NCBI RefSeq assembly: GCF_030273315.1
Contig: NZ_CP127174.1
Coordinates: 2,852,001 to 2,916,000 of the forward strand
DNA from: Natrialbaceae archaeon AArc-T1-2
GTDB taxonomy: Archaea; Halobacteriota; Halobacteria; Halobacteriales; Natrialbaceae
Direction: 5' to 3'
DNA: 64,000 bases
Positions 1-64,000 of this stretch are shown here, piece after piece; positions within the stretch are counted from its first letter, which is position 1, and each line of letters begins with the position of its first letter. A model generated the notes under the pieces. It saw only the letters and a program-made list of their open reading frames with translations. It was not told the origin of the DNA and made no database searches. Both the position numbers and the translations under genes were made by a program.

Positions 1-197
1 CGAGACGTGCTGAATTGAGAGTGCGAATGTTCCATGAGGCGAGTGACGATCTGCGAGGGTCGTGGTCGGTCAGTACAGGCGAACTATCTAACGCGGCGAA
101 CTGTGACTTGTCCCTCAACAGATAGGAACCCTGCGCAAGACTCAGAGTATCAGTATTCTGGAACAATTTTAAGAACAAGAAGGTATAATTATGTCTT

Positions 198-698
198 ATG
201 GAATGGGAGGACTTCATTAGCGACTTTGAAAATCTCCCGTTAGCTTTCCCGAACAATTGGGTCCATGAGTCTACAGAAGGGTTTTTACTTGAGACCAAAA
301 GCGAAGGTTATGTGGGACGATGGCTTAAGGGAAATGATCGAGGAGAATCCGTTGGAATACTACCTCGACGGGAGCAACCAATCGATGGAGAACAAATATA
401 TTTTATCATATCTGAGGATGCATTCATTGTGTTTGAACCATGGTATAGTTTAATATCAAACGTTGTTGAAAGGTTAGTATCAACCCTGGGTATTATTTCG
501 GCAGTGCCTTATATAAACGACTGGCACCCTTCCGACATTTTTGGATATATCACCACAAAGTTTGATTTGATAGGAATCAAGCTCAGCTACCCAATTTTTC
601 TCTTGATCTTCTTTACAATCCTTAAATTGAAGGGCTGGCTATCAAAAGGGTATCTGTATGATACCGCATGTAATATGTCCAACGACAACATAGAATGA
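198..698 (+). CDS. hypothetical membrane protein in AT-rich island
   Basis: 166 residues, family not recognised. The N-terminal half is soluble and mixed in charge. There is a hydrophobic stretch around residues 85-100 and a clear membrane segment around residues 127-145 (IKLSYPIFLLIFFTILKLK). Codon use is AT-rich and much less acidic than the neighbours, which suggests acquired DNA. A TATA-like TTTTAAGA at about 168-175 lies 25-30 nt upstream of the chosen ATG, which fits a leaderless haloarchaeal transcript. It could be a cargo gene of a mobile element or an orphan. No function is assigned. Confidence 0.5.
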   Translation: MEWEDFISDFENLPLAFPNNWVHESTEGFLLETKSEGYVGRWLKGNDRGESVGILPRREQPIDGEQIYFIISEDAFIVFEPWYSLISNVVERLVSTLGIISAVPYINDWHPSDIFGYITTKFDLIGIKLSYPIFLLIFFTILKLKGWLSKGYLYDTACNMSNDNIE

Positions 699-1110
699 CA
701 TTTAATATGAGCCATAGGGTACCCAAAATTCGTTCTATTATTCTGGTTATCACATTATGGTTAGAGAAACGGTCAATACTAACCACTTCCCGTGTTATCA
801 ATCGAATAGAATAAATTAGACCGCCATCCACGCTACGTTCGCGTCCCACATCCTGCACGGCGCTCAGAACATCATCTTGAACTGGTAGGATTCTCACCGT
901 TCAATAAGCACGTGTAGTGATCGGATGGTTCACCGCTTTCGGAGTGAAACAAACGGTGTCGTCCTGCTGAACTTATGCTCTATATCTTGCACTGCCTTCC
1001 GTTACTATATCTATCTCAACATTCACCATCCGGATTGAACCGCAGTAAATCAGCTGTGAATGTTTCTATGACACGCTACACCGAGTAAAACACGAGAGCG
1101 AGAAGCGGGA
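699..1110. other. AT-rich intergenic stretch, no gene recognised
   Basis: About 410 bases of lower GC than the rest of the window, between the orphan membrane gene and thiL. The short reading frames here look like neither known haloarchaeal proteins nor high-GC haloarchaeal coding sequence. A CACCG...CGGTG imperfect inverted repeat lies near 930-960. Nothing else is supported. Confidence 0.4.
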
Positions 1111-1983
1111 TCAGCCGTGGGTATAGCCCCGATCGGGTAACGGCTCCCCGTCGATCGTCACGCCGTCCTCGCGGACCCCACCGACGACCGACAGCGGGAC
1201 CGACGTGGCCGATCGAGCGGCCTCGAGCTCGCCCTCCGGAACCGTCACGACGAGTTCGAAGTCTTCGCCGAAGGTCGTCGCGAGCTCGAGAGCCGCGTCC
1301 TCGCCGTCGGTGAGCTCGGAGACGGCGTCGTCGACCGGAACCCGGTCCGAGTCGACGGCAAAGCCACAGCCGGAGGCTTCGGCGAGCTGGTGGAGCGACC
1401 GGGCGAGCCCGTCGCTCGAGTCCATCATCGCCGTCGCGTGCGGGGCGAGTGCCAGCCCGGCCGCGACGCGGGGTTCGAACCGGAACAGGTCGTTCGCGCG
1501 CTCGAGGTCGCCGCGCTCGAAGAGTTCGATGGCGGCGGCGCTGCGTCCGAGAGTGCCGGTGACGCAGACGACGTCACCCGGCTGTGCGCCGGAGCGGAAG
1601 ACGGGGTCGTCGGTCCGTCCCAGCGCCGTCGAGACGACCGTAAACTCCTGGTGGTCGTCGAGATCACCGCCGACGTAGGCGGCGTCGACGCGCTCGCAGA
1701 CGTCGCGTGCGCCCCGGACGAACGCGAGTAGTTCGTCCTCGTCGAACGTGGGTGCAGCGTAGACGGCGACGGCCGCCGTCGCCTCGGCACCCATTGCCGC
1801 GACGTCGGACAGTGATGCGCCGACGGTCCGCCAGCCGGCCGTGTATCGGCTCGTCCCCGCGGGAAAGTCCGTCCGCTCGTGGAGCATGTCCGTCGTCAAC
1901 ACCTGTCCGTCGACGACGGCGGCGTCGTCGCCGACCGGATCGAGTTCCGCATCCAGCAGTGCCAGCGCCTCGCGTTCGTCCAT
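1111..1983 (-). CDS. thiL: thiamine-monophosphate kinase
   Basis: 290 residues, usual for ThiL. The enzyme phosphorylates thiamine monophosphate to thiamine diphosphate with ATP, the last step of cofactor synthesis. AIR-synthase/PurM-type signatures are visible: GDDAAV and DMLHERTDF near the N terminus (nucleotide and Mg binding), YVGGDL in the middle, and MMDSSDGLARSL before the C-terminal domain. The start MDEREALALLD is preferred; an upstream extension of 23 residues looks like non-coding leader. It is divergent from the S19e gene with about 130 nt between them. Identification is strong from motifs and length. Confidence 0.9.
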   Translation of the reverse strand: MDEREALALLDAELDPVGDDAAVVDGQVLTTDMLHERTDFPAGTSRYTAGWRTVGASLSDVAAMGAEATAAVAVYAAPTFDEDELLAFVRGARDVCERVDAAYVGGDLDDHQEFTVVSTALGRTDDPVFRSGAQPGDVVCVTGTLGRSAAAIELFERGDLERANDLFRFEPRVAAGLALAPHATAMMDSSDGLARSLHQLAEASGCGFAVDSDRVPVDDAVSELTDGEDAALELATTFGEDFELVVTVPEGELEAARSATSVPLSVVGGVREDGVTIDGEPLPDRGYTHG

Positions 1984-2115
1984 ACCCGCCGTTTCGAGTC
2001 GAGTGCGAAAAACGAACCGAAACGGGCGATCCGATCCAGGCTCGAGACGCAAGTCGGTGTCCCGTCCGAACGGACAACGATGCCCTTAAATGCCGCCGCA
2101 GGGAACGAAACGCCA

Positions 2116-2571
2116 ATGGCTACGATGTACGACGTTCCGGCCGAGGACCTCATCGAGGCCCTCGCCGAGGACCTCGCGGATCGACTCGAGGAACCCGACT
2201 GGGCCGCATTCGCAAAGACCGGCTCGTCGAAAGAGCTCCCGCCCGAACAGGAAGACTTCTGGGCCGTCCGTGCGGCCAGCCTCCTGCGAAAAGTCGCCGA
2301 CACCGGCCCCGTCGGCGTCGAACGGCTCGCTACCGAGTACGGCGGCACTAAACGCGGGACGAACCGCTACCAGGTCGCCCCCGACCGCCGCGCCGACGGC
2401 TCGCGCAACGTCATCCGGACGATCCTCCAGCAGCTCGAGGAGGAAGATCTCGTCGAGACCGCCGAAGGCGAGGGTCGTCGGATCACCGCCGAGGGTCGGA
2501 GCCTGCTCGATGACACCGCTGGCGAGGTCCTCGAAGAACTCGATCGTCCGGAACTCGAACGGTACGCGTAG
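2116..2571 (+). CDS. 30S ribosomal protein S19e
   Basis: 151 residues. It begins MATMYDVPAEDLIEALAEDL and contains the S19e winged-helix core with WAAFAKTGSSKELPP and GTKRGTNRYQVAP, followed by the RTILQQLEEEDLVE helix. It is a small-subunit protein shared by archaea and eukaryotes and needed for 30S assembly. An upstream in-frame extension exists but reads like antisense of thiL, so ATG 2116 was chosen. It is first in a plus-strand run leading to the PDCD5-like gene, an arrangement common in archaea. Confidence 0.95.
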   Translation: MATMYDVPAEDLIEALAEDLADRLEEPDWAAFAKTGSSKELPPEQEDFWAVRAASLLRKVADTGPVGVERLATEYGGTKRGTNRYQVAPDRRADGSRNVIRTILQQLEEEDLVETAEGEGRRITAEGRSLLDDTAGEVLEELDRPELERYA

Positions 2572-2664
2572 GCGATTCTGTTCTTCTCTGCGTTCGCGGA
2601 CACGCCCAAGCTCCGCGTCCACCGGTCCGTAATGGTTTTCCCACCCGATAGGTAACAGTGAGTT

Positions 2665-3012
2665 ATGAGCGAAACGCCCGACGACGACGAACTCGAGGAA
2701 CTCCGACGCAAGAAGATGGAACAGCTTCAGGAACAGGCCGACCGGCAAGGCGGCGACGGACAGGAAGCCGCCAGACAGCAGGCCGAAGCCCAGAAGAAGG
2801 CACTCCTGCGCCAGCACCTGACCGACGACGCCCGCAAACGGCTCAACACCGTCAAGATGAGCAAACCGCAGTTCGGCGAACAGGTCGAACGCCAGGTCGT
2901 CGCCTTGGCCCAGAGCGGACGCCTCCAGGACAAGATCGACGACGAGAAGATGAAACAGCTTCTCAACGAACTAAAGCCCGAGGAGAAGAGCTTCGACATC
3001 AAGCGACGCTGA
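2665..3012 (+). CDS. DNA-binding protein, PDCD5 family
   Basis: 115 residues and highly charged. A helical N terminus ([14 protein letters not shown]) leads to the conserved core [26 protein letters not shown] region and the C-terminal [17 protein letters not shown] tail typical of the archaeal/eukaryotic PDCD5 (TFAR19) family. The members are small three-helix-bundle proteins; the archaeal ones are annotated as DNA-binding but their exact role is poorly known. The stop overlaps the next start by one base (TGATG), so it is probably translationally coupled to the PP-loop gene. Confidence 0.92.
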
Positions 3013-3614
3013 TGGAGCTTGGACTCCTCTACAGCGGGGGAAAGGACTCGACGCTTGCCGCGCTCGTCCTCGATCAGTTCTACGACGTCACCCTGACGAC
3101 GGCACATTTCGGGATCACCGACGACTGGAAGCACGCCCGTGACACCGCAGAAGCCGCCGGCTTCGCGTTCGAACGTCTCGAGCTCGAGCCCGACGTCGCC
3201 CGGGAGGCCGCCGATCGCATCCGCGAGGACGGCTATCCACGAAACGGCATTCAGCTCGTCCACCACCACGCATTAGAACGGCTCGCCACGGAGGGGTTCG
3301 ACGCCGTCGGCGACGGCACCCGCCGCGACGACCGCGTTCCGACGGTCTCGCGAGCCCAGGCCCAGAGCCTCGAGGACCGCCACGGCGTCGACTACGTCGC
3401 GCCGCTGTCGGGGTTCGGGCGACGTGCCGTCGATCGGCTCGTCGAAGACGCCCTCGAGGTCACCGCCGGCCCGAGTGAGGAGATTCCCCGTGCGGACTAC
3501 GAGGCCGAACTGCGGGCGTTCATCGCCGAGGAAGACGGCCCGGAGGCGATCCGGGAGTACTTTCCCGATCACGAACAGACCTACGTGACCGACGTCGCGG
3601 ACGGTCTCAGGTGA
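3012..3614 (+). CDS. PP-loop superfamily ATP-binding protein
   Basis: 200 residues. The N terminus [20 protein letters not shown] carries the SGGKDS PP-loop that binds and cleaves ATP to adenylate a substrate. A conserved haloarchaeal core follows (NGIQLVHHHALERLA, VGDGTRRDDRVPTVSRAQAQSLE). No Cys pairs, ferredoxin or tRNA-binding domain are visible, so it is smaller than the TtcA/ThiI type enzymes. It may modify a nucleotide or amide, but the substrate is unknown. It is coupled by a 1-nt overlap to the PDCD5 gene. The family resembles what is annotated as DUF7411; that label is from memory. Confidence 0.8.
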   Translation: MELGLLYSGGKDSTLAALVLDQFYDVTLTTAHFGITDDWKHARDTAEAAGFAFERLELEPDVAREAADRIREDGYPRNGIQLVHHHALERLATEGFDAVGDGTRRDDRVPTVSRAQAQSLEDRHGVDYVAPLSGFGRRAVDRLVEDALEVTAGPSEEIPRADYEAELRAFIAEEDGPEAIREYFPDHEQTYVTDVADGLR

Positions 3615-3683
3615 GTACCGGAGCCCAGCGCCGCTCCGTTTCGTGTACCCAACCCATTTTGGCTCGCCCTCCCTAGTCCATCC

Positions 3684-4172
3684 ATGAGCGACGACGACGG
3701 ATCCGAGCTGTCGGTCACGGCGTTCTTCGAGTACTGTCGGACGCAGGCGCGATTGCTCTCGGGGCGGGCCGAGACGATGCGGTCGGACGTCGACGACCTG
3801 CTCGAGGAGATCGACGACGATCTCGAGACGATTCGCGGGCGACTCACGGACCACGCTAACGATCGGGAGGGACCGACGGCCGGTCCGGCCGGAACCGACC
3901 TCGACGTCACGGAACTCGAGGAGCTCGAATCGACCGTCGAAACCAAACAGGCGCTCGTCGAGGCCAAACAGGCCCGGCTGGCTGCGTTTCAGGAACTCGC
4001 CGCCGACTACGCCGACCTCGCCGCGGAACTCCACTCCGAGATCGACGACGGACACGAAGCGATGGAGCGCGTAATCCGCTTCGAACTCGAGCACGATGCC
4101 CCCGTCTACTTCGACGATCGGCAGACGGTAGCCGAGGCCGCCGCCGAATCGAACGACCAGCGAGACGAGTAG
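3684..4172 (+). CDS. coiled-coil haloarchaeal protein, unknown function
   Basis: 162 acidic residues. Two long helical heptad stretches are separated by a Pro/Gly-rich linker: about residues 25-55 (VDDLLEEIDDDLETIRGRL) and about 75-125 (ELEELESTVETKQALVEAKQARL). It ends in a charged tail. No catalytic motif or membrane segment is seen. It lies between the PP-loop gene and hisS on the same strand, a position that appears conserved in haloarchaea (possibly the family labelled DUF7118; not verified). Function unknown. Confidence 0.7.
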   Translation: MSDDDGSELSVTAFFEYCRTQARLLSGRAETMRSDVDDLLEEIDDDLETIRGRLTDHANDREGPTAGPAGTDLDVTELEELESTVETKQALVEAKQARLAAFQELAADYADLAAELHSEIDDGHEAMERVIRFELEHDAPVYFDDRQTVAEAAAESNDQRDE

Positions 4173-4236
4173 CCGACTCGAGTTCGAGTGAGACGGGAAG
4201 GAAGCATAGAAGTGCGCCGTGCTCGAACCTGTGGCC

Positions 4237-5538
4237 ATGTACGAGCGAATCAAGGGATTTCGTGACTTCTACCCCGGCGAGATGGCCGCCCGCCGGGAGA
4301 CGATCGACACCCTCGAGGACGTCGCCCGACGGTACGGCTTTCGAGAGATCGCCACGCCAGCGCTCGAGCGGGCGGAGATGTGGACCGACAAAAGCGGCGA
4401 CGAGATCGTCGAGGAACTGTACGCCTTCGAGGACCAGGGCGGCCGCCACGTCACGCTCACGCCGGAGCTGACGCCAACGGTCGCACGCATGGTCGTCGCC
4501 AAACAACAGGAGCTGTCAAAGCCCATCAAGTGGTTCTCGACGCGGCCGTTCTGGCGGTACGAACAGGTCCAGCAAGGTCGCCAGCGGGAGTTCTACCAGA
4601 CGAACGTCGACATTTTCGGCTCGGCCGAACCCGAAGCCGACGCCGAGGTGTTGACGTGGGCCGCAGACGCCCTCACCGGCCTCGGACTCACCGGCGAGGA
4701 CTTCGAGTTCCGGGTCTCTCACCGCGACATCCTCGGTGGCGTCCTCGAGACCTACGACGTCGACGTCGACACCGAGGCGGCGATCCGGGCGGTCGACAAG
4801 TCCGATAAGATCTCCCGGCCGGAGTATCACGACCTGCTGGTCGACGCCGGCCTCTCCTACGAGCAGGCCGCCGAGTTCGACGAGTTGATCGCCCAGGGCG
4901 ACCTGGATGAGGTCGTCTCCTTCGCAGACAGCGAACGGGTGAGCGACGCCGTTTCCAACCTCCAGGCCGTCCTCGCGGCCGCCGCGGACCTCGGTGCCCG
5001 GGAGTACTGTACGATCTCGCTCGAGACCGCCCGCGGGCTCGATTACTACACCGGCGTCGTCTTCGAGTGTTTCGACTCGACGGGCGAGGTCTCCCGATCG
5101 ATCTTCGGCGGCGGGCGCTACGACGACCTCATCGAGAGTTTCGGCGGCCAGCCCACCCCCGCGGTCGGGGTCGCACCCGGCCACGCCACCCTCTCGTTGC
5201 TCTGTCAGCGCGCCGGCGTCTGGCCCGCAGAGGAGATCACGACCGACTACTACGTCCTGCAGGTCGGCGACACGCGGGAAACGGCAGCCCGAATCGCCCG
5301 CGACCTTCGCGAACGCGGCCACGTCGTCGAGACGGACGTCGCCGGGCGGTCCTTCGGCGCACAGCTGGACTACGCCGACTCGATCAACGCCGAGACGACG
5401 GTGATCGTCGGCGAGCGCGACCTCGAGAACGACGAGGTGACGGTCAAGGACATGGACACCGGCGACCAGGTCCAGGTGTCCGTCTCCGAGTTCCCAGGTG
5501 AGGACGACCGGCCGACGTTCGACGACGTCGCCGAGTAA
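4237..5538 (+). CDS. hisS: histidine--tRNA ligase
   Basis: 433 residues. A class II synthetase that charges tRNA-His in the cytoplasm. Motif 1 lies in the MYERIKGFRDFYPGEM start region; motif 2 is around WFSTRPFWRYEQVQQGRQREFYQTNVDIFG; the histidine-A motif is ARGLDYYTGVVFEC; motif 3 is FGGGRYDDLIESFGG followed by AVGVAPGHATL. A C-terminal anticodon-binding alpha/beta domain covers about residues 325-425. The start at MYERIKGF matches the family; a 6-residue upstream extension is possible but less likely. Confidence 0.96.
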   Translation: MYERIKGFRDFYPGEMAARRETIDTLEDVARRYGFREIATPALERAEMWTDKSGDEIVEELYAFEDQGGRHVTLTPELTPTVARMVVAKQQELSKPIKWFSTRPFWRYEQVQQGRQREFYQTNVDIFGSAEPEADAEVLTWAADALTGLGLTGEDFEFRVSHRDILGGVLETYDVDVDTEAAIRAVDKSDKISRPEYHDLLVDAGLSYEQAAEFDELIAQGDLDEVVSFADSERVSDAVSNLQAVLAAAADLGAREYCTISLETARGLDYYTGVVFECFDSTGEVSRSIFGGGRYDDLIESFGGQPTPAVGVAPGHATLSLLCQRAGVWPAEEITTDYYVLQVGDTRETAARIARDLRERGHVVETDVAGRSFGAQLDYADSINAETTVIVGERDLENDEVTVKDMDTGDQVQVSVSEFPGEDDRPTFDDVAE

Positions 5539-5678
5539 CGAGTGCGAGTACGAGCGCGAAGACGAGTACGGCTCGGAATGTTCCGGCTGCGAGCCGGTAC
5601 CGGTGCAGCCGGAAGAACGTCGAACTGCCCGCGACCGACTGACCTACCATTAACTACCGGGCCGGTGTACGACGCCCG

Positions 5679-7112
5679 ATGGCCACCAGCCGCCCGAACG
5701 TCCTGTTCGTGCTCACCGACCAGGAACGATACGACCTCACTGCGCCCGACGGTCCACCCGTCGAGACGCTGGCGTTCGATCGGCTCTCGAGCGAGGGCGT
5801 CCGCTTCGAGCGGGCGTACACCCCGATCAGCATCTGTACGAGCGCCCGGGCGTCGATGCTGACGGGGTTGTACCCACACAACCACGGAATGTTGAACAAC
5901 TGCCACGAGGAGGACGCGGTTCGGTCGACCCTCCCAACGGACCTGCCGACATTCTCCGAACGGCTCGCCGACGCGGGGTACGACTGCAGCTACACCGGCA
6001 AGTGGCACGTCGGCCACGACCGGACGCCCGAGGACTTCGGCTTCTCCTACCTCGGCGGGAGCGACAGACACCACGACGACATCGACGACGCGTTCCGTGC
6101 CTACCGCCGGGAACGAGAAACGCCGATCGAAGACGTCACGCTCGAGGACGCGATCTACACCGGCGGCCAGGACGGCACGCTCGTCGCCGGGACGACGCCG
6201 GTCGACGTCGCCGACACGCGGGCACACTTCCTCGCGGAGCGAACACTCGAGATGCTCGATCGTCACACCGAGTCGAACGCGCCGTTTTTCCACCGCATCG
6301 ACTTCTACGGACCACACCACCCCTACGTCGTCCCGGAGCCGTACGCCTCACAGTACGATCCCGACGCGATCGAGCCGTGGGACAGCTACGCCGAGACCTT
6401 CGACGGCAAGCCAGCCGTCCACGAACAGTACACCCAGTATCGCGGCGTCGCGGACTTCGGCTGGGAGACGTGGGCCGAGGTCGCCGCGAAGTACTGGGGC
6501 TTTCAGTCGTTGATCGATGCGCAGGTCGGGCGCATCCTCGAGGGACTCGACGACCGCGGACTCGCCGGGGAGACGATCGTCGTCCACGCCTCTGACCACG
6601 GCGACTTCGTCGGCAACCACCGCCAGTTCAACAAGGGACCGCTGATGTACGAGGACACCTACCGGGTCCCCCTGCAGGTTCGCTGGCCCGGCGTCGTCGA
6701 CGCGGGAACGACGCGGACCGAACCCGTCTCGCTCGTCGATCTCGCACCGACGTTTCTCGAACTCTGTGACGTCCCGGTACCCGACGGCCTCGACGGGCAC
6801 AGCCTCCGTCCGCTACTCGAGGGCCAGGTCCCGCTCGAGTGGCGCGACGCCGTCGCCGCCGAGTACCACGGCGACGAGTTCGGCCTCTACAGCCAGCGGA
6901 TGATTCGGACCGAGCGGTACAAGTTCGTCTACAACGGCCCCGACACAAACGAGCTGTACGACCTCGAGAGCGATCCGGCGGAGCTTCGAAATCTGATCGA
7001 TCACCCGGAGTACGAAAACGCCAGACGCAAGCTGGCGAGACGGCTCGTCAGGTGGATGCACGAGACAGACGATCCGAACCGGACGTGGGTTCCGGGGACG
7101 CTCGACGGCTAG
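5679..7112 (+). CDS. sulfatase family hydrolase
   Basis: 477 residues, alkaline-phosphatase superfamily. The N terminus [16 protein letters not shown] supplies metal-binding D14 and Q15. The formylglycine-type motif is C53-T-S-A-R followed by [13 protein letters not shown], a variant of the usual C-x-P/A-S-R. Further signatures are YTGKWHVG (about 107-114), [15 protein letters not shown] (metal-binding DH) and the C-terminal [16 protein letters not shown]. No signal peptide is seen, so it is probably cytoplasmic. The substrate (sulfate ester or phosphonate) cannot be read from sequence. Its 3' end overlaps the convergent ribL by 4 nt. Confidence 0.88.
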
Positions 7113-7558
7113 TCGCGTCGTTCCAGAATCCGGTCGACGATCAACCGCGTCGAGAGCAGTTCGCCGTCGTACCGGGGTTCGCGACCGTCGACTCGTCGGA
7201 CGTCACAGTCGACTCCGCGCTCTTCGAGTTCGGCCTCAATCGCTTCCTCGTCGTGGTGTTGATCGTGACCGAGCGCGATCACGTCCGGTTCGATCTCCTC
7301 GATCGGGACGAAGATGTCTTCCTCGTGGCCCAGGATCGCCTCGTCGACGACCTCGAGGGCGTCGACGACGTCCCGTCGCTGTCTCGCATCACAGATCGGG
7401 GGTTCCTTGTGATCGACGTTGCTCGAGCGAGCGACGATGACGACCAGTCGATCGCCCATCGCGGCGGCCTGCTCGAAGTAGTGAACATGACCGGGATGGA
7501 GCAGATCGAACGTTCCCTGGGCGACGACGGTTCGTGTTCGTGTCTGTGTCCGTGTCAT
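7109..7558 (-). CDS. ribL: archaeal FAD synthase (cytidylyltransferase-like)
   Basis: 149 residues. A nucleotidyltransferase that transfers AMP (or CMP) from the nucleotide to FMN to make FAD. The HxGH motif is in [29 protein letters not shown] follows, and the family's C-terminal signature is in [11 protein letters not shown]. Two Cys residues (C58, C120 region) may correspond to those noted for archaeal RibL. It is the downstream partner of the JAMM gene on the minus strand with a 4-nt gap, so the two are likely co-transcribed. Confidence 0.9.
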
Positions 7559-7562
7559 CGTT

Positions 7563-8066
7563 TCAGTCCCACCCGCGCAGCTCGGCGTCGATGTCCGCCT
7601 GCGTGAAATCGAAGAAGTCCTCGGCGTCGGGCAGCTCGACGTCGAGGACGTTCAGCGTCGTCGGCTTTCCCTCGGAGTCGAACGCCTGCCAGTCGTTTCG
7701 GCCATAGGGTGCACCGATGATGACGTGGACCGACCCTCTGGTGAACGTCTCGAGGTCGGCGTCGCTCGGACGCAGTACGCCGTTTGGGTGGGAGTGAACG
7801 CTCCCGAGTGATTTCACGTCGTTCGGTATCTGACTCGTCTTTACGGTCGCGCTCACGCTGTTTGCTTCCGTGCCCGGGATAACCAAGACGTCGGTGATGA
7901 CGAGCCCGTCCCGATCCAGCCCCAGTCGCGACGCTTCGGTCCCGCGGAGCATTCCCATGTACTCGTCCGGGTGGGATGCCTCGGAGGACTCGAGCGCGAA
8001 CTCGAGGGTCTCCTCGGCGATGCCGAGAATCTCGCTCGAGCGAAACAGCGCGTCGAACAGCCCCAT
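7563..8066 (-). CDS. JAB1/MPN (JAMM) metallopeptidase, JAMM2-like
   Basis: 167 residues. The JAMM zinc signature is complete: an upstream Glu ([11 protein letters not shown]), then [17 protein letters not shown], i.e. H-x-H followed by S and D at the canonical spacing. The superfamily hydrolyses isopeptide bonds to ubiquitin-like modifiers; in haloarchaea these are SAMPs. This gene lies beside ribL as the haloarchaeal JAMM2-type genes do. Desampylase activity here is inference. The start MGLFDALF was chosen because the 21 residues upstream are not haloarchaeal-like. Confidence 0.82.
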
Positions 8067-8139
8067 ACGTTCCGTTCGGTGCTTCCCGTTGCTAAACGTT
8101 CCGAAAGCCCTGCCGGCATCGTCACACACGAGCGATACG

Positions 8140-8159
8140 AACCCTTCTTGGCAAGGGTT
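8140..8159. promoter_or_regulatory. inverted repeat upstream of DHH gene
   Basis: AACCCTT and AAGGGTT arms (7 bp) flank a 6-nt loop, ending next to a TATA-like GGTTATA about 30 nt before the DHH start codon. The placement next to the core promoter suggests an operator. The arms are short and chance is possible. Confidence 0.3.
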
Positions 8160-8189
8160 ATACGCGACCGCCCCAAACAGTTGGCAACG

Positions 8190-10097
8190 ATGTCACGTGA
8201 TTCTGCCGGCGAGGCCGGCGACGACGGGTATTCCGTCGTCTACGATCTCGATTCCGACTGTACTGCCGAAGACGTCGAGGAGGAGACACCATATCTCGCG
8301 GAGATCAACGGTATCGTCGACTACGGCGTCTTCGTCGACCTCTCCGATTCCGTCTCCGGACTCGTTCACGAGTCCGTCCTCGAAGGTACCTATCGCGTCG
8401 GCGAAGAACTCGTCGTGGAACTCGAGACGGTTCGAGAAAACGGCGACATGGCGTTCAAACCCGCCGACGTCGACGTCGAGGAGTACACCGTCCGGGAGGT
8501 CGGCCACGACTACTCGCTTACCGGCACCGACCGCCTCGAGGCAAACGCCGGCGATCAGATCCACATCGAGGGCGAAGTCGTCCAGGTCAAACAGACCGGC
8601 GGCCCGACGATCTTCCACGTCGCCGACGAGCACGGCGTCGTTCCCTGTGCCGCTTTCGAGGAAGCCGGCGTCCGCGCGTATCCATCCGTCGAAGTCGGCG
8701 ACCTCGTCCGGGTAACCGGCGTTCCGGAACGACGCGATGACTCGTTTCAGATCGAAGTCGACGGCCTCTCGACGCTCGACGGCGAGACCGAAGCCCAGGC
8801 TCGCAAGCGACTCGAGGCGGCACTCGAAGACCGGGCGAGTCCACACGACGTCGAGCCGCTGATCGACTGGCCGGCCTTCGAGAAGCTCCGTCCCGACTTA
8901 GAGGAGGTGGCTCGCCGTCTCCGCCGGACCGTCCTCGAGGGACGACCGATCCGGGTTCGCCACCACGCCGACGGCGACGGGATGTGTGCCGCCGTCCCCG
9001 TCCGGATCGCCCTCGAGCGGTTCATCGCCGACGTTCACGAAAACGACGACGCGCCACGACACCTCGTCAAGCGCCTGCCCGCGAAGGCCCCGTTCTACGA
9101 GATGGAAGACGCGACGCGCGATCTCAACTTTGCCCTGGAGGACCGCGAGAAACACGGCCAGCAGCTTCCCCTCCTCCTGATGCTCGACAACGGCTCGACC
9201 GCCGAGGACGTGCCGGCCTACGAGACGCTCGCTCACTACGACATCCCGATCGTCGCCATCGACCACCACCACCCCGATCCCGAGGCGGTCGAGGGGCTGC
9301 TCGATGCCCACGTCAATCCCTACCTCCACGACGAGGATTACCGGATCACGACGGGGATGCTCTGTGTCGAACTCGCCCGGATGATCTATCCCGATCTCAC
9401 CGACGAACTCCGGCACATTCCCGCCGTCGCCGGGCTCGCGGACCGCTCGAAGGCCGATGCGATGGACGACTACCTCGAGCTGGCCGCCGAAGAGGGCTAC
9501 GACGAGAAACGGCTGAAAGACGTCAGCGAAGCGCTCGACTACGCCGCGTTCTGGCTCCGGTACGACTCCGGCGACCGGGTCATCCGGGACCTCCTCGAGA
9601 TCGACGTCGGCGAGCCCCAGCGCCACCGCGATCTCGTCTCCCTGTTTGCAGACCGCGCCCGAACGGAGGTCGACGACCAGCTCACGGACGCGATGGTCCA
9701 CGTCGAACACGAGTCGCTCGCAAACGATGCCCACCTCTACCGGATCGACGTCGAGAACTACGCCCACCGCTTTACCTACCCTGCACCCGGCAAGACGACC
9801 GGCGAGATCCACGACCGCAAAGTCGAAGAGACCGGCGGTCCGGTCATCACGGTCGGCTACGGCCCCGACTTCGCCGTCTTGCGAAGCGACGGCGTCCGGC
9901 TGGACATCCCGACCATGGTCTCGGAACTCGAGGCGGAGGTTCCCGGCGCCGGCGTCTCCGGCGGTGGCCACCTCGTCGTCGGTTCGATCAAGTTCGTCGA
10001 GGGCAAACGCGAGGACGTGATCGACGCGCTCGTCGAGAAGATGGCGGCCGCGGACATCGACGAAGAGCTCTCGACTGCGGCACCGATCGACGACTGA
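8190..10097 (+). CDS. DHH-family phosphoesterase with S1 and OB domains (RecJ/GAN-like)
   Basis: 635 residues. Domain order: S1-like RNA-binding domain about 38-80 (YLAEINGIVDYGVFVDLSD), a nucleic-acid OB-fold about 125-190, then a DHH phosphoesterase core. Motifs are HHADGDG (258-264), LMLDNGS (330-336) and the eponymous DHH at 358-360. The C-terminal DHHA1 signature is VSGGGHLVVGSIKF. All the acidic and His ligands appear present, so an active Mn-dependent nuclease or oligonucleotide hydrolase is expected. This architecture is related to archaeal RecJ/GINS-associated nucleases, but the replication role is inferred. Its 3' end overlaps the convergent PLD-like gene. Confidence 0.88.
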   Translation: MSRDSAGEAGDDGYSVVYDLDSDCTAEDVEEETPYLAEINGIVDYGVFVDLSDSVSGLVHESVLEGTYRVGEELVVELETVRENGDMAFKPADVDVEEYTVREVGHDYSLTGTDRLEANAGDQIHIEGEVVQVKQTGGPTIFHVADEHGVVPCAAFEEAGVRAYPSVEVGDLVRVTGVPERRDDSFQIEVDGLSTLDGETEAQARKRLEAALEDRASPHDVEPLIDWPAFEKLRPDLEEVARRLRRTVLEGRPIRVRHHADGDGMCAAVPVRIALERFIADVHENDDAPRHLVKRLPAKAPFYEMEDATRDLNFALEDREKHGQQLPLLLMLDNGSTAEDVPAYETLAHYDIPIVAIDHHHPDPEAVEGLLDAHVNPYLHDEDYRITTGMLCVELARMIYPDLTDELRHIPAVAGLADRSKADAMDDYLELAAEEGYDEKRLKDVSEALDYAAFWLRYDSGDRVIRDLLEIDVGEPQRHRDLVSLFADRARTEVDDQLTDAMVHVEHESLANDAHLYRIDVENYAHRFTYPAPGKTTGEIHDRKVEETGGPVITVGYGPDFAVLRSDGVRLDIPTMVSELEAEVPGAGVSGGGHLVVGSIKFVEGKREDVIDALVEKMAAADIDEELSTAAPIDD

Positions 10098-11833
10098 GGG
10101 CGGTTCCGTCTCGAGTCGCGACGCTCCCGGTCGATCGGACCGAACACGAGGTATCGCCGCGCCACGAGCAGACAAACGACGAGAAAGCCACCGACGACGA
10201 CACCGAGTCCGATCGGCAGCGGCCACGACTCGCCCTCCCAGTCCTCGTCGAAGACGCCGGCGTAGAACGTGCCGGCCTCCTCGCCGTGTAACACGAGCGC
10301 CACCTCGCGGTTGTCGCGAACGGAGGTATTGTTCCAGTTCGGGCTGCCGACGATCGCTTTCTCCTCGTCGATCACCACACCCTTGGCGTGGAGCTTCTCG
10401 AACCGACTGCCGGGCTCGACGAGTCTGACCTCGAGTGGTAACCCCTCCTCGCGTGCCGTCCGCTCGAGACGGTCGGCGAGGGCGCGGTTCTCGTCCTCGA
10501 CGTACCACGACGTGTCGAGTAAAATCCTGACCTCGACGCCGCGGCGAGCCGCCTCGAGGCTCTCCTCGAGCAGCGGAAACGCCGGGTCACCGATCCGGAC
10601 CTGCTTGATACGGATCGACTCCTCGGCACCGGCGAGTAGCTCCGCGGTCCGGGCCTCGACGTTGTCGGGAGCGAGCAGGACCTCGACGTCGTCGACCGCG
10701 ACGGGTTCGGGATCGACGCGCTCGGGGTAGGCGCCGTCGCGGTTGCCGTCTTCGACGAACGTCGCCGTCTCGCGGTGGTCTGTCCAGGCCGTCGTATCCC
10801 GACCGTCGGCGTCGGCCCGAAAGACGTCCGCCAGGTGGGAAGCCACGGCGGGATCGTCGACGACCACGCCCCAGCCGCGACTGGAAGCGCCCCCGACGCC
10901 CGAGGGTTTCCAGTTCTCCGTGAGCACGATCGCGCTGTCGTCGACGACGGCGTACTTGGGATGGTGGTACGTGTAGCGCGCCCCCTCGCCGCCCAGCACC
11001 CGGACCGTCACGCCGGCCGCCTCGAGGTCGTCGACTACCCCGCGGGTCCGTTCGGGCGTGCCGCCGACGGGACCACCCTCGAGCAGGACCTCGACGTCGA
11101 CACCCCGATCCGTAGCCGCCACGAGTTCGTCGGCCACGTCGTCGGAGGTGAACGTGTACCCGGCGAGGAGGATGCGGTCGTCGGCCTCGGCGAGGGTCTC
11201 GAGCGGGACCTCCGGCGAGTCAGGGAGCACGAAAGCCGTCACCGCGTCGGCGTCGCTCGTCGCCGGGGAGAGACAGGTCGCCCCGTTCGGCCACCAGACG
11301 CCGTCACGGTCGTCGGCCCGGTGCCACGTCTCGGCTGTGGGCGCGCGATCATAGGCGACGGTGTCGACGACGCGTCCGTCTGCCCGGAGTTCGAGTTCGT
11401 CTCCGTCGGCTGCGAGCCGGAGGTATCCCTCGAGTTCGACCACGGGGCGGTCGGTCAACCGGTGCGTCTCGTCGGGGTCCATACTGATTGCGACCTGGCC
11501 GGAGACATCGTCGGGAACGGATGCGGTCGTGTGACCGTCCGTCACCGTCAGGTTCTCGGCCGCCGCCTCCGGCGGCACCTCGAGAACGAAAAACTCGCCG
11601 ACGTTCCCCTCGGTCGTCGGGTTCGGATGGAGAGAGAGGATTCGCGGATCGGCGTCGGAGTCGATCGGCGGTAGCTCCGTCGGCCCGTCGGCACACCGAG
11701 TCGGCGTATCAGACGCGTCGACGGCAGGCGACGAACTCGGCTGGGCCGTCGTCACGAACGCTCCGACGACGAGCGACGCAGCTACCAGAGCGAGTGTCAC
11801 ACAGAGAGTCGCGACGGCCGGCCCGGAGCGCAT
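9857..11833 (-). CDS. secreted phospholipase D-like protein with lamin-tail domain
   Basis: 658 residues as read. Signal sequence 1-30, lamin-tail-like beta domain about 62-165 (GEFFVLEVP), then two PLD half-sites: H291-P-K293 with D298, and H482-A-K484 with D489 followed by GSPNWN. A transmembrane segment spans about 540-558, with a short basic tail RRYLVFGPIDRERR. It is probably anchored outside the cell and cleaves a phosphodiester (lipid or nucleic acid). Oddity: after about residue 579 the reading frame runs 241 nt antisense through the DHH gene. That tail is Ser/Pro-rich and unlike haloarchaeal protein, so the natural stop may have been lost. Confidence 0.8.
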   Translation of the reverse strand: MRSGPAVATLCVTLALVAASLVVGAFVTTAQPSSSPAVDASDTPTRCADGPTELPPIDSDADPRILSLHPNPTTEGNVGEFFVLEVPPEAAAENLTVTDGHTTASVPDDVSGQVAISMDPDETHRLTDRPVVELEGYLRLAADGDELELRADGRVVDTVAYDRAPTAETWHRADDRDGVWWPNGATCLSPATSDADAVTAFVLPDSPEVPLETLAEADDRILLAGYTFTSDDVADELVAATDRGVDVEVLLEGGPVGGTPERTRGVVDDLEAAGVTVRVLGGEGARYTYHHPKYAVVDDSAIVLTENWKPSGVGGASSRGWGVVVDDPAVASHLADVFRADADGRDTTAWTDHRETATFVEDGNRDGAYPERVDPEPVAVDDVEVLLAPDNVEARTAELLAGAEESIRIKQVRIGDPAFPLLEESLEAARRGVEVRILLDTSWYVEDENRALADRLERTAREEGLPLEVRLVEPGSRFEKLHAKGVVIDEEKAIVGSPNWNNTSVRDNREVALVLHGEEAGTFYAGVFDEDWEGESWPLPIGLGVVVGGFLVVCLLVARRYLVFGPIDRERRDSRRNRPQSSIGAAVESSSSMSAAAIFSTSASITSSRLPSTNLIEPTTRWPPPETPAPGTSASSSETMVGMSSRTPSLRKTAKSGP

Positions 11834-11859
11834 TGTCGGGCGTGGCCGCGCCCCCGTAC

Positions 11860-13299
11860 TTAAACGTTCGCCGCCTTCTCGGCTTCGGCCTGGACGATGT
11901 AGGAGCAGTCGTCGGCGTACTCGGCGGCGGCCTCGAGCGCCTCGGCGGTGCCGATCCGGTTGAGCGCCCAGGCGGCACTTGCCCGGACGGTATCCTCGTC
12001 GTCCTCGGCCAAGACGTCAGAAAGCGGTTCGATGGCGCGGGTATCACCGATCAGACCGAGCGCGCGGGCGGCGTGGCTTCGCACCTCGGGCTCGTCGGCG
12101 ACGAGCTGGTTCGCGATCGGCTGGATCGCTTCCTCCGCGCCGAGCTCTCCGAGCGCCCTGAACGCGGGTTTCTGGAGCTGAGGGTTCGAATCGACGTAAT
12201 CGAGCAGCGTCTCGACGACCTCCTCGTCTGCGACGCCGATCTTGCCGAGGGTCTCGATCGCCGCCTCGTCGCGCCGTCCCGCCCGCTGGAGCATCGGATC
12301 GATCGCCTCCTCGGGCCCCATCCGTTTGAGCGCCTCGAGACAGTGTTCTTCCATGAACTCAGACCCCAGCGACTCGAGTGCGAGCAGGACCATCTCGACG
12401 TTGCCGCGTTTCTCGTGGACTTTCAGTGCGTGCCACTCCGGCGGGAAGTCCTTGACGTGATCGAGCACGTCGTAGTAGCCCTCCCGGCGGAGCTGTTCGC
12501 GCACCTCGAGGTCCGTCCACTCGGTCGCGTCGTCGATTCCAGACGCGAGGTCGTCGGTCGCCTCGAGCAGGCCAGCGATCGTCTCGGCGTCGTCGTCGGG
12601 ATCGAGGTCGGCGTCTTCGACGGCGTCGGCGACGCTTTCGAGAGTGGCATCGAGTCGGTCCGGCACGTCGTCGCCGTCGGCGATCGACTCCGCAATGTCG
12701 ATCAGGCCGGCGGCGGCGGTCTCGAGGAACGTCTCGACGCTCGCTGTGAGTTGCCCGTGACCCTCCGCCTCGGTCCAGCGGGTGCCCGTGATCTCGCGTC
12801 GGGCGTCGTCGACCGCCGAGACGACGTCGTCGGCGTAGGGACCGCGTTGCTCTTCGACGCCGTCCTCGACGTCGTCGATTCCGCTCTCGACGTCGTCGAT
12901 CTCGTCTTCGACGTCGTCGAGTTCCGCCTCAACGTCCTCGTACTCGGCCTCGAGATCTGCGAGCGGACCGCTCGGCTCCTCGTCTTCCACTTCTTCGTCC
13001 TCGTCTTCCTCCGGCTCCGGCAACTCGATCTCGTCGAACCGATCGCGAACCGCGTCGAACTCCTCGCGGACGGTCTCGAGTTCCTCGCGGACGGGCTCGA
13101 GGTGTTCTTCGACGTCGTCTAAGTCGTCTTCGGTCTCGGCGGCCTCGAGTTCGTCTTCGACGGGCTCGAGATCGTCCCGGACGGGAGCGACCGTCGGGCG
13201 GACGGGTTCGACATCCTCGCGGACGGCCGCGAGGTCTTCGCGGATGGCCTCGATCTCGGACTCGAGGTCGACATCTGCGTCCGTCTCCTCGTCGCTCAT
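11860..13299 (-). CDS. HEAT-repeat protein with long acidic coiled-coil N terminus
   Basis: 479 residues. Residues 1 to about 170 are extremely acidic and repetitive: IREDLAAVREDVEPVR, then PVRxDLEPVEDELE-type units and VEDEIDDVESGIDDVED, forming a predicted coiled coil. From about residue 290 on there are HEAT/PBS-lyase-type helical repeats (KPAFRALGELGAEEAIQPI, SHAARALGLIGDTRAIEPL, ASAAWALNRIGTAEALEAA). HEAT repeats form protein-binding scaffolds; no catalytic residues are seen. It ends 26 nt downstream of the PLD-like start region on the same strand. Partner unknown. Confidence 0.8.
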   Translation of the reverse strand: MSDEETDADVDLESEIEAIREDLAAVREDVEPVRPTVAPVRDDLEPVEDELEAAETEDDLDDVEEHLEPVREELETVREEFDAVRDRFDEIELPEPEEDEDEEVEDEEPSGPLADLEAEYEDVEAELDDVEDEIDDVESGIDDVEDGVEEQRGPYADDVVSAVDDARREITGTRWTEAEGHGQLTASVETFLETAAAGLIDIAESIADGDDVPDRLDATLESVADAVEDADLDPDDDAETIAGLLEATDDLASGIDDATEWTDLEVREQLRREGYYDVLDHVKDFPPEWHALKVHEKRGNVEMVLLALESLGSEFMEEHCLEALKRMGPEEAIDPMLQRAGRRDEAAIETLGKIGVADEEVVETLLDYVDSNPQLQKPAFRALGELGAEEAIQPIANQLVADEPEVRSHAARALGLIGDTRAIEPLSDVLAEDDEDTVRASAAWALNRIGTAEALEAAAEYADDCSYIVQAEAEKAANV

Positions 13300-13377
13300 C
13301 TGCTCACCCGGCGGACCGACGCCGTGGCATTCGTAACCATGCTCATGCTCGTACGGGCACGTGTGAGGAGTATACCC

Positions 13378-14097
13378 CTAAGCGTTTCCATACTCCGCGT
13401 CGGCGATCGACGAGCCGTTTGCCCAGTACAGCCACGGGGCGAGCAACATGTACGCCAGTCCGAGCGTGAGCAAGGCGTACGGAAACGTCCGGCCGGCGAA
13501 GTCGGGGATCACAATCGCGAGCACGTGGACGACGCCCATGATCAACGCGTCGCGGGCGAGCAGATCGGGGTATCGGATCGGCGAGACCATCAGATACGCG
13601 AACAACGCGGTGCCCCCGATGACGAGCCACGGTTCGGTGACGCCGGCGAGAATTGCGGCCCCGATGATCGTCGCCGCGAGCGTCGTCTGGACGCCCTCGG
13701 TGTACTCCGTGGTCGTGTCGTAGGCGGTGTACATTCCGAGCCGGGCGACGGCCATCGCGACGAACGTCGCACAGACGACGCTCACGAGGAGGAACTCGAG
13801 TGTCAGCGTCTCGAACCCACCCAGCCCGTCGGTGACGACGACGAACGCGAGGACGGCGGGTGCGATAGCGAACGAGGCGACGTCGGCGAGCGAGTCGAGG
13901 TACGGCCCCGCCGGCGTGCCGCCGTACCGTCTGGCGAGGATACCGTCGAGTCCGTCGGCGACCGCCGCGAGCAGGACGAGCCTGGCCGCGAGATGTACGT
14001 CGACGAACGCGACGACGACGGCGACGAACCCGAGCGCGGCGTTTGCGATCGTCACCGCGTCGGCGACGCCGAGTCGTCCGACGAACCGGGGCAGCAT
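13378..14097 (-). CDS. CDP-alcohol phosphatidyltransferase (archaetidylserine synthase-like)
   Basis: 239 residues, integral membrane protein with about six to seven hydrophobic segments. The CDP-alcohol transferase signature DG-x2-AR-x8-G-x3-D-x3-D is intact as VADGLDGILARR with G and YLDSLAD downstream. The family moves a CDP-activated lipid to an alcohol; similarity to archaeal phosphatidylserine synthases suggests archaetidylserine formation in ether-lipid synthesis. The start MLPRFVGRLGVADAVT was chosen; the 16 residues before it read as leader. Alternative acceptors (glycerol-P, inositol-P) cannot be excluded. Confidence 0.82.
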   Translation of the reverse strand: MLPRFVGRLGVADAVTIANAALGFVAVVVAFVDVHLAARLVLLAAVADGLDGILARRYGGTPAGPYLDSLADVASFAIAPAVLAFVVVTDGLGGFETLTLEFLLVSVVCATFVAMAVARLGMYTAYDTTTEYTEGVQTTLAATIIGAAILAGVTEPWLVIGGTALFAYLMVSPIRYPDLLARDALIMGVVHVLAIVIPDFAGRTFPYALLTLGLAYMLLAPWLYWANGSSIADAEYGNA

Positions 14098-14222
14098 ACT
14101 CGCGGATTCGGCGTGGGGTGACCTTACGTGTTTTCGTTTCCACACGCCGAGTCCGCCGTCGATTCCCGCCGTTCGGGAACCGAACCGGGGGCGTTATATC
14201 GCGGCCGTTCTAACCCGCGACT

Positions 14223-14666
14223 ATGCATCGGCGCGCCTATCTCGCTGCAGTCGCCGGCGGCGGCTTCGCCGGGCTCGCGGGCTGTACCGCGCTCGGTAGT
14301 CTCGGGAATTTCGGCGTCGACAACTACGACATCGGGATGACGCGAAACGAGTTCGTTCCGGACGAGTACGAGGTGACCGTCGGCGAAACCGTCGTCTGGA
14401 AGAACACGAGCGGTTCGTTACACACCGTCACCGCCTACGAGGGGAGTATTCCGGACGGTGCCGAGTACTTCGCGTCGGGTGGATACGACAGCGAGGAGGA
14501 AGCTCGCGAGGCGTGGCACGACGACTTCGGTGGCGGCTTCGATCCGGACGCGCTGTTCGAACACACGTTCGAGGTGCCGGGTACCTACTCGTATTTTTGT
14601 ATTCCTCACGAGATGGACGGCCACGGCGCTGTTCGGATGGACGGACTCGTTCACGTCACCGAGTGA
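14223..14666 (+). CDS. plastocyanin/halocyanin-like blue-copper lipoprotein
   Basis: 147 residues. Twin-Arg start (R3-R4), hydrophobic stretch and lipobox L18-A-G-C21 indicate Tat export and lipid anchoring. The cupredoxin fold runs from about residue 35 to the end. Copper ligands: H67 (SLHTV), C126 and H129 (YFCIPHE). In most halocyanins a Met follows the His by five; here that position is H134, while M131 and M139 are nearby. A 20-residue insertion (about 84-105, GGYDSEEEAREAWHDD) precedes the last strands. It is probably a membrane-bound electron carrier. The ligand change is discussed as a finding. Confidence 0.85.
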   Translation: MHRRAYLAAVAGGGFAGLAGCTALGSLGNFGVDNYDIGMTRNEFVPDEYEVTVGETVVWKNTSGSLHTVTAYEGSIPDGAEYFASGGYDSEEEAREAWHDDFGGGFDPDALFEHTFEVPGTYSYFCIPHEMDGHGAVRMDGLVHVTE

Positions 14667-14710
14667 CGTGACTCCTCGTCTTCACAAACGACGAAACGAA
14701 TCGAGTGGGT

Positions 14711-15349
14711 CTAGTCGTCCGCCGTCGCTTCCTCGTCGACGTCGACCGAGGTCGCCTCTTCTTCGGCGACCTCCTCGGGGTGGGCCTCGAGGGTCGCCTT
14801 CTGGATCTCGACGCGACGCAGCGGATAGATCGTCTTCGCCTCGCCGTAGATCGCCGAGGAGAGTCGACCTTCGACGACGCCGTCGATAAGTTCCTCGAAC
14901 GTCCGTTCTTCGGCAGCCGACTCGATCATCTCGACCATCTGCTCGCGGATGGCCTGTTCCTGGCTCGCGTCTGCCTTCTTCGTCGTGAACGCGACCGGCT
15001 GGATCTGGACGCGGTAGTCGTCGGTTGTCAACACGGTGACGTAGGCTTCGATCTTCGAGGCACCGCGTCGAACGAGCGAGCGCAGGTAGTCACGGGTCAG
15101 CGAGTGAGCCTTGAACTCGGTGTAGGCCGCGTCGCTGCCGACGTCTGTCACCTGGAAGGTAAGTTTCGTGTTGTTCTCGCTGGCGTCGTCGCGCAGGTCG
15201 CCAAGCGTCGTCTCGATCGTTCGGTCGAGTACCTGTTCCGGTTCGTCTGCGGGGGTCTCGCCGAGTTCCTCCCGGTCGAACTGCTCCGGGGCGAACACGG
15301 TGTACCACCGCTTTTCCTGTTTCGTGCGTGAGACTGATCGTTCGCTCAT
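14711..15349 (-). CDS. 30S ribosomal protein S3Ae
   Basis: 212 residues, small-subunit protein (eukaryotic eS1). The N terminus MSERSVSRTKQEKRWYTVF, the central KLTFQVTDVGSDAAYTEFKAHSLTRDYLRSLVRRGASKIEAYV and the C-terminal YPLRRVEIQKATL are typical. The tail is acidic (EEVAEEEATSVDVDEEATADD). Its start overlaps the Pcc1 stop by 4 nt. It is last in the S15-RecJ-Pcc1-S3Ae block, which is a conserved archaeal translation/replication neighbourhood. Confidence 0.95.
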   Translation of the reverse strand: MSERSVSRTKQEKRWYTVFAPEQFDREELGETPADEPEQVLDRTIETTLGDLRDDASENNTKLTFQVTDVGSDAAYTEFKAHSLTRDYLRSLVRRGASKIEAYVTVLTTDDYRVQIQPVAFTTKKADASQEQAIREQMVEMIESAAEERTFEELIDGVVEGRLSSAIYGEAKTIYPLRRVEIQKATLEAHPEEVAEEEATSVDVDEEATADD

Positions 15350-15606
15350 GAGTGGTCTGTGTCTGTATCGGTGCCGGCGTCCGCCGGCCGGTTCGCGTGC
15401 TGTGCCACTGTGGCCGCGACCTCGAGGTTGATCACGTAGTCGTCGATCGTCGAGTGCAGCCCGCCGGTCGTCTCGCGTTCGATCTGCGTGACGACGGTGC
15501 CGTCCTCGACGGTCGTCTCCATCTCGTCGGTGTTGTCGGGCGCGATCGCCCGTGCGACGAGTGCAGCGTCGTCGTGGTCCGTCCTGATCGTCGCCGTTCG
15601 GGTCAT
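15346..15606 (-). CDS. KEOPS complex subunit Pcc1
   Basis: 86 residues. Pcc1 dimerises and bridges the Kae1-Bud32-Cgi121 complex that makes the t6A modification on ANN-decoding tRNAs. The small fold is visible: TRTATIRTDHDDAALVARAIAPDN, MTT/METTVEDGTVVTQIERE, then GLHSTIDDYVINLEVAATVAQ, which matches the family's STIDDYI...L signature. It overlaps the RecJ-like gene upstream and the S3Ae gene downstream by 4 nt each, so coupled translation is likely. It ends in a disordered Asp/Thr tail. Confidence 0.88.
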   Translation of the reverse strand: MTRTATIRTDHDDAALVARAIAPDNTDEMETTVEDGTVVTQIERETTGGLHSTIDDYVINLEVAATVAQHANRPADAGTDTDTDHS

Positions 15607-16748
15607 CGCTCTCTCACCGCCGTGATCACGGCCGAGTCGTCCAGCTGTGGGTCGTACTGCAGGTAGCCACGTCGCCGGCCGACGTCGTAGCCGGCTTCGA
15701 GTTCACGGGCGACGCCCTCGAGCGCGCTGCCGATCGGCTCTTCACGCGCGTAGAGGGCGGCCTCGCCGTCGCCGACCGCGAGCACGGTCGGTTCCGGCGA
15801 GCGATAGTCCGCCACGAGTCGGGCGATCGTCTCGACCGGTCCCTCGCCCGCGTCGACCACGACCAGGCCGTCGTACCGACCCGTCGAGGCCACCGCGAGC
15901 GCCTCGTGTGCGCGCCGACCGTGCTCGCGCCAGGCCGTGAGTGCCGCCTCGCTGACGTCGTGGCCGATCGCGAGCGCGACGCCCGTCCCGGATTCGGTCC
16001 GGGCCGTCGCCTCGAGGACGTCGGCGTGGCCACCGACCGTCTCGAACGGGGCCGCCGGCGTCACGTGTGGCCCCAGCACTCGAGCGACGGTCTCCGCCGC
16101 TTGGCGTCCGGCGTCCTCGCCGCCGACGGTCTCGAGGGCGACGAGCGAGCCGACGCGACGATGCGCGTCGTCGTCACGGTCGCCGAGTGCGAGCGAATCG
16201 AGCGTCTCCCGGACCGCCTCGCGGTCGCCGGACCACGGCGCGTGATACAGCGTCGAGTGTGCCAGTCCATCTGCCAGATCGGCAGTCGGGACGGCCACGC
16301 CGGGTCGGCGCTCGAGCAACCCGCGTTCGCGAGCGGTCTCGAGCAGCGGTTCGGTCTCGCCAGCACCGGGCTCGACACCCGACGCGAACGCGCCTGCGAG
16401 CGCGAGTACGGGATCGGGCTCGACGCCCAGTTCTCGGACGAGCGAGACGGTCTCGAGCGTCGCCGGTCGATCGCCGGTCCCGAGTTGGGGAACGTCGGCG
16501 TCAACGGCGCCGATCGCGACGGTCTCGGATGCATCGTCGTGACCGTTGCCGTCTTCGATTCGGTTCGTCCGTTCTTCGATCGTCCGACTGACGGTCACCT
16601 GAAACGCCGTCTCGCGTTCCGAAAGTGCCCGTGCGAGCACTCCCGCGGCCGCCAACGCGTCGCCGTCTGCCCGCGACGTGATCCGGACGAAGCCGGCGCT
16701 CTCGAGGGCGGCGGATGACGGCGACGTGTGACGACCCGTGGTGGACAT
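15603..16748 (-). CDS. RecJ-like protein (archaeal Cdc45/RecJ family), DHH motif not seen
   Basis: 381 residues. The N-terminal GFVRITSRADGDALAAAGVLARAL matches motif I of the DHH/RecJ superfamily, and AIGAVDADVP could be motif II. The eponymous DHH triplet and a GGGH-type DHHA1 signature are not visible, although GGHADVLEATARTE and LAIGHDVSEAAL sit in the C-terminal half. Loss of catalytic motifs is known in Cdc45-like members that act structurally in the replicative helicase. That role is inference here. Start directly abuts the S15 stop and its end overlaps Pcc1 by 4 nt. Confidence 0.72.
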   Translation of the reverse strand: MSTTGRHTSPSSAALESAGFVRITSRADGDALAAAGVLARALSERETAFQVTVSRTIEERTNRIEDGNGHDDASETVAIGAVDADVPQLGTGDRPATLETVSLVRELGVEPDPVLALAGAFASGVEPGAGETEPLLETARERGLLERRPGVAVPTADLADGLAHSTLYHAPWSGDREAVRETLDSLALGDRDDDAHRRVGSLVALETVGGEDAGRQAAETVARVLGPHVTPAAPFETVGGHADVLEATARTESGTGVALAIGHDVSEAALTAWREHGRRAHEALAVASTGRYDGLVVVDAGEGPVETIARLVADYRSPEPTVLAVGDGEAALYAREEPIGSALEGVARELEAGYDVGRRRGYLQYDPQLDDSAVITAVRER

Positions 16749-17216
16749 CTACTCCTCGAGGATCTCTTTGGCGACGTCGTAGGAGTACGTGAAGCCTGGA
16801 TCGAGTTCGTTCCCGCGGTAGTACTCCACCAGCCGGCGCACCTTCGATTCGGTGTTCTGGAGTGCGCGTTTGTTCTGGTGGTCCTGGGGATTCTCCTGGA
16901 CGTGCTCGCGCAGGCGCACGGCACGTTCCATCAGGTTTCGCAGGTCCTCGGGAACGGCGGCTTCGGCGTCGTTCTCTTCGAGGATCTCCGTGATCTTCTT
17001 GCCCGTCGCCAGTTTGACGTCGGGGACTGGCGTGCCGGTGACGCCTTCATCACGCAGCTTGATTCCGATCTGGCTGGGATCGTGACCCTGCTCTGCTAGT
17101 TCGACGACCCGATCTTCGATCTCGTCGGGGTCGACGTCGCTCCACTCCGGTGGTTCGTCTGCCGTTGGCCTGTCCGAACCGGACGAGCCACGACGGCGGG
17201 TATGCATTCGTGCCAT
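16749..17216 (-). CDS. 30S ribosomal protein S15
   Basis: 155 residues, the long archaeal/eukaryotic form (uS15 with N-terminal S13e-like extension). It starts MARMHTRRRGSSGSDRP; the core contains EIEDRVVELAEQGHDPSQIGIKLRDEGVTGTPVPDVK and the C-terminal helices NKRALQNTESKVRRLVEYYR. It binds 16S rRNA in the platform region. It is the first gene of the four-gene minus-strand block and the RecJ-like gene begins at its stop. Upstream in-frame sequence back to 17,561 has no haloarchaeal protein character. Confidence 0.95.
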   Translation of the reverse strand: MARMHTRRRGSSGSDRPTADEPPEWSDVDPDEIEDRVVELAEQGHDPSQIGIKLRDEGVTGTPVPDVKLATGKKITEILEENDAEAAVPEDLRNLMERAVRLREHVQENPQDHQNKRALQNTESKVRRLVEYYRGNELDPGFTYSYDVAKEILEE

Positions 17217-17529
17217 GGGTAGAGGATAGGAACCGCACTGACCGCTGTCGCGTGAATCCGGCTCTCGCCGGGTGCACTTCCGCAATCCCAAGCCACGCGA
17301 GATAGACGACAGCGGCCCAACGGACCGTCGCCGCCAGAGCGTGACGAAGTCGGATTTGCGGCCGTGCGCTTCCCACCGAGGGGTTTCGGCGACGGCGACT
17401 AAAGCGTTCCGGGATGGGGTTCGGCTACCGGCTGGCCTATCTGCCGCTAGACTCGGCCGTAGGCGGTGTCGAGAAAGCAAGAGAATCGACGAGAGACGAC
17501 CAGCGCCGGCCGATCGCGTCGGTCCAGGA

Positions 17530-18537
17530 TTACGCTTCGGCACCACTGTCGGCGGTGGCACCGACGCGGGCGTCCTCCACTGCGAGCAGCTCCTGGTACC
17601 GGTTGCGGATCGTAACCTCGCTCATCTCCGTGACCTCGCTTACCTCCTGCTGGGTGAGGTCGGCATTGGTGAGCCGTCCGGCCGCGTAGATCGCCGCGGC
17701 AGCGAGCCCGACCGGCGACTTGCCGCTGTGGAGGTTCTCGCGTTTGGCCCGCTCGAGCAGTTCGCGGGCGCGGTGTTCGGTCTCGTCCTCGAGCGCGAGT
17801 TCGCTCGCAAACCGCGGGAGATACTCGAGCGGATCGGCCGGCTGGATCTCGAGGCCGAGTTCCCGGTTGATGTACCGGTAGGCGCGTTTGAACTCCTCTT
17901 CGTCGACGCGGGTGACGGCGTCGATCTCGTCGATCGAGCGCGGGACCTGCTCCATCCGTGCGGCGGCATGGAGACTCGCGGTCGCGATTCCCTCGATCGA
18001 CCGGCCCGGCAACAGGTCCTGCTCGAGGGCCTGGCGGTAGATCACCGAGGCGGTCTCGCGGACGTTCTCGGGGAGACCGAGAGCCGAGGCCATGCGGTCG
18101 ATCTCGCCCAGCGCCTGTTTCAGGTTTCGCTCCTTGTGGTCACGCGTGCGGAACCGCTCGTTCCAGGTGCGCAGCCGTTGCATCTTCTGGCGCTGGCGAC
18201 TCGAGAGGGACTTGCCGTAGGCGTCTTTGTTCTGCCAGCCGATGTTCGTCGACAGCCCCTCGTCGTGCATCATCTTCGTCGTCGGTGCGCCGACGCGGCT
18301 TTTCTCGTCTTTCTCGGTGGCGTCGAACGCGCGCCACTCGGGACCGCGATCGATCTCGTCTTCCTCGACGACGAGCCCACACTGGCGACAGACCGTTTCG
18401 GCCCCTTCGCTCTCGAGGCGACCGCCACACTCCGGACACGTGGTCGTCTCCTCGTGGTCGTGTTCGGTCTCGCGGTGTTCGGTTTCCTGTCGATCCGATT
18501 CGGTGCGCTGGTTAGCGCGGAATTTCGTCTGTGTCAT
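17530..18537 (-). CDS. tfb: transcription initiation factor IIB (TFB)
   Basis: 335 residues. An N-terminal Zn ribbon (C34-P-E-C37 and C50-R-Q-C53) is followed by the B-reader region (RGPEWRAFDATEKDEKSRVGAP), then two cyclin folds: about 130-215 with SIEGIATASLHAAARM and about 225-310 with SPVGLAAAAIYAAGRL. It recruits RNA polymerase to TBP-bound promoters. Haloarchaea carry several TFB paralogues; which one this is cannot be told. A short His/Glu-rich extension precedes the ribbon. A strong BRE/TATA lies upstream at 18,641-18,655. Confidence 0.93.
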   Translation of the reverse strand: MTQTKFRANQRTESDRQETEHRETEHDHEETTTCPECGGRLESEGAETVCRQCGLVVEEDEIDRGPEWRAFDATEKDEKSRVGAPTTKMMHDEGLSTNIGWQNKDAYGKSLSSRQRQKMQRLRTWNERFRTRDHKERNLKQALGEIDRMASALGLPENVRETASVIYRQALEQDLLPGRSIEGIATASLHAAARMEQVPRSIDEIDAVTRVDEEEFKRAYRYINRELGLEIQPADPLEYLPRFASELALEDETEHRARELLERAKRENLHSGKSPVGLAAAAIYAAGRLTNADLTQQEVSEVTEMSEVTIRNRYQELLAVEDARVGATADSGAEA

Positions 18538-18640
18538 GATGAAAGCGGGGATGGAAGGGCGGCGTATCATCGGGCGACCGCGCTCATGTGAGAAGGTCGC
18601 CCATCGGCGCTTCGCTTCACTTCACGTTAGGGGCCCACCA

Positions 18641-18655
18641 TTTATAAATGTTTCG
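18641..18655 (-). promoter_or_regulatory. BRE/TATA promoter of tfb
   Basis: On the minus strand the sequence reads CGAAACATTTATAAA, a BRE-like CGAAA followed by a near-consensus TATA box. It lies about 105 nt before the TFB start codon, so this transcript would have a leader, unlike most here. The TATA is nearly symmetric and could also read on the plus strand. Confidence 0.6.
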
Positions 18656-18866
18656 CACTATTTGTTGTTCATTATCACGGATAACGCGGCCGAAATCGGG
18701 TGATTTAGGCCCTCTTAGCGATGTGGGTGTTTCTGATATATCGATGTGGGGGCGAGATTCAATAGATAAGAACCTGTCGGGGGTCTCGAGCGGTCGATCT
18801 CCTGCGGCGAACACCGCTCGTACGGTGGCCGGGGACGTTATCACGCTACGCGTGCAACCCAGTACC

Positions 18867-20117
18867 ATGGTTGCTGAACGTCCACGTGACAGTCGTCACG
18901 AGGAGATCGACGCGATTCTGGACGAACGGGACGGTAGCGTGACGGAGACGCGGGACGACGCCGACAAGTACACGGTCGTCGGTGCAGCCCACCGACGAAC
19001 GTTCGCGAACTGGTTGACGCCTGTCGAGGAACACTTCGTCTGTCACAGAAACGATATCCCCTCAATCGACGAGGAGGCCTGGACCGTCTCGCTCACCGGG
19101 CAGGTCGAGGGGTCGGTCTCGGTTGCCGACCTCGAGGAGTCGTACCCGACAGTTGCGGTCGCACACACGATGGAGTGTGCCGGCAACGGTCGCGGCCAGC
19201 ACCGCCCCGAAACCGGAAGCGTCCAGTGGGAGTTCGAGGCCGCGGCGACTGCGCTCTGGACCGGTACCCCGGTCCGTTCGATACTCCGAGAACACGGTAT
19301 CGAGTCGCCCGACGGGCGGTGGCTCACGGCGATCGGCGGGGATCCCTCAGACGGCGACGACATCTTCGCACGATCGATCCCGCTCTCGAAGGCGCTCGAG
19401 GACTGTCTCCTCGCCTACGAGATGAACGGCGACCCGCTCCCTCGAGAGCACGGCTATCCGGTCAGGTTGATCGTTCCCGGATGGTACGGCGTCAACAGCG
19501 TCAAGTGGGTCGAAGAGCTCGTGATCATGGACGAGATGGTGACCGAGGGAGCGCTCGACCGTCCCGGCAAGCACGCATCCTGGCAGCAGGAGTCCTACCG
19601 CATTCACCCCGAGGGTGTCGAGCCCGACGCGCAAGCGACGATCGACGAGGTCGACACGTGGGCACAACTTGAGGGCGACGTCAGCTATCCGTATACGTTC
19701 GACGCGAACGTCATGTCGCTGATAGGCGCTCCGGACGGGGAGTCGCCCGTCCCGTTCGACCGCGACGGGATTACCGTACGCGGCGTCGCTTGGGCGGGTG
19801 ACGACGCGGTCGACTACGTAGACGTGTCGACCGACGGCGGCGAGACGTGGGACGAGGCGGAACTGTTCGGTCCCGACTACGACGGAGCGTGGCGACTGTT
19901 TCGATACGACTGGGACGTCGAGCCCGGAACGCACGTGTTGTTCTCCCGTGCGACGGACGAACTGGGTCGACGGCAGCCGGTGAGCATCTCCGACCCGGAC
20001 GCCTGGAACGAGGTGCTCGAAAACGACGAGTACCCCTGGAACGAAGGCGGGTACGCCGCAAACGCTTACGAGCCAAACGGCGTCGAGGTAACGATCCTCG
20101 AAGGCGACGACGAGTGA
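18867..20117 (+). CDS. molybdopterin-dependent oxidoreductase, sulfite-oxidase family
   Basis: 416 residues. The Mo-binding domain (about 60-270) includes the conserved Cys ligand C104 in HTMECAGNGRGQHRP, the pterin-contact segment PLSKALEDCLLAYEMNGDPLPREHGYPVRLIVPGWYG region and the following VNSVKWVEELVIMD. A C-terminal Ig-like dimerisation domain (about 290-400, GVAWAGDDAVDYVDVSTDGGETW) is present. No heme b5 domain and no signal or Tat motif are seen, so it is a cytoplasmic soluble form. The true substrate may be sulfite or another oxyanion. The start MVAERPRDSRHEE was chosen as the first plausible ATG. Confidence 0.87.
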   Translation: MVAERPRDSRHEEIDAILDERDGSVTETRDDADKYTVVGAAHRRTFANWLTPVEEHFVCHRNDIPSIDEEAWTVSLTGQVEGSVSVADLEESYPTVAVAHTMECAGNGRGQHRPETGSVQWEFEAAATALWTGTPVRSILREHGIESPDGRWLTAIGGDPSDGDDIFARSIPLSKALEDCLLAYEMNGDPLPREHGYPVRLIVPGWYGVNSVKWVEELVIMDEMVTEGALDRPGKHASWQQESYRIHPEGVEPDAQATIDEVDTWAQLEGDVSYPYTFDANVMSLIGAPDGESPVPFDRDGITVRGVAWAGDDAVDYVDVSTDGGETWDEAELFGPDYDGAWRLFRYDWDVEPGTHVLFSRATDELGRRQPVSISDPDAWNEVLENDEYPWNEGGYAANAYEPNGVEVTILEGDDE

Positions 20118-20330
20118 TACGGATTGTGTAACCATTTCCCGGGGCAACCGCGAGACGAGTCGCGGTCGCTGAAACGGACTTTCAGCAGTCAGCATGCGTC
20201 ATGACGTTCTAACCCGTACCGACGGGACCGCCGGGTCCGGCCGACCCGAGCGATCACCGACACGTAGAACGTGTCGTCTATCAACCACATCTATAACGAA
20301 GTCGGAAGAGATGCGTGACGGAACGTCCGT

Positions 20331-20966
20331 TCACTGCAGCTTCGTCTCGAACCAGTCTGCCGCCACCTCGGCGACCTCTTCGAGCTCGCCCGCTCCTTCG
20401 AAGAGGTGTCCGGCACCCTCGACGACGTGCAGTTCCCGCTTACACTCGAGTCGATCGTGAGCCTCGCGATTGAGCCCGAGAACCTCCGTGTCCCGCCCGC
20501 CGACGATAAGCAGTACCGGTGCTGCGACCTCCTCGAGGACGTCTGACGCGAGATCGACCCGTCCACCGCGAGAGACGACAGCACCGACGTCCTCGTCGAC
20601 ACGCGCTGCGGCTCGCAGGGCCGACGCAGCGCCGGTACTCGAGCCGAAGTATCCATACCGAAGGTCGCCGGTATCGTTACGCTGACTTACCCACTCCGTT
20701 ACGGAAACTAGTCTGTCGGTCAACAACGGGATATCGAAACGATTCTCGCGGCTCTGATCTTCTCTCTCGGTGAGCAGATCGAACAGTAACGTCCCCACTC
20801 CTCGCTCTCTAAGGACTTCGGCGACGTAGTTGTTGCGTGGACTCTTCCGACTGCTGCCGCTACCGTGGGCGAAGATTACGAGTCCGCGTGCGTCGTCGGA
20901 AACGATGAGTTCACCCTCGAGTTCGACGTCGTCGACCGGGATGGATACCAGACTGTCGCTGGACAT
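20331..20966 (-). CDS. alpha/beta hydrolase (dienelactone-hydrolase-like)
   Basis: 211 residues, one compact alpha/beta hydrolase domain. The oxyanion segment is IFAHGSGSSR; the nucleophile elbow G108-S-S110-T-G112 lies in GYFGSSTGAAS; the acid is D159 (VGGRDTEV); the His is H187 (GAGHLFEGAG). The CPRNNYVAE/LLFDLLT pattern resembles the small hydrolases usually annotated as dienelactone hydrolase or phosphoribosyltransferase-linked hydrolases. No lid domain or signal peptide is seen. Substrate unknown. It lies just downstream of the rRNA operon on the same strand but beyond its terminator. Confidence 0.8.
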   Translation of the reverse strand: MSSDSLVSIPVDDVELEGELIVSDDARGLVIFAHGSGSSRKSPRNNYVAEVLRERGVGTLLFDLLTEREDQSRENRFDIPLLTDRLVSVTEWVSQRNDTGDLRYGYFGSSTGAASALRAAARVDEDVGAVVSRGGRVDLASDVLEEVAAPVLLIVGGRDTEVLGLNREAHDRLECKRELHVVEGAGHLFEGAGELEEVAEVAADWFETKLQ

Positions 20967-21153
20967 ACGTCCGTGCTACGACAACTGTTGTCTTAGTGCC
21001 CAGCGGTATCAGTTACCACAGGCGATGGTCACCGACACTGTAACTGTTCTATACGTGACCACAGTATGTAACTTCGGACACACTATCACCTTGATATGAT
21101 AGAGTAACGCGATACGGAGGGCTGTCAATATCGGTCCTGACTTCGATATACAA

Positions 21154-21192
21154 AAGGCCACACAGCCACAGCTGTGGCTGTGTAGGGCCGTA
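21154..21192 (-). terminator. rRNA operon terminator hairpin
   Basis: The perfect 24-nt palindrome ACACAGCCACAG/CTGTGGCTGTGT at 21,160-21,183 is extended by GGCC/GGCC arms and followed on the minus strand by CTTTTGTATATC. It lies about 20-50 nt after the 5S 3' end. A T-rich tract after a stem is compatible with termination of the rRNA transcript. No tRNA-Cys is present between 5S and this hairpin, unlike in many haloarchaeal operons. Confidence 0.6.
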
Positions 21193-21210
21193 GATAAGTA
21201 TGAAAGTATG

Positions 21211-21334
21211 AGTGGAGGCGGCGAACCAGCGTTTCCAGAGGGTCTCCCACTCCAGTACTTGCCGGAACGCTGGCGGGCTTATCTTCCGTGTTCGGGATGG
21301 GTACGGGAGCGCCCCGCCGCTGTGGCCGCCCGAA
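21211..21334 (-). rRNA. 5S ribosomal RNA
   Basis: About 123 nt. The minus strand begins near TTCGGGCGGCCACAGCGG and continues through the conserved CCCGTACCCATCCCGAACACG loop, AAGATAAGCCCGCC, and ends with GGTTCGCCGCCTCCACT, which pairs with the 5' end. Ends are set by comparison with known haloarchaeal 5S and may be off by one or two bases. It lies about 120 nt downstream of 23S. Confidence 0.93.
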
Positions 21335-21390
21335 CGCCGATCGACGGAATCGAACCGTCGCCACTCCAGTATCGGTCTCTCTCCGCCACA

Positions 21391-21440
21391 ACCGTGTCGT
21401 ACGTGTAGTCCAGTCTGCGCCTGGACCCGTTTCCGGGTCA
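21391..21440 (-). promoter_or_regulatory. 23S processing stem, 3' arm with bulge-helix-bulge half-site
   Basis: This segment pairs with 24,410-24,454. On the minus strand it reads CAG, GCGC (21,420-21,417), bulge AGA (21,416-21,414), CTG and on into a long outer helix. The partner supplies GCGT and bulge CCA. Together they form a 4-bp helix between two opposed 3-nt bulges, the substrate shape of the archaeal splicing endonuclease. Confidence 0.75.
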
Positions 21441-21455
21441 TGATCCATGCGGTAT

Positions 21456-24363
<2,908 letters not shown>

Positions 24364-24409
24364 CGTTCGACGGATCGGCGTTGCGACGAAGTCGCAACGA
24401 TGTAGTGAC

Positions 24410-24454
24410 CCGGGAACGGGTCCAGTGGACGCCTGGACTACACGTACACACGGT
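24410..24454 (-). promoter_or_regulatory. 23S processing stem, 5' arm with bulge-helix-bulge half-site
   Basis: It pairs with 21,391-21,440. The outer helix is about 22 bp (ACCGTGT then GTACGTGTAGTCCAG) with one unpaired C in the other arm. Then come GCGT (24,432-24,429), bulge CCA (24,428-24,426), CTG and an inner helix with GACCCG. Cleavage in both bulges would release pre-23S. Confidence 0.75.
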
Positions 24455-24559
24455 CTCATCCGCACGCCAGTAGACAGCTGGCCTGCATTAACCCTTCCCA
24501 CCCGCGTTTACACGGGGTGGTGCATCGGTTCTGTCGTACCCAATCGTCGCGCCGTCTCC

Positions 24560-24579
24560 CACTTAAGGGGAGCGATTCG
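24560..24579 (-). promoter_or_regulatory. putative 16S-23S spacer promoter
   Basis: On the minus strand TCGAATCGCTCCCCTTAAGT resembles the haloarchaeal rRNA promoter pattern (TTCGA, spacer, TTAA-type box). The TATA-like CCTTAAGTG matches the box of the main rRNA promoter at 26,498-26,506. It lies between the tRNA-like element and 23S, where spacer promoters are known in other haloarchaea. It would transcribe 23S and 5S only. Confidence 0.5.
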
Positions 24580-24595
24580 ACGACGGGCCGAGACA

Positions 24596-24667
24596 TGGAC
24601 CCACTGGGAGTCGAACCCGGGGCGACCGCCGTCGGCGGCGGTCGCCCTTCCAGTCAGGTATGGGTCC
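24596..24667 (-). pseudogene. degenerate tRNA-Ala-like element in rRNA spacer
   Basis: Exactly 72 nt, the normal tRNA length, at the place where haloarchaea carry tRNA-Ala. The acceptor stem is perfect (GGACCCA/TGGGTCC) with discriminator A, and the T loop TTCGACT is intact. The rest is not tRNA-like: D-arm pairing is poor, and the anticodon arm is replaced by a 12-bp perfect GC hairpin with a 4-nt loop (24,620-24,647), leaving no 7-nt anticodon loop or U33. The alanine identity pair G3:U70 is A3:U70. It is unlikely to decode or be charged with alanine, but it may serve as a processing signal. Confidence 0.75.
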
Positions 24668-24700
24668 AGCCCGCTCGCGTTCTCGTACAGAGCGAGCGGG
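24668..24700 (-). promoter_or_regulatory. hairpin 5' of the tRNA-like element
   Basis: CCCGCTCGC and GCGAGCGGG form a 9-bp stem with a 13-nt loop, directly upstream (minus strand) of the tRNA-like element. It is part of the transcribed spacer and may help present the RNase P site. Function is inferred only from position. Confidence 0.45.
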
Positions 24701-24824
24701 AACGAGGTGTGAGCCCTGGTAGTTCAAAGGTGCCCGATCGGCCTACGGGTGGGCGACCGAACGTGGTGGTGTGGCACAACGGGCCACGAGTGGTGGGCTG
24801 GGGCGACGCCCCAGTCCCGGGCTG

Positions 24825-26294
<1,470 letters not shown>

Positions 26295-26356
26295 GCTATC
26301 TCCCCGTGAAGGGGAGGGTTTGGCGGTGAATGTAGATACACACTCACACAAATGGT

Positions 26357-26397
26357 CCACGTTCGGTGATCGACCCACGATCGCGAACCGATCGGGC
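26357..26397 (-). promoter_or_regulatory. 16S processing stem, 5' arm
   Basis: GCCCGATCGG and ACCGAACGTGG on the minus strand pair with CCACGTTCGGT and CCGATCGGGC at 24,732-24,766, giving two roughly 10-bp helices. Between them a GTGGG/CCCAC pairing lies inside unpaired bases. This fits an archaeal pre-16S processing stem, but the exact bulge-helix-bulge was not resolved. Confidence 0.55.
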
Positions 26398-26497
26398 GTC
26401 ACCGAACTACCAAGGCTCACATCAGATCCCATCTGTACGGAAGACCGCAGGGGTGGGATCCTCATCGACTGCGTAACTAAACAGAGTGGCTGGTTAG

Positions 26498-26515
26498 TAC
26501 TTAAGGCCTACGAAC
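26498..26515 (-). promoter_or_regulatory. rRNA operon promoter
   Basis: On the minus strand GGTTCGTAGGCCTTAAGTA gives a TTCG element, a short spacer and a TTAAG-type TATA box, matching the haloarchaeal rRNA promoter pattern. It lies about 200 nt upstream of the 16S 5' end. Further promoters may lie upstream; none was clear before the ferredoxin gene. Confidence 0.55.
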
Positions 26516-26598
26516 CTTGGCTCCAGAGGTAGGTAGTCACAAACAGGTTCGGATTGGCCGGCGAAGCCTGCGTAGAGAGCGTACTCGCCCGCACATAC

Positions 26599-26951
26599 TC
26601 ACTTCCAAGGCGTTCCGACGGCTTCGGCCTGAATCGCGTGGCCGACGCGGAGCCGGCAGTCCGCCGTCGGCGTCGCGATGCAAGCGAGGACGAATCCTCG
26701 GTTTCGGGCTTCGGGTTTCAGTGCTCGAGGCGGTTCGCAGTACTCGAACTCCCCACCGAGCAGTCGTGCAGTGCAGGTTCCACAGGCTCCATACAGACAA
26801 CCGTACGGGATCGAGACGCCAGCGGCATTGGCGGCGTCGACGACGGTCTCGCCCGGATCGACGGCGAGTACCTCCACGCTGCCGTCGGCTCGGACGAGCG
26901 TGACGGCGTGGGTCTCGTCCGTCGGGTCGTCTACGTCGTCCGGTCGGTCCA

Positions 26952-26952
<1 letters not shown>
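26599..26952 (-). CDS. [2Fe-2S] ferredoxin-like protein
   Basis: 117 residues. Plant-type 2Fe-2S cluster motif: C52-LYGA-C57-GT-C60 with the fourth ligand C91 (FVLACIATP). The beta-grasp frame VTLVRADGSVEVLAVDPGETVVDAANAAG precedes it. It lacks the acidic helical insertion of the classic haloarchaeal ferredoxin. ATG 26,952 overlaps the upstream TGA by one base (TGATGG), so it is co-translated with the SBP56-type gene and is a likely electron acceptor for it. A GTG one codon earlier is a weaker start. Confidence 0.87.
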
Positions 26953-28373
<1,421 letters not shown>

Positions 28374-28649
28374 ACGCTGACCCTCGTCCCGAAGTACGAC
28401 ACTAGCTACCAAGGGGTTTTTTCCGAGATACACGAACTGTACCGATAGGAAACGTATTTGTGTCTCCGTTGGACGGAACGGTTCGAGTATCGAGAGCGTA
28501 CCAGACAACAACGTGATACAATTCTGTTCGGCGGCCACTATCTGGACTCGAAACGGACAATAGACCGCTCTTAACTAACGGCCGACAGTTCCCTGATAGG
28601 TGTATGTCCGACGCATTCCGATTGCGACCGATTTCCGGGGGTGGTGTCG

Positions 28650-29960
28650 ATGGCATCTGAGACGTGGACGGGTCGATCAGTCGCTGTGCCGGCCGTCTCT
28701 GCACCCAGCACTGTCGCGTGTCTGCGCTCTCTCGGACGGCGTGGGGTTCGAACGATCGTCCTCTCGGACCACGAGACGACCCCCGGGTCGCGATCAGCGT
28801 ACTGTGACGAGAACGTACCGGTTCCATCGCCACACGACGATCTGATCGCGTACCGGGACGCGTTGCTTTCGGTCGCGATGCGTCCGGACGTGGCGACGAT
28901 CATTCCCGTCCGTGACGTAGACGTCTACGTCCTCTCGAAGTACAGAGATGCATTCAGCGAACACGTCTACCCGCTCTGGCCGACTCTCGACACTCTCGAA
29001 CACGTCCAGGACCGCATCAGGCTGTTCGAAACTGCCGACGAGGCCGGCGTCGTAACGCCGACGACCGGATTGCTCGAAGACGACACCGAGTGGGACCGCG
29101 AGTGGATCGTCAAAGCGCGCTACTCGATCCTTACGAACGAGTACGTCGACCATTACGCGCCGGCCCAGTACCGCGATCCACCCAAAACCGAGTATCTCCG
29201 TCCCGGCGTCGAGCCTGACGTCGAGCGGCTCCACCGACGAATGGGACACGTCCCGCTGGTCCAGGAGTACGTCCCGACGACCGACGAGTACGGTTTCTTC
29301 GCCCTCTACGAGCATGGAGAACCGGTCGCGACCTTCCAGCACCGTCAGCGCCGGGGCTACAGTTACGCGGGTGGCGCGAGTTCGTTTCGCGAGTCGGTCA
29401 GCATTCCCGCGCTCGAGGACGCTGGACGGAGCCTACTGGATCGACTCGAGTGGCACGGACTCGCGATGGTCGAGTTCCTGCGTGACGACACGACCGGCGA
29501 GTTCAAGCTGATGGAGATAAACCCCCGCTTCTGGTCGTCGCTGCCGTTTTCCGTCCAGGCTGGAGCCGACTTTCCGTACTACTACTGGCTGCTCGCGACG
29601 GATGAACGAGAGCGGATCGACGACAGCTACGAGCCCGGCGTCGCTGGACACCTCCTCCGGGGAGAACTCCTCCATCTGCACTCCGTGCTCACCGACGACG
29701 TCGAGCTCGTGGAGAAACCGTCCGTTCCGGAGACGGTCGGCGAGATCCTGTGGTCGGTCGTGAAGCATCCGCGGTTCGACTACGCTCGCCTCGACGACCT
29801 GCGACCGTTCGTTCGGGATCTACTCAACGCCTACGGTGAGACGAGAGCGAAGTACCGCCCCGAGCGAAGCGATCCCGAGGAGTCAAACCCGAACACCGAC
29901 GCACTCTCGGAGCCGGACGAGACAGGCAACCCCGCGGACGGCAGCGTCTCCGTCGACTGA
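28650..29960 (+). CDS. ATP-grasp carboxylate-amine ligase family protein
   Basis: 436 residues from ATG 28,650 (GTG codons lie 6-9 nt earlier). N-terminal preATP-grasp Rossmann domain (VAVPAVSAPSTVACLRSLGRRGVRTIVLSDHE), then an ATP-grasp core with EWIVKARYS, VPLVQEYVPTTDEYGFFALYE, and the Mg-binding LMEINPRFWSSLPFSVQAGADFPYYYW. This subfamily is common near haloarchaeal surface-polysaccharide genes and ligates a carboxylate to an amine; the substrate is unknown. The C-terminal about 35 residues are disordered and acidic. TATA-like CTTAACTA lies near 28,569. Divergent from the SBP56-type gene. Confidence 0.82.
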   Translation: MASETWTGRSVAVPAVSAPSTVACLRSLGRRGVRTIVLSDHETTPGSRSAYCDENVPVPSPHDDLIAYRDALLSVAMRPDVATIIPVRDVDVYVLSKYRDAFSEHVYPLWPTLDTLEHVQDRIRLFETADEAGVVTPTTGLLEDDTEWDREWIVKARYSILTNEYVDHYAPAQYRDPPKTEYLRPGVEPDVERLHRRMGHVPLVQEYVPTTDEYGFFALYEHGEPVATFQHRQRRGYSYAGGASSFRESVSIPALEDAGRSLLDRLEWHGLAMVEFLRDDTTGEFKLMEINPRFWSSLPFSVQAGADFPYYYWLLATDERERIDDSYEPGVAGHLLRGELLHLHSVLTDDVELVEKPSVPETVGEILWSVVKHPRFDYARLDDLRPFVRDLLNAYGETRAKYRPERSDPEESNPNTDALSEPDETGNPADGSVSVD

Positions 29961-29995
29961 CCGGAAAACCGTGATCGGCTACCGGGTTCGAGTCG

Positions 29996-30679
29996 CTACT
30001 GGGAGACGAACGCCAGAACGTGTCCGTCGGGATCGGCGACCACGACCCGATCCGATCCGCGCTCGAGCAGTCTCACCCGCTCTTCGACCGCCTCGAGCGC
30101 TGTCTCCGGCTTCGGCGTCTCGAATCCGAGGTCGACGTGGACGCCGCCTCTGGCGTCGGCCAGCCCGAGCTGAGGTTCCCAGAGTTCGAGGTCGACAGGA
30201 CCGGTCATTCGGACGCGAGTGCGTTCGTCGCCCCGATCGACCGTCTCGAACCCCAGGTCAGCGTAGAACGCGCGTGCGCGCTCGAGGGATTCGACCTCGA
30301 GGACGACCTCGAAGATCCCGTCGATCCCGGGTCCCGTAACCTCGCGTTGGCCGAGTTCGACACAGTTGCCGTCGGGATCGTACAGGTACAGCGACCGCGC
30401 GGATCCGAACTGAAACTCCGTTAGGTCGTACTCGTCGGCGAGTCGGTCCCACCAGTCGTCGTACTCGCCGGCCGGGATCGAGAACGCGAAGTGGGTGTGC
30501 AACCCCCCACGGGGGATCCCGTCGGATCGACGGCAGACGAACGCAGTGTCGCCGGCCTCGAAGCGGACCTCGCGGTCGGTCGCTTCGCGTACCGATAGGT
30601 CGAGCGTCTCCTCGTAGAACCGACGGGACCGCTGGAGGTATTTGACCTCGAGGGCGAGCCAGGCCAGGCCGGTCAGCAT
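29996..30679 (-). CDS. VOC family protein (glyoxalase/ring-cleavage dioxygenase fold)
   Basis: 227 residues with two beta-alpha-beta-beta-beta modules: about 1-110 (GLAWLALEVKYLQRSRRFYEETL ... YLYDPDGNCVELGQ) and about 115-227 (FEVVLEVESLERARAFYADLGFETVDRG ... VVVADPDGHVLAFVSQ). HTHFAFSIP and CVELGQ supply a His and Glu that could bind metal, but the first-strand His of true extradiol dioxygenases is Leu/Glu here. It may be a dioxygenase relative or a binding protein. Start MLTGLAWL is chosen because the 67 residues upstream overlap the divergent gene. Confidence 0.78.
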   Translation of the reverse strand: MLTGLAWLALEVKYLQRSRRFYEETLDLSVREATDREVRFEAGDTAFVCRRSDGIPRGGLHTHFAFSIPAGEYDDWWDRLADEYDLTEFQFGSARSLYLYDPDGNCVELGQREVTGPGIDGIFEVVLEVESLERARAFYADLGFETVDRGDERTRVRMTGPVDLELWEPQLGLADARGGVHVDLGFETPKPETALEAVEERVRLLERGSDRVVVADPDGHVLAFVSQ

Positions 30680-30769
30680 ACCAGTGGATACTCGCGGGAG
30701 CGACAAAGAGGCGTCGGGACGGTATCGCCCCGACGCGTGTTTATGATGCTCGTCGTCGTAGTCGTCTCC

Positions 30770-31450
30770 ATGACACTGCGAGTAGACGAACGCGCGACCG
30801 ACGTCAGAGAGATCGATCGCTTCGAAGGCGGCGTCGGCTGGATCGCCCACCCCGAGGAGACGATACAGCGAGCGAGTCACGCCCTGGCCGTCGACGACGA
30901 GGTGTGGGTGATCGATCCCGTCGACGCCGACGGGCTGGACGAGTTACTCGCGGAGTTCGGTGAGGTCGCCGGCGTCGTCGTCACGTTCGATCGGCACACG
31001 CGCGACGCCGCGACCGTCGCCAACCGCCACGGCGTGTCCGTCTACCTCCCGAGCTTCTTCGAAAACGTCGCCGAGGGGATCGACGCCCCGATCACTCGCT
31101 TCGGAGCCGAACTCGACGAGACGGGCTTCGAGGTCCACGTCCTGCAAAACAACCGCTTCTGGCAGGAGATCGCACTCTACGACCCCGACGAGCGAACACT
31201 CGTTGTCCCCGAATCCGTCGGCACGGCGGCGTACTTCCTCGCCCGCGGGGAACGTCTCGGGGTCCACCCGATGTTGCGCGGGTTTCCGCCGCGTGATCTG
31301 GCCGGGTTCGATCCCGACCGCGTACTCGTCGGCCACGGCGAAGGGGTGTTCGCCGCCGCCTCGAGCGCGCTCCGGTCGGCGATCGACGGCTCCCGACGGC
31401 GGATGCCGGCGCTGTACGCGAAGACTCTGCGGACGTTCCTGCCGGTGTGA
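30770..31450 (+). CDS. haloarchaeal protein, possible degenerate MBL fold
   Basis: 226 residues. The pattern GVGWIAHPEETIQRASHALAVDDEVWVIDPVDADGLDELL, GVVVTFDRHTRDAATVANRHGVSVYLP and a late VLVGHGEGVF follows the strand order of metallo-beta-lactamases. However, the HxHxDH metal motif is reduced to DRHTRDA. It is probably an MBL-like fold with weakened or no metal site; this is inference from pattern. No signal peptide. It is followed after 63 nt by another small haloarchaeal gene on the same strand. Confidence 0.6.
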   Translation: MTLRVDERATDVREIDRFEGGVGWIAHPEETIQRASHALAVDDEVWVIDPVDADGLDELLAEFGEVAGVVVTFDRHTRDAATVANRHGVSVYLPSFFENVAEGIDAPITRFGAELDETGFEVHVLQNNRFWQEIALYDPDERTLVVPESVGTAAYFLARGERLGVHPMLRGFPPRDLAGFDPDRVLVGHGEGVFAAASSALRSAIDGSRRRMPALYAKTLRTFLPV

Positions 31451-31513
31451 CTCGATCACGGTCGACGGCCGAACGCTGCCGCCAGGCCATACATCTAACA
31501 CTCACGCGTGTCT

Positions 31514-31957
31514 ATGACAACTGTGATCTACGTAACGCGCGGCCTCGTCGACGTCTTGCTCGATCTTGCGAGCGACGCCGATCCCGACGACGTCACGACC
31601 GGTCTCTCGGTGACGCCGGCGGGCGAACTCGAGGGAGCTGGGCGACTCCCTCCGGAGACGCCCGTGTTCACGGACTTCTACCTGCCGGATCCAGGTAATT
31701 CGGTGAACGCCGTCTTCGGCGTCGACCTCTCGACGCCCGCTCGCCAGATTCAGGGTCGGTTCGTCTCCCACCCCGTCGGTGAACTGGAAGTGACGAAACG
31801 CGATCACCTCGCGCAGGTCGTCTTCGTCGCCGTACCACCGTGGGAACCCGACGAAGACTCCTTCGGTGCGTTCGATCGGGCAGGCGAGCGACAGCCACTC
31901 GAGATCGTCGACGCCCGGCCGCCAGAACGGTCGCTATCGGACCGGGACGGTCGGTGA
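31514..31957 (+). CDS. haloarchaeal protein, possible degenerate JAB/MPN fold
   Basis: 147 residues. MTTVIYVTRGLVDVLLDLASDADPDDVTTGL resembles the N-terminal helix and strand of JAB domains. GRFVSHPVGELEVTKRDHLAQVVF aligns with the JAMM H-x-H-P-x-G...S-x-x-D block, with the first His replaced by Val and the Ser by Thr but the last Asp kept. If correct it is a metal-poor JAB relative. A GTG six bases upstream (31,508) is an alternative start. The C-terminal about 30 residues look disordered. Function unknown. Confidence 0.5.
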   Translation: MTTVIYVTRGLVDVLLDLASDADPDDVTTGLSVTPAGELEGAGRLPPETPVFTDFYLPDPGNSVNAVFGVDLSTPARQIQGRFVSHPVGELEVTKRDHLAQVVFVAVPPWEPDEDSFGAFDRAGERQPLEIVDARPPERSLSDRDGR

Positions 31958-31969
31958 CGGCGGTGCCGG

Positions 31970-32179
31970 TCAGTCGAGATAGCCGAGCCCTTTCAGCTGC
32001 TCTGTGATCTCCTCGAACTCCGCTTCGGTGAGTTCGCCCGATTGCTGATGTTGGATGACGATGCTCCGCAAGAGAAATCGCACGAGGTCACTCGTGCTCT
32101 GGAAGCTCGTCCCCTCGATCGTTTCGTCGACGCGATCAGCGAGGTCTTTCGGGATCGAGACGGTCGTGTACTCGGTCAT
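31970..32179 (-). CDS. ribbon-helix-helix DNA-binding protein
   Basis: 69 residues. MTEYTTVSIPKDLADRVDETI gives the N-terminal beta strand and first helix of a CopG/MetJ-type RHH; STSDLVRFLLRSIVIQHQ is the second helix. The tail ELTEAEFEEITEQLKGLGYLD is acidic. It presumably binds DNA as a dimer. No toxin gene is adjacent, so a stand-alone regulator is more likely than an antitoxin. A longer upstream reading is antisense to the neighbouring gene and was rejected. Confidence 0.75.
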   Translation of the reverse strand: MTEYTTVSIPKDLADRVDETIEGTSFQSTSDLVRFLLRSIVIQHQQSGELTEAEFEEITEQLKGLGYLD

Positions 32180-32276
32180 ACTCGAGTATTCTCGGAGAGA
32201 TACGTGAACCTGTCCCTGCTCGAGTGAGAGTATCGACTCCACAGTGATTTTTGTAGGGGGGCACTTACGTGTCCCT

Positions 32277-32612
32277 ATGGGAGTCCGGCCACCATCGAAC
32301 GACGACGACGACGAGCCCGACAGCGTCGAGTTCGGCATCGCAGCCGTCGACGCGACGCTTCGACGATCCGACCTCACCTTTCCGGCCACCAGAGACGACG
32401 TCGCAGCAGAACTCGGTCACGAACGTATTCCGTACGACGTCCACGGTAACGACGTCGCACTCGGCGAGATCCTCGCGGAGGTCGATCAGGATCAGGATCG
32501 CTTCGAGAGCCGCCAACAGCTCTTGAACGCGCTCCATCCGGAGTTCGAGGAGTACCGCAAGAATCACTCCGGTGGCGTCGTAAAGCAAGTGCGGTCGCTA
32601 CTTCCGTTCTAG
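32277..32612 (+). CDS. small haloarchaeal protein, DUF5789-like
   Basis: 111 residues. A disordered acidic start (PPSNDDDDEPDSVEFG) is followed by a small helical domain (ELGHERIPYDVHGNDVALGEILAEVDQD ... LLNALHPEFEEYR). It resembles the haloarchaeal DUF5789 family (recognised from memory). No catalytic motif. TATA-like sequence upstream is unclear. Its 3' end overlaps the convergent aglJ by 4 nt. Function unknown. Confidence 0.65.
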   Translation: MGVRPPSNDDDDEPDSVEFGIAAVDATLRRSDLTFPATRDDVAAELGHERIPYDVHGNDVALGEILAEVDQDQDRFESRQQLLNALHPEFEEYRKNHSGGVVKQVRSLLPF

Positions 32613-33580
32613 TCCCGGTCGTTCGTGTTCGTCTCCCGATCGCGCTTCGTCTCGCGTCGTAACCGATCCAGCCGCTGTCGTTGTTCACGGTGCAACGTGA
32701 CGATCATATCGGAGAGAACGCCGAACATCACGAGCTGAACGCCGAGTAAGATTCCAGCCGCCGAGACGACGGCCAGCACCTCGTGGCTGATGCCGTACTG
32801 GAGGTATCGGTAGAGCACGTAGGCGGCGATCGCGGTCCCCGAGAGGATACCGGAGACGCCGACGCTGCCGAAGTAAAGCAGCGGGTTGTTCGTCTTCGCG
32901 AGCGAGTACAGCGTGAGCGCGATCGTCCCGCCGTCCCAGATCGGGTGCAGGTTCGTCGTCGAGTCCTCCGGCCGGGCGCGGTAACTGATCGGGACGACGG
33001 TCGTGTCGATCCCGTTTTTCACACACTCGACGGCGAGTTCGGTCTCGATCGTGAATCCGTCGGACGAAAGCGAGAGCCGCTGAAACGAGTCGGTCGTAAA
33101 CGCCCGATAGCCCGAGAGGATGTCCTCGAAGGCCGCGCCGTGGACGAACCGAAACGCGCGGTTTATCACCCGGTTGCCGAAGCCATTGAGCGCGCGCATG
33201 GCGTCGTCGTCCATGTCCGCGAATCGATTACCGATGACGTGTTCGTACCCCTCGGCGAGCGGCTCGAGCATCGTCTCGGCGTCGGCCGGATCGTAGGTCC
33301 CGTCGCCGTCGACCATCAGAACGTACGGCAAATCGACGTACTCCATGGCCTCCCGGACGGCCTGTCCTTTCCCCGAGCCCGACTGTACCAGCACGCCCGC
33401 ACCCCGCTCGCGTGCGATCTCGCGAGTAGCGTCTTCGGAGTCCCCGTCGACCACGAGAACGGTCGTATACCCCTCCTCGTGGAAGCCGTCGATCACCTCG
33501 CCGATGGTCGCTTCCTCCTCGAGCGTCGGAACGAGAACGCAGACGTCGTCAGGAGAGATATCGCGCGGCTCGTCGGTCAT
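32609..33580 (-). CDS. aglJ: glycosyltransferase family 2, AglJ-like dolichol-phosphate hexosyltransferase
   Basis: 323 residues from MTDEPRDISPDD; an extension of 14 residues upstream is possible. GT2 domain about 10-230: VCVLVPTLEEEATIGEVI, LVVDGDSEDAT, the DxD-type YVLMVDGDGTYDP, and the acceptor region DILSGYRAFT. Two membrane segments follow (about 245-270 and 275-300). AglJ adds the first hexose to dolichol phosphate in S-layer N-glycosylation. The gene stands next to aglM, which supports that role. A generic dolichol-P-glucose synthase is the alternative. Confidence 0.75.
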   Translation of the reverse strand: MTDEPRDISPDDVCVLVPTLEEEATIGEVIDGFHEEGYTTVLVVDGDSEDATREIARERGAGVLVQSGSGKGQAVREAMEYVDLPYVLMVDGDGTYDPADAETMLEPLAEGYEHVIGNRFADMDDDAMRALNGFGNRVINRAFRFVHGAAFEDILSGYRAFTTDSFQRLSLSSDGFTIETELAVECVKNGIDTTVVPISYRARPEDSTTNLHPIWDGGTIALTLYSLAKTNNPLLYFGSVGVSGILSGTAIAAYVLYRYLQYGISHEVLAVVSAAGILLGVQLVMFGVLSDMIVTLHREQRQRLDRLRRETKRDRETNTNDRD

Positions 33581-33703
33581 GGTGAGGACCTCCGTGTCCG
33601 CGCGAATCGCGTCATGCTCCATCGAGTGATCATTCGCCCGTCGGAGCCGAAAAGGCTACTGATCTGCCACGAGAGCGCCGTCCGAGCCGCGTCTCGTCGG
33701 TCG

Positions 33704-34990
33704 TCACCACGTCAGTCCCTCGTAGACCTCGAGGTCGGCCGGATCGACGCCGATTCGTCGCCCGTCGACGACGACCCGGCGGGCCATCCCCTCGACGTCG
33801 AGGTCGTCGAACTCCGGCCAGCCGGTGGCGACGACCGCACCGTCTGCACCCTCGAGAGCGGCGATTGCCGAGTCGGCGTACTCGAGGTCGGGGTAGTCGG
33901 GCCGGACGTTCTCGATCGCGACGGGATCGTAGGCGACGACGGTCGCGTCGCGCTCTCGGAGATGCTCGATCACGTCGAGCGCTCTCGATTTGCGGACGTC
34001 GTCGGTGCCGGGTTTGAACGAGAGGCCCAGGACGGCGATCCGTGCGCCCTCGAGGTCGACGTGATCGCCGAGGAGGGAAACGAGCCGGCGGGGTTGCTCG
34101 TCGTTGACCGCGACGACGGCATCGAGCAGGACAGGATCGTAGCCCTGTTCTCGTGCGCCCGCGCGAAGCGCGTTGACGTCTTTCGGGAAACAGGAGCCGC
34201 CCCAGCCCAGTCCCGACCTGAGAAAGCGTTCTGAAATCCGCTCGTCGAGTCCGACGGCCTCGAGCACCTCGTAGGCGTCCGCCCCGTAGGCTTTCGCGAC
34301 GTTGCCGAGTTCGTTGACCAGCGACACCTTCGCCGCGAGGAAGGCGTTGTTGGCGTACTTGATGAGCTCGGCCTCGCGAATCCGGGGTTCGACGAGGTGG
34401 GTGTCGTCGTCGAGAATCGGCGCGTACAGCTCCCGAAGCGTCGCGGCCGCCGCCTCGCGTTCGGTTCCAAGCACCACTTTGTCCGGCTCGAAGAAGTCGG
34501 CGACGGCGGTGCTCATCCGGAGGAACTCGGGGTTCATCGCCAGCTCGAGATCCTCGCCAACCTCCTTGCCCGACCGATCGGCGACGATCGGACCGACGAC
34601 GTCCTCGGTGGTACCCGGCAGGACGGTGCTCTTGACGACGACGAGGTGGTCGCCGTCTTTCTCGGCGAGGGCGTCGCCCAGCGACTCGACACCCGCTTTC
34701 ATCACGGCGAGGTCGAGGCTGCCGTCCTCGCGCTGGGGCGTCGGGAGACAGAGCATTGTGAGGTCGGTCTCGGCGACGGCGTCGTAGTCGGTCGTCGCCC
34801 GGAGCCGCGTGCCTGCGTGTGCGTCGATGCGGTCGGCGAGGCCGGCCTCGTGGATCGGGGCCTCGCCCGCGTTGATCGTCTCGACGATCTCTTCGTCTAC
34901 TTCGACGTTGACGACGTCGTGGCCCAGGTCCGCGAGACAGGCCGCGACCGTCGTCCCGACGTAGCCGCTGCCCACGATGGAGACGTGCAT
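33704..34990 (-). CDS. aglM: UDP-glucose 6-dehydrogenase
   Basis: 428 residues. It oxidises UDP-glucose to UDP-glucuronate with two NAD+, supplying uronic acids for the S-layer glycan. NAD-binding G7-S-G-Y-V-G at the N terminus, LCLPTP, VVKSTVLPGTT, MNPEFLRMSTAVADF, a conserved ELIKYANNAFLA, and the catalytic Cys C267 in GWGGSCFPKD. The third domain ends with GTDDVRKSRALDVI. It is on the same strand as the ASRT/lactone-oxidase genes upstream (24 nt gap) and aglJ downstream. NDP-sugar specificity could be broader. Confidence 0.87.
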   Translation of the reverse strand: MHVSIVGSGYVGTTVAACLADLGHDVVNVEVDEEIVETINAGEAPIHEAGLADRIDAHAGTRLRATTDYDAVAETDLTMLCLPTPQREDGSLDLAVMKAGVESLGDALAEKDGDHLVVVKSTVLPGTTEDVVGPIVADRSGKEVGEDLELAMNPEFLRMSTAVADFFEPDKVVLGTEREAAAATLRELYAPILDDDTHLVEPRIREAELIKYANNAFLAAKVSLVNELGNVAKAYGADAYEVLEAVGLDERISERFLRSGLGWGGSCFPKDVNALRAGAREQGYDPVLLDAVVAVNDEQPRRLVSLLGDHVDLEGARIAVLGLSFKPGTDDVRKSRALDVIEHLRERDATVVAYDPVAIENVRPDYPDLEYADSAIAALEGADGAVVATGWPEFDDLDVEGMARRVVVDGRRIGVDPADLEVYEGLTW

Positions 34991-35014
34991 GTGCCCCGTC
35001 TCGAGGGGAGCGCG

Positions 35015-35407
35015 TTAGTCGTTTTTGGCTTCGCCGTACGCGATCGTCGAGAGCGTCGCGTGCTCGGCCTGTCGCGTGTCCTGGCGAGTGAACTGGACGA
35101 CGACCGGCACGTCCGACTCGAGCACGATGCCGTAGTCTCTGCCGAGTGGCGGTGCGTAGGGGTCGATCAGGTCGTTGATTCGGATCCGCCGCACTCGACG
35201 CGGGGCGACGGTGAGCGGGTACGGCCCCGCTTCGTGGCCGTCGGCGTAGGTGAGCGTGATCTCGAGGGTGGCCATCTCCTCGCCCGCGTTCAACAGCGAC
35301 AGCGCGTCGTGGCTGACCATCTCCGGCTCCGGGCCGGTGCTGTCAGCCGGTACGAAACCACCGGGAACCTCCCAGCGCGTCGCACCGATCGGGGCTTCGT
35401 CGGTCAT
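35015..35407 (-). CDS. sensory rhodopsin transducer (ASRT) family protein, copy 1
   Basis: 130 residues. It follows the Anabaena sensory rhodopsin transducer pattern: W-VPGGFVPADSTGPEPEMVSHDALSLLNAGEE, ITLTYADGHEAGPYPLTVAPRR, IRINDLIDP, YGIVLESDVPVVVQFTRQDTRQAEHATLSTIAY. ASRT is a small all-beta tetramer; outside rhodopsin-bearing cells the family is thought to bind small molecules, possibly sugars. No rhodopsin gene is in the window. Its start overlaps the lactone-oxidase stop by 4 nt. Relative to copy 2 it has R-I/R-I in place of the more typical T-K-H-L-R-F strand. Confidence 0.85.
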   Translation of the reverse strand: MTDEAPIGATRWEVPGGFVPADSTGPEPEMVSHDALSLLNAGEEMATLEITLTYADGHEAGPYPLTVAPRRVRRIRINDLIDPYAPPLGRDYGIVLESDVPVVVQFTRQDTRQAEHATLSTIAYGEAKND

Positions 35408-36714
35408 GGTGAGGAACCCTCCTCCCCGACCAGCAGCTCTTCGAGGTAGTCGGTCAGGAACACGCCCTCCGGATCGAACTCGCGACGAAACTCGTGGAAC
35501 CGGTCCCACTTCGGGTACAGCTCCCGAAGCTTCGGCGCGCGAAGCGTGTGCCGTTTGCCCCAGTGGGGACGGCCGTCGTACCTCCGGAAGATCGGTTCGA
35601 TGTCCTCGAAGTACTCCCGATACTCGAGTTCGGCGTTCTGGATGCACGAGATCGTCGTCGTCTCGCGGTCGTACTCCGTCGAGAGGTACGTATCGTCGGC
35701 CGCGACGGTCCGGACGAGCAGCCGCCAGCCGACGTCGCTTCGCCAGCGATCTCGCACCCGATCGCGGACCTCGCGGAAACACTCCCTGGTCGCCTCGCGC
35801 GGGATGGCGTACTCCATCTCCTCGAACTTGCGGCCGATCTCGTTGTGCGCGGGAATGGCCTGGTGCCACCAGTCGGTCTCGCGTTCGACGAGCGTCGCGT
35901 ACTCGAGGTCTGCGTCGTCAGTGCCGCCGCCGGGCGGGTTGAGCAGTCGAAGCTTGACCTCGTCCGACCGGGGATACCAGTAGAAGTCGAAGTTCCGGTT
36001 CTCGGCGATCAGCTCCTCGAGGTGGTCCCAGACGTCCCGAAATCGCCCGCAGTACTCGCGACGCTCGAGCTTGTACGTGCGTCGACAGTCGAGTTTCACC
36101 TCGGTGAAGATCCCGAGCGTGCCAAGCGAGACGCGCGCTGCCTCGAGCAGGGCGGGGTCGTCGTTGGCGTCGAACGCGCGGACCTCGCCCGTTCCAGTCA
36201 CGACTCGCCCGCCGACGAGCGACCCGGCGAGGTTCTCGAAGGCTGGACCCGTGCCGTGGGTGCCGGTGCCGAACGAGCCCGCGACCGTCTGCATCGTCAC
36301 GTCGCCGAGGTTCGCCAGCCCGAGGTTGCGCTCGTGGAGGTCGAGACCGGCCTCATCGAGCGTCGTGCCGCCCCGGACCGTCGCCGTCTTCGTCTCGGAG
36401 TCGGCGGAGACGAGTCCGGTCATCCGCTCGAGCGAGACGATCACGTCGTCGGTTTCGACGACCGGCGTCCAGGAGTGACCCGCGCCGGCCACGCGGACAG
36501 TCCGACCGTCGTCGGCACACTGGCGGACGATCGACTGGACCTCGGATTCGGTCTCGGGCGTGTACATCCGGTCCGGTTCGACGGAGACGCCGCCCGACCA
36601 GTTCGACCACTCCTCGCCTGCCGTCTCGCCGGGATCACTCTTGTCCACGATTACCCCTCGGAAAGCGCCGTAGTGATTCTCGACGGTCCAGTCGCTCGCA
36701 CCATTACGAATCAC
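35404..36714 (-). CDS. FAD-linked sugar-1,4-lactone oxidase (aldonolactone oxidase family)
   Basis: 436 residues. FAD-binding PCMH domain about 50-215: VAGAGHSWTPVV (the His is the usual covalent-FAD position), TVRGGTTLDEAGLDLHERNLGLANLGDVTMQTVAGSFGTGTHGTG, and LGIFTEVKLDCR. A C-terminal substrate domain contains DFYWYPRSDEVKL and ends GRPHWGKRHTLR (HWGK, a signature of the family) and FDPEGVFLTDYLEELL. It oxidises a sugar lactone or polyol with O2 or another acceptor. It overlaps both flanking ASRT genes (11 and 4 nt), so the three are one translational unit. Confidence 0.85.
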   Translation of the reverse strand: MIRNGASDWTVENHYGAFRGVIVDKSDPGETAGEEWSNWSGGVSVEPDRMYTPETESEVQSIVRQCADDGRTVRVAGAGHSWTPVVETDDVIVSLERMTGLVSADSETKTATVRGGTTLDEAGLDLHERNLGLANLGDVTMQTVAGSFGTGTHGTGPAFENLAGSLVGGRVVTGTGEVRAFDANDDPALLEAARVSLGTLGIFTEVKLDCRRTYKLERREYCGRFRDVWDHLEELIAENRNFDFYWYPRSDEVKLRLLNPPGGGTDDADLEYATLVERETDWWHQAIPAHNEIGRKFEEMEYAIPREATRECFREVRDRVRDRWRSDVGWRLLVRTVAADDTYLSTEYDRETTTISCIQNAELEYREYFEDIEPIFRRYDGRPHWGKRHTLRAPKLRELYPKWDRFHEFRREFDPEGVFLTDYLEELLVGEEGSSP

Positions 36715-37075
36715 CCGGGTGTGCGATCGTCGAGAGCAACGCGTTCTCCGCCTGCCTCGAGTCGAGCCGCGTGTGCTGACAGACCACCGGCACGTCCGAC
36801 TCGATCACGCTCGCGAACGGTTCGCCCTCGGGAATTTCCGCAGGCTCTTCGAGTTCGTTGAATCGGAGGTGTTTCGTTCGGTTCGCGGGAACGGTCTCCT
36901 CGTAGGGACCGACCGGTTCGCGGTCGGTGAAATAAACCGTGAGTTCGACGGCCGCATCCTCGTCGGTGGTGTTCAGGAGACACACCGCCTCGTGGCTGAC
37001 CATCTCGGGTTCGGGGCCCGTACTTTCTTCGGGGATGTACCCCTCGGGAATCGCCCACGTGTGTTTGCCCGTCAT
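36704..37075 (-). CDS. sensory rhodopsin transducer (ASRT) family protein, copy 2
   Basis: 123 residues from ATG 37,075 (a GTG two codons upstream is possible). A very good family match: HTWAIPEGYIPEESTGPEPEMVSHEAVCLLN, AVELTVYFTDREPVGPYEETVPANRTKHLRFNEL, and FASVIESDVPVVCQHTRLDSRQAENALLSTIAH. It is closer to the canonical ASRT than copy 1. It is first in the run ASRT-lactone oxidase-ASRT and overlaps the oxidase start by 11 nt. It probably forms an oligomer and binds a ligand rather than transducing light here. Confidence 0.88.
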   Translation of the reverse strand: MTGKHTWAIPEGYIPEESTGPEPEMVSHEAVCLLNTTDEDAAVELTVYFTDREPVGPYEETVPANRTKHLRFNELEEPAEIPEGEPFASVIESDVPVVCQHTRLDSRQAENALLSTIAHPGDS

Positions 37076-37242
37076 CGTCACGTGTCGAGTCTACGAGCGA
37101 GCGGTTACCGCCCGGGCTTGCAGTCTCAGGCGATCGAGTGCTGTGCTCGAGGTAGACCGGCGTCTCGGATGCACTCACTGCACACCTCGACTCGGCGGCG
37201 TCGGCCTCGTGGTCCGGCGTCGAAAGCGTAATCGAAATGCCG

Positions 37243-37797
37243 TCATTTCGACGCGTCGCTCGAGACCGCACACCGTTCGGGATGGCCCGCCCGTCCGAGG
37301 AAGAACAGCAACAACGCGAGGCCGCCGATCCGAAGGAGCGCGCCGTCGAACGGCAGCAGTGTCAGGCCGCCGGCGAACCCGAGGAAGGCTAGCAACCCCG
37401 CGCCACAGCTCGCACAGCCGGACGCGAGGAGGCCCGGGAGGACGGCCGAGAGGTCGGTCAGACTCGAGAATCCGACGATCCGAAGCTGTGCAACGGCGTT
37501 GACGACTGCGACACCGGTAAGGAGCGCGTAGAGGACGAGGATCACGAGCCCGGCGGGACCGTCAGCCAGATAGATCGACTCCGTCAACGAGACGAGGACA
37601 TAATCGAACCAGTGGAGGCCGTCGCCGAGCATCTGTAACGCGAACTCCGGCATCGCGCTTAGTACCAACACGATGTACGTGGCGAACGCGACGGCGACGA
37701 ATCCGATCGTTCCGCGCCACGATTCGAACGGGTAGGCGACCGCGGCCGAGAGGTTCCGGCCAAATCCGGCGATCGAGTCGGTCCAGTTCCAGGTCAT
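37243..37797 (-). CDS. haloarchaeal multi-pass membrane protein
   Basis: 184 residues with about five hydrophobic segments: WRGTIGFVAVAFATYIVLVLS, GLVILVLYALLTGVAVVNAV, a loop, SGCASCGAGLLAFLGFAGG and GALLRIGGLALLLFFLG. The CASC motif inside a membrane segment is notable and could bind metal or form a disulfide. No transporter family recognised. ATG at MTWNWTDS was chosen; the upstream in-frame stretch looks non-coding. Function unknown. Confidence 0.68.
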   Translation of the reverse strand: MTWNWTDSIAGFGRNLSAAVAYPFESWRGTIGFVAVAFATYIVLVLSAMPEFALQMLGDGLHWFDYVLVSLTESIYLADGPAGLVILVLYALLTGVAVVNAVAQLRIVGFSSLTDLSAVLPGLLASGCASCGAGLLAFLGFAGGLTLLPFDGALLRIGGLALLLFFLGRAGHPERCAVSSDASK

Positions 37798-38020
37798 CGG
37801 CTGATCACCGTACGGCCCGCCGGGGGTGCTGTCGTGGCGAGAGAGCGTGTCGTTTCGATCGTGTTCGAGTACACCAACAGGTGGATCGACGCAGGCCACT
37901 ACCAAAATCGCATCCCCGATTTGCCGAGTCAGCAAAACGGCGGCTCCGTTACGGGTGGTCGATGAACCCAACACGCATCCCGAGCCGAACGCGAGAGCCA
38001 CGTCAGAACGAGACGGCGGG

Positions 38021-38977
38021 TCAGTCGAACGCCGGCAACACCTCTTCTTCGTAGCACTCGAGAAAGCCCTCCTGATCGGAGCCGACCTGGTGGACCGCGA
38101 TCGCGTCGAAGCCGGCGTCGACGTACGCCTGGATCGCCTCGACGTGAGCGTCCGGGTCGGGACCGCAGGGGACCGCCTCGGCGACGTCGTCTCTCGAGAC
38201 CGCCTCGGTCGCTTCCGCGAAGTGCGCCGGCGTCGGCAGGTCCCACAGCAGCGTGCTGGGGAGTGCCTCCTGGGGCCAGAGTTCGGCCACCGTGTCGATC
38301 GCCTCGTCCTCGTCTTCGGCCCAGCAGACGGTCGCCTCGCCGTAGACGATACCGTCGTCGTCTGCGGTCTCTGCGAAGGTTTCGACCAGGCGCTCGTCGG
38401 GAACGACGGTGATGAGTCCGTCGCCGATTTCGCCGGCTTTTCGGGCCGTCTTCGGGCCGTCGGCTGCGACCGCGACGTCGGGCGGTTCCTCGGGGAGTGT
38501 GAACAGACGCGCGTTCTCGACGGTGTAATACTCGCCGTCGTGGCTCACGTTGTCGCCGGACCACAGCGCCCGCATCAGCCAGATCGCCTCTTCGAGCATC
38601 TCGAGGCGCACCCGGTGTTCGGGCCAGCGATCGCCGAGGACGTGCTCGCTCAGGTTCTCCCCGGTGCCGACGCCGAAGGTGAACCGCCCCTCGAACATCG
38701 TCGCGGTCGTCGCGGCCGCCTGCGCGATTATCGCGGGATGGATTCGGGTCGTCGGGCAGGTGACGCCGGTCCAGACCTCGAGGTCGTCGGTCGCCTGGGC
38801 GATCGCGCCGAGGACGTTCCAGACCAGCGGACTCTCTCCCTGCTCGGGAAGCCACGGGTGGAAGTGGTCCGAGACGTTGGCGAATTCGAACGCCGAGTCC
38901 TCGGTCAACTGGGCGTATTCGACGAGGTCGGTCGGGCCGTGTAACTCGCTGACGAGTTTGTGTCCGATGTCTACCAT
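38021..38977 (-). CDS. F420-dependent LLM-class oxidoreductase
   Basis: 318 residues, a TIM-barrel luciferase-like monooxygenase relative. Signatures: NVSDHFHPWLPEQGESPLVWNVLGAIAQATDDLEVWTGVTCPTTRIHPAIIAQAAAT, then FTFGVGTGENLSEHVLG, and VAADGPKTARKAGEIGDGLI. This resembles the F420-dependent glucose-6-phosphate-dehydrogenase-like subfamily (TIGR03557 type). Haloarchaea make F420. The substrate is unknown. The longer in-frame reading up to 39,982 runs antisense to the enoyl-CoA hydratase and is spurious; MVDIGHKL is the natural start. Confidence 0.85.
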   Translation of the reverse strand: MVDIGHKLVSELHGPTDLVEYAQLTEDSAFEFANVSDHFHPWLPEQGESPLVWNVLGAIAQATDDLEVWTGVTCPTTRIHPAIIAQAAATTATMFEGRFTFGVGTGENLSEHVLGDRWPEHRVRLEMLEEAIWLMRALWSGDNVSHDGEYYTVENARLFTLPEEPPDVAVAADGPKTARKAGEIGDGLITVVPDERLVETFAETADDDGIVYGEATVCWAEDEDEAIDTVAELWPQEALPSTLLWDLPTPAHFAEATEAVSRDDVAEAVPCGPDPDAHVEAIQAYVDAGFDAIAVHQVGSDQEGFLECYEEEVLPAFD

Positions 38978-39193
38978 GATATCGTCCTCGAAGACGACCC
39001 GTACGACGACGGAGACGGGCATAATACTGCCACCGTCCGTTCGTCCATCCGAACTATCGTCCCATCGAACCGGTTCCGTTTCGTTCGTCGCGAGCGACGG
39101 GTTCCTTGCTGGTTGCGAAACCACGGCGACGGGTTCGGTCGGAACTCCCAGCGAGTCGAGCAGCATTAAGGGTCGGACCGATAACTCCGAGAC

Positions 39194-39958
39194 ATGCACG
39201 TCGAGGAAGACGACGGAGTCCTGCAGATCACCTTCGACCGGCCAGACGCGATGAACGCGTTCTCGACGGCGGCGGCGATCGAGTTCGCCGAAGCCGTCTC
39301 GACGGCGGATCCGGACGACCACCACGCCGTCGTCCTCACTGGCGAAGGCGAGGCGTTCAGTGCCGGCGGGGACATCGAGTCGATGGCCGAACGCGAGGAG
39401 GGGCCACAGGAGGCCTACGAACGGGTCTGTGAGACGTTCGGTCGCGTCGTCGAGGAGCTGCTCGAGTGTCCCGTTCCCGTCGTCGCGCGGGTCAACGGCG
39501 ACGCCGTCGGCGCGGGTCTTGCGATCACGGCGCTTTCGGATTTCGCCTACGCCGTCGAGGACGCCACCTTCTCGTGTGCGTTCGTCCGCGTGGGACTGAT
39601 TCCGGACACCGGCGGCACCTTCCTGTTGCCCAAACTCGTCGGCCTGCGAACCGCGAAACGGCTCGCGTTCACCGGCGAGTTCTTCTCGGCGGCGGAGGCG
39701 GCGGAGTACGGTCTGATCACCGAAGCCGTCGCCGAGGACGAACTCGACCAGCGGGTCGACGAGACCGTCAGGACGCTCGAGCGCCGTCCCACGGAGACGA
39801 TCGGACTGATGAAACGGGCAATACACGAGAACCTCGGTCGCCACTGGTCCGAGGCGCTTGACTACGAGTCCTTGCTTCAGGTACAGGCCTACAGCTCCGA
39901 CGCACACGAAGAAGGCGTCAACGCCTTCCTCGAAGGTCGGGAGCCGAAGTTCGACTGA
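39194..39958 (+). CDS. enoyl-CoA hydratase/isomerase family protein
   Basis: 254 residues, single crotonase domain. LQITFDRPDAMNAFSTAAAIEF, the oxyanion segment GEAFSAGGDIESMAE, the second VARVNGDAVGAGLAITALSDFAYA (Gly-rich; the usual Glu of hydratases appears replaced by Ala/Leu), and IPDTGGTFLLPKLVG, whose Asp/Thr differ from the hydratase Glu. It may therefore be an isomerase or hydrolase rather than a hydratase. Cytoplasmic. It is divergent from the LLM gene. Confidence 0.85.
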   Translation: MHVEEDDGVLQITFDRPDAMNAFSTAAAIEFAEAVSTADPDDHHAVVLTGEGEAFSAGGDIESMAEREEGPQEAYERVCETFGRVVEELLECPVPVVARVNGDAVGAGLAITALSDFAYAVEDATFSCAFVRVGLIPDTGGTFLLPKLVGLRTAKRLAFTGEFFSAAEAAEYGLITEAVAEDELDQRVDETVRTLERRPTETIGLMKRAIHENLGRHWSEALDYESLLQVQAYSSDAHEEGVNAFLEGREPKFD

Positions 39959-40035
39959 GAAGCTACAGCGTGTGACGCTCACAGGCGTATGAAAGCACCA
40001 TCGACTTGCGCCGGGACGTCTCTATTCGTGATGTT

Positions 40036-40464
40036 ATGTGCGCACAGTTCACCGACGACGACGTCGGCAAACGGGTCATCAACGCGAACGGCGAAACGGT
40101 CGGAATCGTCGCCGCCATCGAACACGGAACAGCACACGTCGAACCCGATCCGGGGATGTTCGAGACGATCAAGGCCAAACTCGGCTGGGAAGGGACAGAC
40201 GAGGAGAGTTACCCGCTACAGGAAGAAGCCGTCGCAGAGGTAACAGACGACGAGATCCGCCTCGAGGGAGATCTGTCGGACGTCGGCGGCTCTCGTATGG
40301 GAACCGACACTACGACGGAGACAGAGTCCGGCACTGGGACTGACGACACCGGAATGGGAACGGACACCAGTGTGGGCGATGACGACATGATCGGTGACGA
40401 CGACGACAGTATCGTCGGAGATGACGACGACGATCTGATTGGCGACGACGACAGTCGGAGATAA
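40036..40464 (+). CDS. PRC-barrel-like protein with acidic repeat tail
   Basis: 142 residues. Residues 1-70 look like a PRC-barrel/DUF2171-type domain (FTDDDVGKRVINANGETVGIVAAIEHGTAHVEPDPG). After SDVGGSRMGTDT the tail is low-complexity: Gly/Thr/Asp then repeated GDDD units (MIGDDDDSIVGDDDDDLIGDDD). Related haloarchaeal proteins have such tails of variable length. Possibly binds RNA, protein or ions; function unknown. Start at MCAQFTDDD; the 10 residues before it are possible but weaker. Confidence 0.75.
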   Translation: MCAQFTDDDVGKRVINANGETVGIVAAIEHGTAHVEPDPGMFETIKAKLGWEGTDEESYPLQEEAVAEVTDDEIRLEGDLSDVGGSRMGTDTTTETESGTGTDDTGMGTDTSVGDDDMIGDDDDSIVGDDDDDLIGDDDSRR

Positions 40465-40591
40465 CGACAGCCAGAGCGGTGACACCCGCGGCCGAACGAC
40501 ACCTAGCTGGATCGGTCGACGTCCGTGTTTTTGTCCGTCGTACCGAAGGTCGAGAACTCGAGACGCGCGAGACACGAAACGCACGCCGAAG

Positions 40592-41470
40592 CTACAGCCC
40601 GAGGAACGCCTCGGCGTTCTCCCAGAGGAGCTTTCGCTGGAGCTCCTCGTCGAAGTCGAGTTCCGCGAACCCCTCGAGCCAGGGTTCGGGCTCTAACATG
40701 GGGTAGTCGGTACCGAACATGACCTTCTCGGAGATGAGCGACTCGGCGTACTGAAGCACCTGCTCGTCGATGTACTGGGGCATCCACCCCGAGAGGTCCA
40801 TGTAGACGTTGCCTTTCTGCTGGCAGATCGCGAGCTGTTCTTTCTCCCACGGGAACGCGGGGTGAGCGATGAGAATCTGCAGGTCGGGGAAGGTCGCGGC
40901 CACGTCGTCGATCAGCATCGGATTGCCGTACTTGATCTTCAGCCCCCGGCCGCCGGGTGCACACGCGCCGAGCGTGGAGTTGCCGCCGTGGAAGACGACG
41001 GGCACCCCGAGGTCCTCGATGGTCGCCCACAGCTGCTCGTGGTCGGGGTCAGAGGGGTCAAAGCCCTGGGCGATCTGCTGGAACTTGAACCCCGAGAGAT
41101 CGAGGTCCTCGACGCAGCGGATCGCTTCCTCGACGCAGTCGTCTTTGAGCGGGTCGACCGACCCGAAGCCGACGAAGAAGTCGCCGTACTCGTCCCGGAC
41201 TTCGGCGACGTAGTCGTTCGGGACGGGCGGGTTGCCGGTGTTCGTCTCGGCGTCCCAGCCGAGCAAGACGGCACGGTCGACGCCGACCTCGCGGTACGCT
41301 TCGATCATGTGCTCGTAGGTGTCGGTCTCGAGGTCGGTGCCGAAGCGGTCGGCTGCATCCTGCATCATCTGTCCGCCGGCGTCGTGGAGGAACTCGCTCG
41401 TCGGCTGGTGGGCGTGCGTGTCTATCGCCCGCGGCCCGTCTGCGTGCTCGAGTGCAACCGGAAGCGACAT
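40592..41470 (-). CDS. amidohydrolase family TIM-barrel metal hydrolase
   Basis: 292 residues. AIDTHAHQP (HxH metal motif) near residue 17, FHGG in VPVVFHGGNSTLG, ILIAHPAFPW and the C-terminal MFGTDYPMLEPEPW with the metal Asp. This pattern is typical of amidohydrolase_2 (COG2159) members, which are often decarboxylases or hydrolases of aromatic or lactone acids. An unusual Met/Gln-rich loop (GGQMMQDAADRFG) follows the HxH. Substrate unknown. It is divergent from the NikR-like gene with about 130 nt between them. Confidence 0.85.
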   Translation of the reverse strand: MSLPVALEHADGPRAIDTHAHQPTSEFLHDAGGQMMQDAADRFGTDLETDTYEHMIEAYREVGVDRAVLLGWDAETNTGNPPVPNDYVAEVRDEYGDFFVGFGSVDPLKDDCVEEAIRCVEDLDLSGFKFQQIAQGFDPSDPDHEQLWATIEDLGVPVVFHGGNSTLGACAPGGRGLKIKYGNPMLIDDVAATFPDLQILIAHPAFPWEKEQLAICQQKGNVYMDLSGWMPQYIDEQVLQYAESLISEKVMFGTDYPMLEPEPWLEGFAELDFDEELQRKLLWENAEAFLGL

Positions 41471-41602
41471 GTGTTCGGGTGGGGCCGCCAGCGTGAAAAC
41501 ACGCCCGTTTCGCCCCGGCCACCGCCCGGGGTATCGAATCGTGCTCCCGGCTCGATAGACGCGAACGCGACACCTTTGGTTGTCCCGTCCGAACGACAGC
41601 CA

Positions 41603-41995
41603 ATGCGAACGAGCCTCACTGTTCCCGAGGAGACTCTGGCCGAATTCGATCGGACCTGGCAGGCAGAGGGCCTCGACTCGCGCTCGCGGGCGCTCCGGGA
41701 GGCGATCCAGGAGTACGTCGAGTCACACCACGACCTCGAGCGCGCCGACGGCCCCGTCGCCGCGGCGATCGTCTTCGATTACGAACACGACGACGTCCTC
41801 GAGGAGCTCCACGACCTCCAACACGAGTTCCAGGCCGCGATCGATACGACCAGTCACGTCCACCACGGCGAGTGGTGTCTCGAGACGGTCTTCTGTCACG
41901 GGCCGGCGTCACGGGTTCGAGAACTCGTCTATCGGCTCAAAGACTTCGATGCCGTCCGCCGGGTCTCGGTGACGCTGTTGCAGGCAGAGCACTGA
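41603..41995 (+). CDS. NikR-like nickel-responsive RHH regulator
   Basis: 130 residues. RHH domain 1-45 (MRTSLTVPEETLAEFDRTWQ, SRSRALREAIQEYV), then an ACT-like domain with the NikR metal-site pattern LQHEF ... TSHVHHGEWCLETVF, i.e. two His close together and a Cys, as in the nickel square site. It is therefore probably a metal-sensing repressor. No nickel transporter or hydrogenase/urease gene is adjacent, so its target is unclear. The in-frame sequence before it is antisense to the amidohydrolase and was not used. Confidence 0.83.
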   Translation: MRTSLTVPEETLAEFDRTWQAEGLDSRSRALREAIQEYVESHHDLERADGPVAAAIVFDYEHDDVLEELHDLQHEFQAAIDTTSHVHHGEWCLETVFCHGPASRVRELVYRLKDFDAVRRVSVTLLQAEH

Positions 41996-42026
41996 CAGTC
42001 GCGGTAACTCGGAGACAGCGTCCCCG

Positions 42027-42980
42027 TTAGGGGACGACGACGAGCTTGCCGAGATAGCTCTCGGTCACGACGTCTTCCTGGGCAGCAGCCACCGCCTCGA
42101 GGTCGTACGTCCGGGAAACGACGGGTTCGACGTCGCCGCGTTCGTACAGTCGGACGAGTCGTCCGAGCACGGCCCCGATGTCGGGCGTGTTGAACATGCT
42201 AACGTGGTGGACCGAGAGCGCTTTCCCGCGTGCGGCGGGAACGTTCGGGAACGTCGCCTCGAGGTCGGTGTTGCCGATGGCGGCGATATCGCCGTCGAAG
42301 GCCGCGACGCGACAGTCGAGCCCGAGGTAGTCGTCCAGCCGGTGGTCGAGGATGGCGTCTGGGTCGCCCGCCTCGAGGATGGCGTCCTCGAGGTCGCCGC
42401 GCCCGTAATCGAGGACCGTCTCGGCTCCCATCTCGGCGAGTCGGTCGTGGTACTCGGGGGAGGCGGTGGTCGTCACGTCGGCACCTGTCGCGGCCGCCAG
42501 TTGGACGGCGAGGTGGCCGACGCCGCCGCTGCCGCCGTGGACGAGTGCCCGCTCGCCCGGCGAGAGATCGCAGGCGGCGATCAGTGACTGCCAAGCGGTG
42601 ACCCCAACGAGCGCGCCGGCCGCGGCGGTCTCGACGGAAACGGCGTCGGGAAGCGTTGCGGCGAACGTCTCGGGGACGGCGACGTACTCGGCGCAGGTCC
42701 CCTGGTGGTCGTTCCCGAGCCCGGTCGCGACGATCCGGTCACCCTCCTCGAGGTCGGTCTCTGCACCCGTCGCCTCGACGACGCCGGCCACGTCGGAACC
42801 GGGGATCCAGGGGAGATCGCCCGGCGGGTACGAGCCCTCCCGGAAGTAGGTGTCGACGGGGTTTACCGCCGCCGCCCCGACGCGAACGAGCAGTTCGTCG
42901 GCTCCCGGTTCGGGCCGGGAGACGTCCTCGACGTCCAGCACCTCGGGGCCACCGTGGTCGTGGTATCGTACGGCGCGCAT
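42027..42980 (-). CDS. NADPH:quinone reductase / zinc-independent alcohol dehydrogenase family
   Basis: 317 residues, MDR superfamily. MRAVRYHDHGGPEVLDVEDVSRPEP start, catalytic-domain GSDVAGVVEATG, VAVPETFAATLPDAVSVETAAAG, and NADPH-binding LVHGGSGGVGHLAVQLAAATGADV. The Zn ligands of classical ADHs are absent, in line with quinone oxidoreductases. Start at MRAVRYHD matches the family; a 48-residue upstream extension reads as leader or antisense. It is a stand-alone minus-strand gene before hyuB. Confidence 0.88.
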   Translation of the reverse strand: MRAVRYHDHGGPEVLDVEDVSRPEPGADELLVRVGAAAVNPVDTYFREGSYPPGDLPWIPGSDVAGVVEATGAETDLEEGDRIVATGLGNDHQGTCAEYVAVPETFAATLPDAVSVETAAAGALVGVTAWQSLIAACDLSPGERALVHGGSGGVGHLAVQLAAATGADVTTTASPEYHDRLAEMGAETVLDYGRGDLEDAILEAGDPDAILDHRLDDYLGLDCRVAAFDGDIAAIGNTDLEATFPNVPAARGKALSVHHVSMFNTPDIGAVLGRLVRLYERGDVEPVVSRTYDLEAVAAAQEDVVTESYLGKLVVVP

Positions 42981-43041
42981 ATTGGCACCGACGGAAGCCG
43001 GCACCAAAAACCCGGCCGAACCGGCGGCGGTACCCGGTTCG

Positions 43042-44661
43042 TCAGTCCCTGGCTTTCTCGTCGGCCCGGTCGGCCTCGAGCGCTTCGGGGTCGCGTTCGT
43101 TCGGATCGCCGTGTCCGCCGCCACCGGGTGTGCGAACCGTCACCGTCGTCCCCGCACCGACGTCGACGGTCGTCTTCGCCGGAACCGGTTCGCCGTCGAT
43201 CAGGTTCTCCCCCGGCCGTCCGTCCTCGCCGCCTGCGACGCCGCCTGGAGCGTGACGACGTCGCTCGGTCAGAAGCGAGACCGTCGCGTCGGTCTCGACG
43301 GCGACGGTTCGCTCGAGGCCGAGCCCACCACGGTGTTTGCCGCGGCCGCCGCTGTCCTCACGCAGGGCGTATCGCTCGACGCGAAGCGGATACTCCGTCT
43401 CGATGGATTCGACGGGTGTGTTGAGCGTGTTCGTCATTCCGACCTGGACGCCGTCCATGCCATCGCGCTCGGCTCGGGCGCCGAAGCCGCCGGCGATGGT
43501 CTCGTAGTAGGTAAAGGAGCCGTCTCTCGCGCCGACGGTCAGGTTGTTCATCGTCCCCTGTCCCTGGGCGGGGACGCGATCGGGTGCGGCTTCGGCGAGC
43601 GCCGCGAAGACGACGTCGGTCACGCGCTGGCTGGTCTCGACGTTACCGCCGACGACGGCCGCGGGCGGCTCGGGGTTCAGCAGCGTTCCGTCGGGCGCAT
43701 AGACGGAGACGGGCGCGTAACAGCCGTGGTTCGGCGGGATCTCGGGATCGGTGACACAGCGGACGACGAAGTAGACCGCGCTCTTTGCGACCGCGATCGG
43801 CGCGTTGAGGTTGCCCTCGAGCTGGTCTGCCGTCCCCGAAAAGTCGACCTCGATCTCGTCGCCGTCGATCGTCACCGTGACGGCGATCTCGACGTCCTCG
43901 TCGGTGACGCCGTCGCCTTCTAAGACGTCCGTCGCCTCGTAAGAGCCGTCCGGCAGCGTCTCGATCTCGCTCGCGATCCGATCGCGGGAATACTCGATCA
44001 CGGCGTCGAAGCCGTCGAGGACGGTCTCGCGGCCGTGCTCGTCGAACAGCGAAACGAGACGCGTTTCGGCGCGGTCGTTCGCCGCCAGCTGTGCCCGGAG
44101 GTCGGCCCGGCGCTCGCGGGCGTTTCGGACGTTCGCGAGCACGATCGACCGGACGTCTTCGCGAATCTCGCCGTCCGCGACGAGGCGAACCGGCGGGAGC
44201 CGCAGTCCTTCCTGGTAGATCTCTCGTGCACCCGCGGGCATGCTGCCGGGAGCCATCCCGCCGACGTCGGCGTGGTGTGCCCGTGAGACGGCGTAGCCGA
44301 CGATCTCGCGGTCGTCACCGTCGCCCGGTGCGAGCGGCGAAACCATCGTCACGTCCGGCAAGTGGGTACCGCCCCGGAACGGGTCGTTGAGCACGAAGAC
44401 GTCGCCCGGTCGGGGGTCGCACTCGCGGACGGCGTCGACGGCTTCGGGCATCGCGCCGAGGTGAACCGGGATGTGTTCGGCCTGGGCGATCATCCGCCCC
44501 GCCGCGTCGAACAGCGCCGTCGAACAGTCCCGTCGTTCCTTGATGTTCGGCGAGTACGCCCCGCGGATCAGGGTCTGGCCCATCTCCTCGGCGACGCTCT
44601 CGAGCTGGTTGCGAAGCACTTCCAGCGTGATCGGGTCGACGTCGTCGGTCGCGTCGGTCAT
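43042..44661 (-). CDS. hyuB: hydantoinase B / oxoprolinase subunit
   Basis: 539 residues. Matches Hyu[90 protein letters not shown], and the C-terminal [20 protein letters not shown] and [15 protein letters not shown]. Together with HyuA it hydrolyses cyclic amides such as hydantoins or 5-oxoproline using ATP; acetone carboxylases are distant relatives. It overlaps hyuA by 4 nt. Substrate not determined. Confidence 0.88.
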
Positions 44662-46700
44662 TGCTCCACCCCCTCTCGAGTCATCGTGAGCGTTCCGTCT
44701 TCGAGCACCTCACCCGCCCACATCGGCGGGATGACGGTCGTACTCTCTGCCTGCTCTAAGATCGCCGGCCCGGAGACCGTCGTCCCCGACTCGAGGCGAT
44801 CGCGGTCGTAAACCGTCGTCTCCCGCGCCCCGACGCCGGGGAAGTGTGCTTCTCTGGTTCCGAGCAGGGCACCGCCCTCGCCGGCGTGACGGACGACGGG
44901 TTCGTCCCCCTCGACGGTCGCCGTCGCTCGCAGATTGACGATCTCGATCTCCTCGTCCATCCGGTAGCCGTAGGCCCGTTCGTGGGCCGCGTGGAACCGC
45001 TCGGCGACGGCCCCGACGTCGACGCTCTCGTCGACGGAGACGGTGAGTTCGAAGCTCTGCCCGGCGTACCGACAGTCCGCGGCCCGTTCGACGACGGCCG
45101 CGTCGGGATCGGAGGTATCCGCGAGCACGTCGGCGACGAGGTCGGCGTAGACGTCCTCGAGGTGGGCTCGCTCGACCGTCGATAGATCGACGCTTACGGT
45201 CCGGACGGCGTCGTAGCTCTCGTCGGCCGCCAGTAGACCAAAGGCAGAGAGGACGCCGCTGGGTCGCGGGACGATCACGCGGTCGATCTCGAGCGCCTCT
45301 GCGAGTGCCGCCGCGTGCATCGGGCCGGCACCGCCGAAGGCGACGAGCGCGAACGCGCGCGGATCGTATCCGCGTTCGACCGTCACCGACCGGATCGCTC
45401 GGGTCATCGTCGCGTTCGCCACGCGGTAGACCCCGCGGGCAGCCTCGAGTGCGTCCTCGAGGCCCGCCTCGTCGGCGAGGTCCTCGAGCGCGCCGTAGGC
45501 GGCCTCAACGTCCAGGGTCATCTCACCGCCCAGGGCCGTCTCGGAACCGATGTACCCAAGCACGACGTTCGCGTCGGTCACCGTCGGTTCGGTGCCGCCG
45601 CGGTCGTAGCAGACGGGGCCGGGTTGGGCTCCTGCCGATCGCGGGCCGACGCGGAGTGCGCCGCCGGCGTCGATCCAGGCGATCGAGCCGCCGCCCGCGC
45701 CGACGGTGGTGACGTCGACCATCGGCGTGCGGATCGGGACGCCCGCGATCTCCGAATCCGTCGTCCGTTCGGCTTCCCCATCGCGGACGAGGCTGACGTC
45801 GCTCGAGGTCCCGCCCATGTCGAAGGTGACCAGCCCGTCGACACCCTCGTCGTCGACGGTCGCCGCGGCACCGACGACGCCGGCGGCGGGGCCGGACATC
45901 GCCGTCGTCACGGCGCGTGTCCGTACCGTCTCCGGGTCGGCGATGCCGCCGTTTGCCTGCATGATTCGCGGTTCGGGAATCCCCTCCGATCGAGCCTCTT
46001 CGACCAGCCGCCCGACGTAGCCTTCGATTACGGGTCGGACGTAGGCGTCGGCAGCCGTCGTCGAGGTGCGCTCGTACTCGCGAAACTCCGCGAGCACCTC
46101 GTGGGAGGCCGACACCGGCACCTCGAGTTCGTCTCTCAGGGTCTCGGCGACGACGCGTTCGTTCTCGGGGTCGGCGTAGGCGTGCAGCAAGGAGACGGCG
46201 ACGGCCTCGACGTCTCGCTCTCGTACGGTTTCGGCGAGCTCTCGGACCTCATCGGGATCGACCGACCGCTCGACGCCGCCGCCGGTCGTTCGCTCGTCGA
46301 TCTCGAATCGACGGCGTCGTGGGACGAGTGGCTCCGGCTTCTCCGCCTCGAGGTCGTACAGATCCGGCCGATCCTGGCGACCGATCTCCAAGACGTCCCG
46401 GAATCCGTCGGTTGTCACGAGCGCCGTCTTCGCCCCGCCGCGCTCGAGCAACGCGTTGACCGAGACGGTCATCGCGTGGGCGAACGTCTCGAGGTCGCTC
46501 GGGACGATCCCGGCCTGCTCGCAGGCTTTCGCGATACCCTCTAAGACGCCGACGCTCTGGTCGTCGGTCGTCGGCACTTTTGCCGTCACGAGCCGGTCGT
46601 CGACCGACAGTGTCACGTCGGTGAACGTGCCGCCGACGTCGACGCCGACTCGCGTGGCGGTGGTCGATGCGTCCCGTTCGGTGTCGTGTGGCTCTGTCAT
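44658..46700 (-). CDS. hyuA: hydantoinase A / oxoprolinase subunit
   Basis: 680 residues. ATPase-fold HyuA: TRVGVDVGGTFTDVTLS near the N terminus, FAHAMTVSVNALLERGGAKTALVTTDGF, VTFDMGGTSSDVSLVRDG, VTTVGAGGGSIAWIDAGG and FGGAGPMHAAALAEALEIDRVIVPRPSGVLSAFGLL. It binds and hydrolyses ATP to drive ring opening by HyuB. Start codon at 46,700 follows a low-coding stretch with an RHH remnant. A promoter was not clearly seen. Confidence 0.9.
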   Translation of the reverse strand: MTEPHDTERDASTTATRVGVDVGGTFTDVTLSVDDRLVTAKVPTTDDQSVGVLEGIAKACEQAGIVPSDLETFAHAMTVSVNALLERGGAKTALVTTDGFRDVLEIGRQDRPDLYDLEAEKPEPLVPRRRRFEIDERTTGGGVERSVDPDEVRELAETVRERDVEAVAVSLLHAYADPENERVVAETLRDELEVPVSASHEVLAEFREYERTSTTAADAYVRPVIEGYVGRLVEEARSEGIPEPRIMQANGGIADPETVRTRAVTTAMSGPAAGVVGAAATVDDEGVDGLVTFDMGGTSSDVSLVRDGEAERTTDSEIAGVPIRTPMVDVTTVGAGGGSIAWIDAGGALRVGPRSAGAQPGPVCYDRGGTEPTVTDANVVLGYIGSETALGGEMTLDVEAAYGALEDLADEAGLEDALEAARGVYRVANATMTRAIRSVTVERGYDPRAFALVAFGGAGPMHAAALAEALEIDRVIVPRPSGVLSAFGLLAADESYDAVRTVSVDLSTVERAHLEDVYADLVADVLADTSDPDAAVVERAADCRYAGQSFELTVSVDESVDVGAVAERFHAAHERAYGYRMDEEIEIVNLRATATVEGDEPVVRHAGEGGALLGTREAHFPGVGARETTVYDRDRLESGTTVSGPAILEQAESTTVIPPMWAGEVLEDGTLTMTREGVEQ

Positions 46701-46712
46701 AATGGAGGAGTT

Positions 46713-46967
46713 TCAAGACGTCTGGCGTCGGTAGCGAACGCCGCCGTGGCGAGCGCCTCCGCCCCGACCGTTTTCAACTGTCCGACGACTCCCATGTTCG
46801 GTATCCACTTGCAACCTTCTCTGACTCGTCCAAAAGGGTTCGGAGACGCGGTCGGCGGCCGCGACGAACTCGGGATCAGGCTCGCCGCCGGCCTCGGTCT
46901 CGGTCACGAGACGCTCGAGAGCCGCGTTCGAGTCGTCGTCGAGCGATACCGTCACACGCCGGGTCAT
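46713..46967 (-). pseudogene. truncated ribbon-helix-helix protein remnant
   Basis: The first about 30 residues, MTRRVTVSLDDDSNAALERL..., are the beta strand and first helix of a haloarchaeal RHH protein. After VTETEAGG the sequence becomes unlike the family: the second helix is missing and a Gly/Arg-rich tail with little coding character follows. It therefore looks like a remnant with an internal deletion or frameshift, ending near hyuA. A promoter-like element lies 29 nt upstream. An intact family member would be about 80-90 residues with a second helix. Confidence 0.5.
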
Positions 46968-47602
46968 GAGACGACGGACGAACGCGAGACGGGTATATAC
47001 ACCCGGTCATGATTCGTTCAACAGTCGGCTGCCGGGAGTGGCCTCGATACGGGTTCAGTCGGCCATTCAGTCCACGAGACCGTTGACTGGACCATGACCG
47101 GGTGTATAGTTCACGTCCGGCGGCGACGACTCGGACTCGAGGGCGTCCGTCGAGAGCCCGCCCCATACTCGGTCGAAACCTCCCTAAATGTCTTTTCCCA
47201 TATGATATAGTTGTACTATCATATATATTATCTAATTACGGCTCGACGAACTGCGTTGGTCGCCTTCGATCTCCAATATCGGTTTGTGAGTCGGTGTATC
47301 GCCAGATATAGCCACATACTGGCGTATTTCGACGGCTTCACATAACAAATCTCCGATAGTATCGAATCCGGAGTATCTATCTGCGTCAAACCGGCTACCT
47401 AGCGCACGTATCGCCGCAATCGAGCACGGTATCGATCCCACGTCTTGTATATCGCGTCACAGCGCCGACTGACGTCTGCCGTCGGATTATTGCAGATCTT
47501 TCAGATTAGCATATGGAATGTGAATATGATGATTGGAGTCCCCCACGTTACAGCGGCGGCATCACTGGGTCCGCCCGTCACGGCTCGCCGACTCGGCGCG
47601 AT
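46968..47602. other. intergenic region with inverted promoter-like pair
   Basis: 635 bases, lower GC than the neighbours, especially 47,180-47,240. It contains the 16-bp inverted repeat at 46,996-47,107. Short reading frames, such as a 69-codon one on the minus strand at 47,232-47,441, were not recognised. No RNA gene seen. Confidence 0.45.
46996..47107. repeat. perfect 16-bp inverted repeat, outward promoter-like arms
   Basis: CATGACCGGGTGTATA occurs on the minus strand at 47,011-46,996 and on the plus strand at 47,092-47,107, separated by 80 nt and both pointing outward. Each ends in a TATA-like box. The left arm is placed about 29 nt before the RHH remnant's start codon, fitting a leaderless promoter. 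The right arm has no obvious gene downstream. Confidence 0.75.
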
Positions 47603-48202
47603 CTACCGGGTCTGGCTATACTCTTCGATCCACTCCTGGAGCGTGACTCCCATCGCGGACCGGGTAATCGCGTTCGAGGACGCCGAGTTGGCGGACTTGA
47701 CCAGTTCTGCCTCGAGCGTTCGCGTCGGTACTTCGCCGAGGAAGTGCGGGATCGCCCGCTGGACCGCGAGGGGACAGCCGACCTCGTGAGCCAGCGCGTA
47801 GCCGGAGATCGAGTGGGGGACCTCCTCGCTCGCGTAGCGTTCCCGGTCGGGTTCCTCGAGGAGGTCGGCGTCGACGACGTCGACGTACTCGTAGCACTTG
47901 CCCACGTCGTGGAGCAGGCAGGCGGCGACGATCACGTCCTGGTCGGGGTCGGCACCGTGGAACTCCCGTTGCACCGCGGCGGACTCGAGGGCGATCTTCG
48001 TCACGCCACGGACGTGTTCGACGTTGGTTACCTCGTGGATGTTCCACGCGTAGGGGATGTCCTCGATGTCTCGCCAGCCGCCGCGTTCGAGTCCCAGCCG
48101 CCAGGCCTCGACGACCTTCGCCCGGAGGTCGTCGTCGCCGATCTCCTCGAGTTCGGGGTAGGCCTCGCGGATCTGGGCCTCGTACCCCGGCGGCGCGGTC
48201 AT
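47603..48202 (-). CDS. HD domain-containing protein
   Basis: 199 residues. HD phosphohydrolase core: H in NVEHVRGVTKIAL, then LLHDVGKCYEY (HD pair), a later H/D in ASEEVPHSISGYALAHEVG and the C-terminal RAIPHFLGEVPTRTLEAELVKSANSASSNAI. The superfamily removes phosphates from nucleotides or cyclic (di)nucleotides with a metal. The start overlaps the EthD-like gene stop by 4 nt, so the two are coupled. Substrate unknown. Confidence 0.82.
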   Translation of the reverse strand: MTAPPGYEAQIREAYPELEEIGDDDLRAKVVEAWRLGLERGGWRDIEDIPYAWNIHEVTNVEHVRGVTKIALESAAVQREFHGADPDQDVIVAACLLHDVGKCYEYVDVVDADLLEEPDRERYASEEVPHSISGYALAHEVGCPLAVQRAIPHFLGEVPTRTLEAELVKSANSASSNAITRSAMGVTLQEWIEEYSQTR

Positions 48203-48921
48203 TCGAGGTCGTCGGCCCGGACGAGTCGTTCCTGGCCGACGAAGCGGGGACGATCCGCGAGCGCGAGAAAGTTCTCGACGTCCTCGCGCGGCGCCTTCGC
48301 CGTGGGATGGTCGGGGTCGTAGTCCCGGGAGGACTCGTGGCCGAGGGCGGCCCGCAGCGCATCCAGCTCCTCGAAGTAGAGTTCGGCGATGCCGTCGAAC
48401 TCGGACGTGTCGGGCTCGGTGGGAACGACGCGGGCGTAGCGAACGACGCCGGGGATCTCGCGTGCGAGCGGGACGTGTTCGGTCGCCCAGTGCTCGAGGA
48501 ACGCCTCGTAGCTCATGCCCGCTTTGCGGACGAGAAACGCCGAGTGCTTGTAGAGGCCGTCGGTGTCGCCGCCGACGTCGTCTCTCTCGACGATCTCCTC
48601 GCCGATGAGTCGAGGCCGCTCGTCGATCGCGAGGAAGTTCTCGACGTCCTCGCGGGCTTTCTTTGCGTTTCCCTTCTCCGGATCGTAATCGCGAGATCCC
48701 TCGCTGCCCAGCGCGTCGTACAGCTTCTCGACGTCTTCGAAGTAGAGTTCGGCGATACCGTCGAACTCGGTTGCGTCGGGGTCAGCCGGCAGAACCTGCT
48801 GGTAGCGAACGACGCCGTCGATCTCCGTGGCGATCGGCGTGTGTTCGCGTTGCCAGTGCTCGAGGAACGCCTCGTGGCTCATGCCGGCCTTGCGGACGAG
48901 CAAGGCGACGTGCTTGTACAT
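48199..48921 (-). CDS. tandem EthD-domain protein
   Basis: 240 residues, two near-identical ferredoxin-like (EthD/dimeric alpha-beta barrel) domains: about 1-112 and about 125-240. Both contain YKHxAxLVRKAGMSxEAFLEHW, EFDGIAELYFE, SRDYDP and REDVENFLA. The family usually has one domain and acts as a dimer; here the dimer is fused. Members are mostly accessory proteins or degrade small ethers. An ATG at 48,921 is preferred over the longer frame, whose first 29 residues are upstream DNA. Coupled to the HD gene. Confidence 0.82.
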   Translation of the reverse strand: MYKHVALLVRKAGMSHEAFLEHWQREHTPIATEIDGVVRYQQVLPADPDATEFDGIAELYFEDVEKLYDALGSEGSRDYDPEKGNAKKAREDVENFLAIDERPRLIGEEIVERDDVGGDTDGLYKHSAFLVRKAGMSYEAFLEHWATEHVPLAREIPGVVRYARVVPTEPDTSEFDGIAELYFEELDALRAALGHESSRDYDPDHPTAKAPREDVENFLALADRPRFVGQERLVRADDLE

Positions 48922-49022
48922 GTCACTAGACAATTGATGCGATCTAATAAAACGTGAGCACCGGCCTGGAAACGGGTGACGTGACGAGACCGGTGGAGGA
49001 CGGGCCACCGGCCGACGTCGTA

Positions 49023-49619
49023 CTATGCGTTCGCCGGCCGGTCGGCCGGAGCCAGCCCGACGGCGTCGGCGATCGGTTCCTCGAGGGACAGTCGCATCCG
49101 GACGTCGTTACCGCGGCGTTCGATCTCCTCGAATCCTAACGTCCGATAGACGGCGACTGCGCGTTCGTTCGTGGCGGTGACGTCGAGCACGAGCGCCTCG
49201 TGGCCGTCGGCGTCGGCGTAGGCGATGGCCTGACGGACGAGTTCGCTCCCGATGCCGCGCTCGAAGAAGCCGGGGTCGACGAAGACGATGAGGTGGGGCT
49301 CGTCGCTCGAGGTCGGCGAGTACGCCGCGTGGCCGACGACCCGGTCGCCGTCGCGAGCGACCAAATTTCTACCGCGTTCGCGCAAGTCCGCGAGCCACTC
49401 CGCGACGTACCCGCTGGTCACGGGCGGCAGCCCCATCGAGCGGTGCTCGGCAGGGTAACTCCCGTACATCGAGCACAACTGCTCGAGGTGGCCGTCGGCG
49501 AGCGGTTCGACGAGCAACACCTCGCCCCGCGCGTCGACGAATCGCGGGCAGCGAGGCGGACAGTCCGTGCCACCGGTACAAGATGTCGGATTCCAGGCGC
49601 GACAGGTGTCGCCGGTCAT
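49023..49619 (-). CDS. GNAT family N-acetyltransferase
   Basis: 198 residues. A short N-terminal Cys-rich segment (C6, C14, C20, C24) may bind Zn. GNAT core: VEPLADGHLEQL, VVGHAAYSPTSS, the acetyl-CoA motif A IVFVDPGFFERGIGSELVRQAIAYAD (about 130-156), and motif B LDVTATNERAVAVYRTLGFEEIERR. Transfers an acetyl group to an amine; target unknown. It lies alone on the minus strand beside the MaoC-type gene. Confidence 0.85.
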   Translation of the reverse strand: MTGDTCRAWNPTSCTGGTDCPPRCPRFVDARGEVLLVEPLADGHLEQLCSMYGSYPAEHRSMGLPPVTSGYVAEWLADLRERGRNLVARDGDRVVGHAAYSPTSSDEPHLIVFVDPGFFERGIGSELVRQAIAYADADGHEALVLDVTATNERAVAVYRTLGFEEIERRGNDVRMRLSLEEPIADAVGLAPADRPANA

Positions 49620-49762
49620 CGACCAGGAGTACGGGATCGACGCAGATCACATGTCTTCTTTATATACACGGTCTTCATATTCCCCCTCCCCACCGAATCG
49701 AGTTACCGTCCGACATGGACCGAAGGAAAAGTATTTAGCATCAATGTCGAAACAGTACCCTC

Positions 49763-50233
49763 ATGGCGTACAGCTACGAGCCCCACTACTTCGAGGACTT
49801 CGAAGTGGGGCAGACGTTCGAGAGCGTCGGCCGTACGGTCACCGAGTACGACTTCGTCATGCACTCTGCGTTCACGGGTGACTGGACGGAGCTACACACG
49901 AACAAACACTTCGCCGAGGAGGGACATTTCGGCGAACGCGTCGCTCACGGTCCCATGACGTTCAGTCTGGCGACCGGCTTCGTCTATCGCTGTGGGATCG
50001 TCGAACGGACCGTCTACGCCTTCCTCGGGATGAACTACATGGACATCCCCGCCCCCGTCCACATGGACGACACCATCAGCCTCGAGATGGAGGTCACGGA
50101 GAAACGCGAGATCTCGAGCAAGGACGACGCCGGCCTCGTCACGATCGACACGACGATGACGAACCAGGAGGACACGGTCGTCTTCGAGGGCGACATGAAG
50201 TTCCTCATCAAACGCGCCGAGCACTACGCGTAA
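49763..50233 (+). CDS. MaoC-like (R)-specific enoyl-CoA hydratase
   Basis: 156 residues, one hot-dog domain. The hydratase signature is HSAFTGDWTELHTNKHFA (catalytic Asp and His five apart) with GERVAHGPMTFSLATGFVYR following. Start MAYSYEPHYFEDFEVGQTF is typical. It would hydrate a trans-2-enoyl-CoA to the (R)-3-hydroxyacyl-CoA, giving polyhydroxyalkanoate precursors or serving beta-oxidation. TATA-like AAGTATTTAGC lies at about 49,731-49,741, fitting a leaderless mRNA. Confidence 0.88.
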   Translation: MAYSYEPHYFEDFEVGQTFESVGRTVTEYDFVMHSAFTGDWTELHTNKHFAEEGHFGERVAHGPMTFSLATGFVYRCGIVERTVYAFLGMNYMDIPAPVHMDDTISLEMEVTEKREISSKDDAGLVTIDTTMTNQEDTVVFEGDMKFLIKRAEHYA

Positions 50234-50275
50234 CTCGCTACCAGCGCCGGCGTCCACAGACGCCGGGATCGATTC

Positions 50276-51550
50276 TCACGCCGTCGGGTCCTGTCGGTAA
50301 AGCCAGAGGCTACACGCGAGTGCAACCGCGCTCGCGACGGTCGCGATCGCGAACGACACCTGGTAGCCGACCTCCGTGTAGATCCGCGCGCCGGCGACCA
50401 TCTCGCCCGTCCAGTAGGCGTCGAGGACGTAGCCCAGAAGCGTCGGGAAAAGCGCCGCACCGAGAAACGCTGCACCGTTTATCGTCGACGTCGAGACGCC
50501 GCTTGCGCTCGTCGCGTGTCGTTCCTTGATCACGGCGTAGCTCAGCGTGAACGCCCCGAGCAGAAAGCCCATAGCGAAGTAAACGACGCCGACCACGATC
50601 CGTGGCGGCTGTCCCGCGACCGCGAGGATACCGAAGCCGGCGACGTAGCCGACACCGCCGACGACGACGAGAACGGTCCGGCGCTCGAGGCGATCCGAGA
50701 GCCAGCCGAACGCGGGCGGGCCGAAGAGGAGTCCGAGACTGCCAAGCAGCGTGTACCAGGAAGCGGTCGTCACCGAGACGCCGTAGGTCTGGACGACGTA
50801 GGGCACTCCCCACAGTCCAAGCAGCGTGATCAGCATCCCCGTCGAACAGAACAGCATGAGGCTGATGGCCCACGTGACCCGTTCGGAAAGCACGACGCGA
50901 AGGTTCTCGACGACGTCTGCGAGCGTCAGACTCGTCGTGTCGGTCTCGGTTACGGGTTCGAAGCCCGCGTCTTCCGGTTCGTCGTCGGCGAGTACGAAGA
51001 CGACGACGGCGAGTGCGAGTCCGAACGCCCCCAGCGCGAGCGTGGTTCCGCGCCAGCCGAACGTCCCGGCGGCGACGGCAAGCGGCGTCGTCGCGAGGAT
51101 GCCGCCGAGCCCGGAGACGGCGACCGTGAGTCCGTTCATCGTCGCGAACTCGTCGGCACGAAACCAGCTCGCACAGAATCGTAGTATCGAGATGTATATC
51201 ACCGCGCCGCCGAGACCGACGAGCGCTCGAGCGAGAAACGCAACGACGTAACTGTCCGCGAGTGCGAACCCGACCGCACCGACGTTGAGAACGATCGCCC
51301 CGGCCGTCGCCGTTTTCCGGGGACCGGTTCGGTCTGCGAGCACGCCGGCGGGCAACTGCATGAGCGCATAGACGTAGAAGAACGCGGCATGAAGCGTTCC
51401 GAGTGCCACACCGCTGGTATCGAACGCCACCATCAGCCGGTCGGCGAGGACGGCCGAAGAGAGCCGATAGAGGCTCACGAGCAAGAAGACGACCGCGAGT
51501 ATCCCCCAGATAATCCAGCGCTGGTAGCGAAACGTTCCCCAGTATTTCAC
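50276..51550 (-). CDS. MFS transporter
   Basis: 424 residues from GTG 51,550 (a TTG five codons upstream is less likely). About 12 hydrophobic segments: WIIWGILAVVFLLVSLY, GVALGTLHAAFFYVYALMQLPAGVLADRTGPRKT (MFS motif A-like), LVGLGGAVIYISILRF, WAISLMLFCSTGMLITLLGLWG. A central loop (EPEDAGFEPVTETDT) separates the two halves. Resembles the NNP/OFA-like haloarchaeal MFS group. The substrate is not known. No operon partner; the gene downstream is on the other strand. Confidence 0.85.
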   Translation of the reverse strand: MKYWGTFRYQRWIIWGILAVVFLLVSLYRLSSAVLADRLMVAFDTSGVALGTLHAAFFYVYALMQLPAGVLADRTGPRKTATAGAIVLNVGAVGFALADSYVVAFLARALVGLGGAVIYISILRFCASWFRADEFATMNGLTVAVSGLGGILATTPLAVAAGTFGWRGTTLALGAFGLALAVVVFVLADDEPEDAGFEPVTETDTTSLTLADVVENLRVVLSERVTWAISLMLFCSTGMLITLLGLWGVPYVVQTYGVSVTTASWYTLLGSLGLLFGPPAFGWLSDRLERRTVLVVVGGVGYVAGFGILAVAGQPPRIVVGVVYFAMGFLLGAFTLSYAVIKERHATSASGVSTSTINGAAFLGAALFPTLLGYVLDAYWTGEMVAGARIYTEVGYQVSFAIATVASAVALACSLWLYRQDPTA

Positions 51551-51635
51551 GGTAACTGATACCAATCAGCGAGGGGACGAAAACGTTCGGGTCACGGAAC
51601 CCGCGTGCCGGTACCGGATCGCCGACCGAGGGTCG

Positions 51636-52481
51636 TCACCGACCGTTCCACGTCGGCTCGCGATCCTCGAAGAAGGCGTCGATGCCCTCGTTTTTGTCTT
51701 CGGTACCGAACAGCTGGGCGAACAGTTCGGCCTCGTACTCGATGCCCGCCTCGAGGTCCATCCGGGAGCTCGCTTTCACCGCCTTCTTCGCGAACTCGAG
51801 CGCGACGGGACTTTTCGCGGCCATCGACTCGGCGAGGTCGTACACCTCCTCGTCGAGTTCGTCGTCGTCCGCACAGACGACGTCGACGAGGCCGATCTCG
51901 CGGGCCTCCTCGGCGTCGATCAGCTCGCCCGAGAGGATCAGGCGCATGGCCTGTCCCTCGCCGACCAGCCGGGGCAGACGCTGGGTGCCGCCACCGCCGG
52001 GCATGATCCCGAGGGTGATCTCGGGCTGGCCGATCTTGGCCCGCTCGTGAGCGATGCGTACGTCACAGGCCTGGGCGAGTTCACAGCCACCGCCCAGCGC
52101 GTGGCCGTTGAGCCGACCGATGACGGGCTGGGGGAGGTCGTCGACGACCTCGTAGACCCGCGGCCGTTTCGAGATCTCGCGTTGCTCGAGGGCCGTACGC
52201 TCGCGGAACTCGGAGACGTCGGCCCCGGCGACGAACGCCTTCGCCTCGTCTTCGCCGGTGAGGACGACGACGCGGACGTCACTCGCTTCGATCGCTGCCG
52301 CGACCTCCTTCAACTCGGCGCGGACCTGCGCGTTCAGGGCGTTTCGCGCGTCGGGCCGGTCGAGGGTGACAGTCGCGACGCCGGCGACGCGGTCGCCGAC
52401 CGAGGCGTGGACCGTCTCGCAGTCGTCGGCGACAGCCTCGACCTCCTCGGCACCGTCGACGGGGCTCTCGGGCAGGCTCAT
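51636..52481 (-). CDS. enoyl-CoA hydratase
   Basis: 281 residues, crotonase family. VATVTLDRPDARNALNAQVRAEL, AKAFVAGADVSEFRE, the Glu-bearing GRLNGHALGGGCELAQACDVRIA and ITLGIMPGGGGTQRLPRLVG. Compared with hydratases the two catalytic Glu positions look like E in GCELAQ and G in MPGGGG, so the second may be changed. About 30 extra N-terminal residues, acidic. It follows the 3-hydroxyacyl-CoA dehydrogenase by a 4-nt overlap, so the two act in beta-oxidation together. Confidence 0.87.
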   Translation of the reverse strand: MSLPESPVDGAEEVEAVADDCETVHASVGDRVAGVATVTLDRPDARNALNAQVRAELKEVAAAIEASDVRVVVLTGEDEAKAFVAGADVSEFRERTALEQREISKRPRVYEVVDDLPQPVIGRLNGHALGGGCELAQACDVRIAHERAKIGQPEITLGIMPGGGGTQRLPRLVGEGQAMRLILSGELIDAEEAREIGLVDVVCADDDELDEEVYDLAESMAAKSPVALEFAKKAVKASSRMDLEAGIEYEAELFAQLFGTEDKNEGIDAFFEDREPTWNGR

Positions 52482-53359
52482 TCCTCGACCTCCCCGCTGA
52501 CGCCGACGATTTCGCCGTCCTCCCAGACGTAGAAGCCTTCGCCGGTCTTCTTGCCCAGTTTGCCCGCACGGACCTTCCGTTTGAGCGCCTGTGGCGGCTT
52601 GAACCGCTCGCCCAGTTCCTCGCGGAGGTACTCGAGGATGTCCAGGCGGACGTCCAGGCCGACGACGTCGCCGAGTTCGATCGGTCCCATCGGGTGGTTG
52701 TAGCCCAGTTCCATCGCGGCGTCGATGTCCCGGGGGTCGGCGACGCCTTCCTCGACCATTCGCATCGCCTCGACGCCCAGCGCGACGCCCAGCCGCGAGG
52801 AGGCAAAGCCCGGCGAGTCGGTGACCTCGACGGGGGTCTTCTCGATGTCCTCGACGTAGCCGTGGGCGAACTCGAGGGTTGCCTCGTCGGTCTGTTCGGC
52901 GACGACAATCTCGACGAGTCCCATGATGTGGACGGGGTTGAAAAAGTGCAGCCCGATCACGCGGCCGTCGTTCTCGGCGGCGCTTGCGATCTCCGTGACC
53001 GACAGCGAGGAGGTGTTGGTCGCGATGATCGTGTCCTCGTCGACCAGTTCCTCGACGTCTTCCATCGTTCCCTTCTTCAGGTCGATGTCCTCGGGCACGG
53101 CCTCGACGACGAGGTCTGCCCCCTCGACGGCGTCGGCCAGGTCCGTGGTGCCCGAGAGGCGCTCGAGCGCCGCGTCGGCCTCCTCGCGGGTGACTTTCTC
53201 GCGTTCGATGCCGCCCTCGAGGGTGTCCTCGATCGCCTCGAGTCCGTTCTCGACGTACTCCGTCTCGATATCCCGTACGACGACGTCGTGGCCGGCCATC
53301 GCTGTAACCTGTGCAATGCCGTGGCCCATAGTGCCGGCTCCGAGTACTGCAACCTGCAT
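52478..53359 (-). CDS. 3-hydroxyacyl-CoA dehydrogenase
   Basis: 293 residues. NAD-binding VAVLGAGTMGHGIAQVTAMAGHDV, and the HCDH signature around EAVPEDIDLKKGTMEDVEEL, SSLSVTEIASA (catalytic Ser region) and RVIGLHFFNPVHIMGLVEIV (His with Asn). It oxidises (S)-3-hydroxyacyl-CoA to 3-ketoacyl-CoA. C-terminal domain LGYNHPMGPIELGDVVGLD. Co-translated with the enoyl-CoA hydratase (4-nt overlap), an arrangement resembling a split FadB/FadJ. Confidence 0.92.
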   Translation of the reverse strand: MQVAVLGAGTMGHGIAQVTAMAGHDVVVRDIETEYVENGLEAIEDTLEGGIEREKVTREEADAALERLSGTTDLADAVEGADLVVEAVPEDIDLKKGTMEDVEELVDEDTIIATNTSSLSVTEIASAAENDGRVIGLHFFNPVHIMGLVEIVVAEQTDEATLEFAHGYVEDIEKTPVEVTDSPGFASSRLGVALGVEAMRMVEEGVADPRDIDAAMELGYNHPMGPIELGDVVGLDVRLDILEYLREELGERFKPPQALKRKVRAGKLGKKTGEGFYVWEDGEIVGVSGEVEE

Positions 53360-53399
53360 ACACGGGAGTATCGCGGGGAATGTGAAAGCCGTTTTCGTT

Positions 53400-53747
53400 T
53401 CAGAAGACGAGTCCGGGACCGAACTGCAGCGCCCAGAGCGCGACCATGCCGACGATGATCGTCAACAGGATGTCGCCGCGCCACCACGCGACGGCGGTGG
53501 CGACGATCGCGGCGAACAGCCGTTCGTCGAGAACCATCTCGGCGACGTCCGGGCTCGGCGTGACGAGCTGTGGGGCGACCAGCGCCGCAAGCACCGCTGC
53601 GGGCACGAACTTGAGGAACAGTTTGACCCGCGTCGGGACCTGGTTGATCCGGCCGAACAGGTGGATGAACGATAGCCGGATGAGGTAGGTCGCGACAGCG
53701 ATGACGAGGATCACGGCCCAGATCTCGAGCAGCGAGTAGTCGTTCAT
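53400..53747 (-). CDS. azlD: AzlD domain-containing branched-chain amino acid transport protein
   Basis: 115 residues with about four hydrophobic segments, e.g. LEIWAVILVIAVATYLIRLSF and ILLTIIVGMVALWALQFGP. It is the small partner of AzlC in a branched-chain amino acid exporter. Its start overlaps the azlC stop by one base (TGATG), so they are coupled. VPAAVLAALVAPQL is typical of the family. Confidence 0.85.
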   Translation of the reverse strand: MNDYSLLEIWAVILVIAVATYLIRLSFIHLFGRINQVPTRVKLFLKFVPAAVLAALVAPQLVTPSPDVAEMVLDERLFAAIVATAVAWWRGDILLTIIVGMVALWALQFGPGLVF

Positions 53748-54442
53748 CAGCCAATCACCTCCTCTGTGGTCACGCCGGCAACGATCCCGACGGCCGCCGC
53801 GAGCAGGAGGTCAACCCCCTGAGGCATGCCGAACTCGGCGACGGCGTAGGCTGCAGCGATCGCGACGACGGCGCTGGCGAGTGCAGCGACGACCTGTGGC
53901 GCGTCCTCGATCGCCGGAACCAGGATGGCGAGAAAGACCAGCGGAACCGCGAACATGAGGTTCAGCGACTCCGGAATGCCGGCACCGAGGAGATACCCAA
54001 TCGCCGTCGTCGCGACCCAGACGACCCAGATGGTCACGCCGAGTCCGAGGTAGTACAGCCGCTTGTTACGGTCGCTGTCGTCCTTGCCGTACTCGGCGAT
54101 CGACATCGCGTAGACGTGGTCGGTGAGGAAGTACGCGAGGTACGCCCGCACGCGCTTTCCGTACTCGGTGAAATGTGGCGCGATCGACGCCGAGTACATG
54201 AGCATCCGCAGGTTGATCACGATACCGGTGACGATCACGATGACGAGTCCGGCGTTCGCGCCGATCAACTCGGCGGTGACGAGCTGTGCGGTGCCCGCGA
54301 AGATGACCGCGGACATCGCCACCGTCTGGGCGGTCGACAGTCCCGCACCGTCGGCGGCGATCCCGAAGACGATCGCGAACGGGATGAGTCCCAGCAAGAT
54401 CCCGACGGAATCTCTGGCCCCCGCTTTGAAGTCCCCGTTCAT
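53747..54442 (-). CDS. azlC: AzlC family branched-chain amino acid exporter
   Basis: 231 residues with about six to seven membrane segments. MNGDFKAGARDSVGILLGLIPFAIVFGIAA starts the AzlC domain; AVIFAGTAQLVTAELIG and TGIVINLRMLMYSASIAPHF are family signatures. With AzlD it exports branched-chain amino acids or analogues (azaleucine resistance). Start at MNGDFKAG; the in-frame upstream sequence has no protein character. Confidence 0.88.
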   Translation of the reverse strand: MNGDFKAGARDSVGILLGLIPFAIVFGIAADGAGLSTAQTVAMSAVIFAGTAQLVTAELIGANAGLVIVIVTGIVINLRMLMYSASIAPHFTEYGKRVRAYLAYFLTDHVYAMSIAEYGKDDSDRNKRLYYLGLGVTIWVVWVATTAIGYLLGAGIPESLNLMFAVPLVFLAILVPAIEDAPQVVAALASAVVAIAAAYAVAEFGMPQGVDLLLAAAVGIVAGVTTEEVIG

Positions 54443-54899
54443 TGTACCGAGTGGTTGTCTGGGGCGAGGGTACGGAGGGTGTTCGAGAGCGGTACGGCCG
54501 GTTGAATCGACGGGAGCGACGGCCCCGTCGATGCGGTATCTGTCCCTAACATAGTGGGATCGGTCCGAATGTCGACAGGTGGACGACCACGACCACACGG
54601 TCCGGTTCCGGCGACGAACGGGGATGTGGTCCCGCCGTCTCTGCCCAGGCAGTCGCCAGTGTGGAACGTGTGGCTATTTGTCATGGTCGTGGCACTACCT
54701 CGCAGTGGGCATTGCCTACGTCTCTCTCAGCCACGTCCCCTTCAAAACCGTATCGAACTTTCACGATATCGTGTGTTGGTACCTATCACACTACGGGTCG
54801 TCGTCTCACCGGGTCGTCGTCTCACCTCACCTCACCTCCGGGCGTGTGAGGCGGCCGAGAGCCGAAGGCTTAACCCCGAACCGTCCGACCTACCGCGTG

Positions 54900-56036
54900 A
54901 TGACCGACGCCGAGGCTGTAATCGTCGACGCAGTACGGACGCCACAGGCGAAAAAGGACGGCGGACTCGCCGACACGTATCCGGAGGACCTCGTGATCGC
55001 GATCCTCGAGGCACTCGAGGAGCGAACCGGCGTCCCCGCCGGGGAGTGGGACGACTTCCGGCTCGGCTGTGCAAACCAGGAGAACGAACAGGGCCGAAAC
55101 CTCGCTCGCCAGTCGCTGCTCGCCGGCGGGTTCCCCGAGGAGGTCCCCGGCGCGACGACCACCCGGCTCTGTGGTTCCTCGCTCACCACGCTCGTCGACG
55201 CCGCCCGCGCGATCGAGACGGGCGACGGCGAGGTCTTCCCCGTCGCCGGCGTCGAGCACATGAGCCGGATCCCCTTCTCGGACTGGCTCCACCCCGGGAT
55301 CGAGGAGCGCTACGACCCCGACGACCTCCCGATGGGCGCGACCGCCGAACGCGTCGCCCGGAAGTTCGACGTCGGCCGGGAAGAACAGGACGAGTTCGCG
55401 CTTCGATCTCACCAGCGCGCCCTCGAGGCCTGGGAGGAGGGTCGGTTCGACGACGAGGTCGTTCCCGTCGAGACCGAGGACGGCGTCGTCGACCGCGACG
55501 AGGGCCCACGCGAGGACACGGACATGGAGACCCTCTCCGGCCTTCCGACCGTCTTCGCCGACGACGACCAGGGAACGGTCACCCCCGGCAACGCCTCGCC
55601 GCTGACCGACGGCGCGGCCGGCCTGCTGGTCACGAGCGCCGAGTACGCCGACGAACACGACCTCGACGTGCTCGCACGCGTCCGCTCCCGCGGCGTCGCC
55701 GGCGTCGACCCCACCATCATGGGGATCGGCCCGGTCCCGGCGACGAGAGACGCACTCGAGGGCACCGACCTCACCGTCGACGACATGGACCTCGTCGAAC
55801 TCAACGAGGCCTTTGCCTCCCAGAGTCTCTACTGTGCGCGCGAACTCGGTATCCCCGAGGAGAAACTCAACGTCAACGGCGGCGCGATCGCACTCGGCCA
55901 CCCACTGGGCTGTTCCGGTGCGCGCATCGCGACCACGCTGTTGCACGAACTGAAGCGTCGCGACGGTCGGTACGGGCTGGCGACGATGTGTGTCGGCTTC
56001 GGGCAGGGCGTGGCGACGGTGTTCGAACGATCCTGA
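54900..56036 (+). CDS. acetyl-CoA C-acetyltransferase (thiolase)
   Basis: 378 residues. Type II thiolase: nucleophile C91 in [39 protein letters not shown] (catalytic His) and the acid/base Cys in [11 protein letters not shown]. It cleaves 3-ketoacyl-CoA or condenses two acetyl-CoA. The family is about 390 residues, so it is complete. The ATG at 54,900 starts the usual [15 protein letters not shown]. The long upstream frame is not coding. It is convergent with the HMGCS-like gene. Confidence 0.93.
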
Positions 56037-56073
56037 AGCGGCACTCGTTTCGAAACAGACGACGTTTCGGCAG

Positions 56074-57498
56074 TTACGCGTCCGCGAGCCGCATCTTGAA
56101 CCCGTAGCGGGTCACACCCTCCTGGGTGTAGATCCGGCGGATCGTCGCCTCGACGCGATCGCCGACGTCGACGTTCTCGTCGCCGACGGCGAGTACCTGC
56201 GTCGGGGTCGAGACGGCCTCGTCGCGGTCGCCGCCGGGACCGTCGAGGGCGACGACCGCGCTGACGTAGGCCCCTTCTCTCGCTTGCTGTTCGACGAACT
56301 CCGGGGGCGCGCCGCCCTGGCCGATGACCGTCGCGGCCTCGACGGTCCCCGTACCGGGGAGGGAGACCTCGTCGTAGGCCTCGAACGCCCCACACTCCGT
56401 ACACGCACCCTCTGGCGGGAACGCGAGCGACCCACACTCCTCACAGCGACCGGCGACGAGCCGGTGGCGCTGGGGGATCGTGCGCTTCCAGCTCGGAACG
56501 GAGACGTAAGCGCCGCCGCCGTCGGGCTCACCGGGGGTGACGTCACCGCGCATCCGGAGGTACTCGCCGTAGGACAGCGTCTCCACGCCCTCGAGTCGGG
56601 TCCGGACGGCCACGCCCTCGCCTGCGAGCCGGGCCGCGGTCGCGCCGCCGCCGGAGCCGTAGCCGATCAGCCCGAGATCGGTGTGGCCGTCCTCGAGTGC
56701 GCTCGCGAGTCCGAGGAGAACGCTCGCCGCGCCGGTGTCGCCGAGATCGTGGACGGTCGTTCCCGCCTGGAGCGCGTCGGTGTCGACGCCGAGGTCGCCC
56801 GCTGCCCGGTAGGGGAGCTTGCCGTTTGGCGACTGCAGGCAGACCGCATCGGCGTCGGCGAGGTCACCCTCGAGGGCGTCGGCCGCGGCGGCGACGGTCT
56901 CCGTGAACGCCTGCCGGTCGTAGCCCGTGACCCCGAGACCGGTCGTCTCCTCCGAGCCGCGGGGACGGAACCGGGTGCCAGGGAAGAGGCTGACGTGTTC
57001 TGCGGTGTCGGTCACGGCTCCAGGGCCGTCGGGTGCGAGCACGACGGCAGCCGCGCCCGCGCCGCCGGCGTGTTCGACCTCGTCGTCGGGTGCGCCACGC
57101 GGGGCGTCGCTGGCGACGACGAGGGTCGGCTCGTCGGCGAACTCGAGGCCGGTCACCAGCGCCTCGAGGCCGGCACGGGTCGAGCCGGTGAACTGGCGGG
57201 TCTCGAGGTCCGTGCCGAGCCCGAGGGTGCTGGCGAGCCGTGGCGGAATCGCCTCCTCCTCGTAGGGCGGGGTCGTCGTTCCGATCAGCAACGCCCCGAT
57301 CTCGTCGGCGTCGACGTCGCCGGCTGCGAGCGCGAGTGCCGCCGCCTCGTGGGCCATCGTCAACGCGTCTTCGTCGCCCGCGGGGACCGCCGTCTCGGAG
57401 ATGCCCGCGCCGTGGAACTGGCCCCAAGCTTCTTCGACGGCCTCGGCGGTCAGCCGGTAGCGGGGCGCGTACGCGCCGACGCTTGCGATCCCGGTCAT
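56074..57498 (-). CDS. HMG-CoA synthase-like domain fused to DUF35 Zn-ribbon/OB-fold
   Basis: 474 residues. Residues 1 to about 320 have the thiolase-superfamily fold of HMG-CoA synthase (GIASVGAYAPRYRL, TTVHDLGDTGAASVLLGLA). The catalytic Cys is not present: the expected ACYAGT-type segment reads RQFTGST, and the substrate His/Glu segments are also changed (VCLQSPNGK; IGTTTPP). Residues about 345-474 are DUF35: a Zn ribbon with CEECG and CTECG and an OB-fold ending GVTRYGFKMRLADA. In archaea DUF35 bridges thiolase and HMGCS. It overlaps the thiolase gene by 4 nt and may be a scaffold. Confidence 0.82.
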   Translation of the reverse strand: MTGIASVGAYAPRYRLTAEAVEEAWGQFHGAGISETAVPAGDEDALTMAHEAAALALAAGDVDADEIGALLIGTTTPPYEEEAIPPRLASTLGLGTDLETRQFTGSTRAGLEALVTGLEFADEPTLVVASDAPRGAPDDEVEHAGGAGAAAVVLAPDGPGAVTDTAEHVSLFPGTRFRPRGSEETTGLGVTGYDRQAFTETVAAAADALEGDLADADAVCLQSPNGKLPYRAAGDLGVDTDALQAGTTVHDLGDTGAASVLLGLASALEDGHTDLGLIGYGSGGGATAARLAGEGVAVRTRLEGVETLSYGEYLRMRGDVTPGEPDGGGAYVSVPSWKRTIPQRHRLVAGRCEECGSLAFPPEGACTECGAFEAYDEVSLPGTGTVEAATVIGQGGAPPEFVEQQAREGAYVSAVVALDGPGGDRDEAVSTPTQVLAVGDENVDVGDRVEATIRRIYTQEGVTRYGFKMRLADA

Positions 57499-58670
57499 CG
57501 TTTCACCCCCTCGTTCTCGAAGACGTGAATGGCCGTCGCACCGCCGCTGCCGCCGACGTTGTGGGTGAGACCGTATGTGGGTTCCTCGAGCTGGCGGTCG
57601 CCCGCCTGGCCGGTGAGCTGGTCGAAGGCCTCGACGACCTGGCCGGCACCGGTCGCGCCGATCGGGTGGCCCTTCGATTTGAGTCCGCCGGAGGTGTTGA
57701 CCGGCAGCTCGCCGTCGGGATCGGTGACGCCCTCCCGCAGCAGACGGGGAGCCTCGCCGGGCTCACAGAAGCCGAGATCCTCGTAGGCGATCAGTTCCGC
57801 GATGGCGAAGCAGTCGTGGACCTCCGCGAAGTCGAGGTCGTCGGGCTCGATGCCGGCCCGATCGTAGGCGGTCTCGGCGGCGACCTGCGAGGCGGAGATG
57901 CCGGTGTAGCTGTCTCGTTCGGCCAGTCCGACACGTTCGCTCGCTGCGCCCACGCCCGCGACGCGAACGCGTTCGTCGGTGTACTCGGAGACGACATCCT
58001 CGCTCGCGAGCAAGACGACGGCCGCTCCGTCGGAGGTCGGACAGCAGTGATAGAGGTTCAACGGCTCGGCGACCGCCGGCGCACCCGTGGCCTCCTCGAG
58101 CGAGCACTCGAAGCCGAGGTGGGCCTTCGGATTTTTCGCGCCATTTTTGTGGTTTTTCACCGCGACCCGGGAGAGGTCTTCGTTGGTCGCGTCGTACTCG
58201 TCCATGTAGACGCTTGCCATCTGGGCGTAGACGCCCGAGAAGGTGGTTCCGGTAAGACGTTCCCACTCGGTCTCGCCGGAGACGCCCAGCCAGTACTTCG
58301 TGACGTCGCCGGACATGTCGGACATGACCTCGTAACCGCTTGCGAGGACGACGTCCGCGAGACCGCTTTTGATCGCCTGGACGCCCTGTCGGACGGCGAA
58401 GCCGCCCGCGGCACAGGCGTTCTCGATCCGCGAGCAGGGCGTGTTGTGCAGCCCGACGTGTTCGGTCACTGCCGGCCCGGAGAGGCCGAGCTGGCGACCG
58501 CCGACGCCGAGGCTCCCGACGACGGCCTCGTCGATCTCGTCCGTGTCGATTCCGTACTCGACGCTGTCACGGGCCGCGGCGTACGCCTTCGCGAACAGAT
58601 CCCGGTAGCTCCGGTCCGGGAACGCGCCGAAGGCGGTCTGTCCCGCGCCGATGACGTAGACATCCCGCAT
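57495..58670 (-). CDS. thiolase family protein (SCP2/acetoacetyl-CoA thiolase type)
   Basis: 391 residues. Nucleophile C86 in SRIENACAAGGFAV; catalytic His in FAEVHDCFAIAEL and in GGLKSKGHPIGATGAGQ; the C-terminal Cys of biosynthetic thiolases is not seen (THNVGGSGGATA replaces CxG). This is the archaeal non-decarboxylating thiolase type that pairs with a DUF35 protein, here the next gene (4-nt overlap). Start at MRDVYVIGAG; 20 upstream residues are non-conserved. Likely acts on acetyl- or acyl-CoA. Confidence 0.9.
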   Translation of the reverse strand: MRDVYVIGAGQTAFGAFPDRSYRDLFAKAYAAARDSVEYGIDTDEIDEAVVGSLGVGGRQLGLSGPAVTEHVGLHNTPCSRIENACAAGGFAVRQGVQAIKSGLADVVLASGYEVMSDMSGDVTKYWLGVSGETEWERLTGTTFSGVYAQMASVYMDEYDATNEDLSRVAVKNHKNGAKNPKAHLGFECSLEEATGAPAVAEPLNLYHCCPTSDGAAVVLLASEDVVSEYTDERVRVAGVGAASERVGLAERDSYTGISASQVAAETAYDRAGIEPDDLDFAEVHDCFAIAELIAYEDLGFCEPGEAPRLLREGVTDPDGELPVNTSGGLKSKGHPIGATGAGQVVEAFDQLTGQAGDRQLEEPTYGLTHNVGGSGGATAIHVFENEGVKR

Positions 58671-58768
58671 ACTCGAGCGTTGGGACGGGCCGGGATATAG
58701 CTTCTGAACCGGACGCTCGTCGCGTATCACATCATTTTTGGTCCGGCACTCGAGATACGGAGTCGAGG

Positions 58769-60055
58769 ATGACCTACAAGGCTATAGAGACTGCCTCACG
58801 CGAAGAGATTCGTGAGGTCCAGAACGAACGGCTCCGCGAGACGGTACGCAACGCCTACGAAAACGTCGAGTACTACCGCGAGGCACTCGACGAGGCCGGC
58901 GTCTCCCCCGAGGACATCGAGACCGTCGACGACGTCACGACGCTTCCGTTCACGACCAAAGAGGACTTCCGCGACGAGTATCCCGACGGCTTATTCGCCG
59001 TCGACGACGAGGAGATCACACGTATCCACGCCTCCTCCGGCACGACTGGCAAGCCCAAGATCGTCTCCTACACGGACGACGACCTCGAGGTCTGGAACGA
59101 GGTCGTCGCCCGCAGTCTCACCGCGGCGGGCGTCGAACCCGGCGACACCGTCCAGAACGCCTACGGCTACGGGCTGTTCACGGGCGGTCTCGGACTGCAC
59201 TACGGCGTCGAGGAACTCGGCGCGACCGTGATCCCGATCGGTGGCGGCCAGACACAACGCCAGGTCGAGATGCTCAAGGACTTAGAGAGTGACGCCATCT
59301 CCTGTACGCCATCCTACGCGCTGTATCTCGCCGAGACGGCAGAAGAGATGGGCATCGACATCAAAGACCTCCCGCTGTCGACGGTCATCTTCGGTGCCGA
59401 ACCCTGTACCGACCCGATGCGCGAGGAGATCGAAGAACGCCTCGACGTCAACGGAATCGACATCTACGGTCTCTCCGAAATCGTCGGCCCCGGCGTCTCC
59501 AACGAGTGTCACGAGGCCCAGGACGGGCTGCACATCTGGGAGGATCGCTTCTACCCCGAGGTCGTCGACCCCGAGACGGGCGAGCCCCTGCCCGAGGGCG
59601 AGGAAGGGGAACTCGTGCTCACCACGCTCTCGAAAGCGGCCCTGCCCGTGCTCCGGTACCGCACCGGCGACCTCACCACGCTCACCTACGAGGAGTGTGC
59701 GTGTGGCCGCACGATGGTCCGGATGGACAACGTCACCGGCCGCGCCGACGACCTCATCATCGTCCGCGGCGTCAACTTCTACCCGAGCGAGGTCGAGGAC
59801 GTCGTCCTCGAGTTCGACGAGATCGCCCCTCACTATCGCATCGACCTAGAGCGCGAGGGCAACCTCGACACCATCGAGATCACGGTCGAACTCGTCGAGG
59901 ATTTCGATGGCGACGAGGAGCGACTCCACAGCGAGATCCTCACCCGCCTCGAGAACGTCCTCTCGTTTACCCCCGACCAGCTGACGCTCGCCGAGTACAG
60001 CTCTATCGAGCGTTCGGAGGTCGGCAAAGTCCAGCGCGTCTTCGACCACCGGTAA
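58769..60055 (+). CDS. paaK: phenylacetate--CoA ligase
   Basis: 428 residues. AMP-forming enzyme activating phenylacetate with CoA and ATP. ANL P-loop ASSGTTGKPKIV (about 88-99); FGAEPCTDPM; YGLSEIVGPGVSNEC; YRTGDLT; the C-terminal lysine loop near RSEVGKVQRV. Its N-terminal RLRETVRNAYENVEYYREAL is typical of PaaK. It is the first gene of a phenylacetate block that includes paaI, a regulator and paaABCD, which supports the substrate. Upstream promoter not clear. Confidence 0.92.
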   Translation: MTYKAIETASREEIREVQNERLRETVRNAYENVEYYREALDEAGVSPEDIETVDDVTTLPFTTKEDFRDEYPDGLFAVDDEEITRIHASSGTTGKPKIVSYTDDDLEVWNEVVARSLTAAGVEPGDTVQNAYGYGLFTGGLGLHYGVEELGATVIPIGGGQTQRQVEMLKDLESDAISCTPSYALYLAETAEEMGIDIKDLPLSTVIFGAEPCTDPMREEIEERLDVNGIDIYGLSEIVGPGVSNECHEAQDGLHIWEDRFYPEVVDPETGEPLPEGEEGELVLTTLSKAALPVLRYRTGDLTTLTYEECACGRTMVRMDNVTGRADDLIIVRGVNFYPSEVEDVVLEFDEIAPHYRIDLEREGNLDTIEITVELVEDFDGDEERLHSEILTRLENVLSFTPDQLTLAEYSSIERSEVGKVQRVFDHR

Positions 60056-60223
60056 ACTGCGCTCTCGAGTCGAGACGGTGGCCTGTCCTGGCTTCGATTC
60101 CGTTCCGTACGGCTTATACTGTCGGTCATGGACCGGTGAACTGGCGTGTGCCAGAGCCGGCGGTACAGCGCATGTCAGCCCGTCCGCTCTCACAGGTAGG
60201 GTACGTATGTATGACCGACAGTA

Positions 60224-60619
60224 TTACCCCAGAACGTACACCCGGCCGCGGAACGTCGAGATCCGGCCGTCGTTCTCGTCGGTGATGACCACCTCGTACT
60301 CCGCCGTTCGGCCGGCGACGTGTGTCTCTTCTGCAGTCGCCGTGAGGACGTCGCCGACGTCGACGGCGTCGAGGTAGGAGATGTTCGTCTCGAGCGCGAC
60401 GGCGGTGTCGCCGTGGGAGTTCGAGGCGGCAGCGAACGCCGCGTCGGCGAGCGAGTAGACCGCCCCGCCGTGGGGCGTGCCGTGGAAGTTGAGCAAATCC
60501 TCGGTGATCTCGAGTCGGGTACGTGCCCGTCCTGGCTCGAACTCGACGAGTTCGATGCCAAGCGTGTCACAGAAGGCGTCGCTCTCGATCTCCGCTCTGA
60601 TAGCGTCGATGTCCGTCAT
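60224..60619 (-). CDS. paaI: PaaI-like hot-dog thioesterase
   Basis: 131 residues. Hot-dog fold: CDTLGIELVEFEPGRARTRLEIT, the signature NFHGTPHGGAVYSLADAAFAAASNSHGDTAVALETNISYL, ending ISTFRGRVYVLG. It hydrolyses phenylacetyl-CoA or ring-hydroxylated CoA intermediates, protecting CoA. It lies between paaK and the HTH_10 regulator but on the opposite strand to paaK. A generic 4-hydroxybenzoyl-CoA-type thioesterase is possible. Confidence 0.87.
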   Translation of the reverse strand: MTDIDAIRAEIESDAFCDTLGIELVEFEPGRARTRLEITEDLLNFHGTPHGGAVYSLADAAFAAASNSHGDTAVALETNISYLDAVDVGDVLTATAEETHVAGRTAEYEVVITDENDGRISTFRGRVYVLG

Positions 60620-60696
60620 GTACGCACACGACTGGCTCGGGGGCCGAAGAATCTATTGGAATCGGAAACGAGATCGAGACGGACAGAATCGATCGT

Positions 60697-61335
60697 TCAC
60701 TCGAAAACCTGGTGAAACAGCGTCTCCTCGGCGCGTCGGAGCCGTTCGAGGAACGCGGACTTGCTGATTCCCAGCTCGTCGGCGACCTCCTCGGAGGAGG
60801 CCTCTCGCGGGATCGAGAAGTAGCCCATCTCGAGTGCCGTCCGGACGCACGCCTCCTGTGGCGGCGTGATGTCCCAGCGCTGGCTGGGCGATCCTTCGGC
60901 GTCGGACTGCAGCGGGTAGACACGCTCTAGGCGGACGCCGACGGTTTCGCCGGCGGTCTCCATGACGCCTTTGAGCACGTCGCGACCGACGACGGCTCCG
61001 AAGAACGTCGCTGCGCCGTCGCGGTACCGGAGGTTCTCGACGATGAGTCCGCCGTCGATCAGCTTGTGGACGATACAGGGCTCTTTGGAGAGACAGCGAT
61101 ACCGGTACCGGCCGTCGGTCTCTGCGACGTGTAAGTACCGGATCCGATCGTCGTCGTCGAGTACACGTTTGAGTTCGTCGTCTCGAGGCGAACTGAACTG
61201 CAAGAGAGCGTAGCCGTCGGCCCGGAGCTGGGGCGGCTGGGCGTGGATCTCGACGCCGACCGCCTGCGTCGCCTCCGCGAGCGGGCAGCCATCGTCCTGG
61301 ACGCGAAACTCCACCGCGAGACACTCGTCGATCAT
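60697..61335 (-). CDS. HTH_10 (bacterio-opsin activator-like) transcription regulator
   Basis: 212 residues. The N-terminal about 150 residues resemble the sensor half of haloarchaeal Bat-like regulators (EFRVQDDGCPLAEATQAVGVEI). The C-terminal HTH_10 domain (about 155-205) reads DITPPQEACVRTALEMGYFSIPREASSEEVADELGISKSAFLERLRRAEETLF. It is divergent from paaA with 88 nt between start codons, so it is probably the local phenylacetate regulator. Cys residues in the N-terminal half (C5, C17, C81, C87) may bind ligand or metal. Confidence 0.85.
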   Translation of the reverse strand: MIDECLAVEFRVQDDGCPLAEATQAVGVEIHAQPPQLRADGYALLQFSSPRDDELKRVLDDDDRIRYLHVAETDGRYRYRCLSKEPCIVHKLIDGGLIVENLRYRDGAATFFGAVVGRDVLKGVMETAGETVGVRLERVYPLQSDAEGSPSQRWDITPPQEACVRTALEMGYFSIPREASSEEVADELGISKSAFLERLRRAEETLFHQVFE

Positions 61336-61355
61336 ACCGGCGGTACGAGTCCGGG

Positions 61356-61365
61356 AAACTTAAAG
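61356..61365 (+). promoter_or_regulatory. promoter of paaA operon
   Basis: GAAACTTAAAG gives a BRE/TATA-like element about 60 nt before the paaA start, in the 88-nt gap between the divergent regulator and paaA. An operator for the HTH_10 protein may overlap it; no symmetric site was clear. Confidence 0.4.
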
Positions 61366-61423
61366 CCCGTCTATGTGGCGGTCAAGGGATAAGGACACAA
61401 ACGCCGTGTATTCGAACGAAACG

Positions 61424-62365
61424 ATGGACATCGACACGGTCAAACAACGAGCGGGTCCGCGGGAGTTCAGCCCCGCGGACGATATGCCGGAGGAGTACCG
61501 GAAAGCGGCGACCCGGATGATCGAGTTCCACGCCAACAGCGAGATCATGGGCGCGTACCTCGAGCGTCCGTTCATCCGGGAGGCTCCGAGTATCGACCGG
61601 AAGCTCGCGTTCTCAGCAAAGGTCCAAGACGAGATCGGCCACGGGCAGCTGCTCTACCGTGCCGCCGAGTCCCTCGGCGTGAAAACGCGCGAGGAGATGC
61701 TCGACGACCTCGCCGAGGGCACGGGCAAGTTCCTCAACTGTTTCCACTACCCGATGGACAGCTGGCCCGAGACGGCGATGATCGCCTTCTTCGTCGACGG
61801 GGCGGCGATGCGCCGGCAGGCGACGCTGCGACGAACCAGCTGGGAACCGTACGCCCACGCGATGGACAAGGTCTGTTTCGAGGAGGGCTTCCACGTCAAA
61901 CACGGCGAGGACATCCTCGCGACGCTGATGAGCGGTTCGAAGAAAGAACAGGAGATGACCCAGGCGGCCTTCGAGGAGTGGTGGCCTCGCATCATCCAGT
62001 TTTTCGGCCCCACCGACGACCAGAGCAAACACCACGGCTTCGCCTCCGAGGTCGGCCTGAAACAGCAGTCCAACGACGAACTCCGCACCGCCTTCCTCAA
62101 CCAGTACATTCCGAAGGCCGAGAAGTACGGTCTCGAGATTCCCGACGAACCCCGCATCCGGAAAAACGACGAGGGCGACTACGAGGTCGTCGAGGACGAT
62201 CTCGACTGGGAGGAGTTCTTCACGATCGCGAAAAACGAGTACGATCCCGGCGTCGGCCAGATCGACGGCCGCAAGGCCGCACAGGAGGCCGTCCAGTGGG
62301 TTCGAGACACCATCGAGGGTGACGACATGCCCTCGGGCAGCCAGACGCCACAGGCCGCTGACTGA
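61424..62365 (+). CDS. paaA: 1,2-phenylacetyl-CoA epoxidase subunit A
   Basis: 313 residues. Catalytic diiron subunit: MIEFHANSEIMGAYLERPFI, AKVQDEIGHGQLLYRA (ExxH), and CFEEGFHVKHGEDI (second ExxH). It uses O2 and electrons from PaaE to epoxidise phenylacetyl-CoA. Starts MDIDTVKQRAGPREF. Two bases separate it from paaB, and paaB-paaC-paaD follow with 1- to 4-nt overlaps. Confidence 0.94.
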   Translation: MDIDTVKQRAGPREFSPADDMPEEYRKAATRMIEFHANSEIMGAYLERPFIREAPSIDRKLAFSAKVQDEIGHGQLLYRAAESLGVKTREEMLDDLAEGTGKFLNCFHYPMDSWPETAMIAFFVDGAAMRRQATLRRTSWEPYAHAMDKVCFEEGFHVKHGEDILATLMSGSKKEQEMTQAAFEEWWPRIIQFFGPTDDQSKHHGFASEVGLKQQSNDELRTAFLNQYIPKAEKYGLEIPDEPRIRKNDEGDYEVVEDDLDWEEFFTIAKNEYDPGVGQIDGRKAAQEAVQWVRDTIEGDDMPSGSQTPQAAD

Positions 62366-62367
62366 CC

Positions 62368-62688
62368 ATGATCTGGGAAGTATTCAGACAGGAGAAACCG
62401 GGCGAGTACCACACCCACTGTGGGAACGTCCACGCGCCGGACCGCGAGATGGCAAAGCAGTTCGCCGCGATCCAGCACGGCCGGCGCAAGCCGACGAACA
62501 GCCTCTGGGTCGTCCCGAAAGACGAAATCGGCGAACTCGACGGCGAGGAGTACGCCTTCGGCGGAACGACCGACAAGAGCTACCGCTGGTCGACGGGCTA
62601 CAACGTCACCGCCGACGACGCACGCGAGGTCGTCGAATCGTCGGACGAACAGGAAGACGCCGAGAGACGGCGCAGTGAGGTGGCGTGA
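62368..62688 (+). CDS. paaB: 1,2-phenylacetyl-CoA epoxidase subunit B
   Basis: 106 residues. PaaB fold: IWEVFRQEKPGEYHTHCGNVHAPDREMAKQFAAIQH, RKPTNSLWVVPKDEIGEL. A small structural subunit bridging PaaAC heterodimers. Stop TGA overlaps the paaC ATG by one base. Confidence 0.92.
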   Translation: MIWEVFRQEKPGEYHTHCGNVHAPDREMAKQFAAIQHGRRKPTNSLWVVPKDEIGELDGEEYAFGGTTDKSYRWSTGYNVTADDAREVVESSDEQEDAERRRSEVA

Positions 62689-63584
62689 TGAGCGAATTCG
62701 ACTCCCCCGCCGACCTCGACGACGACCAGGCAGACGCCCTCGAGGCGCTCTTGCTGTCCCTGGCCGACGACGAGTACGTCCTCGCGGAACGGTACACCGA
62801 GTGGCAGGTCCGTGCGCCCACCCTCGAGTCCGACCTGGCGTTCGCGAACAACGCCCAGGACGAACTGGGCCACGCTCGCCTCTGGTACGACGTCCTCGAG
62901 GACCTCGGCCACGAGGAACACGAGCTGATCTACGAACGCGAGCCGGACGCGTGGCGACACAGCACGCTGGTCGAACAGCCCTTCGCCGAGGGCGACTGGG
63001 CCGACGCCATCCTCCGGCACTACCTCTACGACGTCGCCGAACAGCTGCGTCTCGAGGCACTCGAGGACTCGAGCTACGCAAAGATCGCAGACCGCGTCGG
63101 CAAGATCCAGAACGAGGAGGAGTACCACCGCGAACACGCAGAGAGCTGGATGGAACGGCTCGCCGACGGCGAGGAGGGCCACGAACGCCTGCAAGAGGCC
63201 GTCAATCGGCTGTTCCCGCACGCGCTGACGCTGTTCGAGCCGTGCGCGCCGCTTTCAGACGCGGGAGACAAAAGCGGCGACGAGGACCTCGAGGAGACGA
63301 TCGTCGAGGCCGGCTTCCGTGAGGTCTCCCTCGAGGAGCTTCGCGAGGAGTGGCTCTCGATCGTCGTCCCCTATCTCGACGAGCTCGGTCTCGTGACGCC
63401 AGTCTCGGAGATCCTCCACGACGACGACTACGACCTCGAGGTGACCGACGACACCCTCCCCGACGCTCGCGGCCGTGACGGTGACCACACCGACGCGTGG
63501 GAACAGCTCCAGGCGGAGTTCACCAACACCTACCGCGAGCTCGGACGGAGCGAAGCGACGAAGATCATGGCCAAACCCGAATAA
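62688..63584 (+). CDS. paaC: 1,2-phenylacetyl-CoA epoxidase subunit C
   Basis: 298 residues. Helical ferritin-like structural partner of PaaA: LLSLADDEYVLAERYTEWQVRAPTLESDLAFANNAQDELGHARLWYDVLEDL, then KIQNEEEYHREHAESWMERL. A GTG one codon upstream is possible but ATG 62,688 gives the TGATG coupling. The stop TAA overlaps the paaD ATG (TAATG). Confidence 0.93.
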   Translation: MSEFDSPADLDDDQADALEALLLSLADDEYVLAERYTEWQVRAPTLESDLAFANNAQDELGHARLWYDVLEDLGHEEHELIYEREPDAWRHSTLVEQPFAEGDWADAILRHYLYDVAEQLRLEALEDSSYAKIADRVGKIQNEEEYHREHAESWMERLADGEEGHERLQEAVNRLFPHALTLFEPCAPLSDAGDKSGDEDLEETIVEAGFREVSLEELREEWLSIVVPYLDELGLVTPVSEILHDDDYDLEVTDDTLPDARGRDGDHTDAWEQLQAEFTNTYRELGRSEATKIMAKPE

Positions 63585-64000
63585 TGACCAGCGATACTCC
63601 GGACACGGATTCGAACGCCGACGCCACGCCCTGTGCGTACACCGAGTACCGCGAGGGCGAGGATATCGAAGAGCTTCCCGCGATCGGCGAGGGAGCCACC
63701 GGCGTCGAGGCCGACGTGTGGGAGACCCTCTACGAGATCGACGACCCCGAGATGCCGGTCAGCATCGTCGACCTCGGACTGATATACGGCGTCTCCGTCG
63801 AAGACGGCGTCGCGACGGTCGACATGACGCTTACGTACTCCGGCTGCCCGGCCCGCGACATGCTGCTCGAACAGGTCGAGCGGGAAGTCAGCGAGGTCGA
63901 CGGCGTCGAAGCGGTCGACCTGCGGCTCGTCTGGAGTCCGGAGTGGACGATCGAGATGGTCACCGACCAGGGGAAAGCCGACCTGAAAGAGTTCGGCCTC
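63584..64000 (+). CDS. paaD: 1,2-phenylacetyl-CoA epoxidase subunit D, 3' end beyond window
   Basis: 139 codons visible, partial. MIP18/DUF59 domain: VWETLYEIDDPEMPVSIVDLGLIYGVSVEDG, TLTYSGCPARDMLLEQVE (conserved Cys), VDLRLVWSPEW. PaaD is needed for Fe-S or diiron maturation of the epoxidase. The window ends within the C-terminal part, where the family has a Cys-rich tail; a paaE gene would be expected further on. Confidence 0.92.
   Translation, partial: MTSDTPDTDSNADATPCAYTEYREGEDIEELPAIGEGATGVEADVWETLYEIDDPEMPVSIVDLGLIYGVSVEDGVATVDMTLTYSGCPARDMLLEQVEREVSEVDGVEAVDLRLVWSPEWTIEMVTDQGKADLKEFGL

Follow-up and report, generated by a model that had tools for sequence, protein, structure and literature searches.

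The Anabaena sensory rhodopsin transducer (ASRT), once believed to pass on the signals of a light sensor, has a rhodopsin as its partner, an association that is not a feature of the ASRT family as a whole (PMC3198991). Binding to promoter DNA and DNA looping have also been reported for the Anabaena protein (PMC3198991, PMC8660804). De Souza, Iyer and Aravind proposed in 2009 that ASRT-type domains bind sugars and act as sensors through protein contacts, and among the neighbors of ASRT genes they noted amylases in Sinorhizobium, a pyruvate oxidase, and an FAD oxidoreductase related to glycolate oxidase (PMC2739507); the family has a ligand-pocket signature, SHExxCxxN, that is nearly, although not strictly, invariant (PMC2739507). 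For flavoenzymes of the alditol and aldonolactone type, eight active-site residues, Glu327 among them, are listed for alditol oxidase AldOAb (8OT8; PMC10771423), and in galactonolactone dehydrogenase (GALDH) the A113G substitution gives higher oxidase reactivity (PMC7312611). A link between ASRT proteins and FAD enzymes was already proposed in 2009 and is not new. What is new is the obligate pairing of an oxidase with one type of ASRT over distant lineages, the division of ASRT proteins into A and B types, the optional nature of the A type, a remodelled oxidase active site, and an association with TIGR03885. An earlier note on this DNA had suggested that the module could be previously uncharacterized, which holds for its function, but the sugar-sensor idea and the FAD-oxidoreductase neighbors were both in print in 2009. 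Among the papers searched, "rhodopsin transducer" never occurs together with "lactone oxidase," and TIGR03885 is not mentioned.

The locus described here lies in the genome of the Natrialbaceae archaeon AArc-T1-2, within a window of 64,000 nucleotides, which is the whole stretch of DNA that was analyzed. Two ASRT genes flank an FAD oxidase gene at 35015-37075, as the earlier note had reported and as Pfam matches, coordinates and the shared minus strand bear out. The transcription order is ASRT-A (36704..37075; 123 aa; PF07100, E=1.3e-56), a generic ASRT in the clade of the Anabaena protein; the oxidase, of the ALO/alditol-oxidase type (35404..36714; 436 aa as the longest frame; PF04030, E=4.1e-44; PF01565, E=2e-24), which also matches TIGR01679 above its cutoff (NCBIfam); and ASRT-B (35015..35407; 130 aa; PF07100, E=1.3e-44), a member of an oxidase-linked ASRT clade. 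Both ASRTs match PF07100 over their full length (190.1 and 151.5 bits against a curated cutoff of 25), and the genome contains no further ASRT gene. The oxidase stop and the ASRT-B start share an ATGA overlap of 4 nt (35404..35407, minus strand), and a Shine-Dalgarno-like sequence, GGAGGAGGG, lies ahead of ASRT-B within the oxidase 3' end (35417..35425, minus strand). This overlap stands as first described, and all 17 oxidase orthologues of the same family are followed by an ASRT-B that overlaps them by the identical 4 nt; the 11-nt overlap claimed between ASRT-A and the oxidase, however, depends on the choice of start codon, since it holds only if the oxidase begins at the GTG at 36714. An alternative GTG at 36648, preceded by GAGGGG, is the likelier start because it better fits the N termini of homologues and because the oxidase model has low confidence across most of residues 1-24; it would leave a gap of about 55 nt to ASRT-A. 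No RNA elements were found above threshold in the trio region.

The names aglM (33704-34990) and aglJ (32609-33622), which the earlier note had given to the neighboring genes, are correct. No relatives of either were found among the called genes of the other neighborhoods, so the adjacency looks incidental, and a functional link of the trio to aglM and aglJ as conserved context is rejected. Two genes upstream of the trio, the window contains an F420-type LLM oxidoreductase gene (38021-38977; TIGR03557); it was rejected as a recurrent partner, being a paralogue different from the one found at other loci (about 40% identity at most). That no rhodopsin gene lies nearby can be extended to the whole genome: it is 99% complete and has no match to PF01036, whereas the same search is positive in 95 of 125 relatives, which rules out a rhodopsin link for these two ASRTs.

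Within the same family, PF07100 proteins are present in 36 of 125 genomes, from which 39 regions were fetched and 17 oxidase orthologues identified. ASRT-A is upstream of the oxidase in 14 of the 17 and on another contig in the other three, such that every one of these genomes has ASRT-A somewhere; the ASRT genes that stand without an oxidase are all of the A type. In a class-level sample of 391 genomes, full oxidase orthologues (>750 bits) co-occur with a second intact ASRT gene in the same genomes, one of which (G293) belongs to another family, and the loci of lower-scoring oxidases are devoid of ASRT genes. We also observed a decaying trio (G022:C3:83353-83864, locus L035), in which ASRT and oxidase fragments contain in-frame stops.

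The arrangement extends well beyond the haloarchaea. A scan of species genomes, with motifs that were derived from haloarchaeal sequences and so favor close members of the oxidase subfamily, yielded 80 oxidase loci, 9 of them distant ALO oxidases and 71 others; the loci span Bacteroidota, Pseudomonadota, Actinomycetota, Chloroflexota, Myxococcota, Gemmatimonadota, Armatimonadota and methanogen bins, among others, with species counts that are non-independent. ASRT-B is immediately downstream on the same strand in all 70 testable loci of the oxidase subfamily (70/71 in total), the one remaining being a contig stretch that stops 71 nt past the oxidase, and none of the nine distant ALO oxidases has an ASRT nearby. 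The commonest spacing across phyla is -4, and spacings other than this are approximate because bacterial ASRT-B start codons were picked automatically. ASRT-A is upstream of the oxidase in 27 of the 71 loci and elsewhere nearby in 7. The trio is thus widespread rather than limited to the genome in which it was first noticed, and its recurrence across genomes places the arrangement far beyond chance. Nonetheless, the constant part is smaller than the trio: in many of 50 whole genomes searched ASRT-B is the sole ASRT (Pontibacter, Steroidobacter, Nocardiopsis, Dietzia and Microbacterium, among others, have the oxidase and ASRT-B with no other ASRT), and therefore the invariant unit is oxidase plus ASRT-B, with ASRT-A optional. 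These bacteria rule out a general requirement for both ASRTs, and they leave obligatory joint action of the paralogues unsupported.

Other genes recur beside the pair at subsets of loci. A DUF2721 gene directly follows (once precedes) the oxidase-ASRT-B pair at 16 loci, mostly in Bacteroidota and Chloroflexota (L125, L126, L129 and 13 more), and an AEC-type transporter gene adjoins it at 19 loci in archaea, Myxococcales and a few others (L034, L041, L047, L124 and L135, for example). In Sinorhizobium meliloti (L196, L241), the trio cluster is near genes of a general-stress type, encoding a protein-L-isoaspartate methyltransferase, a ferritin-like protein and a general stress protein.

The division between the two ASRT types is evident in a maximum-likelihood tree of 128 ASRT sequences, in the building of which gene position played no part. 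A single split (UFBoot 92) separates all 77 proteins encoded downstream of an oxidase (B) from everything else, namely, upstream, unlinked and solo ASRTs, the Anabaena ASRT and TM1070. When the tree is rooted on TM1070, the Anabaena ASRT clusters with A-type proteins of Salinimicrobium, Salegentibacter and Nitrosospira (UFBoot 92), and the ASRT-A described here is 67% identical to it. The pocket residues are well kept in the A type (His in 100%, Cys in about 96%) and much less so in the B type (39% and 44%, respectively). The ASRT-A described here has the signature as SHEAVCLLN (36971..36997, minus strand; His28 and Cys32 being the pocket residues per PMC2739507), whereas its ASRT-B has SHDALSLLN, in which the His and Asn are kept, the Glu is replaced, and Ser stands in place of Cys; its Pfam membership is unaffected. 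The earlier supposition that both paralogues bind the ligand does not fit most B lineages, in which the pocket His and Cys are lost, although the His is mostly still present in haloarchaeal ASRT-B proteins, which may bind a ligand there.

The core of the beta-sandwich is shared, with Trp in 97 to 100% and Asn in 100% of both types, and both residues are present in the two proteins described here. What distinguishes the B type is the motif N78-D-L-I-D-P-Y-A-P-P-L88 (35144..35176, minus strand), conserved across B at N78 (99%), D79 (100%), L80 (99%), I81 (100%), P83 (100%) and L88 (100%); D79, I81 and L88 are unconserved in A, where the same loop is variable except for the Pro. This NDLI-x-P-loop-L segment is a candidate docking loop for the oxidase. 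An invariant motif together with a pocket that has mostly lost its His and Cys suggests that ASRT-B is a dedicated oxidase subunit, and the retention of both pocket residues suggests that ASRT-A is an optional ligand binder.

The oxidase has FAD_binding_4 and ALO domains and the VAO/ALO fold (Pfam; structural matches with Z of 46 to 49). The top structural match of its model (pLDDT 91) is alditol oxidase 8OT8 (Z 49, rmsd 1.8 over 378 residues, 29% identity), followed by ancestral GALDH (Z 46-48). Seven residues, His80, Gly137, Asp138, His153, Glu299, Arg335 and Lys387, are the same in all 61 proteins of the alignment. His80 (codon at 36475..36477, minus strand) aligns with the flavin-site His of 8OT8 and is the predicted site of covalent FAD attachment. 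Half of the eight AldOAb active-site residues are kept (His45, His118, Arg329 and Lys382, corresponding to His80, His153, Arg335 and Lys387 here), and the other half are replaced (Ser103 by Asp138, Gln295 by Glu299, Glu327 by Leu333, and His350 mostly by Ser356). The Glu of the Glu-x-Arg pair has a substrate-binding role in lactone enzymes; the pair here is Leu333-x-Arg335, with Leu in 59 of the 61 aligned proteins. Gly137 aligns with the GALDH gatekeeper position, Ala113. The replacements, the invariant Asp138 and Glu299, and the Gly gatekeeper together argue for a flavoprotein oxidase whose substrate site is specific yet altered. The sugar-lactone oxidase identity that the earlier note had assigned fares poorly: with Leu in place of Glu and half of the eight residues of the alditol-oxidase active site replaced, a lactone substrate is unsupported, and "D-arabinono-1,4-lactone oxidase" is probably the wrong substrate label for the whole subfamily.

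Gene neighborhoods point instead to alpha-glucoside breakdown. A TIGR03885-type LLM flavin oxidoreductase is encoded at 30 of 63 non-haloarchaeal loci, and at 25 of the 63 a gene for a GH13 or GH15 glucosidase accompanies it; those GH15 proteins that were tested begin with a trehalase-like domain. The Sinorhizobium genes run in the order TPP enzyme, ASRT-A, oxidase, ASRT-B, GH13, and LLM. The LLM and glucosidase genes are absent near many trios, including the one described here, whose genome encodes TIGR03885 (C1:443459) and GH15 (C1:2715406) away from the trio. TIGR03885 scores above its cutoff in all 17 same-family genomes with the oxidase and in 31 of the 108 without it (p=1e-8 in a Fisher test that takes no account of phylogeny). 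From the operon neighbors TIGR03885 and GH13/GH15, we infer a substrate derived from an alpha-glucoside or glucose; the functional link to the oxidase and the sugar context that the earlier note had proposed are well supported. A cluster (c17) antisense to GH13 genes was taken as a spurious-ORF artifact. We note that solo A-type ASRT genes on bacterial plasmids (L233, L234, L237, L239) lie near GH15, gluconate 2-dehydrogenase/GMC, TPP-enzyme and enolase-superfamily genes, that in Deinococcus D7000 the ASRT gene and a GH15 gene share 4 nt, and that on a Klebsiella pneumoniae plasmid (L238) a solo ASRT gene is beside sugar transporter, SDR and mandelate-racemase-type genes.

The reading that we favor, to which we give slightly better than an even chance, is of a two-protein flavo-oxidase core with an optional ligand-binding ASRT-A and a substrate of alpha-glucoside origin. 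The core would consist of an oxidase with the alditol-oxidase fold, probably covalently flavinylated, and a dedicated small beta-sandwich subunit, ASRT-B, which would be made by translation coupled to that of the oxidase and bound to it, probably through the NDLI-x-P-loop-L motif. ASRT-A would be an optional ligand-binding subunit, with its His/Cys pocket, that joins or regulates the complex and works elsewhere without the oxidase too. The oxidase substrate would be a small polyhydroxy compound set free when alpha-glucosides of the trehalose or maltose type are broken down; the enzyme would transfer electrons from this compound to oxygen and act alongside a GH13/GH15 glucosidase and the TIGR03885 flavin oxidoreductase. 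Because the genes for oxidase and ASRT-B are neighbors in bacteria and archaea that are only very distantly related, the two proteins probably form one uncharacterized sugar-oxidizing unit without relation to light.

Three other explanations can be weighed against this one. The model of the earlier note, here taken as a mixed ASRT-A/ASRT-B tetramer to which the sugar acid or lactone binds and which either passes this ligand to the oxidase or reports on that enzyme, is consistent with the common trio order (14/17 in the family, 27/71 in the wider set) and with ASRT-A in every same-family oxidase genome, even on a separate contig; we nonetheless consider it unlikely, given the many bacterial genomes with oxidase and ASRT-B only, the loss of pocket residues in most ASRT-B lineages, and an active site that misfits the lactone-oxidase pattern. 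Overall, the interpretation in that note is partly supported. Strict one-to-one linkage and coupled translation are also compatible with ASRT-B as an assembly or stability factor, such as a chaperone or flavinylation helper, that stays outside the active enzyme. Against this, the nine distant ALO-type oxidases without a nearby ASRT imply that the fold as such needs none, and we know of no ASRT in either role; we regard a maturation factor as rather improbable.

A role of the ASRT proteins as transcription regulators of the oxidase operon could be argued from the place of the reportedly DNA-binding Anabaena ASRT in the A clade, so that ASRT-A could act in this manner. However, direct coupling of ASRT-B to the oxidase is seen without exception, whereas transcription regulators usually have less rigid positions, and a Pfam search found no DNA-binding domain beyond the ASRT fold in either protein, making regulation a quite improbable account. 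Returning to the two-protein core with optional ASRT-A, a bolder form of it is possible but tentative: oxidase and ASRT-B would be an unrecognized cross-domain, two-subunit flavo-oxidase with a new substrate, ASRT-A would be its ligand-sensing third subunit, and Anabaena sensory rhodopsin would have recruited such an A-type protein, the "transducer" being metabolic in origin. For the ASRT family, which owes its renown mainly to a single rhodopsin, the oxidase is an enzyme partner of wide occurrence whose role can be tested, and the sugar-metabolism genes that adjoin A-type relatives suggest a possible origin for the Anabaena transducer.

Compared with known systems, both ASRT genes are full-length members of the ASRT/ASRAH superfamily (PF07100; Anabaena 2II7 and Thermotoga maritima TM1070, 1NC7), and ASRT-A keeps the SHExxCxxN pocket; the locus differs in having two paralogue types, one of which, B, is linked to the oxidase, carries a motif of its own and has a pocket that has decayed, and, unlike the Anabaena protein with its rhodopsin partner, these ASRTs are encoded in a genome without a rhodopsin. 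The oxidase resembles alditol oxidase AldO (8OT8, 2VFR) in its fold and in its flavin-site His and active-site His, Arg and Lys, but differs in four active-site replacements and in its linkage to ASRT. With the aldonolactone oxidoreductases (L-galactono-1,4-lactone dehydrogenase and D-arabinono-1,4-lactone oxidase) it shares the PF01565 and PF04030 domains, although it has Leu for the Glu of Glu-x-Arg and a gatekeeper Gly, as in the A113G variant, rather than Ala. The Sinorhizobium pSymB cluster has the same trio order and an oxidase 48% identical to the one described here, and it differs in carrying within the operon the glucosidase and LLM genes that the archaeon encodes elsewhere in its genome.
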